Assembly: GCA_030692565.1 (NCBI GenBank)
Contig: JAUYAO010000014.1
Span: 1 to 64,000 of the forward strand
Reading direction: 5' to 3'
Length of the DNA: 64,000 nucleotides
Source: Nitrospira sp.
GTDB taxonomy: Bacteria > Nitrospirota > Nitrospiria > Nitrospirales > Nitrospiraceae
Positions 1-64,000 of the stretch are shown piece after piece. The position numbers and the translations under genes were made by a program. Position 1 is the stretch's first letter. Every line of letters begins with the position of its first letter. The notes under the pieces were generated by a model. It saw nothing but the letters and a program-made list of their open reading frames with translations, searched no databases and was not told the origin of the DNA.

Positions 1-81
1 GGTCAACTCCTGCTCTCGCGCCAGCCGCACGGCTTGCTCCCGGAACTCCTTCGTATACTTCGGTCGCGGTAACCGTTCCAT
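1..81 (-). mobile_element. IS3-family transposase OrfA, N-terminal fragment cut by window edge
   Basis: Reading the minus strand from the ATG at 81 gives 27 codons with the pattern PKYTKEFREQAVRLA, the typical start of the helix-turn-helix OrfA protein of IS3-family insertion sequences (transposase_8/HTH_21 type). It would bind the ends of the element and, by programmed frameshift, form the OrfAB transposase. A purine-rich GGAGGTGTGGG stretch just upstream of the ATG can serve as ribosome binding site. The rest of the gene lies outside the window, so intactness cannot be judged. The terminal inverted repeat should lie somewhere in about 82-130, but I cannot place it. Confidence 0.75.
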
Positions 82-198
82 CCCACACCTCCAGACCTCA
101 GATCATAGGTTGAAGGCGTCCACTTTTTCGAGCCTAGCTCAAACGACACCTCGTCTGCGACTTGCACGAAGGCGCATCTCTTAACCCTTCTCCCCCAA

Positions 199-369
199 GG
201 GGCTGGGGCTTAATGCGAACATTGCCGGAGGAGCGCGGACCCTTCGAGGTTCTGCTAAGAGGGAAAGCGGAAACTGACCGAGTCTGCGAGGGAATTTCCG
301 AAGACTTCCGCTTAGCGGAGCCCGAATGGGTCGCTCCGGGAGGTGCGAGAGCAGTTGAGCCCCAGCCCC
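199..369. repeat. Imperfect inverted-repeat element in the gene-free stretch 82-476
   Basis: The 395 bases between the transposase fragment and msrB hold no credible gene. GGGGCTGGGGCTTAA at 199-213 is matched by its near-perfect inverse TTGAGCCCCAGCCCC at 355-369 (14 of 15 positions). Smaller inverted pieces lie between, including CCGCTTAGCGG at 308-318. This resembles a small non-coding dispersed element or MITE. Open reading frames across it are short, low-complexity and probably not translated. Confidence 0.4.
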
Positions 370-476
370 ACATCCCCTCTCCTTGCCCTTCCGTATGGCC
401 TTATGTAAGGATTACCTCCGTCGTTCGACTGACCATCACACTCCCTCTCTGATGCGATCGATAAAGGAGAAGCTCT

Positions 477-896
477 ATGCCTCCCAAAGTTGAAATCCCC
501 GCCATTGTCAAAGTGACGAAGGCCGACGATGAATGGAAGAAGCTCTTGTCGCCGGCGGCCTATCAAGTCTTGCGCCATGAAGACACGGAACGGGCGTTTA
601 CGAGCCCGTTGCATGAGAATCACGCTTCCGGCATCTATTACTGCGCGGGCTGCGATCTCCCCGCCTATTCGTCGGAACATAAATTCGACAGCGGCACCGG
701 CTGGCCCAGCTTCTGGCAGCCGATCGATCCGAAGGTGATCGAGACGCGCACCGATTCGAAATTCTTCATGACCCGCGTCGAAGTCCACTGCGCCCGCTGC
801 GGCGGCCATCAGGGCCATGTCTTCGATGACGGTCCGAAGCCGACCGGACTCCGCTACTGCATCAACGGCGTCTCGCTGAAATTCATTGCAGGCTAA
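477..896 (+). CDS. msrB: Peptide-methionine (R)-S-oxide reductase MsrB
   Basis: This 139-residue protein reduces the R-epimer of methionine sulfoxide in proteins, repairing oxidative damage in the cytoplasm. Two CxxC pairs (Cys56/Cys59 and Cys105/Cys108) form the structural zinc site of the family. The catalytic cysteine is Cys128 in RYCING, and GTGWPSFW (residues 73-80) is the conserved substrate-pocket motif. There is no further cysteine, so the usual resolving cysteine is absent and the sulfenic acid must be reduced by an external thiol. Length is normal for a single-domain MsrB with no signal peptide and no MsrA fusion. AAAGGAG lies 8 bases before the ATG. Confidence 0.95.
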   Translation: MPPKVEIPAIVKVTKADDEWKKLLSPAAYQVLRHEDTERAFTSPLHENHASGIYYCAGCDLPAYSSEHKFDSGTGWPSFWQPIDPKVIETRTDSKFFMTRVEVHCARCGGHQGHVFDDGPKPTGLRYCINGVSLKFIAG

Positions 897-953
897 TCGT
901 CTGCTCCTTGTTCGTCATTGACGTGAACCTCCCTAGGTTGTTCCTCTCAGGCA

Positions 954-982
954 CTACCCGCTCCCCCCAATGGAGCGGGTAG
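954..982. repeat. 11-bp perfect inverted repeat between msrB and the next gene
   Basis: CTACCCGCTCC at 954-964 pairs perfectly with GGAGCGGGTAG at 972-982 around a 7-base loop. It stands about 57 bases after the msrB stop and 58 bases before the next start. No T-run follows on either strand, so it is either a weak terminator, an mRNA-stabilising hairpin or a REP-like element. Confidence 0.55.
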
Positions 983-1040
983 CACATGCCCCGCGATCCA
1001 TGTACAATCCCTTTCACATCTCTCTGGAGCCTGTATCTGT

Positions 1041-2339
1041 ATGTCTCGCTGGTTCTCGTTCGGCAGTCTGTGCCTCTCTAGTCTGACCCTCATCTCCTGC
1101 GGGAACGGCATGTCGCCGTTCGCCTCGAACACCGACCCCTGTGCCCTAATTACGTCGGCAGAGGCCGAACGCGCGCTGGGCGAACCGGCCCAGGAAGGCC
1201 AGCGCACCGATGCGACCACCTGCATCTTCAAATCAACCCGCGACAGCGCCAATGCCGTGACGGTGCAAGTAGACGAAACCCCGGGCAAGGACCGGCGCGC
1301 CGGATTCAACAAGGACCGGCTCAGACGCGACAGCGTGCTCGTGGCGGGCCTGGGAGACGGCGCCATTCGAATCGACTCCCCGCCCTCGCTGTCGCGACTG
1401 ACCTTTTTGAGCAGCGACAATCTCATCACCGTCATGGTCTCCTCCATTCATGCGACGAACCTTTCAGACTCCGTGATGACCATCGGCAGAAGCGCGGCGG
1501 AACGGTATGGGGCTGCCGTCGTGGCGTCCCGGATTCCACCGGCCTCTCCCGCGTCCTCCACGGATGCGGCCATGGCCGATCGCCAGACCGGATCCTCGTC
1601 GCTCTTGCGCACTTCGCCGGTGACGGTCACGCAGACACGACATGTGGGTGAAACGGACTCGACCGGCCCCACTAAAGCCTCGACGATCGACACCGGCACG
1701 CTGGTGGGCACCTGGCAGGCACATGCCCTCCAGGGCACGACGAAACATAATTACTTGCTGGTGATCGAGCAGAATCACTCCTGGGCGCTCTCGTCCCTGA
1801 CGCAGTTCGATGGGGTGCTGGATGCCGAGTCCGGCCGGTGGTCGCTGGACCGGGCGAACACGTTCAAGGGCCAATCGTGGAAGGGCACCTACGTCACGGG
1901 GCAGCCTGATTCGTTTGTGACCACCGGCAGTCTCCACAGCACCTGGACCAGGCTGGACGGCGATCAGCCCCCCAGCAAAATCCCGGCTGAATTGTGGAGC
2001 CTGCGGAAGAACACCACGAGCGTGCCGGTGTTTCAACTCAAGAGCGTGGATCGCGCTCTGGTCGGAGTCTGGGAAAGCACCGGCACCTATGCCGGAGGGC
2101 CGGCCACCTTTGTCTGGACCATTAAACCCTCCGCGGCCACGGATCTGTTCATCATGGATCAAACCCGCGGCACGGTGGTGACGAAGGGCGGTCTCGTGCA
2201 GTTGCAGCCCACGCAAAAGCGGCAGCGGAGTTTGGGCATCGTCGCCACGCAGGAAGGCGGCTTCACCACCAGCGACGGAAAAACCAGCCTGCGCTGGACC
2301 CGCCTCGCGCCACCACCGGAAACCCCACAACCACTCTAG
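1041..2339 (+). CDS. Putative lipoprotein with two similar C-terminal modules
   Basis: This 432-residue protein starts with a lipoprotein signal peptide: hydrophobic residues 5-18, then the lipobox LISC with Cys20. Residues about 33-150 (DPCALITSAEAERALGEP onward) resemble the DUF3558-like fold of secreted lipoproteins. A Ser/Thr-rich linker follows. The C-terminal half holds two modules, at about 218-305 and 338-425. Each begins LVGxW and ends with WTRL, suggesting an internal duplication of a small beta-barrel or lipocalin-like domain. It is probably attached to the envelope facing the periplasm. Function is unknown. The next gene follows after 48 bases on the same strand, so they could be co-transcribed. 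Confidence 0.6.
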   Translation: MSRWFSFGSLCLSSLTLISCGNGMSPFASNTDPCALITSAEAERALGEPAQEGQRTDATTCIFKSTRDSANAVTVQVDETPGKDRRAGFNKDRLRRDSVLVAGLGDGAIRIDSPPSLSRLTFLSSDNLITVMVSSIHATNLSDSVMTIGRSAAERYGAAVVASRIPPASPASSTDAAMADRQTGSSSLLRTSPVTVTQTRHVGETDSTGPTKASTIDTGTLVGTWQAHALQGTTKHNYLLVIEQNHSWALSSLTQFDGVLDAESGRWSLDRANTFKGQSWKGTYVTGQPDSFVTTGSLHSTWTRLDGDQPPSKIPAELWSLRKNTTSVPVFQLKSVDRALVGVWESTGTYAGGPATFVWTIKPSAATDLFIMDQTRGTVVTKGGLVQLQPTQKRQRSLGIVATQEGGFTTSDGKTSLRWTRLAPPPETPQPL

Positions 2340-2387
2340 TCATACCGGGCACGCGAGATCCCCGTGCCCCTGTAGGGAGCTACTGCG

Positions 2388-3284
2388 ATGTCCAACACGC
2401 ATGAGACGATCGGATTTGTCGGCGTCGGTCGCATGGGCGCGAACATGGCGCGCCGCCTGAAAGACTTCGGCTTTCCCATCTCCGCCGTCTACGACCGGAA
2501 TACTGCCGTCGCCACGGAACTGGCCAAGGAACTCGGCTGTCAGGTCGCCGCCAACCCGGCGGCCGTCGCCGAATCCTCGCAGACCGTCATCACGGTCGTC
2601 ACCGACGATGCGGCGATGGATCAGATCTTTGCCGTGGGCGATGCCACCGGCCTTCTCGCCCACGCGAAGGACCGGCTCTTCATCAATTGCGCCACCGTCT
2701 CTCCGTCGATCCATCGCGACGTGGAACAGCGGGTGACCGCACTCGGCGGCGCCTCGCTCGAAGCCTGTATGGCGAGCAGTATTCCGCAAGCGCGGCAGGG
2801 CACGCTCTATCTGATGTGCGCGGGCCGGAAAATGACGTTCGAACGGGCGAAGCCCATGCTGCAGACGCTGGGGAAGACCGTCCGCTATGTCGGAGCGAGC
2901 GGGACGGCGGCGGAGGTGAAGGCGCTGGTGAATATGGTGATGAACTGCAACACGGCGGCGCTGGCGGAAGGATTGGGGTTAGGCCAGGCGCTCGGGCTGG
3001 ATCTGACGATGCTCCGCGAGGTCTTCAGCCAGACCGGCGCGAACTCGCGCGTCCTGGAGACCGACGGAGAAGATATGCAGCAGCGGGCCCATGACTGCTA
3101 CTTTTCTGCGGCCCACGCCGCGAAAGATTCCGGCATCGCCGTCGCGCTGGGACGCGCGGCCGGGCTCTCACTTCCCGTAGCGGACGCAACGCTGGCGCAA
3201 TATCAACGGCTGGTGGCGAGCGGGAAAGGCGAGCTGGATAAATCGGCCATCGCCGAACTCACCTTCAAGGACCGGCTGGGCTAG
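2388..3284 (+). CDS. NAD(P)-dependent beta-hydroxyacid dehydrogenase (3-hydroxyisobutyrate dehydrogenase family)
   Basis: The 298-residue protein has the family layout. An N-terminal Rossmann domain carries GVGRMG (Gly12, Gly14, Gly17) for the dinucleotide. A C-terminal helical domain begins near residue 165 and holds the catalytic lysine Lys178 in AAEVKALVNMVMN. Family members oxidise 3-hydroxyisobutyrate, tartronate semialdehyde, succinic semialdehyde/glyoxylate or similar small hydroxyacids. The substrate cannot be told from sequence. It acts in the cytoplasm. TAGGGAG lies upstream of the ATG. The stop codon overlaps the convergent stop of the DUF4112/response-regulator gene by 4 bases. 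Confidence 0.85.
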   Translation: MSNTHETIGFVGVGRMGANMARRLKDFGFPISAVYDRNTAVATELAKELGCQVAANPAAVAESSQTVITVVTDDAAMDQIFAVGDATGLLAHAKDRLFINCATVSPSIHRDVEQRVTALGGASLEACMASSIPQARQGTLYLMCAGRKMTFERAKPMLQTLGKTVRYVGASGTAAEVKALVNMVMNCNTAALAEGLGLGQALGLDLTMLREVFSQTGANSRVLETDGEDMQQRAHDCYFSAAHAAKDSGIAVALGRAAGLSLPVADATLAQYQRLVASGKGELDKSAIAELTFKDRLG

Positions 3285-4324
3285 GAGGCCATCTCGGACT
3301 TCGATCCAAATGTCGCCAACACATCGCGGACTTTCGACGCCAGCATCGAGGGAGAATAGGGCTTCTTCAGCATCCATCCACCCATGACACCCTCAAAATT
3401 CGAGTACGATACCAGACCCGACACAAACAGGACCGGCAACTCCGGCCGCTGGATGCGTAACAGATGGGCCAATTGCGGTCCGGACATCTTCGGCATCACG
3501 ATATCCGCCACTAGAATGGATATCTCATCGCTATTTTCATCGAGCAACGCCATCGCCTGTTCGCCGTTTTCAGCATAGAGCACCCGATACCCGTGCATCT
3601 CTAACATCTGGCCGGTCACATGGCACACGGCTGCGTCGTCATCGACGACCAAGACCGTCCCCTGCGTGGTGGATTCTTCCGTCGCACTCGGCTGCACACA
3701 ACCCGAACCGTTCATGGCACCTCCTTGAGTAAACCGCTCCAGATGTACCATGGAAGCCAGGAGGAACCAAGGACAAGATCGGTTATGACCGGCCCGGCTC
3801 TCGCTCTGCTGGATTCCGGCAAATCGGCTCCAGAGGCTGACCGCCACCCACAGCACGAAGGCGACAAGACCGAGGAGCAGCCCCACTGTCCCGGCGATGA
3901 TTCCAACGACATAGGACCAATCGGCGTGGGTGCCCCTGGCTGCTTGCGTCGCCGCCTGACGCAGCAGATCCGCATTCCGGCTATTGCTGCGAAACCAGAC
4001 GGAGAAGAGATCGCCGAGGATGGGAATCGCCCCGATGGCGCCGTTGATCAGCAGGTTCAGGCTCATTCGGGCGATGACGATACGCGGCACTTCCAGACGC
4101 GCGGCCATCCCTAGGATGACCGTCCCGATTAGATTCGCCAACACATCGCCGATGCCCGGAATGAGCCCGATGAGGGGATCGAGTCCGAGGTAGAGCGAGG
4201 TCCCGGGAATCTTAACCGTGGTATCCAACACTTTCGCCAATAATTCTGCTGCCTCGACCAACGCCTGGCGGTGGATGGCCTCTCCTGAGGGCTCTGGCGG
4301 AGGAATCGCTGAGGAATTATTCAT
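3281..4324 (-). CDS. DUF4112 membrane protein continuous with a response-regulator receiver domain
   Basis: One 347-codon frame contains two parts. Residues about 15-185 are a DUF4112 protein with glycine-rich hydrophobic segments (GLIPGIGDVLANLIG near 52-66, IPILGDLFSVWF near 99-110, and a final membrane helix near 142-168). Residues about 225-340 are a CheY-like receiver domain with VVDDD, the phospho-acceptor Asp in VADIVMP and the conserved Lys in KKPYS. The joining stretch (about 172-203) looks like translated spacer. An internal ATG at 3715 with AAGGAGGT directly before it could start a free 144-residue response regulator. Either this is a real fusion, or two genes whose stop has been lost. 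The frame overlaps the upstream CoA-binding gene by 8 bases. Confidence 0.75.
   Translation of the reverse strand: MNNSSAIPPPEPSGEAIHRQALVEAAELLAKVLDTTVKIPGTSLYLGLDPLIGLIPGIGDVLANLIGTVILGMAARLEVPRIVIARMSLNLLINGAIGAIPILGDLFSVWFRSNSRNADLLRQAATQAARGTHADWSYVVGIIAGTVGLLLGLVAFVLWVAVSLWSRFAGIQQSESRAGHNRSCPWFLLASMVHLERFTQGGAMNGSGCVQPSATEESTTQGTVLVVDDDAAVCHVTGQMLEMHGYRVLYAENGEQAMALLDENSDEISILVADIVMPKMSGPQLAHLLRIQRPELPVLFVSGLVSYSNFEGVMGGWMLKKPYSPSMLASKVRDVLATFGSKSEMAS
3719..3726 (-). promoter_or_regulatory. Strong internal ribosome binding site ahead of the receiver domain
   Basis: AAGGAGGT on the minus strand lies three bases before the in-frame ATG at 3715. It would allow separate translation of the 144-residue receiver protein (3281-3715) inside the longer DUF4112 frame. 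Such a complete Shine-Dalgarno inside a coding region is unlikely to be accidental. Confidence 0.65.
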
Positions 4325-4742
4325 GCGCTCGCCACGCCAGATGGTCCTTCAGCCAGCAGCGATCCATCACGACCGCGAGGCCGGCCTCCCGCGCGAGCTG
4401 CGCCGCGGCTTCGTTGATGACACCCTCCTGCATCCAGATGGCTTTCGCGCCACGCGTGATCGCTTCTTCGACAATCGGCAGGACGTCTTCGGACTTCCGA
4501 AAGATATCGACCAGCTTGATCGGACCCGGCACAGCCGTGAGCGACGGAAAGGCCGGCTCGCAGACGACGGTCTGTTCATTGGGATTCACTGGAATGACCC
4601 GGTAGCCTTGCGCCTTCATATAGGCCGCCACATGATTGGATGCGCGAGCGGGATTGGATGACGCGCCGACCACGGCAATCGTCCGGCAGTCCGCCAGAAT
4701 CTGCCGAATGGTCTCGCCTTCTGACTTGTTCATGGCCCCCAC
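4317..4742 (-). CDS. CoA-binding protein of the YccU family
   Basis: The 141-residue protein is a single Rossmann-like CoA_binding domain. It opens with IAVVGASSNPARASN (about residues 21-35), the nucleotide-binding turn, and contains VIPVNPNE and AIWMQEGVINEAAA, both typical of the YccU/CoA_binding_2 family. These are small cytosolic proteins related to the CoA-binding domain of succinyl-CoA synthetase. Their role is not firmly known. The start could also be the ATG three codons further in (4733). It is the first gene of a minus-strand pair and overlaps the DUF4112 gene by 8 bases. Confidence 0.85.
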   Translation of the reverse strand: MGAMNKSEGETIRQILADCRTIAVVGASSNPARASNHVAAYMKAQGYRVIPVNPNEQTVVCEPAFPSLTAVPGPIKLVDIFRKSEDVLPIVEEAITRGAKAIWMQEGVINEAAAQLAREAGLAVVMDRCWLKDHLAWRAHE

Positions 4743-4875
4743 CCTACCATGAGCTACGGGCTGCGGAAAACGGGTGAAAGGATCGGCCCCTTGACGACAT
4801 ATCCGGGATAGGTCATATCACCTACGCCCAGGATCGGATCGATCCAGGGTGACACTTTTGACGATGGAGGCTCCC

Positions 4876-6969
4876 ATGCGACGTGGCTGGCGTGCAGTGT
4901 TCTCTTCGGTCGTGCTCTCCTGTGCCGGTTTCTCCGCCCTGCTGGCTCCTGCGCCAAGCCCGGCCGCAGACACGGCGGTTGCACTGCCCTTATCCAAGAT
5001 CGTCCTCTACTTCAGCGGGGTCGGCTATTTCCAGCATGACGGCACGGTGACCGACCGAACGCAGTGGGAGCTGCGGCTCCAGACCAATCAGATCAACGAT
5101 CTCTTGAAGAGCCTCGTGGCCCAGGATTTTGGCGGCGGGAAGGTTTCCACCGTCACCTACGGGTCGCGCGACCCGGTGACGAAAACCCTCGGCAGCTTCG
5201 GCATCAATCTCAACGGACACCCGACCCTGGGCCAGATTCTGACACAGGTGCGCGGCGAACGGGTCGAGGTGACGGCGCCCAATGCCCTGCTGGGCACTAT
5301 CCTCGGCGTGGAGAAGAAAACGGAATCGCTGAGCGACGGCCAGACTCGTCGAACGATCGAGCAGGAATATCTCAACCTTCTGACGGACGAGGGCTTTCGC
5401 TCGCTCCCCTTCGCGCAGATCCAGCGGGTCAAATTATTGGATGCGGCCTTGAATGCCGAACTGCAGCAGGCGCTGGCCACCCTGGCGACCAACCACGATG
5501 CCCAACGTAAGACGGTCTCCATTGTGTTCGACGGCACGGGTAGCCGCCAGGCTCGCGTCGCCTATCTGACCGAAACACCGGTCTGGAAAACGACCTACCG
5601 TCTGGTGCTCGATGAGGAGAAAGCGCCGTACCTGCAAGGCTGGGCCATCGTGGAGAATCAGACGCATCAGGACTGGCAGAATGTGAAGCTCTCACTCATT
5701 TCCGGTCGGCCCATTTCCTTCACGATGGATCTCTATCAGCCGCTCTACAATCCCCGACCGGTCGTGCAACCGGAGCTCTATGCGAACCTGAAACCTCACA
5801 CTTACGGGGACGCCATAGATGAGGCGAAATCCTCCTCCCCCGCTGCCGCCGCTCCGGCCAGAAGCGAGACGAAGAAGGATCGGTTACTGGGGAAGCTGGC
5901 CGAAGGCTTTGCCGGCGGCCGCGCCAACGCGCCGGCTGAACCGGCCATGGCCGCGGACATGGAGATGGGGCGCATCGACCAGGGCGTCGCCGCGATGGCG
6001 ATGGCCGAAGACAAGGGGGAGCTGTTCGAATATCGCCTGGATCAACCGGTGACGCTGGGGAAACATCAGAGCGCGCTGCTGCCGATCATCGGCCAATCGC
6101 TCCAGGGCCAGAAACTCGCCGTCTATAACCAGTCCGTGAATGCCACACATCCGCTCAACGGCTACCGCCTCAAAAACAATTCCACCCTCCATCTCATGCA
6201 AGGCCCCATCACCGTATTCGATGGCGGCACCTACGCCGGGGATGCGCAGATCCACGATCTGGCGCCGGGACAAGATCGGCTGATCAGTTATGCGCTCGAC
6301 CTGAAAACGGAAGTCGAGCCCAAGCTCGAAGGCGGCACCCAGGAGCTCGCGACCGTCTCGCTCAAGAAAGGCACGATGTTGGTCTCTCGCCGGCTGGTTG
6401 AGGATCGGACCTACCTCGTCAGGAATCGCGACCACAAAGCCAGAACGGTCTTGATCGAGCAACCCTATCGAGCCGATTGGAAACTGGTCGAGCCGAAAGA
6501 GGCGACGGAACGGACCAGGGATCTCTATCGTTTCAGCGTCGCGGTGGACGCCGGCAAAACCGCGACCCTGCGCGTGAAAGAGACGCTCCCGATCCAGGAA
6601 TCGATTCTCTTGTTGGAAAGCGGCCTCGACCAGATCGTCTATTTCCAACAGGCCAAAGAGGTCAGCGCCAAAGTGAAAGAGGCCCTGCAACGGGTCGTGC
6701 ACCTCCGCAGCAAACTCGATGACACCCGTGCGCAACGCACCAGACTCGAACAGCGGATCGGCGAGATCACCGCAGAGCACGGCCGCATTCGCGAGAACAT
6801 GCAGCGGCTCCAGCAGAACTCCGATCTGTACAATCGCTATGTCAAAAAGCTGGATGGACAGGAAACGGAGCTGGAGAAACTCCGGAAAGAGATCGAGTCG
6901 CTGAAAGGAACGGAAGAGGAGCACCGGCGGGACTTGCAGAACTACGTCATGACGCTCGACATCGGGTGA
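4876..6969 (+). CDS. Secreted DUF4139 domain protein
   Basis: This protein of about 697 residues has an N-terminal signal peptide (MRRGWRAVF, then a hydrophobic stretch ending near APSPAAD). The body from about residue 215 to 590 is the DUF4139 fold found in mucoidy-inhibitor-like proteins, with phrases such as VAYLTETPVWKTTYRLVL and QGWAIVENQTHQDWQNVKLSLISG. A low-complexity Ala/Pro/Glu insert lies near 320-375. The last 100 residues form a charged coiled coil. The ATG at 4876 is chosen because GGAGG lies 5 bases before it. A GTG nine codons upstream is also in frame. The protein is likely periplasmic or outer-membrane associated; function unknown. Confidence 0.8.
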   Translation: MRRGWRAVFSSVVLSCAGFSALLAPAPSPAADTAVALPLSKIVLYFSGVGYFQHDGTVTDRTQWELRLQTNQINDLLKSLVAQDFGGGKVSTVTYGSRDPVTKTLGSFGINLNGHPTLGQILTQVRGERVEVTAPNALLGTILGVEKKTESLSDGQTRRTIEQEYLNLLTDEGFRSLPFAQIQRVKLLDAALNAELQQALATLATNHDAQRKTVSIVFDGTGSRQARVAYLTETPVWKTTYRLVLDEEKAPYLQGWAIVENQTHQDWQNVKLSLISGRPISFTMDLYQPLYNPRPVVQPELYANLKPHTYGDAIDEAKSSSPAAAAPARSETKKDRLLGKLAEGFAGGRANAPAEPAMAADMEMGRIDQGVAAMAMAEDKGELFEYRLDQPVTLGKHQSALLPIIGQSLQGQKLAVYNQSVNATHPLNGYRLKNNSTLHLMQGPITVFDGGTYAGDAQIHDLAPGQDRLISYALDLKTEVEPKLEGGTQELATVSLKKGTMLVSRRLVEDRTYLVRNRDHKARTVLIEQPYRADWKLVEPKEATERTRDLYRFSVAVDAGKTATLRVKETLPIQESILLLESGLDQIVYFQQAKEVSAKVKEALQRVVHLRSKLDDTRAQRTRLEQRIGEITAEHGRIRENMQRLQQNSDLYNRYVKKLDGQETELEKLRKEIESLKGTEEEHRRDLQNYVMTLDIG

Positions 6970-6971
6970 TG

Positions 6972-7523
6972 TCAGTCCGGCAAACTGAAGAACGCCTGAA
7001 TCTGCTCGGTCGGCACACACCCGACCAGCAAAACGCCTCCCGGTGAAACCACCAGGGGAACTCCGGCCTGGCCAGTCTCGTGCCAGACCGCTTCCCACTC
7101 CCCCATCATCTGGTCGAGATCACTCCCGTCTGGAACCCCGAATTCATCTAGAACGAGGGGGTTCGAGATGTCTTGTCCTTTCACCCAGAATGCGTGGTAC
7201 AAGGCGCGCACCATCTGCATTCCTGCCTCACGATCGCGCTGGAACCGCGATGCGGCCAGGGCAATTGCCGGCCCGGTGTTCGGTTTGCCGGGCGGCAGCG
7301 CGATCGGCAGTCCCGGTGCCAACCGCTGCACGACGGCCACCTCATGGCGCAATTCCGCCCCTAACGACCCTCCCCACGCCTTCATCGGGCGCGGCAGATG
7401 CGGCGCATGTTGCACGCCCCGCCACGCACAACGATCGAGCAACTGCAACTCATGCAGTCGTTCATGCAGCGCATAGCAGAAGGGGCAATTGAAGTCGCCA
7501 TACAGCAGATAGTCGTGCGCCAC
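6972..7523 (-). CDS. DsbA-like thioredoxin-fold protein
   Basis: The 183-residue protein has the DsbA/FrnE layout. A first beta strand (LLYGDFNCPFC) places the redox pair Cys13-Pro-Phe-Cys16 at the start of helix 1. A helical insertion spans about residues 60-145, and AGVPLVVSP (about 155-163) contains the cis-proline that packs against the active site. There is no signal peptide, so it probably acts in the cytoplasm like FrnE or 2-hydroxychromene-2-carboxylate isomerase relatives. The CxxC points to disulfide or glutathione chemistry. It starts at a GTG with GGGGGGA upstream, and its stop lies 2 bases from the stop of the convergent DUF4139 gene. Confidence 0.8.
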   Translation of the reverse strand: MAHDYLLYGDFNCPFCYALHERLHELQLLDRCAWRGVQHAPHLPRPMKAWGGSLGAELRHEVAVVQRLAPGLPIALPPGKPNTGPAIALAASRFQRDREAGMQMVRALYHAFWVKGQDISNPLVLDEFGVPDGSDLDQMMGEWEAVWHETGQAGVPLVVSPGGVLLVGCVPTEQIQAFFSLPD

Positions 7524-7628
7524 CAGTCATCCCCCCATTCCGATGGGCAAACGTACCCGATGACGACGCGATGCGTCCAGTGGCCAGAGGAAGCGGGCCT
7601 GTCGGGGAAGATGCGAGCGAGACGATCC

Positions 7629-9557
7629 CTATTCGCGCCGAAGAATCCGGTCGAGGATCCCGCGCAGCGCCGGAAGCGTCACCGGCTTCGTGAGGACGCC
7701 ATCCATCCCGGCATCCAAGCAGACTCGTTCGTCGTCTGCGGAGGCATGACCCGTCAGGGCGATGACAGGAATGTGTCGATCCTGGCCGGTCTCCCGCTGC
7801 CGGATCGCACGGGTGGCGTCATAGCCGTCCATCTCCGGCATCTCGCAGTCCATCAGGATCGCGTCGTAGGGTGTTCTCGACGCGGCTTGCAGCGCTTCAC
7901 GACCATTCCGGGCGATTTCTACTTCGAAGCCCAGCTTCTGGAGAAACTTGCACGCCACCACCTGGTTGATCTCGTTATCGTCGGCGACCAGAATGCGCTT
8001 CGTACTCCCGGCTCGTAACTCCGGATTGGACACCGCTGTGACCACGGGTTGAACCTGTTCCCGCTGAATCGCCGGTAACACCAGAGTGGTGTACCGGAAC
8101 GTGGTCCCCTTCCCGGCCTGGCTTTCGACTGCGATCTCGCCCCCCATCAGCTCGACAAGCTGGCGGCAGATCATCAGCCCGAGGCCCGTCCCGCCGAACT
8201 TCCTGGCGGTCGATGCCTCCGCCTGCGAGTAGGCCTGAAACAGTCTGGCCTGCTGTTCCTCTGTCATGCCAATGCCCGTGTCCGTGATGCTCCACGCCAG
8301 GAGGATGCTCTCCGGCAGATGGGAGGGCGCTTGCTGCAACGTCACCGCAACCGCCACGCGGCCACGCTCGGTAAATTTGATCGCATTGCCGACCAGATTG
8401 AAGAGAATCTGGCGCAGGCGCACCGGATCCCCTCGCAGGCTTTCCGGGACCTCCGGCGCAACCTCCACCGTCAATTCCAGGGATTTCTTCTTCGCCAGTT
8501 CAGAGACGAGGGTCAACACATCGTCGATGAGTGAACGAAGATGCACGTCCGCTGTTTCCAGAGACATCTTGCCGGCTTCGATCTTTGAGAAATCCAAGAT
8601 GTCATTCACCAACACCAAGAGCGCTTCGGCAGACCGATGCATGGTTTGAAGCAATTGCCGTTGCGCATCGGTCAACGACGTGTCCTGTAACAACTGTGTG
8701 CAGCCCAACACGCCGTTCATCGGCGTCCGGAGTTCGTGACTCATGGTGGCGAGAAAGATCCCCTTGGCACGGGCAGATTCTTCGGCCACTTCCTTCGCTC
8801 GACGCAGCGCCACGTCGGCCGTCACATCCAACCCATAGGCTCGAATCTGATCAAGGTCACCCAGGGGGAAAAACGACCAGGCAAGGATTCGATCGGCGAT
8901 CGCATGCTCAATTCGACAGGTCGCCGAGCGGGTGCGCAGACAATCCTTGAGAATGCCTTCAAGATCGGGAGGAAGCATTGCCTCGATCCCACGCTCCAGC
9001 GCCCCGCAGACGGTCAGGAGCTCGACCATCGCCGTGTTGGCATAGAGCATTCCGCCGGCGCCATCGAATTCGACAATCGGATTCGGTGAATCCTCGGCCA
9101 GTCGCGCTACGCGCTGCACATCCCGCTGCACTTCCATCGCAGAGGTCAGATCCCGCGTGACGATGACCGCTCCCACTCGCTCGGCCAGCTGCACTCGGGG
9201 CCAAAACGTCGTCGAGAGCTCAAACCGGGTCCCATCCCCTCGCGTCCACTGCTGGGATGGCACCATCGTAACTTCTCCGGTTTTCATCATCTGTTGGAAC
9301 GGAATACCTCCCGATCCATTCGGCTCCGGCAACCGGCAATCCATCAGGTCCTGAAACGACTGGCCGATCACATCGCGGGTACGTCCGACCAGTTGCTGGG
9401 CCATCGGATTCACGGACAGGATCCGCCCGCTTCGGTCGGTGACGAAGACGGCGTCGCCCGACGCTTCCATCAAGAGAAAGGTATCTTCTCGCGTGGGCAA
9501 CCAGGACATCTGTCCCGCCCCGCGCGCGTTCGGCTCCGGTTGAGGCTGGGCGCTCAT
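7629..9557 (-). CDS. Hybrid sensor histidine kinase with PAS domains and a receiver domain
   Basis: The 642-residue protein has no membrane segment and is cytoplasmic. Domain order: PAS1 (about 24-140, DAVFVTDRSGRILSVNP); a second PAS-like region (about 150-255); HisKA with the phospho-acceptor His274 in MSHELRTPMNG; HATPase_c with NLVGNAIKFT and the GxG boxes GIGMT and GGTGLGL; and a C-terminal receiver with DD (VADDN), Asp570 in MDCEMPEMDG, Thr in ALTGHA and Lys in TKPV. It would autophosphorylate on sensing a cytoplasmic signal and relay to its own receiver. Its start overlaps the stop of the upstream HD-GYP gene by 4 bases, so the two form one translational unit. Confidence 0.92.
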   Translation of the reverse strand: MSAQPQPEPNARGAGQMSWLPTREDTFLLMEASGDAVFVTDRSGRILSVNPMAQQLVGRTRDVIGQSFQDLMDCRLPEPNGSGGIPFQQMMKTGEVTMVPSQQWTRGDGTRFELSTTFWPRVQLAERVGAVIVTRDLTSAMEVQRDVQRVARLAEDSPNPIVEFDGAGGMLYANTAMVELLTVCGALERGIEAMLPPDLEGILKDCLRTRSATCRIEHAIADRILAWSFFPLGDLDQIRAYGLDVTADVALRRAKEVAEESARAKGIFLATMSHELRTPMNGVLGCTQLLQDTSLTDAQRQLLQTMHRSAEALLVLVNDILDFSKIEAGKMSLETADVHLRSLIDDVLTLVSELAKKKSLELTVEVAPEVPESLRGDPVRLRQILFNLVGNAIKFTERGRVAVAVTLQQAPSHLPESILLAWSITDTGIGMTEEQQARLFQAYSQAEASTARKFGGTGLGLMICRQLVELMGGEIAVESQAGKGTTFRYTTLVLPAIQREQVQPVVTAVSNPELRAGSTKRILVADDNEINQVVACKFLQKLGFEVEIARNGREALQAASRTPYDAILMDCEMPEMDGYDATRAIRQRETGQDRHIPVIALTGHASADDERVCLDAGMDGVLTKPVTLPALRGILDRILRRE

Positions 9558-10795
9558 GCGGCCACCTGCCTGAGAATCGCTTCCACATCGATTCCTTCCC
9601 GTCGTGGGTCCCGGATGTCATGAATGCTTCGGCCGCCCTCAGGTTCCTGGGCAAGATCCAATTCCTGGGGTGGGGCACAAGACACACCTCTCGCATCCCG
9701 ACAGAGATACAGGATTGGAAGGTGCGCCTTGCCGGGGGTAATGGATCCCACGACGCCGACCTCCCCTGATTTCAACGCCACGAGACTGTAGAGAGGAAAC
9801 ACACCGATCGCTCTGATCAGATACGACACGTGATCGAGCAAATAGGGCTGATCACGGTAGCGTTGATACAACTGCATCATCGCTTGATTGGACGACAGCG
9901 GTGGCCCGCCCGTTTGGCCCGTCAGCAATTCGTCATACTGGTCGACAATCCCCACCAGCGCAGCATAGGCCCAGTCTTGTCCTGCCTCCCCTTCGGTACC
10001 GACCGGACCTGTCGGTGCGGCATGATGGTGCTTGACGATGGACAGGACCTCCGCATCGCGGACCCCGCTTTTCTCCAACAACACGAGGCCCTGCGCCGGA
10101 TGGCTATCGTAGAGAGCTTGCTGGGCCGGCGGTATTGCCTTGGTGCGTTTCAGAAGGTTCTTGGGCAGACGGACAAGACCCACATCATGGAGCAGCGCGG
10201 CCACGCCCACGTGTTGCAGCACTTCGCGAGGATAGGATAACGCCTGCCCGATAATGACGGACAGCGTGCACACGGTGAGTCCATGCTCATGCAACGTCGG
10301 GTCTTGCTCCCGCAGGCCCATGACGGCGTAACAGGCGGCTTGGCGTTCGAAGATGAAACCGATCATCTCATCAACAAGCTGATTGGCTTCTGCGTATGAC
10401 ACCAGCCCTGTCGCCCGCGTGCCGTCAAATATGTGATTGAGCCGATTGATCCACTCCGTCCGCCGCTGCTTCGCCAGCGCAAGATTGTCCGCCAGCATCA
10501 CCGCCGTACGTTCTAGAGAAACAGGATTTGTGGCCGGCTGACTGGGCGCCAAAGACTGAGCCTCACAAACAGGGGCAGGATCGGACGGTGTCACCTCAGG
10601 AACCGCCACATCGAGGCCCCGACCGGTATCGATGGTCACCTGAGCAATGCCCGATGCCCACAAGGTGTCGATTTCCGATTGCGCGCTGATTTCAAATTTA
10701 TGCCGAAGAAAGGGCGTGTGAAGCCAAGAGCGGTCCACCCCGATCAGGTACATCCCGACTTTCAGGTCGGAGAGCGGAATTGTGCGATGCGCCAT
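9554..10795 (-). CDS. DUF3391 plus HD-GYP-like protein with degenerate GYP motif
   Basis: The 413-residue protein has an N-terminal DUF3391 domain (about 1-65, SDLKVGMYLIGVDRSWL), typical of c-di-GMP phosphodiesterases, and an HD domain from about 150 to 320. The metal-binding HD pair is present (LLHDVGLVRLPKNLL), as are a downstream His (YDSHPAQG), HHH and the Asp of IVDQYDELL. The segment that should read HHExxDGxGYP is replaced by HHHAAPTGPVG, so the GYP signature is lost. Activity against c-di-GMP is therefore uncertain, and it may instead bind the nucleotide or act on another substrate. It lies upstream of and overlaps the hybrid kinase, which suggests it works with that kinase. Confidence 0.8.
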   Translation of the reverse strand: MAHRTIPLSDLKVGMYLIGVDRSWLHTPFLRHKFEISAQSEIDTLWASGIAQVTIDTGRGLDVAVPEVTPSDPAPVCEAQSLAPSQPATNPVSLERTAVMLADNLALAKQRRTEWINRLNHIFDGTRATGLVSYAEANQLVDEMIGFIFERQAACYAVMGLREQDPTLHEHGLTVCTLSVIIGQALSYPREVLQHVGVAALLHDVGLVRLPKNLLKRTKAIPPAQQALYDSHPAQGLVLLEKSGVRDAEVLSIVKHHHAAPTGPVGTEGEAGQDWAYAALVGIVDQYDELLTGQTGGPPLSSNQAMMQLYQRYRDQPYLLDHVSYLIRAIGVFPLYSLVALKSGEVGVVGSITPGKAHLPILYLCRDARGVSCAPPQELDLAQEPEGGRSIHDIRDPRREGIDVEAILRQVAA

Positions 10796-10966
10796 ATCGA
10801 ACAGTATCCTTCACGCGGACCACAAACGTTCAGCTCTCATGTTTCGGTTGATTCAGGCACAAACTTGAGGGTCTTCCCTTAGTGTTCATGGCCGTCTGTA
10901 TCCGTCTTTGAAGAGTGCTGTGCGTTTTGTTGGATTCAGGGATTTACGCGTTCCCGACAGACACGT

Positions 10967-12169
10967 ATGATGACCGACGCACATGCCTCACCAGCAGAGC
11001 TTCGTAATATCGGGAGAACGACGATGCATGGACATAGGCTGTCGGGGGACCGCTTTTCGGTCGAGTACCATCTCACGGGGACTGAGTCGCAGGGGCGGAA
11101 CATGGCCGAGCGCCTGTGCGCCGATCAGACCATAGAAGCCCCGCTGTCCCTGCTGCGCACCTGCCCAATTCCCGAAGGACTCCTGGGCCGGGTCGAGGAT
11201 TTCTCACGAGTGGAGGAAACGCGGCATCGGGCCCTGATCAGTTTTCCCGTTGAACTGTTTGGCCATTCGTTCGCGCAGATGCTGCACACCCTGTTCGGCA
11301 CGGCCAGTCTCAGCCCCCAGGTCCAAGTCGCCGACATTCATCTCCCCACCCAGCTGCCGGAAAGCTGGCCCGGCCCTCGGCACGGTATCTCAGGCATCCG
11401 TACAATGACTGACGTGGCCCATCGTCCATTGGTCTGTGCCGTCTTGAAGCCACTAGGGCTCTCTCCTGAGGCGCTGGCGGAATTGGCCCACAGCTTCGCA
11501 CTCGGCGGCGTGGACATCATCAAGGATGACCAAGGTCTTGGAGATCATGCCTTCTGCCCCTCCGAGGAACGCGTCCAGCGCTGCCTTGCCGCCATTCGTG
11601 ATGCCAGCCGCTCCACTGGCCGCAGATGCCTCTACTTTACTCACGTCGTCGGATCGCTCGAAGACATATGGACACAAACACAATTCGCCAGGCAGGCAGG
11701 CGCGGATGGAATCCTCCTCTCACCGGGGCTGGTGGGATAGCAGGCGCTTCACGATCTGAATCGTCACGCGTCTGACGCGCTGCCCATCATGTCTCATCCG
11801 GCATTCCTCGGCACCTACGCCATGGCTCCGACACAGGGGCTCGCTCCAAGCGTGCTCTACGGTCGTCTTCCCCGACTCGCCGGCGCAGACATCACCATCT
11901 ATCCAACCTACGGCCTCAATTGTCCGATCAGCCGCCGAGACTGCACGCAAATTGCGGCCGCCTGCACAGAGTCCTGGGGACCACTGCGGCCCATCTTCCC
12001 CACCGCCGCGGGTCGCATGGGAGAAGACCGCATCAGAGAGATGTGCGAGGTCTACGGCCGTGACTGTGTCTTCATTCTGGGAAGCCAGATACGGGAATCA
12101 CCGGAAAGCATCGCTGCATCCTGCGAGCATTTCATGCAACGTCTCGATAAACTTTCCGCTGCTCATTGA
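10967..12169 (+). pseudogene. RuBisCO-like protein (form IV type) interrupted by an in-frame TAG
   Basis: Codons before and after the TAG at 11738-11740 are in the same frame and together give a RuBisCO large-subunit-like protein of about 400 residues. The first part has the N-terminal domain (RFSVEYHLTG) and barrel motifs AVLKPLGLS (Lys161), GGVDIIKDDQG (Lys186, Asp187, Asp188, Gln189) and THVVGS. After LLSPGLVG the TAG is followed directly by QALHDL, SHPAFLGTYA and GRDCVFILGSQI. The Glu of the canonical KDDE metal site is Gln, as expected of a non-carboxylating relative. TGG to TAG is the simplest origin. It could be a dead gene, a sequencing error or an amber read-through gene. An alternative start is the ATG at 11024. 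Confidence 0.8.
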
Positions 12170-12221
12170 GGCCGGTTGTTGCTGCTTCCTCGCCGGTCAG
12201 CTGCACTGCGGTCCCGCAGAA

Positions 12222-12233
12222 TCTGCTACACTT
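12222..12233 (+). promoter_or_regulatory. Extended -10 promoter for the riboswitch transcript
   Basis: TCTGCTACACTT contains an extended -10 (TGC then TACACT at 12227-12232). It lies about 50 bases upstream of the riboswitch. The same 12 bases occur at 40956-40967 before the ClpS-like gene. No good -35 is visible, which is tolerable for an extended -10 promoter. Confidence 0.45.
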
Positions 12234-12279
12234 AAACCAGTTGAAACAGAGGCCAGGTTGATCAATCCCGATCAATGCC

Positions 12280-12372
12280 GGCCACGTGACAAGGGCAAAC
12301 CACTCGAGAGGGTGGGACGCAAAGCCAAGGGACCTAACGAGGGACGTATGTTCCAGGGTCAGCCTAGCCGCC
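12280..12372 (+). promoter_or_regulatory. Cyclic di-GMP-I riboswitch (GEMM motif)
   Basis: The stretch carries the conserved core of the GEMM-I aptamer in order: CACG at 12283-12286, AGGGCAAACC at 12292-12301, GGTGGGACGCAAAGCC at 12311-12326, then GGGACCTAACG, an inner hairpin GGGAC/GTTCC (12341-12355) and the GGTC...GCC 3' strand. This class binds c-di-GMP. The aptamer is followed after about 110 bases by the flagellar-rod-like gene at 12482. No U-rich terminator is obvious in between. A CCGAG/CTCGG hairpin (12443-12460) lies near the ribosome binding site GGGAGGTG, so control of translation is possible. Confidence 0.88.
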
Positions 12373-12481
12373 ACAACGCAGTCCTCTTCCAGCGCCACTG
12401 GCGTGCCAGCTCTCTCCCGGAACAGTATTCCCTCCGCAGGCACCGAGGCGGTTATCTCGGAACGGGACTGGGAGGTGCTTT

Positions 12482-12835
12482 ATGATGTCCGCAATCGACA
12501 CAGCCTTATCGGGCCTGACGAATTTCGCCAAGAAGCTCGATGTCTCCGCCCATAACGTGGCGAATGTGAATACCGACGGATTCCATAAATCAAGGGTTGA
12601 GTCCGTCGAGGTCGGAACCGGCGGCGTGTTGCCGGTCGTCCAAAAGGACGATTCCGCCGGACCGAGCGTGCTGAAAGACCGCGGATACGGTGCGGCCCAG
12701 GTCGAATTGTCCAATGTCGATCTCGGAGAAGAAGCCGTCAGCCAGATCGTCGCCCAGCGCGGATTCGAAGCCAATCTCCGCACGCTGAAAACCGCCGACG
12801 ATATGCTGGGGAGCATTATCGACACGAAGCGGTAA
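12482..12835 (+). CDS. Short flagellar basal-body rod/hook-like protein (FlgC-like)
   Basis: The 117-residue protein has the two terminal signatures of flagellar axial rod proteins. Residues 3-36 are Flg_bb_rod (ALSGLTNFAKKLDVSAHNVA), with the motif around NVNTDGFHKS. Residues 75-117 are the C-terminal Flg_bbr_C helix (NVDLGEEAVSQIVAQRGFEA). The central part is short, so the protein is shorter than typical FlgC. It would assemble into a helical rod through paired terminal helices. No other flagellar gene lies nearby, so it is an orphan. It is preceded by GGGAGGTG and a c-di-GMP riboswitch, which fits motility or export control by c-di-GMP. Start may be either of two consecutive ATGs (12482 or 12485). 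Confidence 0.8.
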   Translation: MMSAIDTALSGLTNFAKKLDVSAHNVANVNTDGFHKSRVESVEVGTGGVLPVVQKDDSAGPSVLKDRGYGAAQVELSNVDLGEEAVSQIVAQRGFEANLRTLKTADDMLGSIIDTKR

Positions 12836-12870
12836 GTTCCAGCGCCAGCCATCCGTGCCATCAGGCCCGG

Positions 12871-12906
12871 CGACATAGCATTCCCGCCTGACAGTATGCT
12901 ATGTCG
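12871..12906. promoter_or_regulatory. 11-bp perfect inverted repeat at the start of the radical SAM gene
   Basis: CGACATAGCAT (12871-12881) and ATGCTATGTCG (12896-12906) are perfect inverses separated by 14 bases, ending 5 bases before the ATG at 12912. The right arm touches the GAGG ribosome binding site. It can be a protein operator or an mRNA hairpin controlling translation. No T-run follows, so a terminator for the upstream gene is less likely. Confidence 0.6.
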
Positions 12907-12911
12907 AGGTC

Positions 12912-15089
12912 ATGACCGCGCCCCGAGTCCTGTTACTGATTCCCCCGCTGACCCAGCTCAATACCCCGTACCCGTCCACCGCCTATCTCTCCGGATTCTT
13001 GCAGTCTCAGGGAATCGCTTCTGAACAGGCCGATCTTGGGATCGAGATGGTCTTGCGGCTGTTCAGTCCCGATGGACTTCGGGAGGTCTTTCGTCTTGTG
13101 CGGCAACAATCAGACGATCTTCCCCCACAGGCCCTCGCCATGCTCGCGGACGAAGACGCTTACCTGAGTACGATCGACACAGTGGTGACGTTCCTGCAGG
13201 GCAAGACTCCAGGGGCAGCCAGTCTGCTCGTTCATCCTGGATTTCTTCCGCAAGGTCCGCGGTTCGACGGCAAGACGAGATTTCAGAAATCTGTTCCGAT
13301 TGAAGATCGAGCGAAGCACTGGGGCACGCTGTATCTCGAAGACCTCGCCGACCTGGTCCAAGCCACGGTCAGCCCATCCTTCGCCCTCAGCCGCTACGCC
13401 GAACATCTGGCTCACTCCGCATCCTCATTCGACCGATTAGCCTCGGCTCTCGCCGAGCCGCTCAGCCTGACGGATGAATTCCTGCTGGATGCCCTGTGGC
13501 CACACCTCGACCGTGTGGATCCGACCCTCGTGGGTCTGTCAGTCCCCTTTCCCGGCAATCTCTATGGCGCATTTCGGATTGCCCAGGCGATGAAGCAGCG
13601 GAGGCCGAATCTCCCGATTGTGCTCGGCGGCGGCTATGCGAATACGGAGTTGCGTCGTGTCCGCGATCCTCGAGTGTTCGACTACGTGGACTTCATCACC
13701 TTGGACGACGGGGAGCGACCGCTTCTCTCGCTCCTCGAACATCTCACGGGCCAACGCCCGAAAACCGGGCTCTGCCGAACGTTTTACAGAGACGAGCATC
13801 GCGTCCGCTTCGCCGACGATCGGTCCGTATCTAATTACAGCATGAATGACGTCGGATGTCCGACCTATCGAGGATTGCCGCTGGATCGCTACCTGACAAT
13901 CCTCGACAGCACGAATCCCATGCATCGCCTCTGGTCCGAAGGTCATTGGAACAAACTGACCGTCGCGCACGGCTGTTATTGGAAGCAGTGCACGTTTTGC
14001 GATGTCGGGCTCGACTACATCAGCCGGTATGAAATGACGCCGACTGAACGGCTGATCCAACAAATCGAGCACCTGATCGCCGAAACCGGGCAACGCGGAT
14101 TCCACTTTGTGGATGAAGCCGCCCCGCCTGCGGCGCTGAAGGCGCTGGCACTGGGATTACTGGAACGGAAGCTCGCGATCACCTGGTGGGGAAACATCCG
14201 GTTCGAAGAGGCTTTTTCACCGGATCTATGCAAACTCTTAGCCGCCTCCGGCTGTATCGCCGTGACCGCAGGACTGGAAGCGGCCTCGGATCGTCTGCTC
14301 GACAAGATGAAAAAAGGGATTACCGTCGATCAGACCGCACTCGTCGCGGCCGCCTTCAAAGAGGCCGGCATTATGATTCATGCGTATCTCATGTACGGAT
14401 TCCCCTCGGAAACGATCCAAGAGGCAGTGGATGCTCTCGAACGCGTGCGGCAACTCTTCAAAGCAGACCTGATGCAATCGGCCTTCTGGCACCGCTTTAC
14501 CACGACGGCCCACAGCCCGGTCGGCCTCAATCCCAAAGCCAACGGACTGCGCATCCTTGGACCGACATTTGAAGGTTTTGCTGACAACGATCTGATTCAC
14601 CGCGACCCTGTCGGGAAAACCCCAGCCTGGCTGGGCGAAGGCTTACGTCGCTCCATGCTGAACTTTCTGGAGGGGCGAGGGCTCACGATGGATGTTCGTC
14701 AGTGGTTCGACCATGACGTGCCTGAGCCGCACGTCCCCAAGACCTGGGTACGGAGCCTTCTCCGCAAACGACTAGGGGCCGATCAGCTACCACTTGAACG
14801 CCGGCTGGTATGGCTCGGCGCTCAGCCAATCGCAGTAGCACAAACCAGACGGGTGAAACTGACACTGCAGGGACAATTTGCCAAGGCGGTCATCCAGCTC
14901 CCTCACTCACAGGGGCAGTGGCTTCACACCGTCATCAAGCAAGCGACCCCGCGCAAAAATAAAGCAACACCTTATCCATGGGTTCGAGACATACAAGCCA
15001 GCTTTCCAGGTACAGCGAACGATTTCGTCACGTTTTTAGAAAGTCCCGGCTGGAGAAACGCCCGTACCGCTGGTCTGTTATTGGTCTAG
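12912..15089 (+). CDS. B12-binding domain radical SAM protein
   Basis: The 725-residue protein combines an N-terminal cobalamin-binding-like Rossmann domain (about 1-280, VLLLIPPLTQLNTPYPSTAYLSG and later PIVLGGGYANTELRR) with a radical SAM barrel beginning near residue 345. The iron-sulfur cysteines are Cys355, Cys360 and Cys363 in HGCYWKQCTFCD. This is the CX4CX2C spacing seen in B12-radical SAM relatives rather than the usual CX3CX2C. GLEAASDRLLDKMKKG and MYGFPSET are typical of the barrel. Residues 580-725 form an uncharacterised C-terminal region. It probably performs a methylation or rearrangement on an unknown substrate. It follows the flagellar-like gene by 76 bases and has its own inverted repeat at the start. 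Confidence 0.85.
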   Translation: MTAPRVLLLIPPLTQLNTPYPSTAYLSGFLQSQGIASEQADLGIEMVLRLFSPDGLREVFRLVRQQSDDLPPQALAMLADEDAYLSTIDTVVTFLQGKTPGAASLLVHPGFLPQGPRFDGKTRFQKSVPIEDRAKHWGTLYLEDLADLVQATVSPSFALSRYAEHLAHSASSFDRLASALAEPLSLTDEFLLDALWPHLDRVDPTLVGLSVPFPGNLYGAFRIAQAMKQRRPNLPIVLGGGYANTELRRVRDPRVFDYVDFITLDDGERPLLSLLEHLTGQRPKTGLCRTFYRDEHRVRFADDRSVSNYSMNDVGCPTYRGLPLDRYLTILDSTNPMHRLWSEGHWNKLTVAHGCYWKQCTFCDVGLDYISRYEMTPTERLIQQIEHLIAETGQRGFHFVDEAAPPAALKALALGLLERKLAITWWGNIRFEEAFSPDLCKLLAASGCIAVTAGLEAASDRLLDKMKKGITVDQTALVAAAFKEAGIMIHAYLMYGFPSETIQEAVDALERVRQLFKADLMQSAFWHRFTTTAHSPVGLNPKANGLRILGPTFEGFADNDLIHRDPVGKTPAWLGEGLRRSMLNFLEGRGLTMDVRQWFDHDVPEPHVPKTWVRSLLRKRLGADQLPLERRLVWLGAQPIAVAQTRRVKLTLQGQFAKAVIQLPHSQGQWLHTVIKQATPRKNKATPYPWVRDIQASFPGTANDFVTFLESPGWRNARTAGLLLV

Positions 15090-15117
15090 CGTTTCACCAG
15101 ACTTATTGTCCCCAGAC

Positions 15118-15151
15118 AAAAAGGGCGGGAGATGCTCAGCACCTCCCGCCC
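15118..15151 (-). terminator. Rho-independent terminator of the peroxiredoxin gene
   Basis: On the minus strand GGGCGGGAG (15151-15143) pairs with CTCCCGCCC (15131-15123), with a further small TGCT/AGCA stem in the loop, followed by TTTTT. It lies 23 bases after the peroxiredoxin stop. There is no T-run on the plus side, so it serves only the minus strand. Confidence 0.88.
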
Positions 15152-15174
15152 CTTGCATCACATATGGACGCTCG

Positions 15175-15810
15175 TTACTTATTCGGCTGCGGCGTATAGC
15201 GCAGGTACGGCTTCACCGTCTTAAACCCCTTCGGGAAGAGCGTCTTGGCTTCCGCGTCATTGACGGCCGGAGTGATGATGCAATCTTCGCCATCTTTCCA
15301 GTTCGCCGGAGTGGCGACTTTGAACTTTGAGGTCAACTGGAGCGAATCGATTACGCGCAACAACTCATCGAAGTTACGGCCACATGAAGCCGGATAGGTC
15401 AAGGTCAGCTTGACCTTCTTGTCGGGTCCGACAATGAACACCGAACGGACAGTCATGTTATCGATCGCATTCGGATGGATCATGTCGTAGAGGGTCGCCA
15501 CCTTCTTATCCGGATCGGCGATGATGGGATAATTCATCGTGGTGTGCTGAGTTTCGTTGATGTCGTTGATCCAGCCCTTATGGGAGTCCAACGGATCGAC
15601 ACTGACCGCAATGACTTTCACTCCCCGCTTCTTGAACTCAGGAGTGATCTTGGCCACGGTCCCTAATTCAGTCGTACAGACCGGCGTATAGTCTTTCGGG
15701 TGCGAGAACAAGATCCCCCATCCACCGCCAAGCCATTCATGAAAGTTGATCGGGCCTTCGGTCGTATCGGCTGTAAAATTCGGGGCTTCATCTCCTAAAC
15801 GGATCGGCAT
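15175..15810 (-). CDS. Peroxiredoxin of the 1-Cys (Prx6) type
   Basis: The 211-residue protein reduces hydrogen peroxide and alkyl hydroperoxides in the cytoplasm. It has the AhpC/TSA domain (about 5-140) with the peroxidatic Cys45 in HPKDYTPVCTTEL, and a C-terminal 1-cysPrx domain (about 150-205, containing PANWKDGEDCII). PASCGRNFDELLR is the conserved Arg segment of the Prx6 branch. It starts at an ATG with AAAGGAG upstream and ends in a good terminator, so it is probably monocistronic. Its neighbours do not suggest a partner reductase. Confidence 0.93.
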   Translation of the reverse strand: MPIRLGDEAPNFTADTTEGPINFHEWLGGGWGILFSHPKDYTPVCTTELGTVAKITPEFKKRGVKVIAVSVDPLDSHKGWINDINETQHTTMNYPIIADPDKKVATLYDMIHPNAIDNMTVRSVFIVGPDKKVKLTLTYPASCGRNFDELLRVIDSLQLTSKFKVATPANWKDGEDCIITPAVNDAEAKTLFPKGFKTVKPYLRYTPQPNK

Positions 15811-16002
15811 ATGACACTCCTTTCATTAACTTAGAGACCTACAAGTTCGTTTATTGAACCACACACCTAAGGCTCTACATTACTGAGTTCGGACCAAAGA
15901 GTTCAACCCCTCCCCCGTCAGGCAGACCAACAGGCCTTCCCCGCTTAAGCATTCACCTGCCGCATCCGATATAGGCCAGAGCCCACCGGCATAGGAGGAT
16001 GT

Positions 16003-16365
16003 ATGGAGCAGGCAAAGCCTAGTCCGATCGCACTGCGGATCTCAAACGATCCGATGTACAAATTGCTCCGCGAAGGCTGCATTAAGGAGTTCAACGTCAA
16101 GAAAGCCGCAGGCGACAAGTGCGACTTGAAAAGCTGCGATCTGCGAGGCCTGGATCTCCGCGGCCTGGATGCCACCGGGCTGGATTTCAGTGATTGCTAT
16201 TTCCGCCAATCCGATCTTCGCGGCATCGATTTCAGCCAATCCAACTTGCGGGGCGCCTCCATCAACGCCTGCAAGATCTCCGGTGTCCTCTTTCCTGAAG
16301 AGCTCTCCGCCTCAGAGATCGAGCTCTCGCTCTTGCAGGGCATCCGGATGCGCTACTCGAAGTAG
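16003..16365 (+). CDS. Pentapeptide-repeat protein
   Basis: The 120-residue protein has a short helical N-terminus (residues 1-38) and then about ten A(D/N)LxG-type pentapeptides (about 40-95; DLRGLDLRGLDATGLDFSDC and following). These should form a right-handed quadrilateral beta helix. There is no signal peptide. Such proteins range from gyrase-protecting DNA mimics to structural scaffolds, and this one cannot be assigned. GGAGG lies 6 bases before the ATG. It converges with the DUF748 gene. Confidence 0.82.
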   Translation: MEQAKPSPIALRISNDPMYKLLREGCIKEFNVKKAAGDKCDLKSCDLRGLDLRGLDATGLDFSDCYFRQSDLRGIDFSQSNLRGASINACKISGVLFPEELSASEIELSLLQGIRMRYSK

Positions 16366-16419
16366 CCACTTGCCTGGATGTGGCCACTCCAGTGCTAACA
16401 AGGCGCGGCTCCGCCGAGC

Positions 16420-19359
16420 CTAGTGCGCGGCCATCGCGAGGGGCGTTGGCACGGTGGCTCCGCTCCCGTCCTTGAACCCTGCCTCCAGGATGAAGACTCG
16501 CGCCTCTTCGACCTGCCCCTGCTGCGTGAGCCACTCCCTGATCCGTTCCGCTCGGCGTTGGGCTAGAAGGCGGAGCGCCCCCTCTTCAATCGCGATCGTC
16601 TGGAGTAAGCGCGTTTTCATCACAGCAACAGAAGGCGGCGGGGCGTCCGGCTGACCTGCCGCCGGAGGGAATTGATGGGCATACCAGGCAATCGTCAGCC
16701 GTGATTCTTCCTCCGGTGAGAACGCAGGCGCAGGAACCGGCTCATTGCCTGCCGGCTTGCCGGCCTCCTCGAGCTTGAGCTGCCGCAACCGCTCAAGGAA
16801 CTGCTCTTCGGCCAGCGCCCGCCCATCGACCTGCTTATCGGCCATGCCTGCCACATCCAAGGACAGAGCCGGACGTTCCGTGAGCACCGTCACCAGCGTC
16901 GTCAGCTTTTTCGTTTCGGCTTCCGCAAGCTCATTGCGGCCGGGCGCAAATTCGATCGCGTGCAACTCTTCACCGCTGCCTCCGACAAGCGACCCAATCA
17001 GGGCAAACGGCGAAGCCACGGCCTTGCCCAGCAGATTCAGCACCGTATTCAACAGGAGCTTCCCGTACTTGAAGTCCGGATCCTTCAGATCTCCGCGCAC
17101 CGACAGATCGATCGCAATCTGGCCTTTTCGATCCTTGAGCAGCGCGACGACCAGGGGAACCGGCAGTGAGGTGGCATCGGGACTCTCGGTCTTCTCACCA
17201 AAGCCCAATTGATCGATGAGCACCTTGTTCTCCGCCTCCAGCTCATGCTGCGACAGCTTGTACGCCAAATCCAGGAAGAGCTTGCCCTTCCTGATGGAAT
17301 AGCCCACATACTTCCCGCTATAGGGACCAGCCGTGGTCAGATCGATATTGTCGAACTTCACTGAGATGTCAGTGTACGCGTCCTCGCTGAGCGGATTGAT
17401 CTTGCCCACAATCCGTAGTGGGGCCACCCGGCCGAGCTTGCCCGACAAGTCGACGTCCGCCTTCGCCACCTGCTTCGAGGACAACCCTTTCACCGTCCCG
17501 GCCAATTCTTCGAGCCCCGTCCGCACCGACGGTACGATGGAGTCATCTTGAAACGTGACGGCCCCCTTCATCAGCTTCACCGTTTTAATCGTGATCTCTG
17601 GCGCCGGCTTTGACTTGCCCGGAGACGGTTCAGGCGCTGGCGCCGGATTCGCCTCAGTCTCCTTTTTGGCTTTGACCAGGTGCGCCAGATTCATCGTGCC
17701 ATCCGACTGCACCACCAGTTGAACACGGAGCTGGTCGAGACCGACTTCGTCCAACGCCACCGTCGTCGGATCGACGGTCAGCGCGATCTGCTTCAGCAGA
17801 AGATGCTTCCAGGAGGCAAACGGGAGCCCCTCCTCCCGGTTCACCAGCGCCAACGCTTTCACACCAAGATTTCCCCGAAAGGTCATCAGCGGAGCCTTCG
17901 GATGTTCGACCGCCAGATGAAGGGAGCCATCGATATCCAACGCCCCGTCGTCGATTCCGACGCGGGTCGCCTGCTCCAGATAGGGTTCGAACGGCGCCAA
18001 TCCCAGGTTCTTCAATGCCAGCGTAAAGTCCGCCTGAAAGGGCGACGCCACTATCTGGCCGTCGAGCGTGAAGGTGCCGGTGTCATTGATGGTCTGGTCG
18101 ACGGTGAGCGGAATCGGTCCTGTGATCGGCCAGGCCAGATCATGCGACCGTGCAGATTTCACGACGACCTTGGCCTGCATGGTGGAAGGAAGAGAGCGAT
18201 CCTCAAACCGAATCGTATGATTCTTGATTTGCACTTCTTTGACGGCCACCGACCAGGGAGGAGTTTCCTTAGCCCGCTCTTTAGGCAAGGCTGCCGGAGC
18301 AGGCTTCTCGGCCGCCGGCGCGGTCTCCACTGGCGCGAAGAGCGCTTGCAGATTCAGACTCTTATCGGGATTCAGCCAAACCCGGTCCGAAGCGTTCGCC
18401 ACGCTGATCGATGCAATTGACACCTTGCGCTGCCGCAGATCCACCTGAATGCCGTCGATTCCAAACGCTGGGACGGAGATCACCGGATCCACATCGCCTT
18501 TTTCAACCAGGTTGACATCCGCAAGGCGCAGAAACCCTTCCGAGACGGTAAAGTCCATCGGAGCCGTCCCCATATCAAACCGGTACGGCACCTTCGCATC
18601 GATCGTGCCGGTGGGAATGTCGAAATTGAATTGGCCCTCCACAGACTGAAAGACGGTGGGGATCTTGACTCCGCTCAAGGCCAACGTGCCCTCAGAGCGA
18701 ATCGGCTCCAAGGTGATGGTGCCTTTCCAGTCCAGCACTTCTCCTTTGCCCAATTCCGCGGCAAACGAATAGGTATTGTCTCCACCCGGCTTCGTATGAA
18801 AATTCCTCAGCACGATGCCGATCGGCACAATATCGATCGCCACCGGCCTGGGTTTGGATTCATCTCGGAATTCCACGATGCCCTGGGCAATCTCAAACAC
18901 CCCGATCTGTACCGCAGGAATCCCTCCCGGCTGCTCCGGCGTCTTGGCAGAAGGCGGTTGGTCCGCCGGCGCATCCGGAGGAACCAGGTCGAGCAAATTC
19001 AGGTGGCCGTTCGGCGCCACCTTCACCGCCACATAGGGCATCGTCAGACGGATGGCATCGAATACATAGGCCAGACGGAACAACGAGACCGCCTGGAAAT
19101 TCACGAAGAACTCCTCAAACCCGACCATGGGCGTCTGATCGGGCTCACGAATTTCCAATCCGGCGATCCGCAAAGACAATTCAAAGGGATTCACCGCCAC
19201 CTCTCTCACGACCACCGGGTGGCGAATCGTCTCGGCGACCTTCGGCACAGCGTAGGTCGTGATGAGGTACGGCAACAGGAAAAAGCCGAGCAGTGTATAG
19301 AGCAGCAGTGCGACGCCACCGATGACAGCGAGCGGAAGAGGACGGAAGATTCTACGCAT
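16420..19359 (-). CDS. Large DUF748 (AsmA-like) envelope protein
   Basis: The 979-residue protein has an N-terminal membrane anchor (about residues 8-32) followed by a long periplasmic part. AsmA/DUF748 features repeat through the body: VNPFELSLRIAGLEI near 55, PWSVAVKEVQIKNHTIRFED near 370-390, and LKDPDFKYGKLLLNTVLNLL near 755-775. Proline/lysine-rich linkers lie near 340-360 and 575-590. Relatives are TamB/AsmA-type proteins that bridge inner and outer membranes and may move phospholipids. The C-terminal 130 residues carry an OmpA-like segment (GRALAEEQFLERL, LAQRRAERIREWL). No Shine-Dalgarno precedes the ATG, which lies only 16 bases after the 3' end of tRNA-Arg on the same strand. Confidence 0.83.
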   Translation of the reverse strand: MRRIFRPLPLAVIGGVALLLYTLLGFFLLPYLITTYAVPKVAETIRHPVVVREVAVNPFELSLRIAGLEIREPDQTPMVGFEEFFVNFQAVSLFRLAYVFDAIRLTMPYVAVKVAPNGHLNLLDLVPPDAPADQPPSAKTPEQPGGIPAVQIGVFEIAQGIVEFRDESKPRPVAIDIVPIGIVLRNFHTKPGGDNTYSFAAELGKGEVLDWKGTITLEPIRSEGTLALSGVKIPTVFQSVEGQFNFDIPTGTIDAKVPYRFDMGTAPMDFTVSEGFLRLADVNLVEKGDVDPVISVPAFGIDGIQVDLRQRKVSIASISVANASDRVWLNPDKSLNLQALFAPVETAPAAEKPAPAALPKERAKETPPWSVAVKEVQIKNHTIRFEDRSLPSTMQAKVVVKSARSHDLAWPITGPIPLTVDQTINDTGTFTLDGQIVASPFQADFTLALKNLGLAPFEPYLEQATRVGIDDGALDIDGSLHLAVEHPKAPLMTFRGNLGVKALALVNREEGLPFASWKHLLLKQIALTVDPTTVALDEVGLDQLRVQLVVQSDGTMNLAHLVKAKKETEANPAPAPEPSPGKSKPAPEITIKTVKLMKGAVTFQDDSIVPSVRTGLEELAGTVKGLSSKQVAKADVDLSGKLGRVAPLRIVGKINPLSEDAYTDISVKFDNIDLTTAGPYSGKYVGYSIRKGKLFLDLAYKLSQHELEAENKVLIDQLGFGEKTESPDATSLPVPLVVALLKDRKGQIAIDLSVRGDLKDPDFKYGKLLLNTVLNLLGKAVASPFALIGSLVGGSGEELHAIEFAPGRNELAEAETKKLTTLVTVLTERPALSLDVAGMADKQVDGRALAEEQFLERLRQLKLEEAGKPAGNEPVPAPAFSPEEESRLTIAWYAHQFPPAAGQPDAPPPSVAVMKTRLLQTIAIEEGALRLLAQRRAERIREWLTQQGQVEEARVFILEAGFKDGSGATVPTPLAMAAH

Positions 19360-19375
19360 GAATGGCTGACCAACG

Positions 19376-19452
19376 TGGTGCGCCCGGCTGGAATCGAACC
19401 AGCGACCTACGGCTTAGAAGGCCGTTGCTCTATCCAACTGAGCTACGGGCGC
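19376..19452 (-). tRNA. tRNA-Arg (anticodon TCT), CCA encoded
   Basis: The minus strand folds as a tRNA. The acceptor GCGCCCG (19452-19446) pairs with CGGGCGC near the 3' end. The D-arm includes AGCTCAGTTGGATAGAGC, the anticodon loop is CTTCTAA (anticodon TCT), and the T-loop is GGTTCGATTCC. Discriminator A is followed by an encoded CCA at 19378-19376. Confidence 0.97.
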
Positions 19453-19528
19453 GCAGAAAATCTGAGTGGCTCACGTACCGCGCACAATAGAAAAATAGAA
19501 ATGAACATGCGGCACGCACGAAGTGCGG

Positions 19529-19597
<69 letters not shown>

Positions 19598-19607
<10 letters not shown>

Positions 19608-20215
19608 ACGATGCTCTCAGACTGCCGTGCGCGAAGGAGTTCCTTGGCTTGCAGAAACGCCTTTGCGCGATGACTGATACGATTTTTCTGCTCAGCAGAA
19701 ATCTCTGCTAGCGTCGCCTTCAAGTCCGGCACATAGAAGACCGGATCGTATCCGAATCCTTTTGACCCGCTGGCCTTGTCCGTAATATACCCGGTTAAAA
19801 CCCCCTGCGTCACCTGAACGGGTTCGCCCGGTACGGCGATGGCCGCTACCGTAATGAATCGAGCGGTCCGTCGCTCGTGCGGAACGCCCTCGAGCTCCTG
19901 AACCAACTTGCGACAATTATCTTCGTAGGTGGCGTGCTCCCCCGCATAGCGGGCTGCATAGACGCCAGGCCTGCCATCCAGTGCGTCCACTTCCAGCCCG
20001 GTATCATCGGCCACGGCCGTCAACCCCGTTGCCCTCGCAATCTCGCAAGCCTTCTTGATGGCATTGGCCTCACAGGTCGCACCGTCTTCTTCAACTTCAG
20101 GTGCGTGCGGAAAATCAGCCAGCGTGCGGATCCGAATGCCCAAATCGCCAAGCAAGGCCGCCAATTCTTCGACTTTGTGCCTGTTTCTCGTCGCGAGGAC
20201 GACTTCTGAAATCAC
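19598..20215 (-). CDS. rdgB: XTP/dITP pyrophosphatase (RdgB/HAM1 family)
   Basis: The 205-residue enzyme hydrolyses dITP, dXTP and ITP to monophosphates, keeping deaminated purines out of DNA and RNA. Family motifs are clear: LATRNRHKVEEL (about 7-18), TAVADDTGLEVDALDGRPGV (about 65-84) with the catalytic Asp, and GSKGFGYDPVF (about 149-159). Length is normal for a bacterial HAM1 protein. It follows rph by 9 bases, a common pairing of rph and rdgB. The last codons run into the tRNA-Pro gene and the stop is supplied by the TAG of the tRNA acceptor/D-arm junction. Confidence 0.95.
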
Positions 20216-20224
20216 AGCGACCTG

Positions 20225-20968
20225 CTAGTCTAAGGAACCGATAAGTTCTTTTTGAATGGCCGTGAGCCGCTGAATGGCCTGCCATCCAAGATTCAAAAAC
20301 TCGTCCATATCCTGCTTGGCAAAGGGAGTCTTTTCCGCAGTTCCTTGAACCTCGACATACCGACCTCGGCCGGTCATCACAAGATTCATATCCACTTCGG
20401 CCATGGAGTCTTCGGTATAGGCCAAATCCACCATGACTTCCCCGCCGACTTTACCGACACTAATCGCCGCCAAATAGTCAGTCAGCGGAAGGCGCCTGAT
20501 CATATCTTTCTTCTTCAGCACCATGAACGCGTCTGCCAAGGCAATAAACGCCCCGGTAATCGACGCGGTCCTGGTTCCCCCGTCGGCTTGAATCACGTCG
20601 CAGTCGATCCAGATGCTCCGCTCACCCATTTGCGTCATGTCGGTCACGGACCGCAACGCGCGGCCAACCAGCCGTTGGATTTCCAGCGTTCTTCCGCCCT
20701 GCTTTCCTTTGACGGCTTCCCGGGAAGTCCGCTCATGGGTCGCACGGGGAAGCATGGAATATTCGGCCGTCACCCATCCGCTGCCTTTTCCTTTGAGAAA
20801 CGGGGGCACTTTCTCTTCGATCGACGCCGTGCAAATGACCTTGGTATCCCCCATTTCAATGAGGACCGATCCTTCGGCGTGTTTGGTAAAATTCCTCGTC
20901 ACTTTGACCGGCCGATGCTGGTCCTTCCGTCTGCCATCAAATCGTACTAATCCGGCTGCCGCACTCAT
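20225..20968 (-). CDS. rph: Ribonuclease PH
   Basis: The 247-residue phosphorolytic 3'-5' exoribonuclease trims the 3' ends of tRNA precursors. Characteristic stretches include [14 protein letters not shown] (about 9-22), [20 protein letters not shown] (about 60-79), [20 protein letters not shown] with the active-site arginines (about 80-99), and [16 protein letters not shown] (about 122-137). It lies upstream of rdgB and two tRNA genes on the same strand, so the enzyme and its possible substrates may share a transcript. GAAGGGGAG upstream serves as the ribosome binding site. Confidence 0.96.
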
Positions 20969-21408
20969 CGCATACTCCCCTTCTCGTCTTCAAAAGTAAG
21001 AGCGGGATTATAGTGGAGCCCTATCCAAAGCGCAAACCAACACCCACCGACTGCTTCCGAGCAATTTCTACTCCGCCAGTCCCTCTCTATGTACGAAATA
21101 CGCCTACGCCGCAGACACATTCTGTACATATCGCTGTTGAGTCGACCGCCTGGATCCTCGTCACACAACGAACAGAAGATTTCGTCTGAAAGACACGAAC
21201 GGCTTGCTGGTAAAGACATTTCATGCGACGCTCAGTCCCATGGATCACAGTCTGCAGAGGGTCGAAACATCCGGCGCGTCGACGCCATTGATTGGCACAA
21301 AAGGTGCAGAATATCGGGCAGTTCACGTGACTCTCAAGAGTCCACAAAACAAGCCGATAATGATTCTACACAACAGCCTTCGCTCAACCTCAATGCCGCA
21401 ATAACTCC
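20969..21408. other. 440-base divergent intergenic region without a credible gene
   Basis: The stretch lies between rph (minus) and the HD-GYP response regulator (plus) and should hold promoters for both. Reading frames here are short and have no recognisable domain. A small perfect inverted repeat GACTCT-CA-AGAGTC lies at 21329-21342, with a CACGTG palindrome overlapping its start. A GATAAT -10-like box is at 21356-21361. None is strong enough for a firm assignment. Confidence 0.4.
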
Positions 21409-22548
21409 ATGCCTACTTCGCCTGATCGGGATACACAACAAGCTCTCCTTGAAAACCGGAATATTCTGGTCGTCGACGATGAGGAACCGATTCGCCGCCT
21501 ACTGGGCTACATGCTCCAAACCCATGGCTATACCGTCACACTTGCCGCCGATGCGCGTGAAGCCCGCCAGAAGATTGAGGAACAGCCCTTCGCCTTGATG
21601 CTGTGCGACGTGAACATGCCCGGAGAATCCGGCATGGATCTCGTCCGTAACCTGCTTGTGGACCGTCCCCACATTGCCGCCATCATGGTCACCGGACTCG
21701 ATAGCTCCGTGCTGGCAAACGCCGCTCTCGACATGGGAGCGTTCGGGTATATCGTCAAGCCATTCGAATCAAACGAAGTGCTTATCGATGTCGCCAATGC
21801 CTTGCGCCGTCGCCGCTTGGAAATGGAAAACCGCTTACATCGAGACAATCTTGAAGACATCGTCAGAACCAGAACGATGGCTTTGCAACAGGCCCTTGAG
21901 TGGCTGGAACGCAGCGAGAAAGAACTCCGCCTCTCCCGGGAAGAAACCATCGAACGATTGGCGATCGCCGCTGAGTTCCGTGATAGCTCGACCGCCCAGC
22001 ATATCCAGCGGATGAGCCACTATTGCGAATTGCTGGCACGCAAGGTAGGTCTGGCGCCTGAGCGGGTTGACCTGATTCGGACCGCCAGCCCGATGCATGA
22101 TATCGGCAAGATAGGAACTCCGGATCACGTGCTTCTTAAGCCGGGGAAATTCACCGCGGCGGAGTTTGACGTCATCTCCCAGCACGCAGAGATCGGTTAT
22201 AAGATTCTCTCTGGATCTGACTCGGAGCTCCTGAAAGTCGCCGCAATCATTGCATGGACACATCACGAACGGTATGACGGAACCGGATACCCCCGCAAGT
22301 TGAAAGGCGAGGAGATCCCCATCGAGGGACGCATTGCCTCTATCGCTGATAACTTCGATGCCATGACCACGGCCCGAGTCTACAAACCGGCCTTTGACTT
22401 CGAACACGCCCGCGACTTGATGATCAAAGAACGCGGCAGACACTTCGACCCGCAATTACTCGATCTCTTCCTGTCATCCCCCGAGGATCTCCGCCGCATT
22501 CACGAGCAATACGCTGACCATTCACGGCAAGATCCCACAGCCGCTTAG
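21409..22548 (+). CDS. Response regulator with HD-GYP domain (RpfG-type c-di-GMP phosphodiesterase)
   Basis: The 379-residue protein has a receiver domain (about 18-135; Asp23/Asp24, phospho-acceptor Asp67 in LCDVNMPG, Lys in IVKPFES) and a linker coiled coil (about 140-185). A complete HD-GYP domain follows, with His230-Asp231 in HDIGKIGTPD, then HAEIGYKIL and HHERYDGTGYPRKLKGEEIP. All metal and GYP residues are present, so it should hydrolyse c-di-GMP when phosphorylated. It is cytoplasmic. No kinase is adjacent. The hybrid kinase at 7.6-9.6 kb is one possible partner but there is no direct evidence. The ribosome binding site is weak. Confidence 0.92.
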   Translation: MPTSPDRDTQQALLENRNILVVDDEEPIRRLLGYMLQTHGYTVTLAADAREARQKIEEQPFALMLCDVNMPGESGMDLVRNLLVDRPHIAAIMVTGLDSSVLANAALDMGAFGYIVKPFESNEVLIDVANALRRRRLEMENRLHRDNLEDIVRTRTMALQQALEWLERSEKELRLSREETIERLAIAAEFRDSSTAQHIQRMSHYCELLARKVGLAPERVDLIRTASPMHDIGKIGTPDHVLLKPGKFTAAEFDVISQHAEIGYKILSGSDSELLKVAAIIAWTHHERYDGTGYPRKLKGEEIPIEGRIASIADNFDAMTTARVYKPAFDFEHARDLMIKERGRHFDPQLLDLFLSSPEDLRRIHEQYADHSRQDPTAA

Positions 22549-22682
22549 CGCATTCTTCGCAATTCGTTGACCCCTTTTCACCTCACCGATATACTTTTTT
22601 CATTCCACCGGAACCACGCACCACTACGTTCCGAAAGCTGTCCGATACCGACATCCGTGATGAGATGAAAGGGTCGCCGATC

Positions 22683-23189
22683 ATGGCCAAGAAGACCACT
22701 GCGGTCCAGAAGCGGACTGCGAACAGAAATTGGATTGCCTACCTTTGTGAAGCGTTGGTGACATCCGGTGTCATGCCGACGTGGGAAGCCGCCACGTATC
22801 TCACCGAAAACCTCTTCGGAGAAAAGCCCAACCCTCGACTCTTGAGTCCCTCCCATGCGCATGAGATGACCGCCCAGTTTCTGCGTCGACTCTACGCACC
22901 GATTGCCGAAGCGGCCATGCGAGACAGCCATCTTCCGGCATCAGAGAAGCTCCACGTATTCACCGACATTAGCCTAACCGGGAACTCGGCCGTTCTCGTG
23001 GTCCATCTCTCAAGGGCCGACCACACTCAGCACCTGTTGCTCCTGGATCCCGCAAAAGCGTGGGACCTCGTGTTTGCCGACGCAGAATCGTTCAACTCGT
23101 GGGCTGAGGCCCGCTACCGTTCGATCTTCCAAGCGCTCCAAACAGCCCGTCTGAATGCATCCAAGGATGTGCTTGAGACAGCCGTCTAG
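22683..23189 (+). CDS. Hypothetical protein
   Basis: This basic protein of about 168 residues starts MAKKTTAVQKRTA and shows no recognisable domain, signal peptide or membrane helix. The middle contains MPTWEAATYLTENLFGEK and ends with an alternating amphipathic region (LHVFTDISLTGNSAVLVVHL, then LLLLDPAKAWDLVF) suggesting a small alpha/beta fold. The ATG at 22683 is chosen because AAAGGG lies 9 bases before it. An ATG six codons upstream is also in frame. It follows the HD-GYP response regulator by 134 bases on the same strand; co-transcription is possible. Confidence 0.65.
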   Translation: MAKKTTAVQKRTANRNWIAYLCEALVTSGVMPTWEAATYLTENLFGEKPNPRLLSPSHAHEMTAQFLRRLYAPIAEAAMRDSHLPASEKLHVFTDISLTGNSAVLVVHLSRADHTQHLLLLDPAKAWDLVFADAESFNSWAEARYRSIFQALQTARLNASKDVLETAV

Positions 23190-23264
23190 CCTCTGCCCCA
23201 ACCACACTCCTCACGCCTTGCGCGCGATCCAACAGGATTTTCAGGACTTAGGAACCGGAAACCG

Positions 23265-26200
23265 CTAGGAGGATTCGTAGTTGAGATTCGGCGAGAGCCA
23301 GCGCTCGACTGTGCGCAAGTCCATCCCTTTTCGGCTGGCATAGTCTTCGACTTGATCCTTTCCGATCTTCCCCACCGCAAAATATTTCGCCTCCGGATGA
23401 GCGAAGTAGAACCCGCTGACGGCCGCAGCCGGCAACATGGCAAAGCTCTCGGTCAGCGTGATGGCGGCGTTCTGTTCGACCTGAAGCAGATCAAACAAGA
23501 GCCGCTTCTCCGTATGGTCGGGGCAGGCTGGATAGCCTGGCGCCGGTCGGATGCCGCGATATTTTTCGCGAATCAGCTCTTCGGTAGATAGCGTCTCCTG
23601 TGTTCCATACCCCCACTCTTCGCGGACACGTTTATGGAGATACTCCGCAAACGCCTCGGCCAGTCGATCCGCCAGAGCTTTTGCCATAATCGAGTTATAG
23701 TCGTCATGATCCTTATCGAAACGACGACACAATGCATCCAGGCCGATGCCCGCCGTCACCGCAAATGCCCCGAGATGATCCTTCCGGCCTGATTCCCGGG
23801 GTGCCACATAGTCGGCCAGTGCGAGATTCGGTTGCCCCTGAGGCTTTTCCGACTGCTGTCTGAGCGTATGGATAGTTGTGACTCCCTGGCTCTGCGCACC
23901 ATCGTGATAGAGTTCAATGTCATCGCCCGCACTTGCTGCGGGGAAAAATCCGTACACGCCCTTCGCGGTCAGCAGCTTCTTCTCTATAATCTCATCCAGC
24001 AGTCGACGTGCATCATCATAGAGTTCTTTTGCCTTCGGACCGACCGTGGCGTCCTCGAAGATCCCCGGATACCGGCCCTTTAACTCCCACGTATGAAAGA
24101 ACGGCGACCAATCGATAAAAGGCAGCAATTCCCTCAACGGTTGGTCATTGATTGTCCGCACGCCCAGGAAGGACGGCACAGGAATCTCCACGGTCGTCCA
24201 GTCGGTACTGAGGCTATTGGCGCGTGCTTTCGCGATCGGCAAGACCGGCTTGGTCCCGCGATCTTGATGCGCCTGCCGCATCCGATCGTAATCATCTCGG
24301 ACTTGTTGCACAAACGCGGCCTTCTGCGACGGACTAATCAGACTGCCCACGACACCGACCGCCCGTGAGGCATCCAACACATGGACCACCGATGGCGTAT
24401 AGGACGGGGCGATCTTCACCGCCGTGTGAGCCTTGCTGGTTGTTGCGCCGCCAATGAGAAGCGGCACGGTAAACCCTTCGCGGGTCATTTCCTTGGCGAC
24501 ATGCACCATTTCGTCCAGTGAAGGCGTAATGAGCCCACTCAACCCGATCACATCGACCTGAAGCTCCTTGGCCGTTGCCAGAATTTTCTCACAGGACACC
24601 ATCACGCCAAGATCGATCACCTCATAATTATTGCAACCCAACACCACTCCGACGATGTTCTTCCCGATGTCGTGCACATCGCCCTTCACCGTGGCGAGCA
24701 AGACCTTCCCTTGCGCCTGATAGCCTCCCGCTCGCTTCTTTTCTTCTTCCATATAAGGCATGAGGTAGGCGACGGATTTTTTCATGACCCGGGCGCTCTT
24801 CACGACTTGCGGCAGGAACATTTTTCCGGAACCAAACAGATCCCCGACGACGTTCATCCCGGCCATCAACGGCCCCTCGATCACCGACAAGGGCTTCGGA
24901 TACTTCTGCCGTGCCTCTTCCGTATCCTGATCGATGTAGTCCGTAATGCCTTTGACGAGGGCGTGCGAAAGGCGCTCCTCAACCGTCCCTTTGCGCCACT
25001 CGTCATCTTTGACGACCGCCTTTCCCTTTTGCTTCACCGTCTCGGCAAAATTCACGAGCCGTTCGGTGGCATCCGGACGCCGGTTCAGCAGCACATCTTC
25101 TACAAGTCCTAGCAGGTCTTTGGGAATCTCTTCATACACGGCCAATTGACCGGCATTGACAATCCCCATATCGAGGCCGGCCTTGATGGCATGATAGAGA
25201 AAGGCCGCATGCATCGCTTCACGGACCACGTTGTTCCCGCGAAATGAGAACGAGATATTACTGATGCCGCCGCTCACTTTCGCACCAGGCAGATGCTGCT
25301 TAATCCACCGGGTGGCCTCGATAAAATTCACCGCATAGTTGTTGTGCTCTTCGATACCGGTCGCAACGGTTAAAATGTTGGGATCGAAAATAATATCGGT
25401 CGCAGGCAAGCCTACCCGTTCCGTTAAAATCTTATAGGAGCGCGCGCAGATTTCTTTCTTTCGCTCCAATGTATCGGCTTGCCCCTGTTCGTCGAATGCC
25501 ATGACGACGACGGCAGCCCCATACCGATGGACCAGCGTCGCCTGCTGGACAAACTTTTCCTCGCCCTCTTTGAGGCTGATGCTGTTGACAATGGCCTTCC
25601 CCTGAATATTCTTCAGACCCGTCTCCAGCACCTCCCACTTGGAGCTGTCGACCATGATCGGCACTTTGCAAATATCCGGTTCCGAGGCGATGAGACGGAG
25701 AAACTTCTCCATCGCCGCCTTGGAATCCAACATGCCTTCATCCATATTGATGTCGATGATCTGCGCGCCACCTTCGACCTGTTGTCGCGCCACAGAAAGG
25801 GCCGCTTCGTAGTCGCCGGCCAGGATCAGCTTTGAAAAGGCCGGCGAGCCGGTCACGTTGGTCCGCTCACCGATATTCACGAAGTTCGAATCCGGGCGGA
25901 GCGTGACGGCTTCCAGCCCGCTCAAACGCGTATAGGGGGCGATCGTGGGAATCGGCCGTGGCTTCAGGCCTCGCACGACTTCAGCAATCTTCTTGATATG
26001 GTCCGGTGTCGTCCCGCAACAGCCGCCCACGATATTGAGCCAGCCGTTCTGCGCCCAGTCCCGCAACTGGGGCGCCAGCGTGTCCGGTGTCTCGGGAAAT
26101 CCCGTGGGCAGGAGCGGATTGGGCAATCCGGCATTGGGATGCGAGCTGATATAGATCGGGGCGATCTGCGACAGCTCTTCGATCAACGGCCGCATTTCCT

Positions 26201-26960
26201 TCGGCCCCAAAGCGCAGTTCATTCCGACGCTCAGTAACGGCACATGGGAAATTGAGTTCCAGAAGGCTTCAACCGTTTGACCTGTCACACCCCGATTGCT
26301 GCCGGCTTGGATGAATGTCACGGAAGCCATGACAGGCACCCGGCGGCCACCCTGGTCGAAGACCTGTTGGATGGCAAAGAATGCCGCCTTGGCGTTGAGT
26401 GTGTCGAAGATCGTTTCGACGAGCAGCAGATCAGCCCCGCCGTCGAGCAGGCCACGCACCTGGTCACTGTAGGCCGCGACAAGCTCTTCGTAGGTCGTTC
26501 CCCGAGCCGCCGAGTTGTTGACGTCCGTCGAGATCGATGATGTTTTGGTCGTTGGCCCGATAGCCCCGGCCACGAAGCATTGCCGACCGGGCTGAGCCGC
26601 CTGCACCTTGAGGACCGCCTGCTTGGCGCATTTGGCCCCGGCCTTAGACAGTTCGTAGCCCAACGTCCCCATGTGATAGTCCGCCAGGGAGATCGCTTGA
26701 GAATTGAACGTGTTCGTTTCAACAATATCGGCTCCGGCTTCGAGATACTGCCGGTGAATATCTTCAATAATGGCCGGCTGCGTGATATTCAATAAATCAT
26801 TGTGGCCCTTGAGGTCCTGCTTCCAGTCTTTGAACCGCTCGCCGCGAAAGGCCGCTTCATCCAGCCTCCGCTGTTGAATCATGGTCCCCATCGCTCCATC
26901 GAGGATCAGGATTCGGCTCTTGATGAGCTGCTCGATCGACGTCTGTGAAGAATTGCCCAC
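23265..26960 (-). CDS. metH: Cobalamin-dependent methionine synthase
   Basis: The enzyme moves a methyl group from methyltetrahydrofolate through cobalamin to homocysteine. About 1231 residues contain all four modules: homocysteine-binding barrel (about 10-300, [12 protein letters not shown] and GGCCGT near its end); pterin-binding domain (about 330-600, [13 protein letters not shown]); B12-binding cap and domain (about 620-860, [25 protein letters not shown] with the cobalt-ligand His); and the C-terminal AdoMet reactivation domain (about 870-1231, GYPACPDH). The frame is open upstream to a TTG at 27056, but residues before the GTG at 26960 are not MetH-like. The HxxDIG His makes it the B12-dependent type. 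Confidence 0.96.
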
Positions 26961-26998
26961 TGGTGCATGTCTCCCGTGACAAATATTACAAGAATACC

Positions 26999-27027
26999 AT
27001 GATACTGAAAGGGTATCGGACCAGCAA
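26999..27027 (-). promoter_or_regulatory. Candidate sigma-70 promoter of metH
   Basis: On the minus strand TTGCTG (27027-27022) is followed after 17 bases by TATCAT (27004-26999), five of six -10 consensus positions. Transcription would start about 30 bases before the GTG. No cobalamin or SAM riboswitch fits in the short leader. Confidence 0.45.
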
Positions 27028-27041
27028 GCCAGGCCGCTTTC

Positions 27042-27071
27042 TTGACAGACCTTCAACCCTGTCGATACGAT
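27042..27071 (+). promoter_or_regulatory. Candidate sigma-70 promoter for the gene at 27096
   Basis: TTGACA at 27042-27047 is a perfect -35. After 18 bases comes TACGAT at 27066-27071 as -10. The predicted transcript begins near 27078 and includes GGAGG ahead of the TTG start at 27096. It overlaps the divergent metH upstream region. Confidence 0.55.
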
Positions 27072-27095
27072 ACCCGCACTAGACGGAGGATACCA

Positions 27096-27878
27096 TTGCC
27101 GACTCGACCATCTAGGTACCGCCTCACGTGGTTGCTCCTACTCGGCGCTCTGCTGTGCATCCCGTACACCCTCACGGCCGCACCCTACTTTGAAGACGGT
27201 TTCCTGGGCCTGACCCAACGTGAACTTCACGAACGGCTGGGGATGCCGCAGGCGGTACGGGATAGGAAGTCGGCCCTTCGGGTCTTCAGCTATTACCCTA
27301 TCACCGACTGGCAAAAGTACTTCAGCAAACTGGTGTCGCCCGAAAATGGCGAAGACGTCTACACGTTCACCAGAAGCGGCATCGACGTCCGGTACTCCTT
27401 CGCCTACGCCGTCGACCCCAACGATTCGAGCGAGACTCGCCCCCTGTATGTCCGGCTTGTAGATATTGAATTCACACCGCCGGTTCCCATTGCGCAAGTC
27501 CCCTCGCTCGTTCCCGAGTTCAGCCCTTCCAACGATTCCCAGGCACCGGCCTTTCGATCGAACATCTGGGTCCTGCTTTTTAAGGGGCCCCCGTCAGACG
27601 CCGCGCGCTTTTTGATTAAAGAGAAAGGAAAGGAGCAACTGGACTGGACACTGACCTATCAGCTCTTTTCGCTGCAAGGCCTGCCTGATCGCTTGACCAC
27701 GAAGGCAACGATCGACCGCATGGAAATCAGCACGCAAAGCCTCCAATTGGTCAAACAGCGCCAGCGTCATACCCACGAGGCCATCGTGAACCCCTACTCG
27801 CCTGAATTTTCAGAACGGATGACTCCTTCGCCCGCTCCCCAACCCAAGAAGATTCCGGTGCCCCACTACGCTGAATAG
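27096..27878 (+). CDS. Hypothetical secreted protein
   Basis: The protein of about 260 residues begins at a TTG with GGAGG 6 bases upstream. It opens with a signal peptide: basic PTRPSRYR, a hydrophobic stretch [16 protein letters not shown], and cleavage near AAP. The next segment, [20 protein letters not shown], resembles the start of SmpA/BamE-type small lipoproteins, where a conserved turn precedes a glycine-rich loop. The remainder has no motif I can name and ends in a Pro/Lys-rich tail. It is probably periplasmic. Its divergent neighbour is metH, but no link is evident. Confidence 0.65.
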
Positions 27879-27915
27879 AACGCCTCATTAAGAGAGACTG
27901 GCAGGGCGTGTCCGC

Positions 27916-28551
27916 CTACGGCCCGACCTGTTTGAGACGATCTTGTTGAGCTTGTCCCACTGCCGTCACGCGTCCCTTCATACTCGTCATTGGACCATTG
28001 TCACTTACATAGAGCAGAACCGGTGTCGCCACGCCAAGCGTCACCAGTAGGCAGAGAGCCAGCAGACGCATCAATTGGCTCTTGCTAAAATACATCAGCA
28101 GCAAAAGCACAACCGCTGCCGCACCGGCATAGTTCACAATCTGCGATTGCGATGAGTTCATGTCTGATGATGGGGCCGTTGATGGTACCGAGACTGTTTT
28201 CGTGGAAGCAGAGGGAAATGCGATACCGAACCCCTGAAGGAGTTCCGTCACTTTCTGCTTCATTGCCGCAATCGGCGGCAATGCGATGGCCTTCACGGAA
28301 TCAAATGCTGACGGGGGACGCTCCTGGGGCGCCGCCTGCTCATGGGTCTTCACTTTGGCCCGGTACTTCTCCGGAATGTTTTCCATCGAATCGCTAAACC
28401 GGGGATTGCCTTGCTCGTCGATATAGGAATAAATCGTCGTCGCATGGGCCTGGAAGGGATACGGATCCATGCCAAGCAGCAATAATCCGGCCAGCATGAT
28501 CCATCCCAACCTCGGCCGAATTGATCCGGTCCGATACGCAAATCGTTTCAT
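27916..28551 (-). CDS. DUF4124 domain protein with membrane helices
   Basis: The protein of about 211 residues has a signal sequence (basic N-terminus, hydrophobic WIMLAGLLLLGM) and then a DUF4124 domain (about 38-70, IYSYIDEQGNPRFSDSMENI), a small beta hairpin common in envelope proteins. Two membrane helices follow near 138-155 and 160-182 (AGAAAVVLLLLMYFS and LLALCLLVTLGVATPVLLYV). The start at 28551 is chosen because GAGGT lies 5 bases ahead. The upstream ATG at 28563 is less well supported. Function is unknown. It lies convergent to the 27096 gene and divergent from the 28710 gene. Confidence 0.7.
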   Translation of the reverse strand: MKRFAYRTGSIRPRLGWIMLAGLLLLGMDPYPFQAHATTIYSYIDEQGNPRFSDSMENIPEKYRAKVKTHEQAAPQERPPSAFDSVKAIALPPIAAMKQKVTELLQGFGIAFPSASTKTVSVPSTAPSSDMNSSQSQIVNYAGAAAVVLLLLMYFSKSQLMRLLALCLLVTLGVATPVLLYVSDNGPMTSMKGRVTAVGQAQQDRLKQVGP

Positions 28552-28709
28552 CGTTGACCTCATCCATGCTCAAGGGGTCGCACCACGACCGTCGTGTCCT
28601 TGGCCAGGGCTACCCTGCTAAATTATCCTGAGTTCATGCCCTCTTAGCTTGACTCGCCCTACCCCCCTTAGTTAGCATGCGCCAGCTCATTCAGGAAGCA
28701 ATTACGACT

Positions 28710-29153
28710 ATGGAACAGACGCCTTCTGCCTCCGAACAGGTCCCCGTCCACCAGGACGAGCCATCGTTTATTCGACGCCCCCTCGTCCGTAAAATCATCT
28801 ATGCAGGGCTGGCTCTCTCGTTCCTGATGATGGTCGTGGTCCCTCTTGCCGTTCAGCTGAGAGATCCTGATTTTCAGAAACATATTGAGCAGCGCCGAGT
28901 GATGGCCGGCATGTCGAAAGACCAGGTCCTCAAAGCCTGGGGAGGGCCGCAGACGATTAATACGTCCTTCACGAAGGACGGACTACGTCGCGAGGAATGG
29001 ATTTTCGAAGATTGGATCAGTGCGGCCGAGGTGAAGCACCGGTATCTCTACTTCGAAGAAGGCCTGCTGATCGGCGGGTGGTATGAAGGATCCGGGGAAC
29101 GTAAACCCGTCGACCTCCCGGCCGACTCTCCCCATCCAAAAATTCCGCGATGA
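28710..29153 (+). CDS. Membrane-anchored SmpA/BamE-like hypothetical protein
   Basis: The 147-residue protein has a short cytoplasmic N-terminus, one membrane helix (IIYAGLALSFLMMVVVPLAV, about 27-46) and a periplasmic part. That part begins HIEQRRVMAGMSKDQVLKAW and continues GGPQTINTSF and REEWIFED. The GMSKDQVLKAWGGPQ pattern is the hallmark of the BamE/SmpA_OmlA fold (GMTxxxVxxxxGxP). It lacks a lipobox. A role in the outer membrane is possible but not shown. An in-frame ATG 11 codons upstream (28677) is an alternative start with no clear ribosome binding site. Confidence 0.65.
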   Translation: MEQTPSASEQVPVHQDEPSFIRRPLVRKIIYAGLALSFLMMVVVPLAVQLRDPDFQKHIEQRRVMAGMSKDQVLKAWGGPQTINTSFTKDGLRREEWIFEDWISAAEVKHRYLYFEEGLLIGGWYEGSGERKPVDLPADSPHPKIPR

Positions 29154-29188
29154 CCGAGGCGTGAGAGCGAGTGGTCACATGCGATCCG

Positions 29189-29425
29189 CTACGGCGATGG
29201 TGCAACTTCTCGAATCGACAGACGCAAGCGGCTGATCAGCGCGGTTGCCCGCTCCCATTCGGATTCGTCCACCATCACCTGGCAACACAACTCGAAGACA
29301 CCAGGATACAGACTGCTCACGTGTTCATCCTGAAATAAGCATGCAATGCCGTTGGCCTCGCACAGGCTTTTGATGATCCCAAGCTCCCCGATATCCTGAG
29401 CCGTAGTCAAATACCGCATTCGCAT
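29189..29425 (-). CDS. DUF2007 family small protein
   Basis: The 78-residue protein matches the DUF2007 pattern. Residues RMRYLTTAQDIGELGIIKSL open a ferredoxin-like beta-alpha fold, then CEANGIACLFQDEHV, and a final strand LCCQVMVDESEWERA leads into a helix. Members are called putative signal-transducing proteins (GlnB-like fold) but have no proven role. It converges with the BamE-like gene. Confidence 0.75.
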   Translation of the reverse strand: MRMRYLTTAQDIGELGIIKSLCEANGIACLFQDEHVSSLYPGVFELCCQVMVDESEWERATALISRLRLSIREVAPSP

Positions 29426-29517
29426 GAGGAAATTACCGCTCCTTACCCTAAGGATCGAGGAGAAAACCTTGCGGGCATTTGCACTTTTTGCAGAGCCGCT
29501 TTACACTCAGACATCAG

Positions 29518-29799
29518 TTAGGGCGTTTCTCTGATTTGCACGCGACGCTCTCGGCCACCGCCGGAAACCGTCAGGACTCGTTTCCACTCACGAATCTGAT
29601 AGATTGCCCAAGCATTTGGCTGGCCTTTATAAAATGCTGTGGCGTCTTCACCCGTGGCGTTGAGGAAGATGGGTTCTGTAAACCCTTCTTCGAGCACATA
29701 GTCCAGCAGGCAATCCGTGGAAAAGCCGGGCCCCTGCAAGGCGATATCGGCCAGTAGGGTCAGGATCTCGTCGGGGTTTTGAATAGTAATTGGATTCAT
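29518..29799 (-). CDS. Hypothetical protein
   Basis: This protein of about 93 residues starts MNPITIQNPDEIL, with AGAGGACAG upstream of the ATG. It is acidic in the first half and ends with a basic WKRVLTVSGGGRERRV stretch. The frame remains open for 33 codons upstream, but that part overlaps the divergent gene start. No domain is recognised. It is encoded divergently from the PqqC-like gene. Confidence 0.5.
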   Translation of the reverse strand: MNPITIQNPDEILTLLADIALQGPGFSTDCLLDYVLEEGFTEPIFLNATGEDATAFYKGQPNAWAIYQIREWKRVLTVSGGGRERRVQIRETP

Positions 29800-29858
29800 C
29801 GCTGTCCTCTCAGAATCTGAGGATTCTAACGAGACGGCCTTCAAGAAGGCAAGATACG

Positions 29859-30608
29859 ATGGCATCACGACTGACACAAGCCCGCTTTCTCGACGCATTG
29901 CTCAAAGTCATGGACGGCAAACACCATTGGGCATGGGATCACTTCGCCACCGGACGATTGACCAAAGACCAGCTCAAGGTTCACTTTCAGCAGGAATACT
30001 TTGTGTACGTCCGCGATTTCCCCGTCTTCCTCTCCCGAATTCATGGCCACAACCCACCACCATCCGTTCGGCGCATGCTGGCGGAAAATATCTATGAAGA
30101 AGACACCGGGGGGCTCTCACTCGGTAAATCTCATCCAGAACTCTTCCTCACGATGATGGACGGGCTAGGATTCTCCGCAAAAGATTTCGAACAGATCCGC
30201 CCCTTGCCCGCCAGCCGAGCCTATCGCGCCTGGTTAGACCGGGTCTCTAAACAGCCCACCTGGGTCCTGGGCGCCGCCGCCCTTACCATTTTTGTGGAAG
30301 GCAGCGTCAAAGACCGGAAAGAACTGCGGGAGCCCTCCAAGCCGAAGACGGCGGAGGAGATCGAGACGACCATAAAAAACCATCCCCTTGTCCGCTATCA
30401 TGGCAACTCTCCGGATTGCATGGATCTCATTCGGGCTCATCAGCTCGTTGAATCCGGTCATCGGCACGATGCCTACGACATGGTTACTCAAAACGCTCCA
30501 TCTGCGACAACGCAACAGGCCATTCTCAGCACAGTGAAGCGCAGTCTGCGACTATGGCTCACCTATCGTGATGCAGTCTCCAAAGCCTGCGGCCTCAAAA
30601 AGCCCTAA
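29859..30608 (+). CDS. CADD/PqqC-like iron-dependent oxygenase-fold protein
   Basis: The protein of about 249 residues has the heme-oxygenase-like helical bundle of the PqqC/TenA/CADD family. Putative metal ligands appear in the expected places: Glu and His in ENIYEEDTGGLSLGKSHPEL (about 70-89), Glu in IFVEGSVKDR, and a late His/Glu/His/Asp pattern in HQLVESGHRHDAYD. Tyr residues in HFQQEYFVYVRDFPVF match the tyrosine-rich region of CADD. CADD-type enzymes make para-aminobenzoate from a tyrosine side chain in Chlamydia and Nitrosomonas, so folate synthesis is one possible role. PqqC activity is less likely without other pqq genes. ATG 29859 follows AAGAAGG. It forms a pair with the next gene. 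Confidence 0.72.
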   Translation: MASRLTQARFLDALLKVMDGKHHWAWDHFATGRLTKDQLKVHFQQEYFVYVRDFPVFLSRIHGHNPPPSVRRMLAENIYEEDTGGLSLGKSHPELFLTMMDGLGFSAKDFEQIRPLPASRAYRAWLDRVSKQPTWVLGAAALTIFVEGSVKDRKELREPSKPKTAEEIETTIKNHPLVRYHGNSPDCMDLIRAHQLVESGHRHDAYDMVTQNAPSATTQQAILSTVKRSLRLWLTYRDAVSKACGLKKP

Positions 30609-30619
30609 CGCCGGTAGGA

Positions 30620-31492
30620 ATGAGAGGCCTTCTCCATACTCTCCTTATCCTATGTTCGATACTGCCCGCTTTGGGCGCCGACGCTCCCCCTGAGATGGCA
30701 CTGATCCCCTCCGGGGAATATCGTATGGGCACCGCGGAGGGTAGCGACGGCCTCACCGACGAACATCCCGAGCGGCTGGTCTTCCTCCACGCATTCCTCC
30801 TTGACCGGTTCGAAGTGACCAATGAGGACTATGCCGCTTTTGTCCAATCGACCGGTCACCGCCCGCCGGCAAACAATAATCCGGCGTCGACGATCTGGGA
30901 CGGCGCTACCTATCTACACGCCATCGCCAAACACCCCGTAGTGAATGTGAGCTGGGACGATGCCGTGGCCTATTGCCAATGGTCTGGCAAGCGCTTGCCC
31001 ACCGAAGCCGAATGGGAAAAGGCCGCGCGAGGAACCGACGGACGCCGCTATCCCTGGGGCAACGACTGGAGTTGGACGAAAGCGAATAGCGCCAGCTATT
31101 GGGCCGGACAAACCATTGAGTTTCAAAGCGGCGCCGATTGGGAGGCGTTCTGGATCAAAGGCGATGGCGCACGGCTGGTTAAAGAGAACGGTATCAAGGG
31201 AGAAGTTTTGACCCTGCCCGTGGGAAGCTTCCCTGACGGAGCCAGCCCGTACGGTATCCACGACCTCGCCGGCAACGCCGCCGAATGGGTGCACGATTGG
31301 TATGATCCGAACTACTACCGGTCGGCTCCACTCAGTGACCCAAGCGGACCCGAGCGGGGTGCCATTAAGTCCATGCGAGGCGGATCCTGGTTGAAACCGG
31401 CGATCAGCTTACGGACCAGCGATCGCGACTGGGGAATCATGGACAGCCGCCCGAGCGGCACAGGGTTTCGATGCGCCAAAGATAGTTTCTGA
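30620..31492 (+). CDS. Secreted formylglycine-generating-enzyme-fold (FGE-sulfatase) protein
   Basis: The 290-residue protein has a signal peptide (MRGLLHTLLILCSILPALGAD) and then a full FGE-sulfatase domain (about 24-288). Landmarks are MALIPSGEYRMGT, LDRFEVTNEDYAAFV, HPVVNVSWDDAVAYCQW, RLPTEAEWEKAARG, YPWGN, GIHDLAGNAAEWVHDW, RGGSWL and GFRCAKD. The two copper-binding cysteines of true formylglycine-generating enzymes are not seen, so it is probably a relative with another role in the periplasm. It begins 11 bases after the PqqC-like gene, so the two are likely one operon. Confidence 0.88.
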   Translation: MRGLLHTLLILCSILPALGADAPPEMALIPSGEYRMGTAEGSDGLTDEHPERLVFLHAFLLDRFEVTNEDYAAFVQSTGHRPPANNNPASTIWDGATYLHAIAKHPVVNVSWDDAVAYCQWSGKRLPTEAEWEKAARGTDGRRYPWGNDWSWTKANSASYWAGQTIEFQSGADWEAFWIKGDGARLVKENGIKGEVLTLPVGSFPDGASPYGIHDLAGNAAEWVHDWYDPNYYRSAPLSDPSGPERGAIKSMRGGSWLKPAISLRTSDRDWGIMDSRPSGTGFRCAKDSF

Positions 31493-31512
31493 CGACGGCT
31501 TCTCCATCGAGG

Positions 31513-32031
31513 CTAAGCCGCTTGTGACCTCACGTTCACGCCCTGCGAGAGTGTGCTGAAAAACTGACTCAATTGGGCTGCAGGCTCCGGCTCCATCCGT
31601 TCAAGTTTCACCCCGCACTCCCCCCCCTCTACCCAACGCACAACCGCACGGGCAATCGGTAGTGACGAGGCCGCACCGGGCAACGTGATGTCAAGGCTCA
31701 GCATCGTTCCTGGGACCAATGCTTCCTGTCCTTTGAGACGCCATCCCTCTCTTGTCATATCCACCACAACGCCCTCTCTGATCTGCCCATTGATGCAATA
31801 CCGAACAGGACAACGAATCTCGTACCGATAGCGTCTCCGCACATAGTGGAAATAGGCTGGCGTCGTTTCACTCACATAGTCTGTTTTCCATCTTTTTGTC
31901 GAGGCTCTACGGGATCGACTACCACCAGTCCACATCAGAGCGCGATGCCAATCCAGATCAGCGACCCGTGCAAGGGCATAGGCCGCAATCGTCGCCACCC
32001 CCAAAATGCCAAGCAACTCAAGAATACTCAT
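31513..32031 (-). CDS. Membrane-anchored PilZ domain protein
   Basis: The protein of about 172 residues has an N-terminal membrane helix (ILELLGILGVATIAAYALA) and a cytoplasmic PilZ domain from about residue 65. The c-di-GMP-binding signature is recognisable as RRYRYE (RxxxR) followed about 20 residues later by DMTREG, equivalent to (D/N)xSxxG with Thr in place of Ser. It may therefore bind c-di-GMP. The start at 32031 is preferred because GGAGG lies 7 bases before it; the frame is open to 32055. It converges with the FGE-fold gene. Confidence 0.82.
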   Translation of the reverse strand: MSILELLGILGVATIAAYALARVADLDWHRALMWTGGSRSRRASTKRWKTDYVSETTPAYFHYVRRRYRYEIRCPVRYCINGQIREGVVVDMTREGWRLKGQEALVPGTMLSLDITLPGAASSLPIARAVVRWVEGGECGVKLERMEPEPAAQLSQFFSTLSQGVNVRSQAA

Positions 32032-32257
32032 TCTCCAGCCTCCCATAGCAGACACGAGCCAGATAAAATCGTGCTGATAGAGAGAACTGTACCCTGGAAA
32101 GCTAGCTTTGGTTAGAGTGCAGAATGGTTAGTTCGAAAGGGGGGACTAATAGGAGACGACACGTACCAACGCCAACCAATACAACTGCTGGCTGGTAGTG
32201 CTAATCCCTCAGGGACAACGACAACCGCCCATGGCAAGCATCTCCCGGCCACGGCCA

Positions 32258-33595
32258 CTAGACGAACAGCCCGACGGGCGTATGGACATGGCCGGGCAGG
32301 ACAGCGCCGAGCTCCGAGGTGCTGGCGCCAAAATGCTTGACCAGCACATCAGCAAACACGTCCCTGAATTCCACCGTCGGTCTGATGTACCGCCCTTCAT
32401 CGAGATTGGCCTCCGTTAATGAACTGGGCCAGCCTGCAGCGCCTTTGTACACCCCACCCTTCACCGATCCCCCAACCAGAAACCATGCCGAAGCCTTGCC
32501 ATGGTCCGTCCCCCCGCTCGCATTTTGTCTCACGGTCCGACCGAATTCAGTACAGGTCAGCACCACCACATTATTCATTAACGGCCCCAGATCATCGACA
32601 AAGGCACGGATGCCTCCGGAAAAGTCCGCGAGTCGCCCGGCTTGACGATTGGCTGCCGCGCCACCTGCCCCCTGATCGTCATGCGTATCCCACCCGCCAA
32701 TATCCACGGTGGCCACCTCAAGCCCGAGGCCCGAACGAATAATATGAGCCAGATCCCGCATTTCCCGTCCGAACGTCGTATTGGGATACGTGGCACCGTT
32801 TTGCGGAGCAGCGGCGCCAATTCCCTCGATCGCAGCGACTCGATTCATGAGTTCAGGCCCCAGTGCGTGCACCGCGGATCGAGCTGGGTTCGTCGTGCTC
32901 GACGCCGGATCTTGGGCGTACATTGCGCGTAGATTCGCCTCCAACGCGGCCTTGGATGACCCAAGTCGGGCGAAGCTGAACGAGGACACATCGGTCAGCG
33001 AAGGAACCAGCACGGTTCCACGCAGAGACTTGGCGACATCGTCGCCGATCGCAGCGGCTCGAATGGTGGACGCCCCTGCGGCCGGCACGGCAGCCAGATA
33101 ACGATTCAACCATCCGTCTCGCTGATCCGGGAAACCATGCTCGATGGTGTCCTGGTCCGTAAAATGCGACTGCGTACTTCCAGCAAATCCCGCCGCCGGC
33201 AGAATCGCCAAACGATTGCTGGTGTAGAGTCCGTGTAAAGGAAGAATGGAGGGATGCATCGCAAAGCCAGTCCCCGCTAGGTCAAGTCCGGACCCATCGC
33301 CGGATCCCGGCGGCAAGATACCGATGCCGCCATTGGTTGATCGGGGACGCATCACATAGTACTGGGGATCCGAATAGGGCACGATGGTATTCAGACCGTC
33401 GTTACCGCCGCGTTGAAAGACGACCACCAGCGTCTTGCCCGCATTGCTCGCCGCATGCGCCCGGCTCTGAAAGAGCATTTCCAACGGAAACATGTTGGCG
33501 GCCAACGCGGTAGCGGCCAAACCCATGGCCCTTTTCAACACAGTCCGACGTGATACCTGTTGGAACGCCGATGAGCAGCAATGACCGTGATCCAT
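32258..33595 (-). CDS. DUF1501 protein exported by Tat
   Basis: The 445-residue protein begins with a twin-arginine signal: SRRTVLKRAMGLAATALA around residues 15-32, cleavage near SRAHAAS. The mature part is DUF1501, a sulfatase/phosphatase-like fold, with FQRGGNDGLNTIVPY (about 60-74), GGWDTHDDQG and TEFGRTVRQNASGGTDHG near the C-terminus; these His/Asp residues suggest a metal site. Such genes are almost always paired with DUF1800. Here the DUF1800 gene ends 26 bases upstream on the same strand, so they should be one operon. The cellular role of the pair is not established. Confidence 0.9.
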   Translation of the reverse strand: MDHGHCCSSAFQQVSRRTVLKRAMGLAATALAANMFPLEMLFQSRAHAASNAGKTLVVVFQRGGNDGLNTIVPYSDPQYYVMRPRSTNGGIGILPPGSGDGSGLDLAGTGFAMHPSILPLHGLYTSNRLAILPAAGFAGSTQSHFTDQDTIEHGFPDQRDGWLNRYLAAVPAAGASTIRAAAIGDDVAKSLRGTVLVPSLTDVSSFSFARLGSSKAALEANLRAMYAQDPASSTTNPARSAVHALGPELMNRVAAIEGIGAAAPQNGATYPNTTFGREMRDLAHIIRSGLGLEVATVDIGGWDTHDDQGAGGAAANRQAGRLADFSGGIRAFVDDLGPLMNNVVVLTCTEFGRTVRQNASGGTDHGKASAWFLVGGSVKGGVYKGAAGWPSSLTEANLDEGRYIRPTVEFRDVFADVLVKHFGASTSELGAVLPGHVHTPVGLFV

Positions 33596-33621
33596 GATTG
33601 TACCTCTCGATGATCGTCCAA

Positions 33622-35829
33622 CTATTGATAGAGATAGCGCGGATTCGTAAGGATGCTCGCCAGCGTTCGATCCAGCGCCGCCTCTGTGCTGGAATTGTCC
33701 AAATTAAACGTTCCGCCACCGCTTCGCAGTGTGGTCAGATAGATCTGATACTCCGTCGCCGTGGCCACCCGATCCGTCGTAAGATTCAGGAGAAAACCTA
33801 AGACCTCCGCCTCGGTCCTCAAACCAAGATTCTTCAGCCACAGACGTGTCTGTCCCCCGCTCGTATCCGATCCGAATCGGATGGTCGAGCCATACCCGGG
33901 GATGGTGGCTTCGTAAGCCATGGCCGTCTCATGAAACAAGACGTACGTGTTCAACCAATGCTCGGATTTTTCTTTATATCCAGTCGGTGGAGGCATTTCG
34001 AACAACCCCTGCCCGGTCGCCGTCAACCGCCGACGGATAGGCTCATGCGATGACCACACTCCAAGATTGCGATAGAGCCCGACGACGTACTCCAAAGGCG
34101 TCTTCACGAGACTTCGATAGTTGGCCACATTATTGAAGTCCGCCGACGTGACGATGGCGATCAGCACTTTGCGTATATCGCCTCCTGAATCGCTAAAGAC
34201 CGACGCCACTTCGGTGATCAGCGCTGAAGACGGTGTTTCACTGACGAAATATTCGCAAAGCTTCTCCGCCAAATGCCGCGCGGTTGATGGATGGCTGGCC
34301 GCAATCTGCAACACTCGCTCCCCTTCGGTCGGTCCACTCCCATCAAACGCCACCGACTGCCCCAGCACCGTTTTAGTTCCCGGACTGTGCCGACTGGAAA
34401 TAAATCTGAAGCCAGGCGCCGAGCCTTCCGGCACCGTCCAACCGGTAAACGCTTTGGCGACCTCATCGATATCCGTCTGCGTATATCCCGCTGGATGGCC
34501 CTGCTCATCCACTCCAAGAGTGTGAAGTTCCAAGACCTCGCGCGCATAATTCTCATTCGGATTCTCTTTCTTGTTCACATCAGTATTCAGGTACACCATC
34601 ATAGCCGGACTCTTGCCGCTGGTAATCAACAAGTCCACAAACCTGCCATAGGCTCGAGCCCGGAAGGCTTCATTCTCATAGACTTCGTATTGGCCCAGGA
34701 AATGCGACCGATAGTCGGTATTGAAATGGTTGTCCCAGAAATAGACCATCTTTTCGAGCAACTGACGCCGGCTATAGAGCTTCCTGATGAGATCATGGTC
34801 CTGCACTTGCTGAAGCTGCGGCTTCAATACAGTCGGCTCAGGATCGTCTTTCTTCCAAGTACCCTGCGCAGCCGTCAAACGAAAGTCTGTATCGGTATCC
34901 ACGATTGGAATCGCGGCAGGTAATGGGGAAGTTGAATGGAGATTCGTCGGCCAGGGCTGTCTCGGATCGAGGCCCAGCTGTTCCTTCATATAGCCAGTAG
35001 CCCATTCTCTAGCCTGGGCCGCTGTCATATGAGACACCATATTGAGTTGATTGGGAGTGCCTCCAAAGGTTAGACGATTCAAGACGTGATAGCCGAACCA
35101 GTTTGCCGGCGCTGCCGGAAGCCCCGAGGTAGGAGGGTCGAGCGGAGGGGCCGGCGTTGCGATCGTCTCAGGAGGAAGCGGGCTGGAGATCACGCGCGTG
35201 AGTCCTGGAATTCCGGCGGACAATCGCTGAATGCTCTTAGTGGATGGCCTCGACGCCCCCCCAACAACCGAACTGGCCAATGCGCTGGATGCAGGTGCAG
35301 CCGCTGCCATCGCAGGGCCGGCACTCGGTGCGGCGGCAGCCATGGCCGTAATCCCACTCATCATCGTAGACAGACCGGCCCCGGCCATCGCCGGCGCTCC
35401 GGATGGAAGGGAACTCCCTGGTTTCATCCCACTCGTACTCTCTTCCATCTTCGCTTGTGCCTGCGCCCTTGGTTCTATCGCCGATAATCGCTGAGACTCA
35501 GCAGCCGGTGTCTTGATGGTCGCCTTGGCTTTCTTCTTCCTGGAAGGCTTCTGGACAGGTTCTGAAACCGGGGAAGTCGTTGCCCCCTCCTTCCCCCCCG
35601 ACAGGCCAGAATCAGCCGGCCGAACAGGTTTGAGAAGCGAGTGTCGCGGTGCAGAAGCAGAATCTGAAACCGGATGCACTCCCCCCTCATGCGCGTAGAG
35701 AGAAAAGCTCCCTCCACCTAAGGACCATAGTGAGAGGGCCACGATAATGGAGATTCGACTGGGTCGCCGCCACATCGATTCGGCAATGCTTGACAACATA
35801 CTGTTTTGCTCATCCTTGACTGACGCCAT
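33622..35829 (-). CDS. DUF1800 protein with long Pro/Ala-rich stalk
   Basis: The 735-residue protein has an N-terminal hydrophobic segment (IIVALSLWSLGGGSFSLYA, about 28-46) acting as signal or anchor. A low-complexity region rich in Ala, Pro, Ser and Lys (about 50-235) follows, then the DUF1800 domain (about 240-735). DUF1800 landmarks are HVLNRLTFGGTPNQLN, VYFWDNHFNTD, NENYAREVLELHTLGVD and EKLCEYFVSETP. The stalk probably holds the domain away from the membrane. AAGGAGGT lies 6 bases before the ATG. It is co-directional with, and 26 bases upstream of, DUF1501. Confidence 0.9.
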   Translation of the reverse strand: MASVKDEQNSMLSSIAESMWRRPSRISIIVALSLWSLGGGSFSLYAHEGGVHPVSDSASAPRHSLLKPVRPADSGLSGGKEGATTSPVSEPVQKPSRKKKAKATIKTPAAESQRLSAIEPRAQAQAKMEESTSGMKPGSSLPSGAPAMAGAGLSTMMSGITAMAAAAPSAGPAMAAAAPASSALASSVVGGASRPSTKSIQRLSAGIPGLTRVISSPLPPETIATPAPPLDPPTSGLPAAPANWFGYHVLNRLTFGGTPNQLNMVSHMTAAQAREWATGYMKEQLGLDPRQPWPTNLHSTSPLPAAIPIVDTDTDFRLTAAQGTWKKDDPEPTVLKPQLQQVQDHDLIRKLYSRRQLLEKMVYFWDNHFNTDYRSHFLGQYEVYENEAFRARAYGRFVDLLITSGKSPAMMVYLNTDVNKKENPNENYAREVLELHTLGVDEQGHPAGYTQTDIDEVAKAFTGWTVPEGSAPGFRFISSRHSPGTKTVLGQSVAFDGSGPTEGERVLQIAASHPSTARHLAEKLCEYFVSETPSSALITEVASVFSDSGGDIRKVLIAIVTSADFNNVANYRSLVKTPLEYVVGLYRNLGVWSSHEPIRRRLTATGQGLFEMPPPTGYKEKSEHWLNTYVLFHETAMAYEATIPGYGSTIRFGSDTSGGQTRLWLKNLGLRTEAEVLGFLLNLTTDRVATATEYQIYLTTLRSGGGTFNLDNSSTEAALDRTLASILTNPRYLYQ

Positions 35830-36161
35830 AACTGACCTCCTTCAGGAAACCGAGGTCTCATCCTGTGGTGCGTTGGTTGAGCAAGACCAATACCCTGCAT
35901 CTCGTTCTTCGATGCTCGCCTGGCATTCCTATATGAATCGAGGTGTTATCCTGCCGAATCAGACCCCACTGAGGAGCATTCCCTACAGCTGATGTATGGG
36001 AAGCGCCTTCGGATCACGTCCACAATGTGACGCACCCTGGCTGGCTCTTCATACAATGAACAGTTGAACCTATGCCTGATCTACTACGTACTAGTGACTA
36101 CGCCTGGCGGGCAGATGCATTCGATGGGACGAGGGAAGGATGAGGAAAGAATCGCCTGCAA
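35830..36161. other. 332-base intergenic region, nothing recognisable
   Basis: The stretch lies upstream of the DUF1800 gene and downstream of the 36162 gene, both on the minus strand. It should contain the promoter of the DUF1800/DUF1501 pair. I see no RNA gene, repeat or reading frame of note apart from a TACGTACTAGT-like self-complementary stretch near 36084. Confidence 0.4.
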
Positions 36162-36827
36162 CTAAGGAGAAAGTACGTAGTGCACCGCCTCAACTCTGAT
36201 GACAGGCATGATGAGACCGAGCCCTTCTTGATCGTGGGAGAAGTCGTACACAATCGATTCATCCGGAATAAGTCGGCCGATGATGATGACGGCAAGTTCT
36301 ACAGTCTTCCCAGCGGCCATCTCGCGCAGCAATCGATCCAAAGAGTCCGCCGGCGGGACGGCTTTGAGCTCACCCGGAAAATCCTCAGATTTGAAGCGAA
36401 CCTGCCCCCATCGAGTAGAGGTCAATACAGGACCGAGGGCCACAGAAAACCCCTTCCGCTCCGGATCAAAATGAGATAACTCCCCCGACCACCGAAACGC
36501 GACTCGCCGAGCGAGCGCACGGTTCCTAGCACGACGGTCATCGCGCGCTCGATTCACCTGAAAGAGGCGGTCGTCATGTCCAGGATCGTGGTGCCCTTCT
36601 CCATAGATCGCGGGCCAGTCAGGTGGATAGCCCTCCAATGCTTCAAGAAACCCTTCGATAGCGATCGCATCGTCAAGTAGCTGAATATCACCGGGGAGAG
36701 CGGCAGCGAATTCAGAAAGCGCCACGAATTGAATGGGGCTGATCCCCAGATCCTCCTGAGCGCCCGCCGAGGAAGCTGGATAGAGGATGGAGAGGATGAG
36801 CAGAACGAACAACGTGGGCATGGCCAC
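36162..36827 (-). CDS. Hypothetical secreted protein
   Basis: The 221-residue protein has a signal peptide (PTLFVLLILSILYPASSAGA, cleaved near AQE) and a mostly charged mature part with no motif I recognise. A basic Arg-rich patch (VNRARDDRRARNRALARR) lies near residue 95. The end shows alternating hydrophobic strands (KTVELAVIIIGRLIPD, IMPVIRVEAVHYVLS). It starts at a GTG, with an ATG two codons later as alternative, immediately after the stop of the upstream gene. This suggests translational coupling in a three-gene minus-strand operon. Confidence 0.6.
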   Translation of the reverse strand: MAMPTLFVLLILSILYPASSAGAQEDLGISPIQFVALSEFAAALPGDIQLLDDAIAIEGFLEALEGYPPDWPAIYGEGHHDPGHDDRLFQVNRARDDRRARNRALARRVAFRWSGELSHFDPERKGFSVALGPVLTSTRWGQVRFKSEDFPGELKAVPPADSLDRLLREMAAGKTVELAVIIIGRLIPDESIVYDFSHDQEGLGLIMPVIRVEAVHYVLSP

Positions 36828-36832
36828 TACCG

Positions 36833-37153
36833 CTATCCGACGGGGGCCTGGGAAAAGGCCTGCGAAAAGGCCCTCTCAAGTCCTTGCACGGAAGGGTGAT
36901 CGGCCTGTAAGACTCCGGCGTCCAGTAACACGGCCACACGTGGGGCCGGGTCGAGTCGACGAAGGGCCCCTTGGGTCAGCCCCTCCATCTTCAACGCCTT
37001 CTCATAGGTCCCGAACCACGCCTCAACTACCACGCGCAATCCGGCATCCCCCGGCTTCATCTTGCCCATCCTCACTTGCTGAAGCAGCTTGATGATCGGA
37101 TCAGATTGCGCGATGGTATTCATCGCACGCTGAAACAGTTCTTCCACATCCAT
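36833..37153 (-). CDS. Hypothetical cytoplasmic protein
   Basis: The 106-residue, mainly helical protein begins MDVEELFQRAMNTIAQSDPI and has no recognised domain, signal or membrane segment. It is the middle gene of a short minus-strand run: the FmdB-like gene ends 9 bases upstream and the 36162 gene follows directly. Confidence 0.6.
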   Translation of the reverse strand: MDVEELFQRAMNTIAQSDPIIKLLQQVRMGKMKPGDAGLRVVVEAWFGTYEKALKMEGLTQGALRRLDPAPRVAVLLDAGVLQADHPSVQGLERAFSQAFSQAPVG

Positions 37154-37162
37154 GACGGTTGC

Positions 37163-37393
37163 CTAGTTCGATGAACAGGAGCCAGGTCCACGAGGATCGC
37201 CGCAGCTCCCGCAGGACCCACCGGATCCGGCACCGGGAGATGCCCATCCTCCAGTCGCGCCGACCCCGAACGAAGAGATCTGCTGTTCCAGCCTCGTTGC
37301 CTGACATTTCGGGCACGCAGCTTCATCCGACCGGCGGATCAACAGTTCAAACCGATGTTTACATTCGCTGCAGACATATTCGAAGATAGGCAC
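37163..37393 (-). CDS. FmdB-family zinc-ribbon protein
   Basis: The 76-residue protein starts MPIFEYVCSECKHRFELLI, the defining pattern of the FmdB/CxxC_CxxC_SSSS putative regulatory family. A second CxxC follows in ACPKCQA, so a zinc ribbon spans residues 8-30. The C-terminal 40 residues are Gly/Ser/Cys-rich, with two more Cys pairs (CGSCG and a final Cys), typical of these proteins. The role is unproven; FmdB was named as a regulator of an amide-inducible operon. It heads the three-gene minus-strand operon. Confidence 0.88.
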   Translation of the reverse strand: MPIFEYVCSECKHRFELLIRRSDEAACPKCQATRLEQQISSFGVGATGGWASPGAGSGGSCGSCGDPRGPGSCSSN

Positions 37394-37458
37394 GTTACAC
37401 GCTCCTTGTTAGGGGCCATTATAAAATTCCCCTGTCCAGATCGCAATGAGAGGCACCT

Positions 37459-37725
37459 ATGCATCGTGAGGAACAGTCTTTCAACCTCCGGTTCAGCGTG
37501 GAGGCCAGCTTCCCTGATGATTACGAAGGGGACGAGGATCAGCGCGCTTGGACCGGCGAATGGGAAGCGCGGATCAAACCGGACATTCTCAAGATGGTCT
37601 TCGAGTCACTACGCCGTCAACCTGGCTGGGCAGCGCACATTCGCAATCGGGGGAAATCCGCCCAGGACGAAATTGAAGTCGTCGTTGAAAAAGACTTCGG
37701 CAACCCTCCACCATTCAAGATCTAG
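37459..37725 (+). CDS. Hypothetical protein upstream of hemW
   Basis: The 88-residue acidic protein starts MHREEQSFNLRFSVEASFPDDY and has no recognised domain. Aromatic and charged residues alternate (AWTGEWEARIKPDILKMVF), suggesting a small alpha/beta fold. GAGAGGC lies before the ATG. It is 3 bases upstream of hemW and is surely co-transcribed with it, so it may relate to heme handling, but that is inference from position only. Confidence 0.65.
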   Translation: MHREEQSFNLRFSVEASFPDDYEGDEDQRAWTGEWEARIKPDILKMVFESLRRQPGWAAHIRNRGKSAQDEIEVVVEKDFGNPPPFKI

Positions 37726-37728
37726 CGC

Positions 37729-38859
37729 ATGCCGCAGGAAAGAGACATCGGGCTCTATCTCCACGTTCCGCTCTGCCGCCAGCGCTGCCACTTCTGCGCC
37801 TTCTACTTGGAGATCGCCACGCCGGCTCGCATCGACGCCTACCTTTCAGCGCTCGAACGTGAACTGACCCTCTATCGCCAGCAGAATCTCCTTGCTGGAC
37901 GCGCATTTCAGAGCATCTACTTCGGAGGGGGGACACCCACGGTGATTCCATCGCTTCGGCTGGCTGCACTTCTAAACCATATTCGAAACACCTCTTCCGT
38001 CACGCCGGATGCCGAAGTGACCGTTGAAGCTCATCCCTCAACGGTCACACTTGCTGATTTGAGAGCCCTCGCCAAAGCCGGCTTCAATCGGATCAGTCTG
38101 GGAGCTGAATCCATGGCTCCCCAAGACTTCATTCCGATTGGCCGCCCTGGCACGGTATCCGAAACCGAGCAGGCAGTCGAACATGCCCGAACTGCAGGAT
38201 TTTCCAATATCAATCTCGACCTCATGTACGGCCTGCCTGGACAAAGTCTTGTGTCATGGACAACCACCGTACAATCTCTTCTTCGACTCAATCCAACTCA
38301 TATCTCTTGTTATGCCCTCACCATTGAAGACGACACCAAGCTGGCGCACGATATCGCCAAGGGACTGGTCCCTGCACCTGATGAAGTGCTTCAAGTTGAG
38401 ATGGAAGCAGCAGCCGAAACGGTGCTGACACAAGCCGGCTTTACTCGCTACGAAATTTCCAACTACGCCAGGCCCGGTTACGCCTGCCGCCACAATTTGC
38501 TCTATTGGACCGGCGGCGACTACCTTGGCCTCGGTCCAAGCGCGCAGTCCTACGTGGCCGGATGCCGATTCGGCAACATTGCACATCTCGATACCTACAC
38601 AAGCCAGATGGAGAGGAATCAACTTCCAGTGACAGATCGCCAGCTGCTCAGTGTCGAGGACCAACGACGCGATGCCCTGATCTTCGGCCTGCGTCTCTTG
38701 AACGGGGTCCCCAGCTCACTTCTTGCTGATGGGCAAGCCGACCGGGAACTCTTCGCCCAACTCAGGGCAAAGGGCCTGATCGTCGAAGAGGGTAGCCGAA
38801 CCAGGCTGACCCCGTTGGGCCGCCGCTTTGCCGACAGCGTGGCATCAGACCTGTTCTGA
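37729..38859 (+). CDS. hemW: HemW-type radical SAM heme chaperone
   Basis: The 376-residue protein has the radical SAM cluster motif Cys16-x3-Cys20-x2-Cys23 (PLCRQRCHFCAF), then FGGGTPTVIPS (SAM-binding GGGTP), VTVEAHPSTVT, FNRISLGAESM and NLDLMYGLPGQS. These match HemW, annotated in older databases as oxygen-independent coproporphyrinogen III oxidase-like. HemW binds heme and delivers it to respiratory proteins and is not itself a coproporphyrinogen oxidase. True HemN has a longer N-terminus and an extra cysteine, both missing here. The protein is cytoplasmic and is the second gene of a two-gene unit. Confidence 0.9.
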   Translation: MPQERDIGLYLHVPLCRQRCHFCAFYLEIATPARIDAYLSALERELTLYRQQNLLAGRAFQSIYFGGGTPTVIPSLRLAALLNHIRNTSSVTPDAEVTVEAHPSTVTLADLRALAKAGFNRISLGAESMAPQDFIPIGRPGTVSETEQAVEHARTAGFSNINLDLMYGLPGQSLVSWTTTVQSLLRLNPTHISCYALTIEDDTKLAHDIAKGLVPAPDEVLQVEMEAAAETVLTQAGFTRYEISNYARPGYACRHNLLYWTGGDYLGLGPSAQSYVAGCRFGNIAHLDTYTSQMERNQLPVTDRQLLSVEDQRRDALIFGLRLLNGVPSSLLADGQADRELFAQLRAKGLIVEEGSRTRLTPLGRRFADSVASDLF

Positions 38860-38935
38860 CCTAATCCCCCGCGCCCAGCCATTGACAAGGAACCAGACGG
38901 AAAGAGACACTATAGGTCTACACGCGAGGTGACCA

Positions 38936-39142
38936 ATGCCCGTCAATATGGATCCAGCAACGAAGCGCAAGTCCGGCCAAGCGGAACCGACCGTAGCCTC
39001 ACAGCCGGTCCTCGAACCCACAGAGGCAGCACCGCTCGCGTTTGGAACCGAAACCCATGCTGATCGAGAGAAGGATCTGGCCGATGCCGAGTGGAAGAAT
39101 TTGTGGGATGCCACTGAAGTGATCGATATGGATAAGGTGTGA
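38936..39142 (+). CDS. Small acidic hypothetical protein
   Basis: This 68-residue protein has no domain, signal peptide or membrane segment. It is likely disordered in the first 45 residues (Pro, Ala, Glu, Thr-rich) and ends in a short helix (EKDLADAEWKNLWDATEVID). GAGGTGA lies before the ATG. It converges with the antiporter gene. Confidence 0.55.
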   Translation: MPVNMDPATKRKSGQAEPTVASQPVLEPTEAAPLAFGTETHADREKDLADAEWKNLWDATEVIDMDKV

Positions 39143-39152
39143 CCGGCGCCGA

Positions 39153-40226
39153 TCAAGCCGGAAGAAAATAGAAGGCAATTGCCAGCATCGCATAGACCCC
39201 GACCAGCATGGCGCCTTCCATCCAGTTCGACTCCCCGTCGATCGCGACGAAACCCACGACAAACACCGAGATCGTCACCGCCGCGACTTCGAACGGCGTA
39301 AAGATCAAGTCCAGCGGGGTACCGAAGAGATAGCTCGCAAAGACCAGCACCGGCGCGACTAAGAGAGCAATTTGCAGACTTGACCCCACGGCAATCCCAT
39401 AGGCCAGATCCATTTTATTCTTCATCGCCATGAGCACCGCCGTCGAATGCTCCGCCGCATTACCGACCAGCGCCACCAGGATCACGCCGACGAAGACCTG
39501 CGTCAGACCCAGTTTGTGCGCAGTCGGCTCGATCGCCCCGACTAACAGTTCACTCATCACGGCGATCAAAGTGGTGACCACGGCCAGCACGGACACGGAC
39601 ATGCGAAAGCTCCAGGGTTGCTCTCCCAGATCTTCCGCGTCGTGTGATTCCCCTGCATACAGATGGCGATGGGTCTTCAGGGAGAACATGAGGCTGAGCC
39701 CATACATCACGAAGAGCACGATGGCGATCTCCAGGCTCAGCTCCCGTTCGATCGTTACTCCCCTGTCAGCAGCGGTGAAATGAAACAGCGCGGGTATGAT
39801 CAAACCGACCGCCGCCAACAGGAGCAGGCTGGATCCCATCCCTGCCGCCGTTTGGTTGAACTTCTGCCGTTCAAACTTCAATCCGCCGGCAACCATAGAC
39901 GCCCCGAGAACCAGCAGGACGTTACCGAGAATGGAACCAGTGAGTGATGCTTTGACCACATCATGGAGCCCCTCACGAAGTGCGGCGAGTGCTATGATCA
40001 GCTCCGCGGCGTTCCCCAGTGAGGCATTTAACAGACTGCCGATCCCGGCACCGACATGCGATGTGAGATGCTCGGTCGCGCGGCCCAACATCCCGGCGAG
40101 CGGAACAATCGCGAAAGCGGACGCGGCAAAGACATAGAGCGGATCGGCCTTGACGACCGCAAGGGCAATCGCCGTCGGAATGAACACAAGCAATACATCG
40201 AGCCAAGACGTAAAGATTTTTTTCAT
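39153..40226 (-). CDS. cax: Calcium/proton antiporter of the CAX family
   Basis: The 357-residue inner-membrane protein has about eleven hydrophobic segments. Both conserved ion-binding repeats are visible: [16 protein letters not shown] in the first half (about 72-87) and [14 protein letters not shown] in the second (about 255-268). Each carries the glutamate that exchanges cation and proton. An acidic, His-containing loop ([11 protein letters not shown], near 190-200) lies between the halves. It expels Ca2+ (or Mn2+) from the cytoplasm using the proton gradient. It is transcribed divergently from the gene at 40255. Confidence 0.92.
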
Positions 40227-40254
40227 GAGCGAAACCTAACATGAGTCTCTGTGA

Positions 40255-40941
40255 ATGTCGATGAACGCTGCACCGCTAACTGAGGCCTTGTTCTACCCGT
40301 TCCACCTCTGCCATGCGGAGACGCTGCACCGCCTCCTCGCGCGCTTTCACCGGGTCCACTTTCGCGATTATATGGCGATCCAGCTCAGTCCCTTCACAGG
40401 GACCACCGCCTATGCCGATCGCATGGGAGGAACATTTCCAGAATTGGTGGCCACCGGAAGGCTGGTTCAAGGTCATAATGTCAGCGGCCCTCTGAGCGAG
40501 GCCAGCCGGATCTCCATTGACCGTGACTTGGCCGATACTCGGTGGCGAAGACTCTTCCATGAGGCGATCCGTGAAGACCGGAGATTTCAGCGGGGACTCT
40601 TCGATCCCACACATGCCATGACGATTGGCCAGGATGTCTTGCCAGGGCCTGCGGCACTACTCCGACTCATGGATGAGGAGTTTTTCCACCAACCGTTCAC
40701 CGTCAAAGCCATACAGCAGTTGAGCCAGGAACGGCTGAGCGGAGACGACGCCTTTCGTTTCGAATATGGTCTGGCATTGGTCAAAACCGCCGCGGCCCAG
40801 TACTATACGATGCAACTGGCACACAACCTACAGCTAACAACGGCGACAGATTCGCCCGCACATTTTCAGCTTTTCAGCCGAGCACTCGACCGAGAAAACG
40901 AGCGGCTTCCCAACCATCTGATAATCAGAACCGGGTATTAA
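40255..40941 (+). CDS. Hypothetical protein of unknown family
   Basis: The 228-residue protein has no recognisable domain, signal or membrane helix. The first quarter is His-rich (FYPFHLCHAETLHRLLARFHRVHFRDYM), with further conserved-looking His/Glu/Asp positions (FHEAIREDRRFQRG, DEEFFHQPFTVKAI, ALVKTAAAQYYTMQ). It is largely helical and could be a metal or cofactor-binding bundle. Start is the ATG at 40255, with a second two codons in. It lies 33 bases upstream of the ClpS-like gene. Confidence 0.6.
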   Translation: MSMNAAPLTEALFYPFHLCHAETLHRLLARFHRVHFRDYMAIQLSPFTGTTAYADRMGGTFPELVATGRLVQGHNVSGPLSEASRISIDRDLADTRWRRLFHEAIREDRRFQRGLFDPTHAMTIGQDVLPGPAALLRLMDEEFFHQPFTVKAIQQLSQERLSGDDAFRFEYGLALVKTAAAQYYTMQLAHNLQLTTATDSPAHFQLFSRALDRENERLPNHLIIRTGY

Positions 40942-40966
40942 CCTCCTCTCAAGACTCTGCTACACT
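40938..40966 (+). promoter_or_regulatory. Promoter giving a near-leaderless ClpS-like mRNA
   Basis: TTAACC at 40938-40943, a 17-base spacer and TACACT at 40961-40966 preceded by TGC form an extended -10 promoter. The predicted start point near 40973 is within 2 bases of the ATG at 40975, and no Shine-Dalgarno exists, so the message may be leaderless. The 40255 gene also runs across the -35. Confidence 0.5.
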
Positions 40967-40974
40967 TTTCGGCC

Positions 40975-41271
40975 ATGGCGAAACCATCCTTTCCGCTGAC
41001 TACCCCTGACGTGACTGAAGAGACCGGTACAGGGACCAGTGACGGCCTTGAAGCCCGGGTGATTGTCTATAATTGTGACTGCCACACCTATCAGCAAGTG
41101 ATCACATTGCTGTGTAAGTATGTGCCGGGCATGACCTCGTCACACGCCTTTGAACTCGCCTATCAGATCGATCATGAGGGAGAGGCGATGGTCTTTGAGG
41201 GAGAGACACAGCAAGCCGAACAGATTGCGTCAGGGCTCGCAAGCGGAGGACTGCGCGTAGTCGTACAGTAG
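40975..41271 (+). CDS. clpS: ClpS-family adaptor-like protein
   Basis: The 98-residue protein has a flexible N-terminus (about 1-27) and a ClpS core (about 28-97). ARVIVYNCDCHTYQQVITLL corresponds to the first strand and ND segment, PGMTSSHAFELAYQIDHEG contains the conserved His of the substrate pocket, and GEAMVFEG and GGLRVVV complete the fold. ClpS delivers N-degron substrates to the ClpA ATPase. No clpA is nearby, and the NDD motif is altered to NCDC, so it could be a ClpS2-like or functionally diverged version. Confidence 0.75.
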   Translation: MAKPSFPLTTPDVTEETGTGTSDGLEARVIVYNCDCHTYQQVITLLCKYVPGMTSSHAFELAYQIDHEGEAMVFEGETQQAEQIASGLASGGLRVVVQ

Positions 41272-41300
41272 GTCCCGCACCCACGCGGGACGGAGATGAA

Positions 41301-41720
41301 CTACTTGGCTTTCCGTTTCGCCGGTTGCTTCGTGACTTTCTTGGCAACAGATATCGCAGCCTTTGCTGCTTTCACCGGCTTGGTGGGTTTGGCTGCCTTC
41401 GCGGGCTTTTCCGGCTTGGCTGCTTTCACCGGCTTCGCCGCCAGAGCGGGTTTCGCCGGTGCACCGGGTTTTGTGGGAGGCTGCTTGCCCGACTTGGCTG
41501 ACTGCCGGCTGGATCTCGACGATCCTGATTTCACCGGTATCGGCATGGCGGCATACACTTTATTGATCTTCGTCAGCTGATCCGGGTTCATCACCCGCAC
41601 TTGATACAGCTCAAACAGTTTCCCGATGGCTTTCTGATCACCCCGCTTCGCCGCATTCAACAGCTTGCGGCGTTGGTTCATTTCTTCTTCTTCAGTATGG
41701 GAAGCGGCGCGTCGTTCCAT
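41301..41720 (-). CDS. Protein with Lys/Ala/Pro-rich histone H1-like tail
   Basis: The 139-residue protein has a short acidic-to-helical N-terminus (EEEEMNQRRKLLNAAKRG, about 10-27), a small folded part to about 65, and then a long basic tail. The tail is built of KPAK, KPVKAAK, EKPAKAAK and similar repeats (about 72-139). Such tails occur in histone H1-like, AlgP-like and nucleoid-associated proteins and bind nucleic acid non-specifically. The repeated tail makes the gene prone to length change. GGAG lies 4 bases before the ATG at 41720. It converges with the ClpS-like gene. Confidence 0.7.
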   Translation of the reverse strand: MERRAASHTEEEEMNQRRKLLNAAKRGDQKAIGKLFELYQVRVMNPDQLTKINKVYAAMPIPVKSGSSRSSRQSAKSGKQPPTKPGAPAKPALAAKPVKAAKPEKPAKAAKPTKPVKAAKAAISVAKKVTKQPAKRKAK

Positions 41721-41965
41721 TCTACTCCATCCTCTTCTAGCATCCCTTCAAACAGACACCAGGCCTGCCGAACAGGTAAAAACTCGCGGGACTATATCAG
41801 AAATCACACGAATGTTGAAACAGGCTACACGCACCATAAAATTCAGGCACCAGAGGCCCGCCAGACGCGCATACCTCCATTGGTAGATGAATAGACTCTT
41901 CCCCATTGAGCCCCGTCAAACCCGGTAGGTATAATCGCTCCACTACATTCACAGGAGACTTGATC

Positions 41966-42640
41966 ATGTCCATGCATACAGCCCCGCAATCCACCGTCGC
42001 TGACGATCCCAAAGCCCGTGAGGTCATGCGGCAAGCATTCGAGAAGACCGCCCGCTGGCCGAAAGATTTTAACGGCTTCACCGCTGATCTAGCCGTCAAC
42101 ATTAACGGGAAGGTGACCACCGGTCCCGTCATGGTGAAGGGCCCCCGTGAGGTGTCGGTGCAACTCGGAGATGCCGACGTAGAAAAGTGGGCTCAGGAAC
42201 AGCTCAGTATGATTGCCGTCCACCGCGGCCCCCGGAGCTTCGAGGAATCAGACGGCAAGTACTCCCTCACCATGGAAGAGGACGGCCACCCCTTCGGCAC
42301 CAAGCTCGATATCCACGGATCGAATTCCTTCTACCGGGTTAAAGATAACCGCATCACCCAGATTAACCGGAAGATGGCCCATCCGGGCATGACCCCGTTT
42401 GCCTTCTCGATTAATGTCGAAGAAAGCTCCGTCACCCAGGATCAAAAGAACCTGACCACCAAATACACCGTCTATTACTACTCCCCCACTGACGGCAAGT
42501 TGAACAACGTCGAGAGCTTCACCGACACTCATGTACGCGTGGGAGCGGCTGATCTTCCCGCCACCCGCCGCATCATTGCGTTTGAGAACGGCCAGGTCAT
42601 CGTGAAGAATCTCACTTTCACGAACCATAAGCTGGTCTAA
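41966..42640 (+). CDS. DUF3386 family protein
   Basis: The protein of about 224 residues fits the DUF3386 pattern known mostly from cyanobacteria: an initial ARxxxRxAxE(K) segment (AREVMRQAFEKTARWP), FNGFTADLAVNINGK, a beta-rich centre, and RRIIAFENGQVIVKNLTF at the end. It has no signal peptide. Function is unknown. The ATG at 41966 follows AGGAGA. The longer upstream frame begins inside non-coding sequence. Confidence 0.75.
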   Translation: MSMHTAPQSTVADDPKAREVMRQAFEKTARWPKDFNGFTADLAVNINGKVTTGPVMVKGPREVSVQLGDADVEKWAQEQLSMIAVHRGPRSFEESDGKYSLTMEEDGHPFGTKLDIHGSNSFYRVKDNRITQINRKMAHPGMTPFAFSINVEESSVTQDQKNLTTKYTVYYYSPTDGKLNNVESFTDTHVRVGAADLPATRRIIAFENGQVIVKNLTFTNHKLV

Positions 42641-42657
42641 CCCCATTCTCTCCCTAC

Positions 42658-42680
42658 CCTCTCCCCTCCAAGGGGAGAGG
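42658..42680. repeat. CCTCTCCCCT hairpin, dispersed-repeat type
   Basis: CCTCTCCCCT (42658-42667) and AGGGGAGAGG (42671-42680) form a 10-bp perfect hairpin with a 3-base loop. The surrounding text (CTCTCCCTA before, GGTGAAGGTGAGGGG after) is the outer arm of a common dispersed intergenic repeat. A diverged relative of the same composition lies at about 181-208. No T-run, so it is not a standard terminator. Confidence 0.6.
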
Positions 42681-42711
42681 TGAAGGTGAGGGGTGCTTCT
42701 TCGGTCACTCT

Positions 42712-43152
42712 ATGGACCTGCGAATATCATTCCCACGAAGCATGCGGATCACACTCGCAGGCTATGTTCATCTCGCACGCATGATCGACAAATGCCGTGC
42801 CGTCCTCGCCGGGACGGAAGGTGAGTACCTCTATCCCTGCCCGATGGATGAACGGCTTTTGGAGTTCGCGGGGATCACCAGCGATCAATTCACAGCTGCC
42901 GTGAAAACAAATCCGGCAGATGAAGTAGTCGGCGCCTGGTTTCGACAGACTGCCAGGCCGCATCCGACAGCTAAGTTGGATGAATGGAACGAGAAGCTCT
43001 TGTTGCGCGGTCCCAGCTCCCCCGAGAGCCTGGAGAAGTTCAAGAAATACCGCGATGCCGTCGATCCTTCACGGACCGATCTGACCGCCTGGTCTGATCT
43101 GCAAGACCTGGAAGAAGGACGAGACGTCCCGCGACGAATGGTGACTGCGTAA
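42712..43152 (+). CDS. DUF5069 family protein
   Basis: The 146-residue protein begins MDLRISFPRSMRITLAGYVH then LARMIDKCRA, the diagnostic start of DUF5069. The middle LLEFAGITSDQFTAAVKTNP and the C-terminal FKKYRDAVDPSRTDLTAWSD are also typical. Members are small soluble proteins of unknown function. It lies 71 bases after the DUF3386 gene, separated by a hairpin. Confidence 0.82.
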   Translation: MDLRISFPRSMRITLAGYVHLARMIDKCRAVLAGTEGEYLYPCPMDERLLEFAGITSDQFTAAVKTNPADEVVGAWFRQTARPHPTAKLDEWNEKLLLRGPSSPESLEKFKKYRDAVDPSRTDLTAWSDLQDLEEGRDVPRRMVTA

Positions 43153-43181
43153 CCGACTACCGAGCCAGAGGACACCACGAC

Positions 43182-43622
43182 ATGAACATGACAACAGCAA
43201 CCTATGCGTGCCTATTGGTCGGATTGACCAGCGCCGGCTGCGAAACCGACCAGCTCATGCTCCAAAAGAGCGCCTTGACCACAGAGCTGCGAAAAGAGAC
43301 CACCACCGGCATGGCACTGCCCGCTGGTTGCCCGACGCTCATCAAATCTTTTCCTGCCACCCAAACCAGCCTGACAGTCTCCTACATCGAGCCAACGAAG
43401 AGTCAGAATGGCGTCCTGCTCACTGATCTCGCCTACACCACGATCTATCTGAATGCCAAGGAAGCTCCAACAACTGCCATTCGCGTGTGGACCAATGACC
43501 CTCACGGCGGAGCACAGGTCACCATCAGCGATATTCCCGTGGCCACATCCGAGATAGGCTTGTGCGTCACCGCAACCAATTGGGCGCGGAAAGAATCGGC
43601 CCCGATCTCACCCAAGCCATAA
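43182..43622 (+). CDS. Putative lipoprotein
   Basis: The 146-residue protein has a lipoprotein signal (hydrophobic TYACLLVGLTSAGC, Cys20) and a small beta-rich mature domain. Part of it resembles a fibronectin type III-like strand pattern (SLTVSYIEP, TDLAYTTIYLN, TTAIRVWTNDP, QVTISDI, EIGLCVTATNWA). Such folds bind partners at the outer membrane. No function can be named. GAGGACACC lies before the ATG; the DUF5069 gene ends 29 bases upstream. Confidence 0.68.
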   Translation: MNMTTATYACLLVGLTSAGCETDQLMLQKSALTTELRKETTTGMALPAGCPTLIKSFPATQTSLTVSYIEPTKSQNGVLLTDLAYTTIYLNAKEAPTTAIRVWTNDPHGGAQVTISDIPVATSEIGLCVTATNWARKESAPISPKP

Positions 43623-43643
43623 GATTCTCTCACGAACGGTTGG

Positions 43644-43817
43644 TCACGTGGCATCCTTCAAGAGCTTCGAATGGGAGGCATCTTCAGAAGGTGCCTCGAC
43701 AGAGAAGCCAGCCCTGCGCGCTACTTGCCCTTTTCTCTCTTCGCCGCTTTTTTTTTCTGCCATCGACTTAGCAGGCTTCTTCTTCGTCTCTTTTTTTTTG
43801 TCCTGACCTTTGCCCAT
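43644..43817 (-). CDS. Small Lys-rich hypothetical protein
   Basis: The 57-residue protein starts MGKGQDKKKETKKKPAKSMA and is very basic in its first half, Ser/Asp/Glu-rich in the second. The ATG at 43817 follows AAGGAG. The frame remains open upstream but that part is the end of the TPM gene read in another frame. Two runs of nine A residues (minus strand) encode the lysines, so slippage is possible. It follows the TPM gene by 32 bases on the same strand. Confidence 0.6.
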   Translation of the reverse strand: MGKGQDKKKETKKKPAKSMAEKKSGEERKGQVARRAGFSVEAPSEDASHSKLLKDAT

Positions 43818-43849
43818 GATGATGCTCCTTCTTGGGTTAAATGCCCTGC

Positions 43850-44602
43850 CTACTTGTAACCTTCCCCGCTCGTCCCGCCGCCAAATCCGCCCCAGTTGCC
43901 GCCGAATCCACCCTGCCCCGTGCCCCAATATTCGCCACGTTGAATGCGGCGATAGGGATGCCGCAAATCCGGGCGGCTGATCCACCAAAAGAAAGACATC
44001 GCACCAAGACTCGTAAAGAGAGTGATCCAGAAGCCGACGCCTTTGAAATGATGCTTCGGTAACGTCCCGACCCGCACCTCTTGAGCCGGAGTCGCGAGCG
44101 CCACCACTGTCCGGTACAGGCCTTCACCGAAATGCCCGAGCTGAATCGCGGGAAGCAACGTGCCGCCGCCGACGTCGGTCATGATGGTCGGTGTGATAAT
44201 GGGGAGCATCTGGCGCCCCAACGTCATCGCCGCCTGCCGCTCTTCGACGGAAACCAGCACCATCACTCCATGTTCTTGCTGCGCCGATCCGATCCCCCAT
44301 TTTCCATAGAGGGCCGCTGCATATTCGTTGGCTGAGAGAAACGGCTTGATCGACGGCACGGTGACCACGACCATCTCCACCCCGGTCTTCCGCTCAAGAT
44401 CCTGACAGACGGAACGAATCCGTTCTTTCCATTCCGCATCCAGCACGCCGGCGTGATCGCTGACATACCCCATTGGGCCGGGCAACGGCGCGCGTTCCTT
44501 CGGACGATCATAGAGAGCCCCGTGCGCAGATCCGATCACAACGAGCCACAGCAGGCTCACCGACGCCATCGCGGAAACGAATTTCCTCGGTAGGCCGATC
44601 AT
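43850..44602 (-). CDS. TPM domain membrane protein
   Basis: The 250-residue protein has a signal sequence (about 10-29) and then a TPM domain (about 38-165). It opens GYVSDHAGVLDAEWKERI and has TGVEMVVVTVPSI, YGKWGIGSAQQEHGVMVLVS and the phosphatase-like acidic centre. A membrane helix (FWITLFTSLGAMSFFWWI, about 192-209) and a Gly-rich tail follow. This layout is the YgcG type; TPM proteins include a plant photosystem II repair phosphatase. It probably sits in the periplasm. Its ATG overlaps the upstream nucleotidyltransferase-like gene's start/stop by 4 bases in the usual ATGA manner. Confidence 0.85.
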   Translation of the reverse strand: MIGLPRKFVSAMASVSLLWLVVIGSAHGALYDRPKERAPLPGPMGYVSDHAGVLDAEWKERIRSVCQDLERKTGVEMVVVTVPSIKPFLSANEYAAALYGKWGIGSAQQEHGVMVLVSVEERQAAMTLGRQMLPIITPTIMTDVGGGTLLPAIQLGHFGEGLYRTVVALATPAQEVRVGTLPKHHFKGVGFWITLFTSLGAMSFFWWISRPDLRHPYRRIQRGEYWGTGQGGFGGNWGGFGGGTSGEGYK

Positions 44603-45363
44603 GCCGGCTCCTCCGTCAATCGGGCTTCCACGGATTGCACCAGCCGTTCAAAACTCTCAAGATACCGTTCCATGAGGCGAGGCACTTCCTTCTGCCCCGG
44701 CGAGATCTGCCCGCGCTTGAGAAACCAGGCGTCGCGCAGGCCCGACAGATCGACGGACAGGAATGTTTCGAAATCCTTCAGGAGCGGCTCACCGTGGGAC
44801 AGCACCGGTCGCTCCAGCAATCGCTGCACCCCGCGTAAACAAGGCAGCAGCGCCGTCAAGGACAGAGGCAAGAGGATCGTAATGGCCTCTTCGGTCCCCC
44901 CGCCCTCGATAAAACGCTGGCGCACGCGGAACAAATTCCCTCGCAAGCTTTGCAACACTTCGGCACGGAGATGACGCTGATCGACCTTGAACCCGACGAA
45001 CGGATCCTGACCGGCGAGGAGCCGATGCTGTTCCTGCATTTCCAGATACTCGAGAGGAAACACCCGCGCCATCGCCGGCAAGTCGGCTTGCGTCACAAAC
45101 AACGGCACGACAATCTGTTCCTTAGCCCACCGGCGATGGAGCGGACCATACTTCTTAAGTTGGTCCGCCTTGGTGGATGTCACCACCAGGACAATATTCA
45201 GATTCGAACGGCCCGGCAGAAACTCGCCGCGCACGGCGCTGCCATAGAGCAACACCCCATCGAGCGAGTCGCCATACACTCGTTGCACGTCTTTTACATA
45301 GGCCCGCAAGTGCTGCTGATACTCATCCGGCAATCCGTCGATCACCCATTCGTTACCTGCCAT
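44599..45363 (-). CDS. Nucleotidyltransferase-fold protein with altered catalytic site
   Basis: The protein of about 254 residues has an N-terminal pol-beta-like domain with the GS motif LLYGSAVRGEFLPGRSNLNI. In active members the last part reads SDID or SDLD; here both aspartates are asparagine (SNLN), so the metal site is broken. The remainder (about 110-254) is helical, similar to the HEPN or substrate-binding part of KNTase-like proteins. It is probably a non-catalytic binding protein. The ATG at 45363 follows GAGGT. It overlaps the FAD monooxygenase by 11 bases upstream and the TPM gene by 4 bases downstream. Confidence 0.7.
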   Translation of the reverse strand: MAGNEWVIDGLPDEYQQHLRAYVKDVQRVYGDSLDGVLLYGSAVRGEFLPGRSNLNIVLVVTSTKADQLKKYGPLHRRWAKEQIVVPLFVTQADLPAMARVFPLEYLEMQEQHRLLAGQDPFVGFKVDQRHLRAEVLQSLRGNLFRVRQRFIEGGGTEEAITILLPLSLTALLPCLRGVQRLLERPVLSHGEPLLKDFETFLSVDLSGLRDAWFLKRGQISPGQKEVPRLMERYLESFERLVQSVEARLTEEPA

Positions 45364-46648
45364 CGTGTAACCTCGCCATTCCTGCTGCCGTATTCCGGGC
45401 AAACGGATCCGGCAGGAATCCTGCTGCCATGACTCGATCGATCAATGAAAACGGCGGCGATTGCCGCAGCCCCGCAGTCGTAGACAAGACGCGATACCGC
45501 AGCCGGGGATTCCGATCCAGCGTGCGAAACACCCGGTTACGGAGAAATCCAATCACAGGATTTGCCGTGTTCCAGAACAAGACCTGCTCATCCGCCAATC
45601 GTTGCAACATGGTGACCTGGGGACGCCGGGCATCCTCGTAGGTTTTCAGTTTTGCCGCGGAGAAATTTCGCTCTGCCAGACATTCCGGCAACAAGTCCGC
45701 GAGCGTCATCGCATCGACCATCGCTTGCATACGGCCTTGCGACGCGTGCGGGTTCATGGCATGAGCCGCGTCGCCGATCAGCACCGCGCCGTCCGCCACC
45801 CAGGTCGGCGTCCGCACACGCCCAGTCGGCATGAACGCCGTCTGACTCCAATCCGTCAATTGCTGAAACAACGGCTTGAGCGCGGGATCAATGGCCGTCC
45901 AAGCCTCCTGCACGGCCGGAAGGCCCTGCGCCTTGATACGATCATAGGTGCCGGTTGGGATCATATAGAAACAATAAACCTTGCCGCCCGCGGCAGGAAA
46001 GAGTCCGAGAATCGTTTTCTTTCCAACGTAATACTTGGCTTCAGTGATCGGCAACGGAGAATCGAGAATCGCGATCAGATACCCCTGCGGATAGAGATGC
46101 ACTTCCGCCGGAATCTGCAGGGCCTGCCGAACCTTGGAAAACGCGCCATCGGCCCCGACAACCACCTTCGCACGAATCGTCACCTCTTCCCCGCCGCGCG
46201 TTGCGGTCAGACCGCTCACCTGCATCCCCTCCTTCACCAGACTGACAAAGCTGGCGCCATACCAAAGTGAGACCGACGGTTCTGCCTGGATCGCATCGAG
46301 AATGGCGTGGTGCGCCACATTCGGCAACGTCACGACGGCGTGATTATATGGCGCGGGCAACTCCTCGTAGTCGACGGTGCACAACCGCTCTCCACCCACC
46401 CGGCAGAAATGAAACTTGCGGATCGGCCTGGTCGAATCCACCGGCAACTTCTTGAGCAATCCCAACCGATCTAATACTCGTTGCCCATTCGGCTGAAGAA
46501 TTTCTCCACGTAGCCCCTGCGGCGGACCTGAGGCCTGCTCGAGCACGATCGTCTTGATCCCCTGCTGAGCCAACGCAAGCGCCAATACGGCCCCTCCGCC
46601 TCCGGCCCCGACGACAGCAATATCTGTTTCGACGATGGTCCCTGCCAC
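45353..46648 (-). CDS. FAD-dependent monooxygenase (UbiH/PHBH family)
   Basis: The protein of about 431 residues has the flavoprotein hydroxylase layout: the dinucleotide-binding start ETDIAVVGAGGGGAVLALAL, LEQASGPPQGLRGEILQPNG, the DG motif KVVVGADGAFSKVRQ, and the GD motif DGAVLIGDAAHAMNPHASQG. Relatives hydroxylate ubiquinone precursors or aromatic compounds, or are geranylgeranyl reductase-like; the substrate is unknown. The GTG at 46648 is chosen as start because the conserved part begins just after it. A further GTG at 46699 overlaps the phospholipase gene. It is the fourth member of a tightly packed minus-strand set. Confidence 0.83.
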   Translation of the reverse strand: MAGTIVETDIAVVGAGGGGAVLALALAQQGIKTIVLEQASGPPQGLRGEILQPNGQRVLDRLGLLKKLPVDSTRPIRKFHFCRVGGERLCTVDYEELPAPYNHAVVTLPNVAHHAILDAIQAEPSVSLWYGASFVSLVKEGMQVSGLTATRGGEEVTIRAKVVVGADGAFSKVRQALQIPAEVHLYPQGYLIAILDSPLPITEAKYYVGKKTILGLFPAAGGKVYCFYMIPTGTYDRIKAQGLPAVQEAWTAIDPALKPLFQQLTDWSQTAFMPTGRVRTPTWVADGAVLIGDAAHAMNPHASQGRMQAMVDAMTLADLLPECLAERNFSAAKLKTYEDARRPQVTMLQRLADEQVLFWNTANPVIGFLRNRVFRTLDRNPRLRYRVLSTTAGLRQSPPFSLIDRVMAAGFLPDPFARNTAAGMARLHDGR

Positions 46649-46659
46649 GTGCGTCCCGT

Positions 46660-47220
46660 TTATGGTTTCCAGAGATGGTAGCGCTGCGGATCGTTCCACA
46701 TCGTCAAGAACTTCTGTTTCGCCTGAGCCGTAATGGCGTGATCGTGAATCACATCAAGCCGCTCATCATTGTACCGATTCCCGCTGCCGGTATGGTTCAT
46801 CGATCCAGACGCGTTGATCTCGTCATCGATTACCACTTGCTTGAGATGCATTAGCCCGTCGTGCTGATTGACGAGGATGGGAATACCGGCCAGGTGCAAG
46901 GTCTCGACGGCGGTCTGTTGCTTGTGATCGTCGAGTCTCTCCCGATCGGTAATGACGCGCACATCCAGGCCGCGCTTCTTCGCCTCGACCAGGCCTTTCA
47001 CGGCCAACGGCGAAGTCAGCCCATACACGGCCACGTAAATATAGCGCGAGGCATGATCGTAGATCTTCGACAGTTTCGTGAGCGGCTCATCTTCGGGTGC
47101 GTAATACACTTCGATACTGGTAGCCCGGGCTGTATTACTCACGCCTCCCACGAGACAGGCAATCGAAAGCCCACATCGAAGAAGAGATTGGGAGAAGGCT
47201 GGCCAGCACCGCCTCGTCAT
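46660..47220 (-). CDS. Secreted phospholipase D-like protein with a single HKD motif
   Basis: The protein of about 186 residues has a signal peptide (MTRRCWPAFSQSLLRCGLSI, cleaved near ARA) and one PLD half-domain (about 30-185). The catalytic motif is HLKQVVIDD (HxKx4D) followed by NASGSMNHTGSGN. Single-motif members such as the Nuc endonuclease act as dimers, so it may be a secreted nuclease or phosphodiesterase. The ATG at 47220 overlaps the stop of the upstream gene (ATGA). Confidence 0.85.
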   Translation of the reverse strand: MTRRCWPAFSQSLLRCGLSIACLVGGVSNTARATSIEVYYAPEDEPLTKLSKIYDHASRYIYVAVYGLTSPLAVKGLVEAKKRGLDVRVITDRERLDDHKQQTAVETLHLAGIPILVNQHDGLMHLKQVVIDDEINASGSMNHTGSGNRYNDERLDVIHDHAITAQAKQKFLTMWNDPQRYHLWKP

Positions 47221-47594
47221 TCGACTTCGAAGAGATCTCGAAAGTGATCGTCGGACGCGTCCCACGCCTGAGTGGAATGGGTACCGAGCCAGCCGCGCAG
47301 GAATGCTTTCTGGCCAGGCGTCAGCTGTTGCTTGATCTGGTGCGACCGCCCTTGAAGAGGCTGAAGAAATCCCACCCGTTTCTGAAAATCCAGCGTGGCG
47401 GTGCGAACATAGACGCCGGTATACATCGACGGCTTGTCATCCTCCCCCTCGCCTTGAATCCAAACGGATAAAAACTTCTCTAACTGTAGTCCAGCACTAT
47501 CCATGGCCGGGTCAGTTTCATGAAACAGCTCTTGCTCGGACTCCTTGAGAGGGGTTGCCTCAAGAGCTCGAAACATAAAATTTTGTTTCCACAT
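47217..47594 (-). CDS. Hypothetical protein
   Basis: The protein of about 125 residues starts MWKQNFMFRALEATPLKESE with GGAGGAG upstream. No domain, signal or membrane segment is seen. The middle WIQGEGEDDKPSMYTGVYVR suggests a small beta sheet. It is the first gene of the minus-strand run 47594 down to 43644, all with overlaps or short gaps, so it probably shares their transcript. Confidence 0.6.
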   Translation of the reverse strand: MWKQNFMFRALEATPLKESEQELFHETDPAMDSAGLQLEKFLSVWIQGEGEDDKPSMYTGVYVRTATLDFQKRVGFLQPLQGRSHQIKQQLTPGQKAFLRGWLGTHSTQAWDASDDHFRDLFEVE

Positions 47595-47672
47595 CGACGA
47601 CTCCTCCGAGAGGGTCGCATAGTGTATGGGGAGCCAAATGAAAGTCAAGCAATGTGCCAGGCCCGCGTTGCC

Positions 47673-47702
47673 TTGACAAGGGCGGAGACTCTTTGTTAAC
47701 GT
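47673..47702 (+). promoter_or_regulatory. Candidate promoter of the sulfur-carrier operon
   Basis: A perfect -35 TTGACA at 47673-47678 is followed after 18 bases by TAACGT at 47697-47702, preceded by TGT (extended -10). The transcript would start about 33 bases before the ATG of the first carrier gene. Confidence 0.5.
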
Positions 47703-47742
47703 CCTGAAATTCCTTAATCTCTAGGCCAACTTGGGAGAATCC

Positions 47743-47943
47743 ATGCAGGTCAAGGTCAACGGGAAATCCGAGGACATCCAGAGCGGCAGCGTCCTCGATT
47801 TGCTCACGCTCAAGAAGATCGATCCGCAAATGGTTGCGGTCGAGGTCAATGACAAAATGATCGATCGGGAACATCTCGCCACCACCACCCTCAAGGAGGG
47901 CGATCTGGTCGAATTCCTCTTTTACATGGGAGGAGGCCGGTGA
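47743..47943 (+). CDS. ThiS-like sulfur-carrier protein ending Gly-Gly-Gly-Arg
   Basis: This 66-residue ubiquitin-like beta-grasp protein has the ThiS pattern: MQVKVNGKSEDI, a helix (SVLDLLTLKKI), VAVEVNDKMI and EGDLVEFLFYMGGG. In the family the C-terminal Gly-Gly is adenylated and converted to a thiocarboxylate. Here the end is GGGR, one residue beyond, so it must be trimmed before activation, as seen for HcyS of Wolinella and QbsE of Pseudomonas, where a JAMM protease removes the extra residues. A JAMM gene is at 52422. No thiazole synthase (ThiG) is nearby, arguing against thiamine synthesis. GGGAG lies 4 bases before the ATG; its stop is 2 bases from the next gene. Confidence 0.85.
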   Translation: MQVKVNGKSEDIQSGSVLDLLTLKKIDPQMVAVEVNDKMIDREHLATTTLKEGDLVEFLFYMGGGR

Positions 47944-47945
47944 CG

Positions 47946-48869
47946 ATGATTATGCACAAAGAAATTACCGAATTGATCGGCAAGACTCCGCTCGTCCGGT
48001 TGAACCGGCTATCCAAACCCGGCTCCGCGACAATCTATGGCAAAGTGGAGTTTTTTAATCCGGGCGGCAGCGTCAAGGATCGCATCTGCCTCAACATGAT
48101 CAATGAGGCGGAACGGCAGGGCAAGCTGAAACCGGGCGGCACCATTGTGGAGCCGACCAGCGGTAATACAGGCATTGGCCTGGCCCTGGTCTCAGCCGTA
48201 CGCGGCTATAAGCTCATCCTCGTCATGCCGGAAAGCATGAGCATGGAACGGGCAAGCCTGCTGTCCTCCTACGGTGCACAACTGGTCCTGACCCCAGCCT
48301 GGGAAGGGATGAAGGGTTCGATCAAGGAAGCCGAAAGTATCCTGGCCCAGAACCCGAGCTATTTTATGCCGGATCAGTTTTCGAATCCGGCAAATCCGGC
48401 GATGCACCGGATGACCACGGCCCCTGAGATTCTGGATGCCCTGGACGGTAAGATCGACGCGTTTGTCGCGGCGGTCGGCACAGGCGGGACGATTACGGGC
48501 TGCGGAGAGCTGTTCAAGGAAAAGAATCCGAACGTGCAAGTGATTGCAGTGGAACCGGCGGGCTCGCCGGTCTTGTCCGGCGGTGATCCGGGACCACATA
48601 AGATTCAAGGCATCGGGGCCGGGTTCATTCCCAAAGTCTTGAACCGGAAGATTCTCGACCGCGTAATTACCGTCACGGACGATGAGGCCTATCAAACAGC
48701 CAAACAGCTGTCGAAGAAAGAAGGCTTGCTGGTCGGCATTTCAGCCGGAGCTAATGTCTTCGCCGCTCAGAAAATCGCCGAAGAGCTTGGCCCAGGGAAG
48801 AATGTCGTGACCATCCTGTGCGACACCGGCGAGCGCTATATCAGCATCGAGAAGTATTTTAATATCTAG
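47946..48869 (+). CDS. cysM: Cysteine synthase (CysK/CysM family)
   Basis: The protein of about 307 residues is a PLP-dependent beta-replacement enzyme. It has the PLP lysine in NPGGSVKDRICL (about 38-49), the phosphate/alpha-carboxylate loop TSGNTG, GTGGTITGCGE, and the C-terminal SAGAN. It uses O-acetylserine or O-phosphoserine and a sulfur donor. Placed right after a ThiS-like carrier, it resembles CysM of Mycobacterium, which takes sulfur from the CysO thiocarboxylate rather than free sulfide. Whether it prefers the carrier cannot be told from sequence. ATG 47946 lies 8 bases after GGAGGAGG. A GTG at 47940 and an ATG at 47952 are alternatives. Confidence 0.9.
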   Translation: MIMHKEITELIGKTPLVRLNRLSKPGSATIYGKVEFFNPGGSVKDRICLNMINEAERQGKLKPGGTIVEPTSGNTGIGLALVSAVRGYKLILVMPESMSMERASLLSSYGAQLVLTPAWEGMKGSIKEAESILAQNPSYFMPDQFSNPANPAMHRMTTAPEILDALDGKIDAFVAAVGTGGTITGCGELFKEKNPNVQVIAVEPAGSPVLSGGDPGPHKIQGIGAGFIPKVLNRKILDRVITVTDDEAYQTAKQLSKKEGLLVGISAGANVFAAQKIAEELGPGKNVVTILCDTGERYISIEKYFNI

Positions 48870-48880
48870 GTGCAGTGAGG

Positions 48881-48964
48881 GTGATGCGTGATCGGTGATG
48901 AGTCAACTCCATCAGTGGAACAGTTGAAGCATTCTCTCATCACACATCACTGATCACACGTCAC
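48881..48964. repeat. Long imperfect inverted repeat inside the sulfur operon
   Basis: GTGATGCGTGATC... at 48881-48902 is mirrored by CTCATCAC...GTCAC at 48936-48964, with an inner TCAACT/AGTTGA stem (48903-48908 and 48922-48927). The RNA could form a long hairpin. It lies between cysM and the first E1-like gene, so it may stabilise or separate parts of the message. It looks like a dispersed REP-type element. Confidence 0.65.
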
Positions 48965-48972
48965 AGGCTCAT

Positions 48973-49785
48973 ATGGAATTCACTGAAGAACAGATAAACC
49001 GATACAGCCGGCACATTCTCCTGCCTGAGGTCGGCGGCAAAGGCCAGAAGAAGATCGCCAAGGCGAAGATTCTCCTGGTCGGCGCCGGAGGTTTGGGTTC
49101 ACCGGCTGCGCTCTATCTGGCCGCGGCCGGCGTCGGCACCATCGGTCTCATCGACAGCGACGTGGTGGACCTGACAAACTTGCAACGACAGATCCTTCAC
49201 CATACGTCCGATATCGGGCGCCCCAAAGTCGTCTCCGGGAAGGAAAAGATCGCGGCGTTGAATCCCGACGTCATTGTGAAGACCTACGAGGAGCGCCTGA
49301 CCGCGGGGAATGCGCTCAAGATTTTCAGTGAATACGATGTCATCATTGATGGCGTCGATAACTTCACGGCCAAATTTCTGATCAACGATGCCTGCTTCTT
49401 TGCCGACAAACCGCTGATCCATGGCGGGATCCTTCGCTTCGATGGCCGCGTGACGACGATTGTGCCGAAGAAGTCGGCCTGCTATCGTTGCGTATTCAAG
49501 ACCCCGCCGCCGGTCGGCCTGGTCGCGTCCTGTCAGGAAGCAGGCGTCATCGGCGTGTTGGCCGGGATTATCGGTACAATTCAGGCCACCGAGGCGTTGA
49601 AACTCATTCTCGGCATCGGACGACCGCTGACCGATCGGTTGCTCGACTTCGACGCAAAAAAGACCCTGTTCCGGGAGATCAAAGTGAAGCGCAATCCTCA
49701 CTGCGCGCTCTGCGGTGACCATCCGACGATCACCGAGCTGTTTGATGATGGGGACCCGTTTGCCGGCTGTGCCGTTCGTCCGTAG
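48973..49785 (+). CDS. E1-like adenylyltransferase (ThiF/MoeB/HesA family), copy 1
   Basis: The 270-residue enzyme adenylates the C-terminal glycine of a ubiquitin-like sulfur carrier. Motifs: NRYSRHILLPEVGGKGQKKI, the nucleotide-binding VGAGGLGSPAALYLAAAG, SDVVDLTNLQRQILH, the substrate-binding DGVDNFTAKFLIND, Cys in ASCQEAGVIGVLAG, and a zinc site built of CYRC and CALC. No rhodanese domain follows, so sulfur must come from elsewhere. It is closely similar to copy 2 at 51610. The two carriers in the operon suggest each E1 may serve one of them. Confidence 0.92.
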   Translation: MEFTEEQINRYSRHILLPEVGGKGQKKIAKAKILLVGAGGLGSPAALYLAAAGVGTIGLIDSDVVDLTNLQRQILHHTSDIGRPKVVSGKEKIAALNPDVIVKTYEERLTAGNALKIFSEYDVIIDGVDNFTAKFLINDACFFADKPLIHGGILRFDGRVTTIVPKKSACYRCVFKTPPPVGLVASCQEAGVIGVLAGIIGTIQATEALKLILGIGRPLTDRLLDFDAKKTLFREIKVKRNPHCALCGDHPTITELFDDGDPFAGCAVRP

Positions 49786-49815
49786 CGTTTAACTTTTTAC
49801 GTATATGGTGTCGCA

Positions 49816-51066
49816 ATGACCAAAATGAAAGCCCTCGTGTGCCGGGAATGCGCGAAAGAATATCCCACTAAAGCGATCCACGTCTGCGAGATGTGCTTCG
49901 GCCCCCTCGAAGTGAAATACAACTACGAGGAAATCAAAAAATCGATTTCGCGCAAGAAGATCCAAGAGGGTCCCCACAGCATGTGGCGCTATATCGATCT
50001 GCTTCCGGTCGAGGGCACGAACTTCGTCGGCCCGCATGCCGGATTGACGCCGCTGGTCCGCGCCAAAAATCTCGGCGCCTATCTCGGCCTCGATGAGCTC
50101 TACATTAAGAACGATACGGTCAATCACCCGACGCTCTCCTTCAAGGATCGTGTCGTCGCTGTCGCGCTGACACGCGCCCGGGAACTTGGATTTGAGACAG
50201 TGGCCTGCGCTTCGACCGGCAACCTGGCAAATTCCGTGTCCGCCCATGCGGCAGCCGCCAACCTCCATTGCTACGTCTTCATCCCGGGAGATTTGGAAGC
50301 CGCGAAGGTATTGGGCAACCTCATCTATAAACCGCATGTGGTCGAGGTCGAAGGCAACTACGACGATGTGAACCGGCTCTGCAGCGAAATCGCCGGCGAA
50401 CACGGCTGGGGCTTCGTGAACATCAACATCCGCCCCTACTATGCCGAGGGCTCCAAGACGCTCGCGTACGAAACGGTCGAGCAATTGGGATGGAAGACGC
50501 CGGACCAAGTCGTCATTCCCATGGCCTCTGGCTCGCTCCTGACCAAGATCTGGAAGGGGCTGCACGAAATGAAATACGTGGGGCTCATCGACGACGTCCA
50601 CACAAAGCTGAACGGCGCCCAAGCGGAAGGCTGCTCCCCGATCTCCACCGCCTTCAAAGCGGGACGCGACTTCTTCAAGCCGGTCAAGCCGAAGACGATC
50701 GCCAAATCGCTGGCCATCGGCAACCCGGCCGACGGCTATTACGCCTTAAAGGCGACGGCCGAGAGCAAAGGCGCCATGGAGATGGTGACCGACGAAGAAG
50801 TCGTCGACGGCATCAAGCTGCTGGCGCAGACCGAAGGCATTTTCGCCGAGACCGCCGGCGGAGTGACCATCGGCGTGCTGAAGAAACTGGTCAAGCAGGG
50901 GGTGATCAAGAAGAACGAAGTGACGGTCGCCTACATCACGGGGAACGGATTGAAGACACAGGAAGCAGTCATCGATGCAGTCGGACGGCCGACCCGCATT
51001 CAGCCGAGCCTGGTGGCCTTTGAAAAAACCTTTAAGTTGGGAAAGAACGGTGGTGGTGACGCATGA
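49816..51066 (+). CDS. thrC: Threonine synthase family PLP enzyme
   Basis: The 416-residue protein has an N-terminal zinc-ribbon-like start (VCRECAKEYPTKAIHVCEMC) and a PLP fold with the lysine in HPTLSFKDRVVAVAL (about 106-120), ASTGNLANSVSAHAA and IPMASGSLLTKIW. ThrC converts O-phosphohomoserine to threonine by beta-replacement. Because this copy lies between sulfur-carrier genes and its stop overlaps the next carrier's start (ATGA at 51063-51066), it may instead act on phosphohomoserine with a thiocarboxylate to make homocysteine, or simply be the housekeeping threonine synthase. Both readings are possible. Confidence 0.87.
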   Translation: MTKMKALVCRECAKEYPTKAIHVCEMCFGPLEVKYNYEEIKKSISRKKIQEGPHSMWRYIDLLPVEGTNFVGPHAGLTPLVRAKNLGAYLGLDELYIKNDTVNHPTLSFKDRVVAVALTRARELGFETVACASTGNLANSVSAHAAAANLHCYVFIPGDLEAAKVLGNLIYKPHVVEVEGNYDDVNRLCSEIAGEHGWGFVNINIRPYYAEGSKTLAYETVEQLGWKTPDQVVIPMASGSLLTKIWKGLHEMKYVGLIDDVHTKLNGAQAEGCSPISTAFKAGRDFFKPVKPKTIAKSLAIGNPADGYYALKATAESKGAMEMVTDEEVVDGIKLLAQTEGIFAETAGGVTIGVLKKLVKQGVIKKNEVTVAYITGNGLKTQEAVIDAVGRPTRIQPSLVAFEKTFKLGKNGGGDA

Positions 51067-51335
51067 TTAAAGTCCGCATCCCTACTCCCCTCCGGCCGCT
51101 GACGAAGAACCAGGGGGAAGTTGAAACGACAGCCGGCAGCATCACGAACATGATCGAGTCGCTGAACAGCGCGCACCCCGGCATCAAGGATCGCCTCTGC
51201 GATGAGTCCGGTGAATTGCGCCGCTTCGTGAACATCTATGTGAACGAGGAAGACATCCGATTCCTCAAGGGCAAAGAGACCATTCTGAAGGATGGCGACG
51301 AAGTCTCCATTGTGCCCGCGATTGCAGGAGGCTAA
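51063..51335 (+). CDS. MoaD/CysO-like sulfur-carrier protein ending Gly-Gly
   Basis: The 90-residue ubiquitin-fold protein starts MIKVRIPTPLRPLTKNQGEV and ends EVSIVPAIAGG, with the exposed C-terminal diglycine. It resembles CysO of Mycobacterium and MoaD-type carriers. In the CysO pathway the Gly-Gly thiocarboxylate donates sulfur to CysM, and Mec+ (JAMM) then releases cysteine. This carrier needs no trimming, unlike the -GGGR protein. Its start overlaps the ThrC stop and the NIL gene follows after 2 bases, so all are tightly coupled. Confidence 0.9.
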   Translation: MIKVRIPTPLRPLTKNQGEVETTAGSITNMIESLNSAHPGIKDRLCDESGELRRFVNIYVNEEDIRFLKGKETILKDGDEVSIVPAIAGG

Positions 51336-51337
51336 CC

Positions 51338-51577
51338 ATGTCACATTTACGCTTTCATGTGCGGTTTCCTGAAGACAAGGTCAAAGAGCCGATCATTTAT
51401 CAGATCGGCCGCGAGTACAATATCGTCACCAACGTGCGCCGCGCCGATGTGCGTGAAACCACCGGCTGGGTCGATGTCGAGCTCTCAGGCGAAATTGCCG
51501 AGATCGAACGGGCGCTCGACGGCCTTCGGAAAAAAGGCTGCGTCGTCGATCCCATCGAACTAAACGTGGTGGAATAA
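51338..51577 (+). CDS. NIL domain protein
   Basis: The 79-residue protein is a stand-alone NIL domain (ferredoxin-like fold), with LRFHVRFPEDKVKEPIIYQI, YNIVTNVRRADVRETTGWV, and VDVELSGEIAEIERALDGL. NIL domains are found at the end of methionine ABC importers (MetN), where they bind methionine and switch off transport, and with 4Fe-4S ferredoxin in sulfur proteins linked to homocysteine synthesis. Here it likely senses or handles a sulfur amino acid in the same pathway. The presence of NIL leans toward methionine/homocysteine sulfuration. Confidence 0.88.
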   Translation: MSHLRFHVRFPEDKVKEPIIYQIGREYNIVTNVRRADVRETTGWVDVELSGEIAEIERALDGLRKKGCVVDPIELNVVE

Positions 51578-51609
51578 GGAAAGCAGCTTCCGGCAATCGG
51601 CATTACATC

Positions 51610-52413
51610 ATGGAACTTACAGAACTTCAGATCCAACGTTATAGCCGTCACATCATCTTGAATGAAGTGGGTGGCAAAGGGCAAAAGAAGCTCTCTCAAG
51701 CGAAAGTCTTGCTGATTGGAGCCGGGGGGCTGGGATCACCGGCCGGGCTGTACCTGGCCGCTGCGGGCATCGGGACGATCGGATTGGTCGATGGCGATGT
51801 CGTCGACCTCTCCAATCTCCAGCGACAGATCATGCACTCGACTGCCACGGTCGGGATGCCCAAGGTCGAGTCCGGCAAAAAGACGCTGACGGCGATCAAC
51901 CCTGAGATCACGGTCAACGCCTATCACCAGTTGGTCGACGCCGACAATATTCTTCCGCTCATCTCGCAATACGATATCGTCCTGGATGGCTCGGATAATT
52001 TCTCGACCCGGTTCCTGGTGAACGACGCCTGCTTCTTCGCCAAGAAGACGTTGATCTCGGCCAGCATGTTCCGATTTGAAGGCCAACTCACGACCATCAA
52101 GCCGCACGCAGGCTACCCCTGCTATCGCTGCCTCTATCCTGAGCCACCCCCTGCCGGGCTGGTTCCCAACTGCCAAGAAGCCGGAGTGCTCGGCGTACTC
52201 GCCGGCACAATGGGGATTCTGCAGGCCTCAGAAGCCATCAAGGAAGTCCTGGGTATCGGCGACACCATCGCCGACAAACTCGTGATCTACGACGCGCTCG
52301 AAATGAAGTTCCGTAAGGTCAGCCGTCCGAAAGATCCGGCCTGCCCTCTCTGTGGACCCAATCCGAAGATCAAGGATCTCGGGATGGATTATGCTGTCAG
52401 CTGCACCATCTAG
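51610..52413 (+). CDS. E1-like adenylyltransferase (ThiF/MoeB/HesA family), copy 2
   Basis: The 267-residue enzyme shows the same motif order as copy 1: QRYSRHIILNEVGGKGQKKL, IGAGGLGSPAGLYLAAAGIG, DGDVVDLSNLQRQIMH, DGSDNFSTRFLVND, Cys in PNCQEAGVLGVLAG, and zinc pairs CYRC and CPLC. It follows the diglycine carrier and NIL genes and lies 8 bases before the JAMM protease, so it most likely activates the MoaD/CysO-like carrier. The strong similarity to copy 1 suggests a duplication inside the operon. Confidence 0.92.
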   Translation: MELTELQIQRYSRHIILNEVGGKGQKKLSQAKVLLIGAGGLGSPAGLYLAAAGIGTIGLVDGDVVDLSNLQRQIMHSTATVGMPKVESGKKTLTAINPEITVNAYHQLVDADNILPLISQYDIVLDGSDNFSTRFLVNDACFFAKKTLISASMFRFEGQLTTIKPHAGYPCYRCLYPEPPPAGLVPNCQEAGVLGVLAGTMGILQASEAIKEVLGIGDTIADKLVIYDALEMKFRKVSRPKDPACPLCGPNPKIKDLGMDYAVSCTI

Positions 52414-52421
52414 TAACTATC

Positions 52422-52931
52422 GTGGCTGATCTGATCATTCCCCAGCCCATTCTCGATGACATGGTCGCCCATGCGAAGGAGCTCGCGCCCTACGAGTGCT
52501 GCGGATTGCTCGCAGGGACAGGAAACACCGTCACCAAGATCTATCGCATCAAGAATGTCGTCGCCCTGGAGGGTGCCCAACAACTTGCCTCATTCGATCC
52601 GGCAAAAGTCGCACATCTGGCGCGCCTCAGCCCGGCTGAACGGGCCGAGATCGCCTTTGTGATGGATGCTCAGGACCTGGCCCTCGCGCAAAAAGATATG
52701 CGACGTAGCGGCCACACCCTCCAAGTCGTCTACCATTCGCATCCGCACGATCCGGCCCGCCCTTCGGTCACCGACATCAAGATCGCCACCGACTACGAAG
52801 ATTATTGGGGCAAGATCAATCTCCCCGTCCCTGCCTATCTTCTCGTCTCCCTGATGCACCAGACACCCGACATCCGCGCCTACTGGATCACAGGCGGCGT
52901 GGTGTCTCCTGCTCAGATCGCCGCAGAGTAG
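52422..52931 (+). CDS. JAMM/MPN+ metalloprotease (Mec+/M67 family)
   Basis: The 169-residue protein has the complete JAMM zinc site: Glu25 (PYECCGLLAG), His105 and His107 (YHSHPH), Ser115 and Asp118 (SVTD). Family members cut after a C-terminal Gly-Gly. In Mycobacterium Mec+ releases cysteine from CysO-Cys; in Wolinella HcyD removes the extra Ala of HcyS; QbsD removes Cys-Phe from QbsE. Here it could trim the Arg of the first carrier, release the amino acid from the second, or both. It starts at a GTG and is the last gene of the operon. Confidence 0.92.
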   Translation: MADLIIPQPILDDMVAHAKELAPYECCGLLAGTGNTVTKIYRIKNVVALEGAQQLASFDPAKVAHLARLSPAERAEIAFVMDAQDLALAQKDMRRSGHTLQVVYHSHPHDPARPSVTDIKIATDYEDYWGKINLPVPAYLLVSLMHQTPDIRAYWITGGVVSPAQIAAE

Positions 52932-53033
52932 TTCACACACCGCTCAACCCCGCTCGGAATTTCATATTTCCATTCTTCCATTTTCAATGCGATAATGTCG
53001 CCATTATCGACTTCATTAGAAGGAGCAATCGTC

Positions 53034-53360
53034 ATGGCATTCATCCGTACGATACTTCTCGCTGTCGCCCTCCTCATCATCGTGACCGGTCAGAGCCTGG
53101 CTGAAGACAAGAGCTACTACAGCCCCGTCATTAATATCGATGCTGAAAACCATCGTGTGCTGATTTCAAAGCTTGGCGGGGTATTCTATATCGACGTCCC
53201 GGAAATCGCGCGTCCCCATATGGAGAAACTCCCGGTTTCCGGCCTGGTCGATTTCGTCGTGGAAATGCGCGGCGAAGGAGAGATGCCCGTGATCAAAACC
53301 TGGAAGGTGAAATCAGGCGAATCCACCTGCATGTTCTTCAACGGGAAAGAGTGTAAGTAA
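53034..53360 (+). CDS. Small secreted hypothetical protein
   Basis: The protein of about 108 residues has a signal peptide (AFIRTILLAVALLIIVTGQS, cleaved near LAE) and a compact beta-rich domain (SPVINIDAENHRVLI, SGLVDFVVEMRG, PVIKTWKVKSGESTC). Two cysteines at the end could form a disulfide. It is periplasmic or exported. AAGGAG lies 8 bases before the ATG at 53034. It follows the JAMM gene by about 100 bases, so a link to the sulfur operon is uncertain. Confidence 0.65.
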   Translation: MAFIRTILLAVALLIIVTGQSLAEDKSYYSPVINIDAENHRVLISKLGGVFYIDVPEIARPHMEKLPVSGLVDFVVEMRGEGEMPVIKTWKVKSGESTCMFFNGKECK

Positions 53361-53384
53361 CCAGGACCCGCTCTACCAATCAGC

Positions 53385-53594
53385 CTACTCCGAACTGCCC
53401 AGCATATCGTCGATCAGCGGGCGATTGATGTCGGTACAACCCAGGCAGATGGTATCGAACAGGGATTCGTGATCTGCGACAAAATTCCTCGCGTCGGGCA
53501 GTTTCTCGGCATAGACCTGCTCGAAGCAGGTCTCACAGAGCATCATGAGTCCCCGCGAGACTGAGACGGTTTTCCGGCCTGCGCTTCCCGCCAT
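53385..53594 (-). CDS. Small hypothetical protein with two CxxC pairs
   Basis: The protein of about 69 residues contains CETC and CLGC, spaced by about 28 residues, so it may bind zinc or iron. It begins MAGSAGRKTVSVSRGLMMLC. The start codon at 53594 comes 2 bases after the stop of the gene upstream, so the two are coupled. Function unknown. Confidence 0.55.
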   Translation of the reverse strand: MAGSAGRKTVSVSRGLMMLCETCFEQVYAEKLPDARNFVADHESLFDTICLGCTDINRPLIDDMLGSSE

Positions 53595-53596
53595 AA

Positions 53597-53791
53597 CTAC
53601 ACCGATCCCTTCTGTCGTGCGATCCAAAAGTCTTCCGGTTCCAGGTCGATGCCGCAGGCCGCGCATTCATAGACTGACTGCCCTTCCGGCAGTTGAATTT
53701 CCGTGCGAATAATGCGGCCTCGACACACATGATAGAAACGCCCTCTGGCGTCCTCATCATCCAGCGGATCACTTTCGTATATCAGCACCAT
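53597..53791 (-). CDS. Small hypothetical protein
   Basis: The protein of about 64 residues starts MVLIYESDPLDDEDARGRFY and has one CxxC (YECAACG) plus a third Cys (HVCRG). It may bind a metal together with its neighbour. The ATG at 53791 follows AAGGA. It is the first gene of a pair and reads toward the 53385 gene. Function unknown. Confidence 0.55.
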   Translation of the reverse strand: MVLIYESDPLDDEDARGRFYHVCRGRIIRTEIQLPEGQSVYECAACGIDLEPEDFWIARQKGSV

Positions 53792-53875
53792 AGTTGTATG
53801 ACGTCCTTGTGATTCGTGAGGGGAAGTATACTGACCTGCGATCGATGGCCGCAACCATTCAGAGGCCCATCCCTA

Positions 53876-55600
53876 TTACACCTGAAATTGTGCCTCGTAC
53901 AGGCGTGAGTAGACGCCTCCGCGAGTGATCAAGACCTCATGCGTACCTTCTTCGACCACCCGCCCGTGCTCGACCACAATAATACGATCGACCTCATTGA
54001 TGGTCGATAGCCGGTGCGCAATGATGATCGTGGTCCGGCCTTTGGTGAGTTCATTCAACGCCTCACGGATCTTGACCTCGGTCTCCGTATCGATATTGGA
54101 GGTCGCCTCATCGAACATCACGATCGGAGGATCTTTAAGCAGGACACGCGCAATCGACACCCGCTGCCGCTGCCCGACCGATAGCTTCACACCACGCTCC
54201 CCGATCCAGGTGTCGTACCCTTCAGGAAGCTTCACGATGAACTCATGGGCGCGGGCTGCTTTGGCAGCCGCTTCAATGGCTTCCTGTCCTGCCGAGAGAT
54301 CGCCGTAGAGAATATTTTCCCTGACCGTTCCGTTGAAGAGAAACGGCTCTTGCTGTACGAGACCGATCTGATTCCGTAGAAACGCCAGCGGCATGCGCCG
54401 GATATCCACACCATCGATCGTAATCGACCCGCCGGTGACATCGTAGAATCGATTCAGCAACTTCAGCGTGGTGCTCTTTCCTGCTCCGCTGGGCCCCACC
54501 AGCGCCACCCGTTCGCCGGCTCGCACGGCAATGCTGACATCCTTCAGAATCGGCGCGTCGCTGCGATAGTGAAATTGCACATGATCGAAGATCACGGCCC
54601 CGGTACAGCGGGCCACCGGCGCTTGAACGCCTGGCTCGTCACGCACATCCGGCACGATATCGAGGACATCGAACACCCGTTCGCTCGCCGCCAGCGCGTG
54701 CTGCAGCATGTGGTTGACGGAATGAATCTGGTTGATCGGCACATAAAACAGGGCCAGATACGACGTGAACATGACGAGCTCACCGACCGACAGATGCTTG
54801 GCCAACACCTCGGCCGTCCCGAACCACAAGACCAGTGCGCCGCCAAGGCTCCCGATCAACATCATCCCGGGTGAGTAGTAGGACCAGAGATACATGGCCT
54901 TCAAGGTGTCCTTCCGGCATTGATCGCTCTTGCGGCCGAATCGATCCTGCTCAAAGGGTTGGCGGTTGAATCCCATGGTCTCCCGAATACCGGCCAGCGA
55001 ATCTTGCAACAGCGCATTCAACTCTGCCGCGCCCTTCCGAATCTCACGGTAATACCCGTGGACGCGCTTCGTGAAGAGTGCCGCCCCGATGATCAAAATC
55101 GGGATCGGTAACAGCGCCAACAGGGCTAACTTCCAGTTCAGCCAGAACAAGACCACCATGATTCCGATCAGGGTCAGCCCGGCGGTAATGATTTCTTCCA
55201 GTCCGTCGACGAAGATCCGCTGCATATGCTCAGTATCATTCAACACCCGCGACATGATCTCGCCGGTCGGACGATTTTCAAAAAAGCTGATGGAGAGGCG
55301 CTGCAAGGCGGCAAAGACCTGCACGTGCAGATCGTGCACGACCTGCTGTTCCAAGGAATTATTGAGGCGGATGCGCATTGAGCTGCAGAGGTTGCGCATG
55401 AGGTAGGATCCGGCCAAACCCACGAAGACCCATGTCAGGAGCTCGACTCGGTTCGCCTGAATGACATCGTCGATCAGAATCTTGATGAGCCACGGGGGAA
55501 CGAGTTCAAATGCCGTCGTCAGGCCGGCAAACAGGAAGGTCCCCAGCACCATAAGGCGATAGGGCCGGAGATATTGAAGCACGCGAAGCAGGGGTTTCAC
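53876..55600 (-). CDS. ABC exporter, fused membrane and ATPase domains (MsbA-like)
   Basis: The 574-residue half-transporter has six membrane helices (about 15-310) and a nucleotide-binding domain (about 335-574). ATPase motifs: Walker A GPSGAGKST, Q-loop QQEPF, signature LSVGQRQRVS, Walker B IVMFDEATSNID, and H-loop IAHRLST. It works as a homodimer moving lipids, lipid A or drugs outward. Substrate cannot be told. It follows peptide deformylase by 24 bases on the minus strand, so it may share that transcript. Confidence 0.93.
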   Translation of the reverse strand: MKPLLRVLQYLRPYRLMVLGTFLFAGLTTAFELVPPWLIKILIDDVIQANRVELLTWVFVGLAGSYLMRNLCSSMRIRLNNSLEQQVVHDLHVQVFAALQRLSISFFENRPTGEIMSRVLNDTEHMQRIFVDGLEEIITAGLTLIGIMVVLFWLNWKLALLALLPIPILIIGAALFTKRVHGYYREIRKGAAELNALLQDSLAGIRETMGFNRQPFEQDRFGRKSDQCRKDTLKAMYLWSYYSPGMMLIGSLGGALVLWFGTAEVLAKHLSVGELVMFTSYLALFYVPINQIHSVNHMLQHALAASERVFDVLDIVPDVRDEPGVQAPVARCTGAVIFDHVQFHYRSDAPILKDVSIAVRAGERVALVGPSGAGKSTTLKLLNRFYDVTGGSITIDGVDIRRMPLAFLRNQIGLVQQEPFLFNGTVRENILYGDLSAGQEAIEAAAKAARAHEFIVKLPEGYDTWIGERGVKLSVGQRQRVSIARVLLKDPPIVMFDEATSNIDTETEVKIREALNELTKGRTTIIIAHRLSTINEVDRIIVVEHGRVVEEGTHEVLITRGGVYSRLYEAQFQV

Positions 55601-55624
55601 AGGGGCAGGTTACATCCCGACTCA

Positions 55625-56149
55625 TCAGATGACGGCGGCGGGATCTTTCTTCCAATACTGGTCAAATTCGGCCAGTTGCGTCAGCGTGGACATGTCCGTC
55701 ATCCGATCGATGAACAACTTTCCGATCAAATGATCCATCTCATGCTGAATACACACGGCCAACAGGCCGGTGGCCTCGAAATCCAGCGCCTTGCCCTGTC
55801 TATCAAGAGCCTTGACGCGAATCAGGGAAGGACGAGTCACCTTTCCCCGCAAGCCATCCACGCTCAGGCAGCCTTCCCAATTTTCCACTTGCTGGGGTCC
55901 GTAGAACGCGATCGACGGATTGATCAGCACGGTTTCAGGAAAGTCGCCCTCGCAGGCCATTACCACTAACTGCACAGATCGGGACACTTGCGGAGCGGCC
56001 AGCCCGATGCCCGGCTCGTCGTACATCGTCTCCAGCATGTCGTCGATCAAGCGTTGAATATCGAGCGACTTGATCTGACGCGGACCGATGGGATCGGCCT
56101 GTCGACGCAGAATGGGATTGCCAAGCTTCGCTATTTTCAAAATCGCCAT
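55625..56149 (-). CDS. def: Peptide deformylase
   Basis: The protein of about 174 residues removes the formyl group from the N-terminal methionine of new proteins. All three motifs are present: GIGLAAPQ (about 49-56), EGCLS (about 93-97, metal Cys) and QHEMDHL (about 135-141, HExxH-type metal His). Type I length. The ATG at 56149 begins MAILKIAKLGNP, the usual start. A GTG five codons upstream is also in frame. No fmt gene follows. Confidence 0.96.
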   Translation of the reverse strand: MAILKIAKLGNPILRRQADPIGPRQIKSLDIQRLIDDMLETMYDEPGIGLAAPQVSRSVQLVVMACEGDFPETVLINPSIAFYGPQQVENWEGCLSVDGLRGKVTRPSLIRVKALDRQGKALDFEATGLLAVCIQHEMDHLIGKLFIDRMTDMSTLTQLAEFDQYWKKDPAAVI

Positions 56150-56241
56150 ACGAATGACACTCACTGTCTACAAACCTAGATCTCGTATAGGTACCACAGG
56201 CCGGTTTTGGCCTGCAACCCACCAGTCTCGGCATGTGACGA

Positions 56242-57033
56242 TCAGGAACTTTTCCCGGCTCGACGTGGCTCAGGAATCTCAAACGCATCCTTATTCGAAG
56301 CCCACCACTCCACCCACTCACTCACCCAGGCCTGCCGATCCTGCTTCGTCGACGTATCCCAATCGTGAAACTCGGTTTCATGACGCGTCACAATCCAGAG
56401 GGAATGCAACGCCGACATCGCCACGAAACGTTCATCGTCGGTGATCATGGGGATCAGCGTAGGAATCACCGCTTTAAGCCTGACGTAACGCGATTCAAAC
56501 GCCGCCGCCTTCCGCACTGAGGGATTCTGATCCTTCGACATCACCTCAATCGCCTCAGGCGTTTTCGCCGCATCGAGTCGAATCGCCACACGCAGGGCAT
56601 GCTCGCGGACGCGCGGGAGTTCGTTCGGATCTTTGGCTGCCTGAAGCAATGCCGGCACGCCGGACACCCCTTTCATCATCGACAGCGTCTCGATCGTGTT
56701 GTAGCGAATTCTCGGGCTCGGCATCGTCAGCCCTTTGACCAACGCCGGAACAGACGGCTCTCCCAAATGCACAAACTCCCCCATGGCCCAAAACTCCTGC
56801 TTTCCTTCCAGCAAGGGAAGCAGCGCCTCAGCCCGTGTCATTTCCTCCGGGGTCAGCGGATTCGTATTCGGCGGCACGGACACATCGGGTACATCCTGCT
56901 GCTTCGGCGGAGCCTCATAGGGAATTTGTACGAGCACGATAGGATTCTTGGCGCCTGCCCAGAGGTCTACCGGCAACCCGGCGCCAATGGCCAGCGCACA
57001 CACACCAACCACGATCACAAGACGTCTGCTCAT
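56242..57033 (-). CDS. Secreted HEAT-repeat protein
   Basis: The protein of about 263 residues has a signal peptide (SRRLVIVVGVCALAIGAG, cleaved near AGA) and an alpha-solenoid of HEAT-like repeats (about 70-215). Repeat landmarks are GEPSVPALVKGLTMPSPRIR, GVPALLQAAKDPNELPR and NPSVRKAAAFESRY. It probably serves as a periplasmic scaffold. AAGGAG lies 10 bases before the ATG at 57033. It follows the RND pump gene by 25 bases, so it likely belongs to the efflux operon. Confidence 0.78.
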   Translation of the reverse strand: MSRRLVIVVGVCALAIGAGLPVDLWAGAKNPIVLVQIPYEAPPKQQDVPDVSVPPNTNPLTPEEMTRAEALLPLLEGKQEFWAMGEFVHLGEPSVPALVKGLTMPSPRIRYNTIETLSMMKGVSGVPALLQAAKDPNELPRVREHALRVAIRLDAAKTPEAIEVMSKDQNPSVRKAAAFESRYVRLKAVIPTLIPMITDDERFVAMSALHSLWIVTRHETEFHDWDTSTKQDRQAWVSEWVEWWASNKDAFEIPEPRRAGKSS

Positions 57034-57058
57034 TGTCACAAGTCTCCTTCCCAAGTCG

Positions 57059-60000
57059 TTACTGTGGTTCTTGCTCGATGATCCCCTCACGGCGATGGGC
57101 GAGCTCATATAATACCGGCAACACGACCAAAATCAAAAAGGCCGCCGTCAACATGCCGCCGACCACCACACGAGCCAGCGGCTTTTGCGCTTGCGACCCA
57201 ATCCCGGTCGCCAGCGCCGCGGGCAACAATCCAATGGCCGCCCCCAACGTCGCCATCAGGATCGGCCGCATCTGCACGTCGGCGCCCTTCCGGACAGCCT
57301 CACGAAGACTCAGCCCCGCTTGGCGAAACTCTTCGATTCGCGATATCAGCAGGACCCCGCCAAGAATCGCGACACCCAATGTCGAGATCACGCCGACGGC
57401 CGCCGAAATACTAAAATGCGTATCGGTCAACACCAGTGACAGGACCCCTCCGACCAAGGCAAACGGAACCGTCGCCAGGACCAACAGTGCGTTCTTGAGT
57501 GAATCGAACGTGGTGTAGAGGAGGAACAAAATAATCACCAGGCTGATCGGCACTACTTTCGCGAGACGATGCTGCTCATCCTTCAATTGATCGTATTGGC
57601 CGGCCCACTCCATGCGATAGCGCTCAGGCAGGACGATCTGCTTGGCCATCAACGCCTGCGCCTCTTCCACGGTGCTCTGGAGATCCCGATCCCGCACACT
57701 GAACTTGATGGGAATATAGCGCTCATTGTTCTCCCGATAAATAATAAAGGCTCCGGTCTGCGTCGTAATGCTCGCCACTTGCTTGAGTGGCACCCTCGCC
57801 CCATCGGGCGTACTCACCAGAATGTTTCCGATCGCCTCCACATCCTGGCGAAATTCAGGAAGGAACCGCACGACAAGATCAAAGAGCCGCTCCCCTTCAT
57901 AGACTTGTGTGACGGCCTGGCCCCCGACGGCTGCCTGCACCACCGCGTTCACATCCCCCACCTGCAATCCATACCGCGCGCTCGCTTCACGGTCGACTTG
58001 AATCAAGAGATTCGGCTGGCCCACCAGACGAAAGATGCCAAGGTCTTTGACCCCTTGCACCCCTTGCATCACCCGCTCGATCTCCCCGGCCTTGGCCTCC
58101 ATTGTCTTGAGGTCCGTCCCGAACAGCTTGATGGAGTTTTCGCCTTTGACACCGGACATCGCCTCTTCGACGTTATCCTGAATGACCTGCGAGAAATTGA
58201 AAATCACGCCGGGAATATCTTTCAATCGTCCTTCGATTTCCTCAATCAGCTGATCCTTGCTGAGCCCATGCCGCCACTCTTCCTGGGGCTTCAGATTCGC
58301 CAGAAACTCCGCGTTGAAGAAACTCGTTGGATCGGTTCCGTCATCCGGGCGCCCGAGTTGAGACACAATCGTCGACACTTCCGGAGAATCCCGGAACATG
58401 CGGCGAATGTCGCTGGTCAACCGCGCCGCCTGATCGAACGAGATATCGACCGGCATGGTCGCCCGCACCCAGAGATTCCCTTCCTCCAGCGCCGGCATGA
58501 ATTCTCCACCCAGAAATCGCAATGCCACCATCGTGACCAGCAGCGATCCGCCGGCAAACCCAAGGACTGTGGCGCGATGATTCAACGCCCACTCCAGCGT
58601 CGCAGAATAGGTGCGCCGAATGCCGCGCACCACCATCGTATCGTCTTCGCTGATCTTCCCTTTCAGCAGGAACGAACAGAGCACGGGCGCGAGCGTGAAG
58701 GCCATCAACAGGGCGCCGACAAGGGCAAATCCATAGGTGATCGACATGGGCGCGAAAATCTTCCCCGGCACCCCCGTCATCGTGAAGAGGGGAATAAACG
58801 CCACCACGATAATCGTCGTGGAATAGAAAATAGGCTGTCCGACCTGCCGGGCGGCCCGCACGATCTGCTGATGCACCGTCAGCCCGGGCGTCTTTGAGTG
58901 GGCTAAGTGGAAGAAGATGCTCTCGACCATAATCAATGTCGCATCGACAATAATGCCGAAATCGATGGAACCGAGGGAGATGAGGTTCGCTGACTGGCCG
59001 ATCAGAATCATCATCGTGAACGTGAACAGCAGAGACATCGGAATCGTGAGCGCGACGATCAGCGCGGCGCGGAAGTGTCCGAGAAAGACCACGAGAATGA
59101 CAAAGACGAGCACCATACCGCTGATCAGGATATCCAGCACGGTTTCCACGGTCGTATGAATCAGTTTCGTTCGATCGTAGAAGGTCTTGATCTTGACGCC
59201 TTCCGGCAGCTTCCAGGCATTCAGATCCTCGACTTTCGCGCGCACCTTATCCAAGACCGGCAGCGCCTTATAGCCGCGCTGCAACAAGACGACCCCTTCC
59301 ACCACATCGTCGCGGTCGTCGATGCCGACTTTTCCCAGCCGCACTTGGTGGCCGACCGAGACCTTGCCCAGCGTGTTCACAAATATCGGTGTGCCGTCCT
59401 TTTCCGCGACGACCACATTCTCGATATCTTCGAGCCGGTTGATGAGACCCAGTCCGCGGATGTTGTAGTTCTGCGCCCCGACCGTCAGATAGTTCCCGCC
59501 GACGTTGGCATTGCTGTTGGTCAGCGCGGTCATCACCTGGGACAAACTCACGCCGTAGCTGATGAGTTTCCCGGGATCGATATCGACGTGATACTCCTTC
59601 GTGGTGCCGCCGAACGCCGTCACATCGATGACGCCGGGCACTCGTTTAAACTCGCGCCGGACCTGCCAATCTTGGATCGTCTTGAGATCGGTGAGACTTG
59701 TGCCCTTGTCGCTGGTCAGTTCATATCGGTAGATTTCGGCAATCGCCCACCAGGGAGACAGTGCGGGGTCGGCGCCTTTGGGAAGCTGTACGCTCGCGAG
59801 CCGATTGAGCACTTCCTGTCGATCTCGAAACATGTCCGAATCAAAGTCAAAATACACTTTGATATCGCTGAGGCCGAAGATCGAAAGCGACCGGATGTCG
59901 GTCAGACCCGGCATTCCGTTCAACGCCACTTCAATCGGAATCGTGATCTGTCGCTCCATCTCCTCGGCCGACCAGCCGGGATACTGGGTAATCAGCTCCA

Positions 60001-60139
60001 CCATCGGAGGCGACGGATCGGGATACGCGACAATGTCGAGAAGATGGAAGGCATAGAGCCCTCCAAAGAGCAGCATGAAACCGAGCGCACACACCAAAAA
60101 ACGCTGCACAAGCGAAATTTCGACGAGACGCGCGATCAT
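57059..60139 (-). CDS. Heavy-metal RND efflux pump (CzcA/CusA family)
   Basis: The 1026-residue inner-membrane proton-driven pump has twelve membrane helices in two halves and two large periplasmic loops. In the fourth helix SIDFGIIVDATLIMVE matches the DFGIIVDxxxxxVE signature of heavy-metal RND pumps, with the Asp/Asp/Glu trio for proton relay; this form is typical of Czc/Cnr-type (Co, Zn, Cd, Ni) rather than CusA. WSAEEMERQITIPIEVALNGMPG near the N-terminus is also standard. It exports divalent metals through the adaptor and TolC-like genes upstream. Start at ATG 60139, 48 bases after the adaptor stop. Confidence 0.93.
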   Translation of the reverse strand: MIARLVEISLVQRFLVCALGFMLLFGGLYAFHLLDIVAYPDPSPPMVELITQYPGWSAEEMERQITIPIEVALNGMPGLTDIRSLSIFGLSDIKVYFDFDSDMFRDRQEVLNRLASVQLPKGADPALSPWWAIAEIYRYELTSDKGTSLTDLKTIQDWQVRREFKRVPGVIDVTAFGGTTKEYHVDIDPGKLISYGVSLSQVMTALTNSNANVGGNYLTVGAQNYNIRGLGLINRLEDIENVVVAEKDGTPIFVNTLGKVSVGHQVRLGKVGIDDRDDVVEGVVLLQRGYKALPVLDKVRAKVEDLNAWKLPEGVKIKTFYDRTKLIHTTVETVLDILISGMVLVFVILVVFLGHFRAALIVALTIPMSLLFTFTMMILIGQSANLISLGSIDFGIIVDATLIMVESIFFHLAHSKTPGLTVHQQIVRAARQVGQPIFYSTTIIVVAFIPLFTMTGVPGKIFAPMSITYGFALVGALLMAFTLAPVLCSFLLKGKISEDDTMVVRGIRRTYSATLEWALNHRATVLGFAGGSLLVTMVALRFLGGEFMPALEEGNLWVRATMPVDISFDQAARLTSDIRRMFRDSPEVSTIVSQLGRPDDGTDPTSFFNAEFLANLKPQEEWRHGLSKDQLIEEIEGRLKDIPGVIFNFSQVIQDNVEEAMSGVKGENSIKLFGTDLKTMEAKAGEIERVMQGVQGVKDLGIFRLVGQPNLLIQVDREASARYGLQVGDVNAVVQAAVGGQAVTQVYEGERLFDLVVRFLPEFRQDVEAIGNILVSTPDGARVPLKQVASITTQTGAFIIYRENNERYIPIKFSVRDRDLQSTVEEAQALMAKQIVLPERYRMEWAGQYDQLKDEQHRLAKVVPISLVIILFLLYTTFDSLKNALLVLATVPFALVGGVLSLVLTDTHFSISAAVGVISTLGVAILGGVLLISRIEEFRQAGLSLREAVRKGADVQMRPILMATLGAAIGLLPAALATGIGSQAQKPLARVVVGGMLTAAFLILVVLPVLYELAHRREGIIEQEPQ

Positions 60140-60187
60140 CGGATGGATTGGCCCGGAGAGACAACAGCAGAAAAGACTTGCACGAGA

Positions 60188-61339
60188 TTAGGTCCCTTTG
60201 ACTTCCTGGCCCTTAATCAGAACGGCCCCCCTGATCACGATTCGCTGGCCCCGAGTCAGGCCGTCCAAGACACGAACCTGATCCGTAGAAATATTCGAAA
60301 CCTTCACCTCGCGCTTGACGTAGCGATTCGGTTCTTCCACGACATAAACGAATTGCTTCCCGTCCGATTCCAGCACGGCTTCACGGGGAACCACAATAAA
60401 CGGCGTGGCATCGCCGACATCGAGGTGCAGCCGCGCAAACATTTCCGGCTTCAGCTTATGCGGATTATTGTTCACCCAGGCCCGGACCTTAATCGTGCGC
60501 GTGGCCGGATCGACGACATCGCCAATGGCGGCCACCGTCGCAGGAAAATCGACGCCGGGGTAGGCTTCCACGGTGACCATGGCAAACTGTCCTTCCCTGA
60601 CGAGGGCCAGGTCACGCTCATACAAATCGGCTAAGACTTGCAACATATCCAAGTCCGCCACGGTAAACAGCACTTGCGACGGATCGCCCCCGACCGACTG
60701 GCCCGGCGTCACCGCTCGCTCGACCACAATCCCAGTCAACGGGCTCTTCATCTCAAATCGTGAGGTGATTTTCTGCTTATCCAACGGTTTCGTCAGCTCA
60801 TCGGCCGGGACACGCAGAGAGAGCAGCCGCTCTTTGGCGCGGCGGAATTCCGCTCGGGCTTTAACCAGTTCATTCTCGGCCTGCTTCAAATCTTTGAGCG
60901 GCATCGCCTTGTTTTCGTATAGGTCTTTCGCCAGCTCGAAGGCCCGCGTCGCATACTGCAGATCCGAATCTTCCTTCACATACTCCGAATAGGCCTGGGC
61001 AATGTCCTGGCTGTCGACGATCAGCAACACATCACCCGCCTTCACACGATCACCCAGATGCGCCCGCACCTCGACGACCCGGCCCTGCAATGGCGAGGAA
61101 ATCTTGGAATAGCGGTCTTCGCCGTAGGCCACTTTCCCCGACAAGATCAGCGCCTGGTGCGACGGACTGAATTCCACTACCGCCGTTTCAACTCGTGGCT
61201 GCGATGGTGCGGGAACCGGGGCAGTCTTCGCGAGAGGGGCCGTGACCGATTCAGATGGCGAGGGTTGGTCAGATTTTCCACAACCGGAGATGATAAGGAG
61301 CGCCAGCGCGATTGCCAGCGGAGCCATATGAGCACTCAT
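60188..61339 (-). CDS. RND efflux membrane-fusion lipoprotein (CzcB/CusB family)
   Basis: The 383-residue adaptor has a lipoprotein signal ending in the lipobox ISGC and a barrel-sandwich hybrid domain with SSPLQGRVVEVRAHLGDRVK and VLLIVDSQDIAQA. A helical hairpin (about 125-190), the matching half SPLTGIVVERAVTPGQ, and beta-barrel segments with ATVAAIGDVVDPATRTIKVR follow. It links the RND pump to the TolC-like channel. There is no His-rich metal-binding extension. It overlaps the TolC gene by 4 bases (ATGA). Confidence 0.92.
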   Translation of the reverse strand: MSAHMAPLAIALALLIISGCGKSDQPSPSESVTAPLAKTAPVPAPSQPRVETAVVEFSPSHQALILSGKVAYGEDRYSKISSPLQGRVVEVRAHLGDRVKAGDVLLIVDSQDIAQAYSEYVKEDSDLQYATRAFELAKDLYENKAMPLKDLKQAENELVKARAEFRRAKERLLSLRVPADELTKPLDKQKITSRFEMKSPLTGIVVERAVTPGQSVGGDPSQVLFTVADLDMLQVLADLYERDLALVREGQFAMVTVEAYPGVDFPATVAAIGDVVDPATRTIKVRAWVNNNPHKLKPEMFARLHLDVGDATPFIVVPREAVLESDGKQFVYVVEEPNRYVKREVKVSNISTDQVRVLDGLTRGQRIVIRGAVLIKGQEVKGT

Positions 61340-62673
61340 AAGGATATCTCCTGCCCCACCGCACTCTCCAATTGAATCACGTTGCGTTGATAGTTGAAGA
61401 GGGCCTCGAAATAGTTCTGTTGAATCGTTCTGGAAGTCCGAGCCGCATCGAGCAAATCCAGGATCGTCGCCCCGCCCCGTTCGTAAGCCCGCTCCACAAT
61501 CGTAAAGGTTGAGCGGGCATCCTCCAAGACACCTCCAAGAAAAGCCTCCACCAGCCGCCGGCTTTGGAGCAGATTCTTGTAGGCCACATCCACCTCGTTT
61601 TCAACCTGGTTCAGCGTCTTACTCAGGTCGGCCTCGGCCGTCTGCACCGCCACCTCTGCCTGCATGATACCGCCCTGATTGCGATTGAACAATGGCAGCG
61701 GAATCCCCAGGCTGAGCGCCACCTGGCCGGGATTGTCGGGCCCTTTCGGCCCCTGTATCGAATATCCCGCGCCGACCGTGACGTCCGGAATGCGATAGGC
61801 CTTGGCCAGACGAAGATCCGCTTCGCGCTGGGACATAATGAATCGTTTAGAACGCACATCCGGTCGCGCATCCAGCGCCACAGTCCGGAGTCGACCGATG
61901 TCCGGATCAACGCGCTTGTAGTCGAACTCCGACGTCAACTCAAGGACAGTCGCCGGAGAAACCCGAAGCAACTGGCGAAGATCCGCCCGCGCCGTCTCCC
62001 CTTCCTGAAGCGATTGAATGACTTGCGATTGAAAGTCGATGAATTGCAGGCGAATCCTGATCAAATCCACTTCGGCGATATAGCCTTTTTTGAAACGGAT
62101 CGTATTCACCTCAAGAATACGCGAAAACCGGTCCCGATTTTCTTCGGCCAGGGCCAGCCGTCGCTGCGCCAACTGCGTACGGTTATAGGCATCTTTCACC
62201 GTGAATGTGAGCTGGCGCACGGCATCTTCGAAAGCGGCCTCAACTGACTGGGTGCCAAACGCCGCACTTTCAATCCGATACCCGCGCTTGCCGGCCAGCT
62301 CGAACAATTGTTGAATCTGCCCGATGACAGCCCCGCTGTTACCCGCCGTCCTCCCCTGGGTAAAGGCGCTCAATGTCCCAATCGACGCGACTGGGTTTGG
62401 AAACAACCTGGCGGTGATCTGCTGGCCCTTCGCAGAGTCGATCCCGAACTTGGCCATAAGCAGATCGAGATTCTGGCGGAGGAACAGCGCCACCGTTTCA
62501 TCAAGACTCAGACGAAGAGCCGGCACCGGCGGGATTGGACTCAGAGACTTTGTCGGGCTATCGGCAGCAGCCACAAGCGAATCTGCCGATACAGGAAGTA
62601 CGAACGCACAGAAACACATGAGGAGGATTCTGCCTAGCGGCACCCCCATCAACCCGAGCTTATTCAATTGCAT
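61336..62673 (-). CDS. TolC-family outer-membrane channel (CzcC-like)
   Basis: The protein of about 445 residues has a signal peptide (MGVPLGRILLMCFCAFVLPV within the first 30 residues) and two OEP domains (about 55-230 and 245-445). Typical phrases: LSLDETVALFLRQNLDLLMA, VRQLTFTVKDAYNRTQLAQR, LDARPDVRSKRFIMSQREAD, and ERGGATILDLLDAARTSR. It forms the outer-membrane exit tunnel of the RND system. It is first of three genes. The start at 62673 is chosen for the signal peptide; the frame is open for 26 more codons upstream. Confidence 0.9.
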   Translation of the reverse strand: MQLNKLGLMGVPLGRILLMCFCAFVLPVSADSLVAAADSPTKSLSPIPPVPALRLSLDETVALFLRQNLDLLMAKFGIDSAKGQQITARLFPNPVASIGTLSAFTQGRTAGNSGAVIGQIQQLFELAGKRGYRIESAAFGTQSVEAAFEDAVRQLTFTVKDAYNRTQLAQRRLALAEENRDRFSRILEVNTIRFKKGYIAEVDLIRIRLQFIDFQSQVIQSLQEGETARADLRQLLRVSPATVLELTSEFDYKRVDPDIGRLRTVALDARPDVRSKRFIMSQREADLRLAKAYRIPDVTVGAGYSIQGPKGPDNPGQVALSLGIPLPLFNRNQGGIMQAEVAVQTAEADLSKTLNQVENEVDVAYKNLLQSRRLVEAFLGGVLEDARSTFTIVERAYERGGATILDLLDAARTSRTIQQNYFEALFNYQRNVIQLESAVGQEISL

Positions 62674-62797
62674 CGATTCGTATCTGCCCACGTCCCCACA
62701 CATGTCCGGTGAGTTGCAGCGAGAGGATGAATTCAGAAGAAAGACAACCACATTATACTGATTTCTTCAGCACTTGCAAAGCGATCCCGATATCCGG

Positions 62798-63880
62798 CTA
62801 TTGCATTTTGAGCTCTGTCCAAGCCCGATCATACGTGCGCATCGCCTTCCCCACATCCCCCATCCATTCCATCCGCGGAATCAGCTCAGCCGGAGGATAC
62901 ACGGCTGGATTTTCAAGAATATCCTTTTTGATCCAGGACCGGGCCTCACGGTTCGATGCGGCAAAGAGTAATCGTTCCGCTGTCCGTGCCGCCACGCGCG
63001 CATCGATCAGAAAATTGATGAACTGCATGGCCAACGCCTTGTTCGGTGACGTACGAAGAACCACGAGGCAATCGGCCCAAATAGTCCCCCCTTCCTTGGG
63101 GACCACATAGCGAATCGACGATCGATCGCGCATCGCCCGCGCGACCGGCCCGCCCCATCCTTGCGCCAGTACCACGTCGCCGGATGCTAAGAGCTGATCG
63201 TAGTGTTCACTCGCATAGGTTTTCACCAGCGGTTTCTGGGCGATCAGTTTTTGCTTGGCCGCTTCGATCATGCCGGAATCGGTGGTATTCATCGATTGTC
63301 CCATCGAGCGCAGGACGGCCCCGAAGACCTCCCGCTGATCGTTCAACATACTGATTCTGCCGCGATAGCGGCTATCCCACAGAATGTCCCAACTGTCCGG
63401 CGGGGGTGTCACCACGGCCGAATCGTAACCGATTCCCACCGTACCCCAGAGATACGGCACGGCATAGCGATGCGTCGGGTCGAAGACCGGATGCTGGAGA
63501 TGCGGCTCAAGCGCCTTCAGATTCGGCAAGGCGGGTAAATCCAGCTCGGCCAGCATTCCTTGCGCAGCCATGATCGACACCATGAAATCCGAGGGAACGG
63601 TCACATCGTATCCTGAGGCCCCACCCTGGAGCTTGGCCAGCAACTCTTCGTTGCTGCTGAACGTATCGACGACAACACGCGCGCGATACGCCTGCTCAAA
63701 CTCATGAATCAACTCAGGGCTGACATAGTCCGACCAGGTGAAATAGTGCAGCGTCGCCATCGCACCGGTGCCGCCCTGCTGATTGGTCTCTCGCCCCCGG
63801 TCGCACCCGTTCCATAAAAGAACGGCGACGGCGATCGCGGCAACCCCCAGAACTTTGACGAGGTCTTGTGAGATGGACAT
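62798..63880 (-). CDS. potD: Spermidine/putrescine-type ABC transporter substrate-binding protein (PotD family)
   Basis: The 360-residue protein has an N-terminal hydrophobic signal ending in NGC26, a possible but non-ideal lipobox. The mature part is an extracellular solute-binding domain: LHYFTWSDYVSPELIHEFEQ, SSNEELLAKLQGGASGYDVT, VPSDFMVSIM, PYLWGTVGIGYDS and GWGGPVARAM. These match PotD/PotF polyamine-binding proteins. It would deliver spermidine or putrescine to a PotBC-type permease, the end of which lies 8 bases upstream. Confidence 0.9.
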   Translation of the reverse strand: MSISQDLVKVLGVAAIAVAVLLWNGCDRGRETNQQGGTGAMATLHYFTWSDYVSPELIHEFEQAYRARVVVDTFSSNEELLAKLQGGASGYDVTVPSDFMVSIMAAQGMLAELDLPALPNLKALEPHLQHPVFDPTHRYAVPYLWGTVGIGYDSAVVTPPPDSWDILWDSRYRGRISMLNDQREVFGAVLRSMGQSMNTTDSGMIEAAKQKLIAQKPLVKTYASEHYDQLLASGDVVLAQGWGGPVARAMRDRSSIRYVVPKEGGTIWADCLVVLRTSPNKALAMQFINFLIDARVAARTAERLLFAASNREARSWIKKDILENPAVYPPAELIPRMEWMGDVGKAMRTYDRAWTELKMQ

Positions 63881-63888
63881 AGGCCCTG

Positions 63889-64000
63889 TTACCGCCGTTG
63901 AAACACAAGGGACAGGCCGACCAGTCCCATGGAGGCCAGGACCAGCACAGAAGACAGGGCATTGATCTCCGGAGAAAGACCGGACTTGATCATGGAATAC
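63889..64000 (-). CDS. potC: C-terminal end of a PotC-type ABC permease, cut by window edge
   Basis: Reading the minus strand from the window edge to the TAA at 63891-63889 gives 36 residues. They include YSMIKSGLSPEINALSSVLV, the C-terminal periplasmic loop and last membrane helix of PotC-type polyamine permeases. The rest lies beyond 64000. It precedes potD by 8 bases, completing a Pot operon in the same order as in other bacteria. Confidence 0.85.
   Translation of the reverse strand, partial: YSMIKSGLSPEINALSSVLVLASMGLVGLSLVFQRR

Follow-up and report, generated by a model that had tools for sequence, protein, structure and literature searches.

We propose that a class I c-di-GMP riboswitch in the 64,000-nucleotide stretch of Nitrospira DNA analysed here (the window) controls a solitary axial protein of the flagellar programme that has no D1 domain and is not a standard rod protein; we call it the mini-rod. 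As the best overall explanation, we consider it likely that an accessory axial protein of the late flagellar regulon has been put under c-di-GMP control. In most riboswitch-free Nitrospira, and in some other phyla, the mini-rod gene would be read from a sigma-28 (FliA) promoter along with genes of the late flagellar class. The window's lineage would have lost that promoter; there an extended -10 promoter would make the mRNA, and the riboswitch would set mini-rod output according to c-di-GMP. It also seems reasonably probable that the flagellar apparatus exports the protein, which then becomes part of the axial structure or controls the assembly of that structure. The features of the locus are as follows.

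12224-12232, + strand: extended -10 promoter element TGCTACACT; most relatives that carry the riboswitch, and the N. moscoviensis group, which lacks it, have this element at a constant position.
12285-12376, + strand: c-di-GMP class I (GEMM-I) riboswitch aptamer, over gathering for RF03167 and RF01051 and with compensatory changes in P2.
12377-12470, + strand: expression-platform region, from the aptamer to the Shine-Dalgarno site, where a terminator scan was at chance level.
12471-12477, + strand: Shine-Dalgarno sequence GGAGGTG, conserved in nearly all Nitrospira relatives.
12482-12835, + strand: gene for the mini-rod, a 117-aa solitary axial (rod-type) protein with D0 and Dc domains only, over the cut-offs of PF00460 and PF06429.
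12912-15089, + strand: B12-binding-type radical SAM gene (Pfam Radical_SAM), the same-strand neighbour of the mini-rod gene.

Searching the window against Rfam with cmscan returned a single riboswitch, at 12285-12376 on the + strand, which scored 64.2 bits against RF03167 (c-di-GMP-I-GGC; gathering threshold 59, E 7e-13) and 58.4 bits against RF01051 (gathering threshold 35). The GEMM-I aptamer recognized by the first-pass annotation of this DNA was therefore confirmed, and no second RF01051 match was found in the rest of the window's genome. Among relatives, pairs of the P2 stem changed from C-G to U-A and from A-U to G-C with pairing intact, as expected of compensatory changes, and the aptamer core was invariant across the aligned relatives (rows L009 and L203 were left out of the wider aptamer alignment, which was used for core residues only). 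The folding energy of the aptamer alone was ordinary (z -0.1), so that its identification rests on the covariance models.

Because RF03167 was the best-scoring model of its clan, we weighed the alternative that the aptamer is a true GGC variant sensing a ligand other than c-di-GMP. The RF03167 consensus GACGCGAAG has a G at the position equivalent to A47, which we take to define the GGC variant on the basis of that consensus and the name of the model. Although the RF03167 score was over gathering, the window aptamer lacks this G: the window and all aligned relatives have A there (GACGCAAAG / GGCGCAAAG), and the A47 of the binding pocket lies within GACGCAAAGCC in the window and its relatives. 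The positions that we equate with G20 and C92, in an alignment made by eye to Vc2 numbering, are likewise G and C. A47 stacks between the two guanines, and A47, G20 and C92 are important for c-di-GMP-I aptamers (PMC9049102), which argues against the GGC variant in the window and in every aligned relative and leaves it very unlikely. To judge from these residues, the aptamer looks like an ordinary c-di-GMP-I aptamer, as which we have filed it despite the best-scoring model, and its ligand is very probably c-di-GMP.

The protein encoded downstream matched Pfam Flg_bb_rod at residues 5-34 (35.6 bits) and Flg_bbr_C at residues 74-114 (50.4 bits), both over cut-off, and at 117 residues it has no room for a D1 domain. 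An AlphaFold2 model (53 relatives; pLDDT 86.6) predicted helices at residues 2-27 and 81-116 with four strands between them; among solved structures FlgC matched it best (Z 13.7 over 115 residues), followed at Z of about 13 by FlgG, FlgE and FlgF in their D0-Dc parts. As modelled, the mini-rod is a D1-less axial protein that combines a D0 coiled coil with a Dc beta fold. FlgC of the proximal rod (7cg0, 7bin, 8z5s) likewise consists of D0 and Dc only and is similar in length and fold, but it has 134-149 residues, its identity to the mini-rod is low, and the mini-rod scored 35.5 bits against TIGR01395 (FlgC), under the equivalog cut-off of 102.1. By sequence FlgG and FlgE are nearer to the mini-rod than FlgC is, as seen in a PDB profile search, in which FlgG was the best hit, and again in comparison with the genome's own paralogues. 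FlgG, FlgE and FlgF are its closest relatives in D0 and Dc, but their D1 is missing from it entirely; it scored 57.4 bits against TIGR03506 (FlgEFG; cut-off 70.25), and all curated FlgEFG cut-offs were missed. The earlier description of a FlgC-like protein of 117 residues was thus right in size and fold but not in sequence affinity.

The window belongs to a 100% complete Nitrospira genome (4.17 Mb, 60 contigs), which carries a flagellar cluster on contig 26 that encodes FlgB, FlgC (149 aa), FliE, FliF, FliI, FliP, FliR, FlhB and FlhA, together with FlgE, FlgF, FlgG, FlgH, FlgI, FlgK, FlgL, FlhF, FliA and a GGDEF protein. The FlgC of this cluster scored 172 bits against TIGR01395. Since a full flagellar cluster with its own FlgC is present elsewhere, the mini-rod is an extra axial paralogue. 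The first-pass annotation had seen no other flagellar genes near the mini-rod, which holds for the neighbourhood (the window's contig has no other Flg_bb_rod gene) but not for the genome. It had also reasoned that a full regulon elsewhere would make this an ordinary flgC copy; the full set was found, but we rejected an ordinary flgC copy, given 35.5 bits where about 102 are needed and the genome's own FlgC. Its description of the gene as an orphan was strongly upheld: the gene was solitary in each locus read, never adjoining flagellar genes, and stood alone in every lineage looked at.

A full aptamer, by either model, was present in 25 of the 79 genomes of the genus, and in 25 of 25 cases it lay just before the mini-rod gene, which had a good Shine-Dalgarno site; two more aptamer matches in the genus were fragmentary and lay at the ends of contigs. 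Across the family, 39 of 175 genomes had RF01051 matches. Seven genomes of the neighbouring genus g4 had the aptamer before a mini-rod gene, and G449 (locus L082), of g4, has a riboswitch copy. In other Nitrospiraceae genera c-di-GMP-I aptamers precede other genes, mostly for exported proteins. The 25 of 25 pairing, together with these other targets in other genera, indicates that the pairing of aptamer and mini-rod is conserved and specific within Nitrospira. With cmscan, no riboswitch was found at mini-rod loci of the outgroups (Desulfobulbales, Nitrospinota and other Nitrospirota). As a separate observation, the aptamers at loci L201, L208, L209 and L211 of other Nitrospiraceae genera precede genes for large exported, repeat-rich proteins.

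Profile searches found the mini-rod in 81 of 396 Nitrospirota genomes, and relatives with 35-47% identity occurred in Desulfobulbales, other deltaproteobacteria and Nitrospinota. Azospirillum megaplasmids (H1-H5) encode proteins of about 133 aa that are 31-36% identical to the mini-rod, some of them annotated only as rod C-terminal domain protein. Within the genus, the mini-rod gene was absent from 15 of 79 genomes by profile search, and this patchy loss, along with that of the riboswitch, would suit a non-essential relic of an ancestral duplication of flgG/flgE type with the riboswitch as a passive hitch-hiker. We regard this reading as highly improbable. The mini-rod is under strong purifying selection, with omega of 0.02-0.03 in the window's clade and mostly about 0.02-0.1 across comparisons; 64 of the 79 genomes keep it as a single full-length copy; and the invariant aptamer core and compensatory P2 changes likewise speak against a relic.

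The promoter regions of relatives connect the mini-rod with the flagellar regulon. Candidate sigma-28 sites were scored to a maximum of 14, a scale on which 0.13% of shuffles reach 12. Riboswitch-free Nitrospira had a sigma-28 site at a fixed distance before the mini-rod gene, usually at -69 or -108 (for example TAAAGTTC-N11-TCCGATAA), in 32 of 39 loci; 30 of these sites scored at least 12 and two scored 11 at the same place. Similar sites preceded the mini-rod gene in Nitrospinota and in two deltaproteobacteria (single loci). No promoter of the TAAAGTTC-N11-NCCGATAA type was found before the mini-rod gene of the window, where the best score, 9 of 14, was at chance. FliA is encoded in the window's genome, where flgM has a matching sigma-28 site before it. 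Most riboswitch copies of group 2 had the sequence TCAAGT..-N11-.CCGATAC immediately upstream of the aptamer and below the extended -10; it scored 10-11, which about 3% of shuffles reach in each case, at a conserved position. This is probably a sigma-28 site, which would place both controls in one group. In the N. moscoviensis group the extended -10 is present, but neither a sigma-28 site nor the riboswitch.

Riboswitch copies occurred in several clades of the protein tree, which has few alignment columns and on which five changes are needed. A single origin of the riboswitch could be compatible with such a tree, and an old riboswitch with repeated loss and repeated exchange of promoter regions both fit. 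Judging from the promoter regions, evolution appears to have swapped the control of this additional flagellar part between sigma-28 and the riboswitch.

The distribution of the mini-rod among flagellated genomes bears on its role. Across the 396 Nitrospirota, 76 genomes had both the mini-rod and FlhA, 5 the mini-rod only, 159 FlhA only and 156 neither; within the genus (n = 79) the counts were 61, 3, 9 and 6, respectively. The association was significant in both sets (Fisher p 1.6e-14 and 0.001, respectively, without correction for relatedness). Nine flagellated Nitrospira had no mini-rod gene. Genome G030 is 99% complete and has neither FlhA nor another rod gene, and its mini-rod copy has lost its start codon and reading frame. 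A GGDEF gene inside the flagellar cluster and an HD-GYP gene beside the riboswitch also fit our overall explanation. The sigma-28 sites of relatives, the co-occurrence with FlhA and the decayed copy in G030 point to a role linked to the flagellum.

These same three lines of evidence bear against reuse of the mini-rod outside the flagellum, an idea raised in the first-pass annotation. Under such reuse the mini-rod could, for example, be an exported or cytoplasmic protein of the sessile state, and the riboswitch would be ON at high c-di-GMP. A few apparently flagellum-less genomes do favour it: intact copies occur without FlhA in G029, G147, G176 (99% complete) and G011 (87%), and one FlhA-less genome with an intact mini-rod keeps the riboswitch at 99% completeness. 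The absence of the gene from flagellar clusters in all loci read, and the riboswitches of the same class before exported proteins in other Nitrospiraceae genera, also fit reuse. However, flagellar clusters missing from metagenome-assembled genomes can be binning losses, and unbinned clusters could explain the FlhA-less genomes with intact copies. Comparison of G011 with a flagellated relative gave omega of 0.018, with no relaxed selection, as expected if its flagellum were merely unbinned. We therefore judge reuse unlikely and retain the accessory flagellar protein as our reading. More speculatively, the mini-rod might be an undescribed c-di-GMP-gated subunit that regulates flagellum assembly or release (such as a cap, plug or junction adaptor that is made late), or an extra-flagellar rod protein, with its control switched from FliA to the riboswitch within one genus; we put this forward only tentatively, as a minority possibility.

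In the leader of the window, the extended -10 promoter that had been attributed to the riboswitch stood up to comparison, since most relatives with the riboswitch have the element TGCTACACT (12224-12232 in the window) in the corresponding position. A plain sigma-70 scan of the leader found no two-box promoter, and no good -35 box lies beside TGCTACACT. From the extended -10, transcription would start near 12238. Between the aptamer and the gene, the terminator scan found one terminator-like site where 0.9 are expected by chance, without a good T run, and we rejected a transcription terminator in this leader. Relatives of group 2 share a conserved helix, CGGYRCCUUCC with GGAGGUGCCG, that covers the Shine-Dalgarno site with all cells paired (mean z -2.1 relative to shuffles), whereas in the clade of the window itself (mean z -0.4) a helix sequestering this site was not above chance, and we do not claim such a hairpin for the window leader. 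As no terminator was detectable, translational control is the more likely mode, and we favour, with some reserve, a riboswitch that acts mainly at translation. Because relatives express the mini-rod with late flagellar genes, high c-di-GMP would be expected to turn the gene down; lowered mini-rod expression at high c-di-GMP, as fits a motility gene, is the direction that we think somewhat probable.

Flagellar genes under class I c-di-GMP switches have been described before. In Clostridioides difficile, Cd1 (Cdi-1-3) of the flgB operon is a class I OFF switch that terminates transcription of an early flagellar operon of 23 kb, and Vc1 and Vc2 of Vibrio cholerae do not act by transcription termination (PMC6366702). 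Like Cd1, the window riboswitch is of class I and precedes a flagellar gene; unlike it, it serves one solitary axial gene, has no terminator that we could find, and sits at a gene that in relatives has a sigma-28 promoter. Vc1 and Vc2 share its aptamer class and the apparent lack of transcription termination but have other target genes, with no flagellar axial protein among them. What is new here is the target, a solitary axial protein without a name, together with the evidence that sigma-28 and riboswitch control were exchanged within a genus; in the openly licensed literature we found no publication on the orphan mini-rod or on this exchange.

Genomes of the genus have no class I switch but this one (25 of 79 genomes, with no other target among full-length matches), and it guards one solitary axial protein. 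For this one gene, Nitrospira offers a natural series of sigma-28 only, probably sigma-28 with riboswitch, extended -10 with riboswitch, and extended -10 only, which suits study of a gene's move from the flagellar hierarchy to second-messenger control. In water treatment, the principal nitrite oxidisers and comammox bacteria are Nitrospira, and aggregate formation as against swimming matters there in practice.

The radical SAM gene starts 76 nt past the mini-rod gene in the window and follows it in most Nitrospira relatives, usually after a gap of 54-172 nt; from this arrangement the two may be co-transcribed. The gap in the window contains a perfect 11-bp inverted repeat, CGACATAGCAT ... ATGCTATGTCG at 12871-12906, without a T run. 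Upstream of the riboswitch lie a broken RuBisCO-like gene and then divergent HD-GYP and histidine-kinase genes. The RuBisCO-like gene (DK-MTP-1-P-enolase-type; 10967-12169, + strand) has an in-frame TAG at codon 258 that is absent in the close relative G068, and as it is stopped early or present as remnants in other members of the clade, it is decaying. A weak sigma-28-like site, TCAAGTTT ... ACCGAAAC (10796-10870, - strand; 11 of 14), lies upstream of the divergent HD-GYP gene, and relatives also have CCGATAG sites in that orientation. Elsewhere in the window's genome, a PilZ-domain gene has a sigma-28-like site directly before it (L198, G000:C29:62119), a possible further link between FliA and c-di-GMP. 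Finally, locus L037 (14056-15105, - strand) encodes a fusion of an N-terminal response-regulator receiver domain with a FliH-like flagellar protein.
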